8,786 nucleotides of DNA from Deltaproteobacteria bacterium (GTDB lineage: Bacteria > Desulfobacterota > Desulfobacteria > Desulfobacterales > UBA11574), in contig JAFDCA010000245.1 in the NCBI GenBank assembly GCA_019313025.1, positions 1 through 8,786 of the forward strand, read 5' to 3'. This document shows positions 1 through 8,786 of the stretch, in pieces. Position numbers and translations under genes: made by a program. The notes beneath the pieces are model-generated. The model was not told where the DNA came from, searched no databases, and saw nothing but the letters and a program-made list of their open reading frames with translations. Within the stretch, counting starts at the first letter, position 1. Every line of letters begins with the position of its first letter.

Positions 1-131
1 ACACTGCCTCCAAACTTTTTCGATAGAAAATCGCCGATCTCCTTCTCGATTTCTTTTGGATCCGGTATTTTTTCATTTTGTTCTTTCATGCTTCGATAAT
101 GTGCCTGTGTCTGTTTCTTTTGGGTGGTCAT
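1..131 (-). CDS. N-terminal fragment of an unrecognised protein (partial)
   Basis: Forty-three codons are visible from an ATG at 131 down to the left edge, so the gene is truncated by the window. The peptide begins MTTQKKQTQAHYRSMKEQ and continues through an acidic and lysine-rich stretch (EKIPDPKEIEKEIGDFLSKK) to FGGS. It is hydrophilic, with no signal peptide or membrane segment in the visible part, so the product is probably cytoplasmic. The start is supported by an AGGA ribosome-binding site about 7 nt upstream and by a strong promoter at 164-192. I do not recognise the family from this much sequence and assign no function. That it is a real coding start is fairly secure because promoter, ribosome-binding site and ATG line up. 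Confidence 0.7.
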   Translation of the reverse strand, partial: MTTQKKQTQAHYRSMKEQNEKIPDPKEIEKEIGDFLSKKFGGS

Positions 132-163
132 ATTATTTCCTACAACATCATTTATTACACAAA

Positions 164-192
164 ACTATAATCACACCTTTTGTAAAATGCAA
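164..192 (-). promoter_or_regulatory. Sigma-70-type promoter for the leftmost gene
   Basis: Read on the minus strand there is TTGCAT, a 17-nt spacer and TATAGT. The -10 box matches TATAAT at five of six positions. Transcription would start near 157, leaving a leader of roughly 25 nt before the ATG at 131. Spacing and box quality are good; activity is inferred. Confidence 0.6.
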
Positions 193-356
193 GGTTGAAT
201 TGGTTGGCTTATGGGTGATGTCATCCGGTTCATAAAATAGCCTCTATGTCTAAGGGATTTCACCCCCCAAGCAACTCGCCTACCTGAAATAAGTTGGCCG
301 GAACTGGATGTACGCAATCTTCAACATTATTCATAAAAATACCCAAGATGTTCAAG

Positions 357-389
357 ATAAAAAGGCAGAGCGCATTAAAGGCCCTGCCT
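357..389 (-). terminator. Rho-independent terminator ending the short sigma-54 unit
   Basis: On the minus strand AGGCAGGGC (389-381) pairs with GCTCTGCCT (371-363) as a 9-bp stem with one G-U pair and a 9-nt loop, followed directly by TTTTAT. This is a well-formed intrinsic terminator for leftward transcription. It lies about 25 nt past the TAA at 416-418, and no annotated gene ends near it, which is the first hint that a short transcript ends here. Confidence 0.7.
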
Positions 390-415
390 CTATCGCCCTG
401 AATAGCTTTTTAGTT

Positions 416-550
416 TTATTCAAGGCTATTTAAGTTCGGTTGAGCCGTCACCAAAAACAAGTGTGGAGTCTTCCGAACTTTTAAAATTGCTGTAGGTTCA
501 ATCCTTTTTTTGAGATGCTTTATAGATTCATCGTCAACATACAAAATCAA
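416..550 (-). CDS. Possible 44-residue protein or gene remnant inside the short transcript
   Basis: The minus-strand frame ending in TAA at 416-418 is open upstream to a stop at 611-613 but contains no ATG. Non-canonical starts within the predicted RNA are TTG at 550 and TTG at 544. The peptide would read ILYVDDESIKHLKKR after the start, then a mixed hydrophobic and basic tail ending in PNLNSLE. It has no membrane segment and I recognise no family. No Shine-Dalgarno sequence precedes either TTG, and the upstream half of the open frame is occupied by the sigma-54 promoter. It may therefore be a real micro-protein, the decayed end of a duplicated gene, or a chance open frame inside an sRNA. I place it low. 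Confidence 0.2.
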   Translation of the reverse strand: MILYVDDESIKHLKKRIEPTAILKVRKTPHLFLVTAQPNLNSLE

Positions 551-577
551 ATGTTTTTTAAATTTGACCCAATTATT

Positions 578-595
578 TTGCAGAAACCATGCCAA
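578..595 (-). promoter_or_regulatory. Sigma-54 (RpoN) -24/-12 promoter, copy A
   Basis: The minus strand reads TTGGCATGGTTTCTGCAA, with GG and GC separated by exactly 10 nt as sigma-54 requires. The predicted start is near 568. Its upstream DNA (to about 708) is a diverged copy of the DNA upstream of the second sigma-54 promoter at 1159-1176, which strengthens both calls. Sigma-54 promoters need an activator bound upstream; candidate sites are at 640-654 and 694-706. Confidence 0.65.
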
Positions 596-639
596 AGTCT
601 TTAAATGAAATTATTGTATGAAATATTATGTGGTTATAA

Positions 640-706
640 TTTCATCGTGTGAAAGATCTATTAGAATATCGTATAATTCTCTATGAGTATTATTTCACAT
701 TATGAA
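640..706 (-). promoter_or_regulatory. Candidate enhancer sites for sigma-54 promoter A
   Basis: Two short palindromes lie upstream of promoter A: TTTCATCGTGTGAAA (640-654, arms TTTCA/TGAAA) and TTCACATTATGAA (694-706, arms TTCA/TGAA). Their centres are about 79 and 132 bp upstream of the predicted start and 53 bp (about five helical turns) apart. That is the usual range for activator sites of sigma-54 systems. The cognate activator is not in the window. Confidence 0.5.
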
Positions 707-849
707 TTGAATTTCATATGTTGAGCCATGATAGGAAGGAAAATTGAAATAGTGGAATAATGGCGTCATGCAATGATGGCTTTGGGGGATTTTAAAACAA
801 TTAAAACAAGAAGACTTTTTAGCTATATCGGATCGGGAAGCTCGAGTTT

Positions 850-1146
850 TTATTCATCGAGGGCTTGATTCGGTATTTTGATTTGTTTCATCAGAAACGA
901 AAGATGCGACAGTTCATCTCGAAGTTCTTTCAATTTGGCTTCCATCATAATTCCCAATACTGCCATTCGGTTTTCAGAACTTCCTGCCTTGTCAAGAAAT
1001 TTGTCAATCTTTTTTTGGAATTTTTTGAGATCGGGGTATTCATTTAGCAGGCGATCCCTTTCTTGGCGGGCTTTTTTACCCATCTCGATCAGTTCTTGCC
1101 TGCTGATCGTGCTGCTCTTTTTTTTGATACCGATAAAATTTCCCAT
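850..1146 (-). CDS. Small hypothetical charged protein under a sigma-54 promoter
   Basis: From the ATG at 1146 the product is 98 residues: a short basic N-terminus, then a long predicted helix rich in K, R and E (from SRQELIEMGKKARQ onward), a YPDLKKFQKKIDKFL segment, and the motif ENRMAVLGIMMEAKLKELRDEL near the C-terminus. It has no signal peptide or membrane segment and is probably cytoplasmic and helical or coiled. I do not recognise the family. An upstream TTG at 1176 is in frame but lies inside the -24 box of the promoter, so it cannot be in the sigma-54 transcript. With transcription starting near 1149, ATG 1146 would be almost leaderless. ATG 1083, giving 77 residues behind a 7-bp hairpin, is the alternative. 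No terminator is obvious downstream. Confidence 0.6.
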   Translation of the reverse strand: MGNFIGIKKKSSTISRQELIEMGKKARQERDRLLNEYPDLKKFQKKIDKFLDKAGSSENRMAVLGIMMEAKLKELRDELSHLSFLMKQIKIPNQALDE

Positions 1147-1158
1147 AGGATTAGTTCC

Positions 1159-1176
1159 AAGCAGAAATCGTGCCAA
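1159..1176 (-). promoter_or_regulatory. Sigma-54 (RpoN) -24/-12 promoter, copy B
   Basis: The minus strand reads TTGGCACGATTTCTGCTT, close to the canonical TTGGCACG-N4-TTGCT form, with GG and GC exactly 10 nt apart. The predicted start is near 1149. It overlaps the apparent N-terminal codons of the small ORF that begins at 1176, so that part is promoter and not coding sequence. Confidence 0.75.
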
Positions 1177-1220
1177 TATGTTAATATGATATTATTTATA
1201 GGAATATTAGGTGGTTGTAT

Positions 1221-1287
1221 TTCTTGAGTGTGAACAAAATACTCAGATATTTTATTGAATTCTATGAATTTTATTTCCTATTGTGAA
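1221..1287 (-). promoter_or_regulatory. Candidate enhancer sites for sigma-54 promoter B
   Basis: TTCTTGAGTGTGAA (1221-1234) and TTCCTATTGTGAA (1275-1287) occupy the same places relative to promoter B as the two palindromes do to promoter A: centres at about -79 and -132, about 53 bp apart. The DNA from the promoter out to about 1290 aligns with 597-708 with small gaps. The palindromes are weaker than in copy A (TTC/GAA arms). Confidence 0.5.
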
Positions 1288-1363
1288 CTCGTTTTCCTAA
1301 ATCTAAAATCGTACTTATGTCAAGAATATGCGGCAGGGTTTCAAATTTGATGGAATCCTAAAA

Positions 1364-1822
1364 TCAAAATTCTTTCTTTGACCTTTCCAAATCCCGTTGC
1401 TCGTCACGCCTTCGAATCGCCTCACGTTTATCAAACTTACGTTTACCCCTGGCAAGGGCCAAAGTCAGTTTGGCCTTTCCGTTTTGGAAATAAATCTTTA
1501 GAGGGATAAGAGAAAACCCCTTTTCATTGACTTTGCCGTATAGTTTATTGATTTCATATTTGTGCAAAAGGAGTTTTCTTTTTCTTAAAGGGTCGTGATT
1601 GTCGTAATAGGCAAATGGATAAGCGCTGATGTGCATCTGATGAACAAACACTTCGCCTTTGTTAATTCTGGCATAAGAATCTTTTAAATTAACCCGGCCG
1701 AGTCGGAGGGATTTAACTTCTGTTCCTAAAAGAACCAGACCTGCTTCATAAGTCTCTTCGATAAAATAGTTGTGTCTGGCTTTTCTGTTTTCGGTAATTA
1801 TTTTGATATGGTTTGTGCTCAA
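1364..1822 (-). CDS. smpB: SsrA-binding protein SmpB
   Basis: SmpB binds tmRNA (SsrA) and brings it to the empty A site of stalled ribosomes for trans-translation. The 152-residue product has the usual family length. It has the N-terminal [17 protein letters not shown] segment, the family core [13 protein letters not shown] followed by [10 protein letters not shown] (about residues 29-52), a [24 protein letters not shown] stretch, the [19 protein letters not shown] strand region, and the basic C-terminal tail beginning [20 protein letters not shown]. That tail becomes helical in the decoding channel. The start is TTG at 1822, since no ATG is available nearby, with AAGGAG 11 nt upstream. It lies downstream of ptsI on the same strand across a 192-bp gap containing a G+C-rich structured patch. 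No tmRNA gene is visible in the window. Confidence 0.95.
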
Positions 1823-1860
1823 ATGCTTTCTTTCTCCTTGCCAAAAGCCTAATTTGTGCG

Positions 1861-1980
1861 TTATGCCATAATTCTCTCCGAGGCGTAAACTCTAATCTCC
1901 GGCCCATAAGCTCTTCGGCTTCCGGCTCGTTGGCCTAGAGCTCGGAGAGGCTGGAAGCGGTGCCGGAGGCCATCCGTCCA
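1861..1980. other. G+C-rich, inverted-repeat-dense patch between ptsI and smpB
   Basis: This stretch stands out in base composition: 41 of the 60 bases in 1921-1980 are G or C. It holds several perfect inverted pairs: CTCTCCGAG 1874-1882 with CTCGGAGAG 1941-1949; CTCCGGC 1897-1903 with GCCGGAG 1962-1968; AGCTCT 1909-1914 with AGAGCT 1937-1942; GCTTCC 1918-1923 with GGAAGC 1953-1958. Some pairings exclude others. A minus-strand open frame runs through it, in frame with nothing recognisable. I read it as a repeat-type insertion or a structured RNA segment in the ptsI-smpB transcript, not as a protein gene. The identity of the repeat is unknown to me. Confidence 0.45.
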
Positions 1981-2014
1981 ATTAAATGCAACGCTCCCGA
2001 GTAGGCTGGGACGA

Positions 2015-3787
2015 TCATAGATCGGTGTATCCCAATTTAGAAAGAATATTGTCGTAGGTGCCAAGCAAAAGTTCCATGATGGCTGTTTCGGATGTCTCTT
2101 TTAGAACATCCTCAACGAACAAGGCGGCATCTTTAGCATTGATAGATCTAATAATTTTTTTAATTGCCGGTATTGATTGAGGATTCATACTTAATTTGCG
2201 TATTCCCAACCCCAATAGAATCGGTATATTCACAGGGTCTCCCGCCATTTCTCCGCAGATGCAGACTTCCACATCGTTTTTTTTTGCAATATCGGCGACA
2301 TATTTGATCATTCTTATAATCGCAGGGTTAAGCGGTTGATAGAGATGTGCAACCTGTGTGTTGACTCTGTCAACCGCCAGAGAATACTGGATAAGATCAT
2401 TGGTTCCAATACTAAAAAAGTCAACATCCTTTGCCATCACATCTGCCATAATTACGGCGGAAGGAACTTCAATCATTATTCCGACGTCTATGTTGTCATC
2501 AAACAATATACCTTGTTTATCCAGGGAATCGGCTGCTTTGTTTAAAATCTTTTTGGCAGCAAGGACTTCATCATGGCATGAGATCATGGGGAGAAGAATT
2601 CTGACAGGACCGAATGCAGAGGCCCTTAATACGGCTCTGAGTTGAGTTTTAAAAATATCCGGGTTTTTTAAGCAGTACCGTATACCTCGAAGGCCCAAAA
2701 CAGGATTTTTTTCATCCGAATTTGAGGCATAAGAAACCACTTTGTCACCACTGATATCTAATGTTCGAATCGTAACGGGATGAGGTGCCATTACTTCTAC
2801 GACATCCTTGTAACTGTCGAACAGATCATGTTCATCCGGAAAATCATTCCGGCTAAGATATTGAAATTCCGTTCGATAAAGTCCGATTCCATCTCCGCCG
2901 TAGTTTATTACTGATACAACTTCTTCAGGGAGCTCAATATTTCCCATAACTTCCAGTTTGACACCATCGGTTGTATCGGCTGGGAGATGACTGCTTCGGG
3001 TAATTACAGCTTTATGTCTTTCGTAATTGGATTGCCGTTCTTCGAACTGGATAAGGGTTTTATCGGTGGGATGGACAATAACAATTCCTTCGGTTCCATC
3101 TACAATGATAATGTCGTCGTTTTTTATTAAATGTGTCGCTTTTTCAAGACCCAAAACTGCCGGTATTTCAAGTGTTCTGGCGATGATGCCTGTATGCGAT
3201 GTCTTTCCCCCAAGATCCGTTATCAGTCCTTTAATCTTTTCCAGCTGTATCTGACTCGTTTCTGCAGGAGAAAGGTCGACCGCCACAAGAATAACCCGTT
3301 TTCCAATAGAACCAATATCCAAAGTTTCTGCTCCGATCAGATTTTGCATAATACTTTCAGATACTTGAATTATATCTGCCACTCTCCCCTGCAAATAAGG
3401 GTCCGGCATATTTCTGAATATGTTTTTAACATTCGATACGACTTTTTTAAGGGCCCATTCAGCATTTACCAGTTCTTTTTCTATAGTTTCGACGGTTTTG
3501 CCATAAAGCATCTTGTCTTTATACAAGACCTTGTGAGTTTCAAGTATATGGATGTGCTGTCGCAATTCTTCAGGGGTTGCTTCAATAATTTCTTGAAGCT
3601 TGTCTTTGGCACGCTTTACGGCAGATTTAAACCGCTTGATCTCATTTTGTAAGTTGTCTTTACTAATGAAGTACTTATCGACAACCTCTACACCTTCTTT
3701 TCCGACCAGATATGCTTTGCCAATGCAGATACCCGGAGAGACATTGATGCCGTGCAGTCGTATTTCACCCTCTTTGGTACTCAACAT
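2015..3787 (-). CDS. ptsI: Phosphoenolpyruvate-protein phosphotransferase (PTS Enzyme I)
   Basis: Enzyme I takes phosphate from phosphoenolpyruvate on a histidine and passes it to HPr, in the cytoplasm. The 590 residues have the full domain order: N-terminal HPr-binding helical domain (about 10-140), swivelling phosphohistidine domain with GGKTSHTGIIAR (His198), and the C-terminal PEP-binding barrel. The barrel has GLYRTEF (Arg305), GLRGIR (367-370 region), FFSIGTNDLIQY (about 458-468) and CGEMAGD with the catalytic Cys511. Length and all key residues look intact. The start is ATG 3787 with GGAG 11 nt upstream, overlapping the end of ptsH. ptsH ends 6 bp before, so the two are an operon. No EIIB/EIIC sugar permease is visible, which suits a regulatory (nitrogen-type) PTS or one whose EII genes lie elsewhere. 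Confidence 0.97.
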   Translation of the reverse strand: MLSTKEGEIRLHGINVSPGICIGKAYLVGKEGVEVVDKYFISKDNLQNEIKRFKSAVKRAKDKLQEIIEATPEELRQHIHILETHKVLYKDKMLYGKTVETIEKELVNAEWALKKVVSNVKNIFRNMPDPYLQGRVADIIQVSESIMQNLIGAETLDIGSIGKRVILVAVDLSPAETSQIQLEKIKGLITDLGGKTSHTGIIARTLEIPAVLGLEKATHLIKNDDIIIVDGTEGIVIVHPTDKTLIQFEERQSNYERHKAVITRSSHLPADTTDGVKLEVMGNIELPEEVVSVINYGGDGIGLYRTEFQYLSRNDFPDEHDLFDSYKDVVEVMAPHPVTIRTLDISGDKVVSYASNSDEKNPVLGLRGIRYCLKNPDIFKTQLRAVLRASAFGPVRILLPMISCHDEVLAAKKILNKAADSLDKQGILFDDNIDVGIMIEVPSAVIMADVMAKDVDFFSIGTNDLIQYSLAVDRVNTQVAHLYQPLNPAIIRMIKYVADIAKKNDVEVCICGEMAGDPVNIPILLGLGIRKLSMNPQSIPAIKKIIRSINAKDAALFVEDVLKETSETAIMELLLGTYDNILSKLGYTDL

Positions 3788-3793
3788 GTCTGA

Positions 3794-4075
3794 CTATTCT
3801 CCAAAACCACTTTCAATCAACTGAACCAGGTCATTTAAAATCCCAAGATCAGATGGATCATCAATTTTTAATGTAATCATGGACCCTTTTGGACAGACCA
3901 GTGTAAGGATATCGATAATACTTGAAGCATCCGCCGTTTTTCCGTCTTTGATAATCCACACCTTTGATTTTACGTTTTGAGCCAGCTTGGCTATTTTTGC
4001 TGCGGATCTGGCATGAATCCCGAGATCGTTTGTTATGGTAACACACCTTGAAAGTTTATTTGCTGAATTATGCAT
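3794..4075 (-). CDS. ptsH: Phosphocarrier protein HPr
   Basis: HPr is the small carrier between Enzyme I and the EIIA proteins. From ATG 4075 the product is 93 residues. LGIHARSAAKIAKLA carries the phosphorylatable His21, and DASSIIDILTL holds a serine (Ser52) at the place of the regulatory Ser46 of Bacillus-type HPr. The usual HARPA motif has Ser in place of Pro here (HARSA). I chose ATG 4075 because GAGG lies just upstream and the family starts close to this point. An in-frame TTG at 4102 would add nine residues (LFCFIQRT and flanks) that look like leader, not protein. It is first in the ptsHI pair. The 600 bp upstream hold no leftward gene, so the promoter should lie between 4080 and 4680. 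Confidence 0.93.
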   Translation of the reverse strand: MHNSANKLSRCVTITNDLGIHARSAAKIAKLAQNVKSKVWIIKDGKTADASSIIDILTLVCPKGSMITLKIDDPSDLGILNDLVQLIESGFGE

Positions 4076-4104
4076 CGTCCTCTGGATGAAACAAAAAAGC
4101 AATT

Positions 4105-4327
4105 AAAGTAAGCGAGTTTCCAACCAGAAAGTGCCCCTTTCCTAATCTCTGCACCCGCCTGGTGCAAATGGACGCGTATTTTCACCGAAGATGTGCTGTT
4201 TGATATACGTGTAATACGATGCAGCGCACTAAGAAGCTTGGTCCGGGCTTGGGCTAGGGAATTGCTTTCAGCCGTCCTAGTCTCAAAAACGTATGGCAAA
4301 GCTGGCTTGCAGTCTGTTCATAAATGA
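4105..4327. other. Compositionally distinct patch upstream of ptsH, open on both strands
   Basis: Unlike the AT-rich DNA to its right, this stretch is visibly richer in G+C and open on both strands. A plus-strand frame runs without a stop to TGA 4325-4327, and a minus-strand frame covers most of it. It contains a perfect hairpin TGCACC (4150-4155) / GGTGCA (4161-4166) with a 5-nt loop, and the pair GTGCTG / CAGCGCAC around 4193-4229. Neither frame has a convincing start signal or recognisable domain. The right edge carries CTGTTCATAAATG, which resembles the CTGTCCATAAATG at the end of the repeat at 5827. I take it as a degenerate mobile or repeat sequence, without being able to name it. Confidence 0.35.
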
Positions 4328-4335
4328 ATTACAGA

Positions 4336-4362
4336 ATTCTAAAACGTTCGTCACGTTAGCAA
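4336..4362 (-). promoter_or_regulatory. Weak candidate promoter for ptsHI
   Basis: On the minus strand TTGCTA is followed after 15 nt by TAGAAT (five of six matches to the -10 consensus). The spacer is shorter than usual. It contains the perfect inverted repeat AACGT (4343-4347) / ACGTT (4353-4357), which could be an operator. It is the best leftward candidate I see upstream of ptsH, but evidence is thin. Confidence 0.2.
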
Positions 4363-4543
4363 CTTTACACTTTAAATTTTACAACATGCCGTCAATTTAA
4401 TGAGTGACCAGAGCGCAAATCCATTATGGTTACTATTAATGGTTTTTGTCACAAAATGCAAAATATATGTTACCAAGAAATCAAAAAATTAAAAGAGATA
4501 ATCACCAAAAGGTTAGAAAAAATTTTTATCAACCCCCATGATA

Positions 4544-4569
4544 TTTGTCAATCTGTAATCATTGACAAA
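4544..4569. promoter_or_regulatory. Perfect inverted repeat, candidate operator
   Basis: TTTGTCAAT (4544-4552) and ATTGACAAA (4561-4569) are perfect 9-bp inverted arms around an 8-nt spacer. It lies just upstream of the candidate promoter of the selenoprotein gene and within the intergenic region between it and ptsH. The size and symmetry suit a dimeric regulator. The regulator is not identifiable here. Confidence 0.4.
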
Positions 4570-4580
4570 GCGTAAAATTA

Positions 4581-4608
4581 TTGTTAGGGCTTACTTTGAA
4601 GCTATACT
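4581..4608 (+). promoter_or_regulatory. Candidate promoter of the selenoprotein gene
   Basis: TTGTTA, a 16-nt spacer and TATACT (five of six at -10) predict a start near 4615 and a leader of about 65 nt before the ATG at 4680. The inverted repeat at 4544-4569 ends 11 bp upstream of the -35 box, a position compatible with activation or repression. Confidence 0.4.
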
Positions 4609-4679
4609 ACAATAGCCTGAATTTTTAAGAAATATTTATTGCCCTGTTATTGCATTTATATTCTTGGTTAGGAGATCTC

Positions 4680-4907
4680 ATGGCGAATAAAATATTGATT
4701 TTCGGAAAGGATACCTGACCCTATACAAATCAGGCTCGTGAAGCTTTTGCGAAGAAAGGTCAGGAAGTTAAATACGTTAATGTTAAGACTGATGCCAGAA
4801 AAATGAAGACCATGTTGGAATATTCCGATGGCGTACGAAAGGTTCCGGTTATTGTTGAAAAGGGCCAAGTTACCATCGGGTTTAATGGCGGAACGTGAGG
4901 TGTTTGA
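4680..4907 (+). CDS. Glutaredoxin-like small selenoprotein with two selenocysteines (UXX-star type)
   Basis: Read with UGA as selenocysteine, the gene encodes 75 residues: MANKILIFGKDTUPYTNQAR at the N-terminus and VPVIVEKGQVTIGFNGGTUG, then V and stop, at the C-terminus. Residues 13-16 (U-P-Y-T) replace the C-P-Y-x redox motif of glutaredoxins. The K-V-P-V-I-V-E segment (54-60) matches the cis-proline strand of the thioredoxin fold. G-F-N-G-G follows, and the protein ends U-G-V-stop. That U-X-X-stop ending fits what I recall as the UXX-star (seleno)protein family 1, so a thiol/selenol redox role is likely. The start has TAGGAG 6 nt upstream. Both UGAs (4716-4718, 4896-4898) carry SECIS-like hairpins at identical spacing. 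Frame, length and conserved fold all break if UGA is read as stop. Neighbouring redox partners are not visible. Confidence 0.88.
4714..4764 (+). promoter_or_regulatory. SECIS-like element for the first selenocysteine codon
   Basis: Thirteen nucleotides after UGA 4716-4718, AGGCT (4732-4736) pairs with AGCTT (4742-4746, one G-U) around the 5-nt loop CGTGA, which contains GU as bacterial SECIS loops do. An outer perfect 7-bp stem CCTGACC (4714-4720) / GGTCAGG (4758-4764) includes the UGA itself. It lies inside the coding region, as bacterial SECIS elements do. Confidence 0.65.
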
Positions 4908-4928
4908 GTAGATCGGCTGTAGGTCGAT
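4896..4928 (+). promoter_or_regulatory. SECIS-like element for the second selenocysteine codon
   Basis: Thirteen nucleotides after UGA 4896-4898, ATCGGC (4912-4917) pairs with GTCGAT (4923-4928, one G-U) around the 5-nt loop TGTAG, again with GU. Spacing and loop size equal those of the first element. The hairpin lies past the stop codon at 4905-4907, which a SECIS for a Sec codon three codons before the end must do. Confidence 0.65.
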
Positions 4929-4935
4929 ATTTTAG

Positions 4936-5100
4936 AGTGTCCGTCTATAAATGGTCTTTTTGCCCCAATATCTGCGTTAGGCTCAAAAAATAATCCTCGG
5001 AATATTAATATATGACGACTTGTCACAGTACTTAACGGGGTGGTTATTTTTTTCGCATGTCTTGATATGGGACAAAAAATTTTATTTATGGATAGACACT
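4936..5100. mobile_element. MITE-like repeat, copy 1 (165 bp)
   Basis: The ends are imperfect terminal inverted repeats: AGTGTCCGTCTATAAAT from the left against AGTGTCTATCCATAAAT read inward from the right. Similarity extends inward through a T-rich run to GCCCC/GTCCC. The body matches the second copy at 5827-5969, including the exact 18-mer TAATCCTCGGAATATTAA (4991-5008). This copy has about 22 extra bases near 5015-5040. It encodes no protein and starts 7 nt after the second SECIS hairpin. No target-site duplication is evident. The non-autonomous element type is inferred from the ends, the size and the two copies. Confidence 0.65.
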
Positions 5101-5173
5101 AATCTAACATTAAAATACTGGCACTCTGGGGCAGAATTCTTTTTCTTTTCATAATAAACATTGATGAAATAAT

Positions 5174-5824
5174 ATGGAAAAGCAATATATTGTAGATGAT
5201 TTAAATATCGGTGAAGCCTGGCGGCTTTTTAAGATCATGGGAGAGTTTGTTGAAGGCATTGATACGCTTAATGAAATAGGCCTTGCGGTCAGTTTCTTCG
5301 GATCTGCAAGAGTTAAACCCTCTGATTCAATTTATAAAAAAACTGAAAAATTGGCCAAGCTTTTTGTAGAAAACAACTTTGCCGTGATTACAGGTGGAGG
5401 AGGGGGGGTGATGGAAGCGGCCAATAAAGGTGCGGCAGAGGCAGGGGGCACCTCCGTCGGGCTGAATATCATTCTTCCGTTTGAGCAGAAACCGAATCCT
5501 TTTGCCAATATTAAAATCGACTTCAAATACTTTTTTATTCGCAAAGTCATGTTCGTTAAATATGCTATGGCGTACATCATCCTACCTGGCGGTTTCGGCA
5601 CCCTGGATGAACTGTTTGAAGCGGTTACACTGATTCAGACCCACCGAATAAAGCCTTTTCCTTTGATTCTGGTTGGCTCGGACTACTGGGCAGGGCTCAT
5701 TGATTGGATAAAAACAAAACTGCTTTCCGAAAAGCGGATATCTCCAGAGGACATTGAAATTTTGCAAGTCATGGATGAGCCTGAAGAGATCGTCAAAGCC
5801 GTACAGAAGGTGATTATATTATAG
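5174..5824 (+). CDS. LOG-family protein (TIGR00730-type nucleoside 5'-monophosphate phosphoribohydrolase)
   Basis: The LOG (Lonely Guy) family cleaves cytokinin-type or plain nucleoside 5'-monophosphates to base and ribose 5-phosphate, in the cytoplasm; bacterial members often act on AMP. The 216 residues show a Rossmann-like fold with FFGSAR (41-46), VITGGGGGVMEAANKGA (71-87), an arginine-lysine pair in FFIRKVMF (123-124), and the family signature PGGFGTLDE (138-146) with its catalytic-region Glu146. Length is normal. The start at ATG 5174 has no good Shine-Dalgarno sequence and the 73-bp gap after the left repeat shows no clear promoter. The gene is bracketed by two copies of a MITE-like repeat, and its stop codon touches the right one. 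The final residues may have been set by that insertion. The substrate here is not deducible. Confidence 0.9.
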   Translation: MEKQYIVDDLNIGEAWRLFKIMGEFVEGIDTLNEIGLAVSFFGSARVKPSDSIYKKTEKLAKLFVENNFAVITGGGGGVMEAANKGAAEAGGTSVGLNIILPFEQKPNPFANIKIDFKYFFIRKVMFVKYAMAYIILPGGFGTLDELFEAVTLIQTHRIKPFPLILVGSDYWAGLIDWIKTKLLSEKRISPEDIEILQVMDEPEEIVKAVQKVIIL

Positions 5825-5826
5825 AT

Positions 5827-5969
5827 AGTGCCTGTCCATAAATGGTTCTTCTGCCCAATATCTTCGTTATGCTCAAAAATTAATCCTCGGAATATTAAAC
5901 ATATGCCTGTGGTTAATTTTCTCGCATGCCTCGATCTTGAACAAGATATCTCATTTCTGGAAAGACACT
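5827..5969. mobile_element. MITE-like repeat, copy 2 (143 bp)
   Basis: Same family and orientation as the copy at 4936-5100. The left end AGTGCCTGTCCATAAATGG and the right end, read inward as AGTGTCTTTCCAGAAATG, are terminal inverted repeats; two to three flanking bases (GAT/ATC) extend the symmetry. It shares the 18-mer TAATCCTCGGAATATTAA at 5881-5898 and the CTCGCATGCCTCGATCTTG region with copy 1, but lacks copy 1's central extra segment. It begins 2 nt after the LOG stop codon. A 66-codon frame inside is not supported as a gene. Confidence 0.65.
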
Positions 5970-5983
5970 ATCGAGTGTTTTTT
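5961..5983 (+). terminator. Rho-independent terminator after the LOG gene
   Basis: ACACT (5965-5969) pairs with AGTGT (5974-5978) around an ATCG loop. The stem can extend outward through a G-U and three A-U pairs, and a run of five T follows. The left arm is the terminal GACACT of repeat copy 2, so the terminator is part repeat, part flank. The stem is short in its G+C core. Confidence 0.5.
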
Positions 5984-6051
5984 AGAAATTCGAGTTTTGA
6001 GATGTATCAGTCTGCCTGCTTTTTTTGAATACGGATAAAAAGCAAATGGGT

Positions 6052-6091
6052 ATATTTCTACTTGATTAATATGCATATTTATACTTGATTA
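6052..6091. repeat. Two direct 17-bp repeats with 23-bp period
   Basis: ATATTTCTACTTGATTA (6052-6068) recurs as ATATTTATACTTGATTA (6075-6091) with one mismatch. A period of 23 bp is close to two helical turns, and the second copy overlaps a candidate -35 box. This suits tandem binding sites for a regulator of the downstream transport genes. Confidence 0.35.
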
Positions 6092-6112
6092 TTGAAATTA
6101 ATGATGTATGAT
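6085..6112 (+). promoter_or_regulatory. Candidate promoter of the ABC transporter/acyl-CoA ligase operon
   Basis: TTGATT, a 16-nt spacer and TATGAT (five of six at -10) predict a start near 6119. The leader would be about 120 nt. The -35 box lies inside the second 17-bp direct repeat. Confidence 0.35.
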
Positions 6113-6164
6113 CTCTTTTAATAAAATGAATGATATTCATAAAAGAGGTTTTCGAATCTCTTTT
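6113..6164. other. Overlapping alternative hairpins in the leader
   Basis: AAAAGAG (6141-6147) can pair with CTCTTTT on its left (6113-6119, with an inner ATGAAT/ATTCAT stem at 6126-6140) or with CTCTTTT on its right (6158-6164, followed by more T). The right-hand pairing resembles a weak terminator. The two are mutually exclusive, an attenuator-like layout, but the stems are AT-rich and no leader peptide or ligand domain is seen. Confidence 0.3.
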
Positions 6165-6240
6165 TTAAGTTAACATCATTCTGAAATTCAGATATTAATA
6201 GACCTGATAAAAAAGACAAACGGATAAGAAGGTAAGACTG

Positions 6241-7062
6241 TTGACAGTATCAAAAGAACTTCAAGAACAAGACATATTGCTAGAACTTGAAGATGTCCAT
6301 ATGTTTTTCGGCAAGGTATGTGCTCTGGACGGCGTTAGTTTGAAAGTAAGAAAAGGTGAGATTCATTCGGTAATCGGTCCCAACGGTGCCGGCAAGACGG
6401 TCATGATGAATATTATTAACGGGCTTTATTCCCCGCAAAAAGGGGATATCTTTTATAAACAAAAGAATATCAGCACCCTCAAGCCGTTTCAAAGAGCCCG
6501 GTTGGGTATTTCCAGAACATTTCAGAAAGTTGAAGTTTTTGGCGGTATGACGGTATTGGACAATATCCGACTGGGCCGTCACCTCCATATGAAATCGGGC
6601 ATTGCAAGCGGTTCGATATATATGGGTAAAACCGCCCGTGAGGAGATCGAGCACAGGCGCTTTATCGAAGAACAAATTATCGATCTTTTGGAAATTCAAC
6701 ATATCCGCCACAAACCTGTGGGCATGTTGCCATACGGCTTACAAAAGCGGGTGGAACTCGGCAGAGCACTGGCCTTGGAACCCGAGCTGTTAATATTAGA
6801 TGAACCGTTGGCCGGACTTAATCTTGAAGAAGTTGAAGACATGGCACGGTTTGTTTTGGATATTAATGAAGAAGAACGGTGGAAAGTTACCTGTATTCTC
6901 GTTGAACATGACATGGGTGTTGTTATGGATCTATCCGATCGTGTTTTTGTTCTCAATTTCGGTAACATGATTATTGACGGGACTCCAGATGAAGTCCAGA
7001 ATCATCCAGAGGTGATTAAGGCGTACCTGGGTGAAGAGGATTTGTATGCAACACGAAGATAA
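6241..7062 (+). CDS. LivG-type ABC transporter ATP-binding protein (branched-chain amino acid/organic acid family)
   Basis: This is the ATPase subunit of a high-affinity uptake ABC transporter of the Liv/HAAT class, acting on the cytoplasmic face of the membrane. Among its 273 residues are Walker A GPNGAGKT (46-53), Q-loop glutamine in SRTFQK (95), signature loop LPYGLQKR (163-170, in place of the LSYGQQR typical of LivG), Walker B LLILDEP (183-189) with Glu188, H-loop His223 in VEHDMG, and the C-terminal HPEVIKAYLGEEDLY typical of LivG-class proteins. The start is TTG 6241 with GAAGG about 8 nt upstream. Its last 17 nt overlap the acyl-CoA ligase gene, so the two are translationally coupled. 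By analogy with similar clusters, the substrate is more likely an organic acid to be CoA-activated than an amino acid; this is inference. Confidence 0.92.
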   Translation: MTVSKELQEQDILLELEDVHMFFGKVCALDGVSLKVRKGEIHSVIGPNGAGKTVMMNIINGLYSPQKGDIFYKQKNISTLKPFQRARLGISRTFQKVEVFGGMTVLDNIRLGRHLHMKSGIASGSIYMGKTAREEIEHRRFIEEQIIDLLEIQHIRHKPVGMLPYGLQKRVELGRALALEPELLILDEPLAGLNLEEVEDMARFVLDINEEERWKVTCILVEHDMGVVMDLSDRVFVLNFGNMIIDGTPDEVQNHPEVIKAYLGEEDLYATRR

Positions 7063-8786
7063 ACCAGCTCCGAAGAAGAACCTTTATAATATTGAAATTA
7101 CAAAAGATCTGACCATTCCGAAACTTTTCCTCAAAAAAGCCGGCAAATACAGCGAAGACCGGGTTGCCATGCGGGAAAAGGAATTTGGCATATGGCGGCC
7201 CATTACCTGGAAAGACTATTTTGAAAATGTCAAATACATAACACTGGGACTTATTCATTTAGGCCTTGAAGAAGGGGATAAGGTTGCCATGATCGGCGAC
7301 AATCGCCCTGAAGGTCTATGGGCGGAAATGGCGACCTTATGTGCAAGGGGGATCGGGGTTTGGCTGTTTCAGGACTGTCTGATTGATGAAGTCAAGTATA
7401 TCATCGACCACTCGGATACGAAGTTTTTATTTGGAGAAGGGCAGGAGGAAGTCGACAAAGCCATATCTGTTTTTGATCAATGCCCCAAGCTGGAAAAAAT
7501 CATCTGGGACGATCCAAAGGGGATGCGAAATTATGATGAAGACTATCTGATAAGCCTCAAGGAGGTTCAAAAACTAGGCCGGGAACTTGAGCAACAGCAG
7601 CCGACGCTATTCGAGGAGATGATCCAAAAAGGCCACGGAGATGAAGTGGCCTTGCTGTTTTATACTTCTGGAACAACCTCGCTTCCCAAAGGAGCCCTGC
7701 TGTCCCATAATAACATGTTGACCATGGGTCAGCATCTTATGGCTGTGGATCCATGCCAGTCGACGGATGATTACGCCTCTTATTTACCCTTTGCATGGAT
7801 CGGGGAACAGATGATGTCGATATCCTGTGGACTACAGGTGGGATACACCATCAACTTTCCCGAGTCACCCGAGACCGCACATGAAAATATCAGAGAGATC
7901 GGTCCCCATGTGATGTTTGCCCCTCCGCGAATGTATGAACAGATGACCCGGACGGTTCAGGTCAAGTATCTGGATGGCACGTGGATCAAACGAAAATGCT
8001 ATGAGGTTTCCACCAAAATCGGCTATCATGTCGCAGACTTGAAGTTTCAGAAAAAATCAGTGCCCTGGCATTGGTCGTTTTTGAACTGGTTGGCACATAT
8101 TTCGGTGCAAAAGAAAATCAAAGACCATCTGGGACTGTCCCGCGTAAGGAATGCATATACCGGTGGGGCGGCCATGGGGCCGGATCACTTCCGTTTTTTT
8201 CATGCATTGGGTGTCAACCTTAAGCAGATTTATGGTCAAACCGAGGTCGCCGGTATTTCCGTGGTCCATCGCAGCGGAGATATCAAATTCGATACGGTGG
8301 GCCATCCAATCCCTGAAACAGACATAAAAATCGCCGAAGACGGGGAAATCCTCACCCGAAGTCCTTCGGTATTTTTAGGTTACTATAAAAACCCGGAAGC
8401 AACCGAAGACACCTTAAAAGACGGTTGGCTTCATTCAGGGGACAAAGGATTCATCGACGATGACGGCCACCTGGTGGTCTTTGATCGAACAAAAGATGTC
8501 TTTACCCTCAGAGACGGACGGCCTTTTTCTCCGCAGTACCTTGAAACCCGTTTGAAATTCAGCCCCTATGTGAGGGATTCTTGGGTGATTGGAGATCGAC
8601 GAGAGTATATCACCGCCGTTATTTGCATCGATTACGCCGTAACAGGGAAATGGGCAGATGGAAAAAAGATCAATTATACCAGCTATCAGGAGCTTTCCCA
8701 GATGCCCGAAGTCTATGAATTGGTGGAAAAACAAATTATAAAGGCCAACAAAGATCTTCCTGAAACCGCCCGGGTGATTAAGTTCG
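7046..8786 (+). CDS. AMP-binding long-chain acyl-CoA synthetase family protein (3'-truncated by window)
   Basis: The family joins a carboxylic acid to CoA through an acyl-adenylate. 580 codons are visible from ATG 7046, which has GAGGA 5-6 nt upstream and overlaps the end of the ABC ATPase gene; the stop lies beyond the window. Motifs in order are the phosphate loop YTSGTTSLPKG (206-216), LPFAWIGEQ (247-255, the LPLxHxxE-like region), APPRMYEQM (292-300), YTGGAAM (371-377), YGQTE (396-400), HSGDKG (463-468), and the FDRTKDVFTLRDG hinge (479-491) with Asp480, Arg481 and Lys483. Long insertions around 300-370 place it with the FadD15/FAA-type long-chain ligases, not acetyl-CoA synthetase. The SGD motif replaces the usual TGD. 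The reading frame is unbroken. Pairing with a LivG-type ATPase suggests import and activation of the same acid. Confidence 0.93.
   Translation, partial: MQHEDKPAPKKNLYNIEITKDLTIPKLFLKKAGKYSEDRVAMREKEFGIWRPITWKDYFENVKYITLGLIHLGLEEGDKVAMIGDNRPEGLWAEMATLCARGIGVWLFQDCLIDEVKYIIDHSDTKFLFGEGQEEVDKAISVFDQCPKLEKIIWDDPKGMRNYDEDYLISLKEVQKLGRELEQQQPTLFEEMIQKGHGDEVALLFYTSGTTSLPKGALLSHNNMLTMGQHLMAVDPCQSTDDYASYLPFAWIGEQMMSISCGLQVGYTINFPESPETAHENIREIGPHVMFAPPRMYEQMTRTVQVKYLDGTWIKRKCYEVSTKIGYHVADLKFQKKSVPWHWSFLNWLAHISVQKKIKDHLGLSRVRNAYTGGAAMGPDHFRFFHALGVNLKQIYGQTEVAGISVVHRSGDIKFDTVGHPIPETDIKIAEDGEILTRSPSVFLGYYKNPEATEDTLKDGWLHSGDKGFIDDDGHLVVFDRTKDVFTLRDGRPFSPQYLETRLKFSPYVRDSWVIGDRREYITAVICIDYAVTGKWADGKKINYTSYQELSQMPEVYELVEKQIIKANKDLPETARVIKF

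Follow-up and report, generated by a model that had tools for sequence, protein, structure and literature searches.

The stretch of DNA analysed here (8,786 nt, in the following the window) raises the question of how three UGA codons in one short frame are read, i.e., as selenocysteine (Sec), as stop or as something else. With translation table 11, no sense-strand ORF of at least 60 amino acids covers the locus, over which solely ORFs on the antisense strand extend (66 and 88 amino acids), as an earlier note on this DNA had expected of a standard gene caller. Decoding UGA as Sec turns positions 4680–4904 of the forward strand into a product of 75 residues with U at positions 13 and 73, which confirms that the frame is intact only if the UGAs at 4716 and 4896 are both Sec codons; with a terminal UGA as stop, the gene spans 4680..4907 (+). 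The first Sec codon (4716..4718, +) lies in U-P-Y-T, at the place of the nucleophilic Cys of glutaredoxins, and the second one (4896..4898, +) yields a C-terminal U-G-V-stop, the 3′ end of the gene reading UGA 4896, GGU, GUU, UGA 4905; both motifs had been named in the note and were found in the translation. The product is free of Cys, the two Sec being its sole Cys/Sec residues, and a ribosome-binding-like AGGAG (4670..4674, +) is located 5 nt ahead of the ATG. Scans of the window for promoters (10 promoter-like matches, shuffle mean 7.4) and terminators (2 terminator-like matches, shuffle mean 1.8) gave about the same results as shuffled sequences.

Comparison with curated models clearly assigns the predicted product to UXX-star selenoprotein family 1. 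The model NF041114 was matched over its whole length (profile 1–70 of 70) with 117.2 bits (cut-off 72, E 2.8e-34), where C was written for U and the final UGA, entered as 76th residue, fell outside the match. This E-value and the 238 homologous proteins found in a search of a protein collection place the assignment far beyond chance and bear out the UXX-star membership suggested in the earlier note. In addition, U-P-Y-T agrees with the family motif [U/C]-P-[YFH]-T, and Sec stands three codons ahead of the stop, as in U-x-x-stop. The broader subfamily model NF041212 (Uxx-star family glutaredoxin-like (seleno)protein) was likewise exceeded (86.5 bits, cut-off 66); it describes the wider family containing the window gene, and the equivalog NF041114 scores higher. 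The cut-off of Pfam Glutaredoxin was exceeded, too (47.3 bits, cut-off 22.9). Scores below cut-off were obtained with NF041211 (UXX-star family 2; 52.5 bits, cut-off 100) as well as NF047338 and NF045501 (family 3 and HUGP/GUXX-star fusion; 48 and 44.2 bits, cut-offs 97 and 325), which, judged by their names, represent related glutaredoxin-like domains with a C-terminal U-x-x-stop.

With glutaredoxin 3 and NrdH-type glutaredoxins, the window protein has the fold and the nucleophile position in common, but it lacks the second Cys of the motif and, according to the structural model, the last helix, and carries a C-terminal Sec; the glutaredoxin 3 model TIGR02181 gave only 35.9 bits (cut-off 90), with no CxxC and Thr as third residue after the nucleophile. 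Selenoprotein glutaredoxins of the UxxC type also feature Sec at the nucleophile position, yet they are listed with one Sec in the accessible part of the 2026 review PMC13188914, whereas the window protein combines UxxT with a second, C-terminal Sec. Exactly this combination, UxxT with two Sec, is tabulated there for NF041114, and the window gene is consequently a further member of a known sort. As both the family and the presence of two Sec in it have been described before, the two Sec in 75 residues, which the earlier note had put forward as deserving attention, are not novel. In the accessible part of PMC2398784, the source cited for this family in the review, no line naming the family was found. 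We found no difference in kind between the window gene and the NF041114 family, with which it shares the high score, the U-x-x-T motif, the two Sec and the C-terminal U-x-x-stop; noted for the window are the use of UGA as terminator, too, and a LOG-family gene downstream. Altogether, we are highly confident of the identity and decoding of the gene (two Sec, UGA stop), which adds a well-supported double-Sec gene missed by the standard ORF list.

The decoding was further examined in a set of 81 genes, consisting of the window gene and the best 80 of 185 relatives in genome contigs, all read as DNA; the shares given in the following are no census, because the genes were picked for resembling a query alignment that has the window gene at its head. 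Codon 13 is UGA in 55 genes and a Cys codon in 26 (UGC 20, UGU 6), and codon 73 is UGA in 79, with one UGC and one UCA, while both UGAs occur together in 55 of the 81. On the tree, residue 13 exchanges between U and C at least seven times, and Sec73 is almost fixed. All 81 proteins keep U/C-P-[YFH]-T at the catalytic position, and 79 of them have no Cys or Sec beyond positions 13 and 73. Conservation of U/C at both positions, on which the earlier note had made its reading depend, thus holds with the exception of a single Ser at 73, and homologues ending at the first UGA, which it had named as a counter-argument, were not seen, the DNA frames of the 80 relatives continuing past codon 13. A second, less query-dependent draw covered 198 genomes from the phylum to which the L001 genome belongs, the latter included: 51 of them hold a member above cut-off (controls 0 of 14), and the 52 matches, counted by row, show two in-frame UGAs in 38 cases, one in 13 and none in one, with five of the 13 single-UGA matches ending at profile position 66 or 67, short of the place of Sec73. 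No relatives were found in viral contigs. As side observations on the tree, the genes with Cys73 (L059) and Ser73 (L069) adjoin each other (support 97/48) and both have an insertion ahead of the last strand, and L017/L029, L062/L045 and L058/L072 are pairs of near relatives with Cys13 in one and Sec13 in the other.

Recoding of the first UGA would require a SECIS element, for which a hairpin at 4732..4746 (+) is the candidate, starting 13 nt past the Sec13 codon. Its loop CGUGA (4737–4741) is closed by 5 bp and lies 18 nt from the UGA, and the hairpin agrees in loop, stem and distance with the bacterial consensus of a 3–9 nt loop with G within the first two positions, a stem of at least 4 bp and the loop 16–37 nt past the UGA (PMC13188914, accessible part). 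An outer stem pairing 4714–4720 with 4758–4764 can surround it, and the computed energy depends on the ends chosen, with –3.8 (4719–4756), –4.9 (4716–4760) and –14.0 kcal/mol (4714–4764), the consensus value being –7.5 kcal/mol or lower (PMC13188914, accessible part). The folding z-scores of five stretches against shuffles were +0.86 and –0.61 for this hairpin, –1.42 and –1.01 for the one following the second Sec codon and –0.28 for a stretch from the stop UGA; folding energy alone fails to single the hairpins out, and the support for them is comparative.

Such support comes from codons 18–22, which the first hairpin spans and in which the third bases and the Arg20 codon are free to vary. The following counts and the shuffling of partners disregard kinship, as do the corresponding Fisher values. 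Ala19 is encoded by GCU in 41/55 UGA13 genes vs. 1/26 Cys13 genes, and Arg20 by CGU in 48/55 UGA13 genes vs. 5 of the 22 Cys13 genes having Arg. The loop CGUGA occurs in 46/55 UGA13 genes, all four inner pairs form in 42/55 UGA13 vs. 1/26 Cys13 genes, and 52/55 vs. 12/26 genes pair the third bases of codons 19 and 21. Within the UGA13 genes, U-A (40) and C-G (11) swap for one another at this pair, and the observed pair count was never reached when partners were shuffled among these genes in 5000 trials. A kinship-aware test offered seven independent U/C contrasts, in which the third-base pair went with U in 3.1, against it in 0.0 and was unchanged in 3.9 cases on average; all differing contrasts point in the expected direction, and seven contrasts are too few for significance. 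Energies after re-dealing synonymous codons differed weakly (mean z –0.36 for UGA13 genes vs. +0.1 for Cys13 genes). A rule-based scan with our version of the published model, which demanded at least two G-C pairs, omitted the energy rule and searched a distance of 16–22 nt only for codon 13, found no hairpin in 12/55 UGA13 genes. Three Cys13 genes (L017, L062, L067) keep the CGTGA loop letters and lack the third-base stem pair, and they look as if lately changed from Sec13.

The codons found across the family contradict a reading of UGA as Trp (genetic code 4) or a decayed gene, the chance of which we consider negligible. Many homologues among the best 120 of the 238 listed do carry W at both places, which we take as the work of gene callers using another code. 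In the 81 genes, however, UGA is replaced by nothing but Cys codons at position 13 and by a single Cys and a single Ser codon at position 73, Trp codons being absent at both places; UGA terminates 35/161 neighbouring genes in the same loci, and neither Trp decoding nor decay fits the SECIS-type constraint on the codons around residues 19–21. Both were rejected.

For the second Sec codon, a SECIS-like hairpin was located at 4912..4928 (+), again 13 nt past the codon and here wholly 3′ of the stop codon. The earlier note had described hairpins at exactly 13 nt from both UGAs, each with a GU-containing loop of 5 nt; the distance is correct for both and the loop for the first one (CGUGA), whereas RNAfold closes the second loop to GUA, and a 5-nt UGUAG requires the terminal U-G pair to be open. 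With GUA, 7 bp and 20 nt (or UGUAG, 6 bp and 19 nt), the second hairpin is in line with the consensus for loop, stem and distance as well, and its energy is –7.4 (4899–4936) or –8.0 kcal/mol (4896–4940), depending on the ends chosen. The rule-based scan, with the energy rule omitted, detected a hairpin after codon 73 in 75 of the 79 UGA73 genes and none in 4, and in 74 of these 75 the loop lies 16–25 nt from the UGA. In a further scan, which selects the best hairpin and was for this reason judged against shuffles only, the real median was reached by 1.9% of shuffles, and one of the 81 genes (L064) had none.

The last UGA (4905..4907, +), only 9 nt past the Sec73 codon, was read as terminator on the basis of the codon usage at this place and the unconserved extensions. 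The third codon after 73 is TAA in 34, UGA in 28 and TAG in 17 of the 81 genes, and a sense codon in two (L064 and L067), whose frames close one codon further on. UGA stops are found in 27/79 Sec73 genes, the window included, the 28th UGA ending being that of the Ser73 gene L069. UGA is not avoided as terminator in these genes, as it makes up 28/79 of the endings at the stop place, compared to 35/161 in six families of genes that neighbour them. A reading of the final UGA as Sec, too, which would lengthen the tail and yield U-G-V-U as a C-terminal redox motif, could draw on the proximity of a SECIS, on the tail V-D-R-L being open ahead of UAG in the window and on one 96% identical protein, among the best 120 of 238 listed, sharing the tail letters. 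TAA or TAG stand at the stop place in 51/81 genes, however, including TAA in the nearest relatives L001 and L002, the tree implies 20 or more switches of the state (UGA or other), and the extensions past this place differ among genes in length and letters. Moreover, among the 27 Sec73 genes that end in UGA, 26 have the loop 17–22 nt from the Sec UGA, within the published 16–37 nt, and 8–13 nt from the stop UGA, a distance that is by construction the former minus 9; the published range fits the stop UGA in none of the 27. In the remaining gene (L042), the best hairpin of the rule-based scan lies over the stop codon, and the other scan placed one at the usual position. We rejected the third UGA as a Sec codon, a very improbable reading in view of interchangeable stop codons, unconserved extensions and the loop distance. 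Based on the repeated changes on the tree, TAA in L001 and L002 and the unconserved downstream sequence, the last UGA appears to behave as a true stop, and one hairpin would then sort the Sec UGA from the stop UGA by distance.

The machinery required for Sec insertion was searched for in the genomes of 18 relatives, most of them metagenome assemblies. Since the models for SelB and tRNA-Sec respond below cut-off in every genome, only matches above the curated cut-offs were counted: SelA was found in 17, SelB in 14, SelD in 16 and tRNA-Sec in 13, the latter with 12 matches of at least 71.9 bits and one of 50.3 (G010). In the genome of L002 (G002), only SelD was found, which has an in-frame UGA of its own. 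Among 14 well-known control genomes, SelA exceeded the cut-off in 1, SelB in 2, SelD in 2 and tRNA-Sec in 5.

Regarding the mechanism, SelB loaded with Sec-tRNA would bind each hairpin and decode the UGA located 16–37 nt ahead of its loop, and the last UGA, at 10–11 nt too close to the loop, would be read by release factor 2. The protein would act as an oxidoreductase of glutaredoxin fold that lacks the last helix and has no resolving Cys in its U-P-Y-T motif; in the structural model, the last helix is absent and the tail 72–75 lies outside the matches. With Sec13 as the residue attacking the substrate, the intermediate would be resolved by Sec73 at the C-terminus via an internal Se-Se (or S-Se) bond. 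While identity, decoding and, in a loose sense, an oxidoreductase-type role can together be assumed with good confidence, the chances for this particular catalytic step are about even; an internal Sec13-Sec73 couple would be the likeliest chemistry. An alternative option, which keeps the gene and its decoding and which we consider rather unlikely, is that the two Sec jointly act as ligands for soft metals or metalloids (Hg, As, Cu) and form no redox couple; Sec residues of UXX-star proteins may indeed be metal ligands or meet unknown substrates (PMC13188914, accessible part). The restriction of Cys and Sec to positions 13 and 73 in nearly all relatives would suit a two-ligand site as well, but the glutaredoxin fold and the catalytic motif, kept without exception in the 81 genes, argue against metal binding. 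So do the commonest neighbours, as genes of the PTS, the LOG family, SmpB-like proteins, ABC transporters and acyl-CoA-synthetase-like proteins are, to our knowledge, not metal-resistance genes.

We think it somewhat more likely than not that the bacterial Sec code has natural rulers in the UXX-star genes, where one UGA is Sec and another one three codons on is a stop (27/79), a single hairpin past the stop deciding by distance alone. If true, the free gain and loss of the second of these UGAs implies that in these organisms recoding gives way to termination within less than 9 nt, and a short protein without Cys elsewhere would contain a complete Sec-Sec redox couple of its own. The Sec-UGA next to a stop-UGA is a neat feature absent from the earlier note; neither it nor the LOG neighbour was mentioned in the literature found by our search, outside of which lie Haft and Gwadz, 2023 and Haft and Tolstoy, 2025. 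How SelB and release factor 2 share adjacent UGAs becomes a testable question, and the 81-gene set allows comparing the Sec/Cys exchange at position 13, the near-fixed Sec73 and the neighbouring Sec- and stop-UGAs.

Concerning the genomic context, a LOG-family (TIGR00730) nucleotide phosphoribohydrolase-like gene (5174..5824, +) follows in the window, relatives of which are next downstream in 31 and second in one of the 81 loci. Divergent neighbours are a PTS enzyme I-like gene with PEP-utilising enzyme domains (2015..3787, –; 37/81 loci) and an HPr-like ORF (3794..4102, –; 27/81 loci), and an SmpB-like gene is found divergently upstream in 26/81 loci, the latter two named from reading the sequence, with no model run for the HPr-like ORF; all these counts are lower bounds, because some contigs end near the gene. 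LOG adjoins the gene in 7 loci in which enzyme I was not found, enzyme I occurs without LOG in 12, and among the 26 Cys13 genes LOG is present in 3 and enzyme I in none, other lineages having other neighbours. The adjacency with LOG could be an operon or inherited order and is no evidence of function. In seven mostly deltaproteobacterial loci (L025, L032, L059, L060, L069, L070, L080), the gene is near nucleoside diphosphate kinase-like, RlmN-like and endonuclease III-like genes (names from reading; not all in every locus), and in six loci of Planctomycetota (L031, L048, L051, L054, L061, L079) a radical-SAM-like gene, also named from reading, lies 82–130 nt downstream on the same strand.

Finally, two copies of a short element, about 72% alike, flank the LOG-family gene at 4936–5100 and 5826–5972 of the window, the first one starting 7 nt past the second hairpin. 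The element looks like a miniature inverted-repeat element, its terminal inverted repeats being imperfect (37 nt at 70% and 21 nt at 86%). In the contig of L001, positions 3469–3614 match the copy at 5826–5972 with 96% and the copy at 4936–5100 with 72% only.
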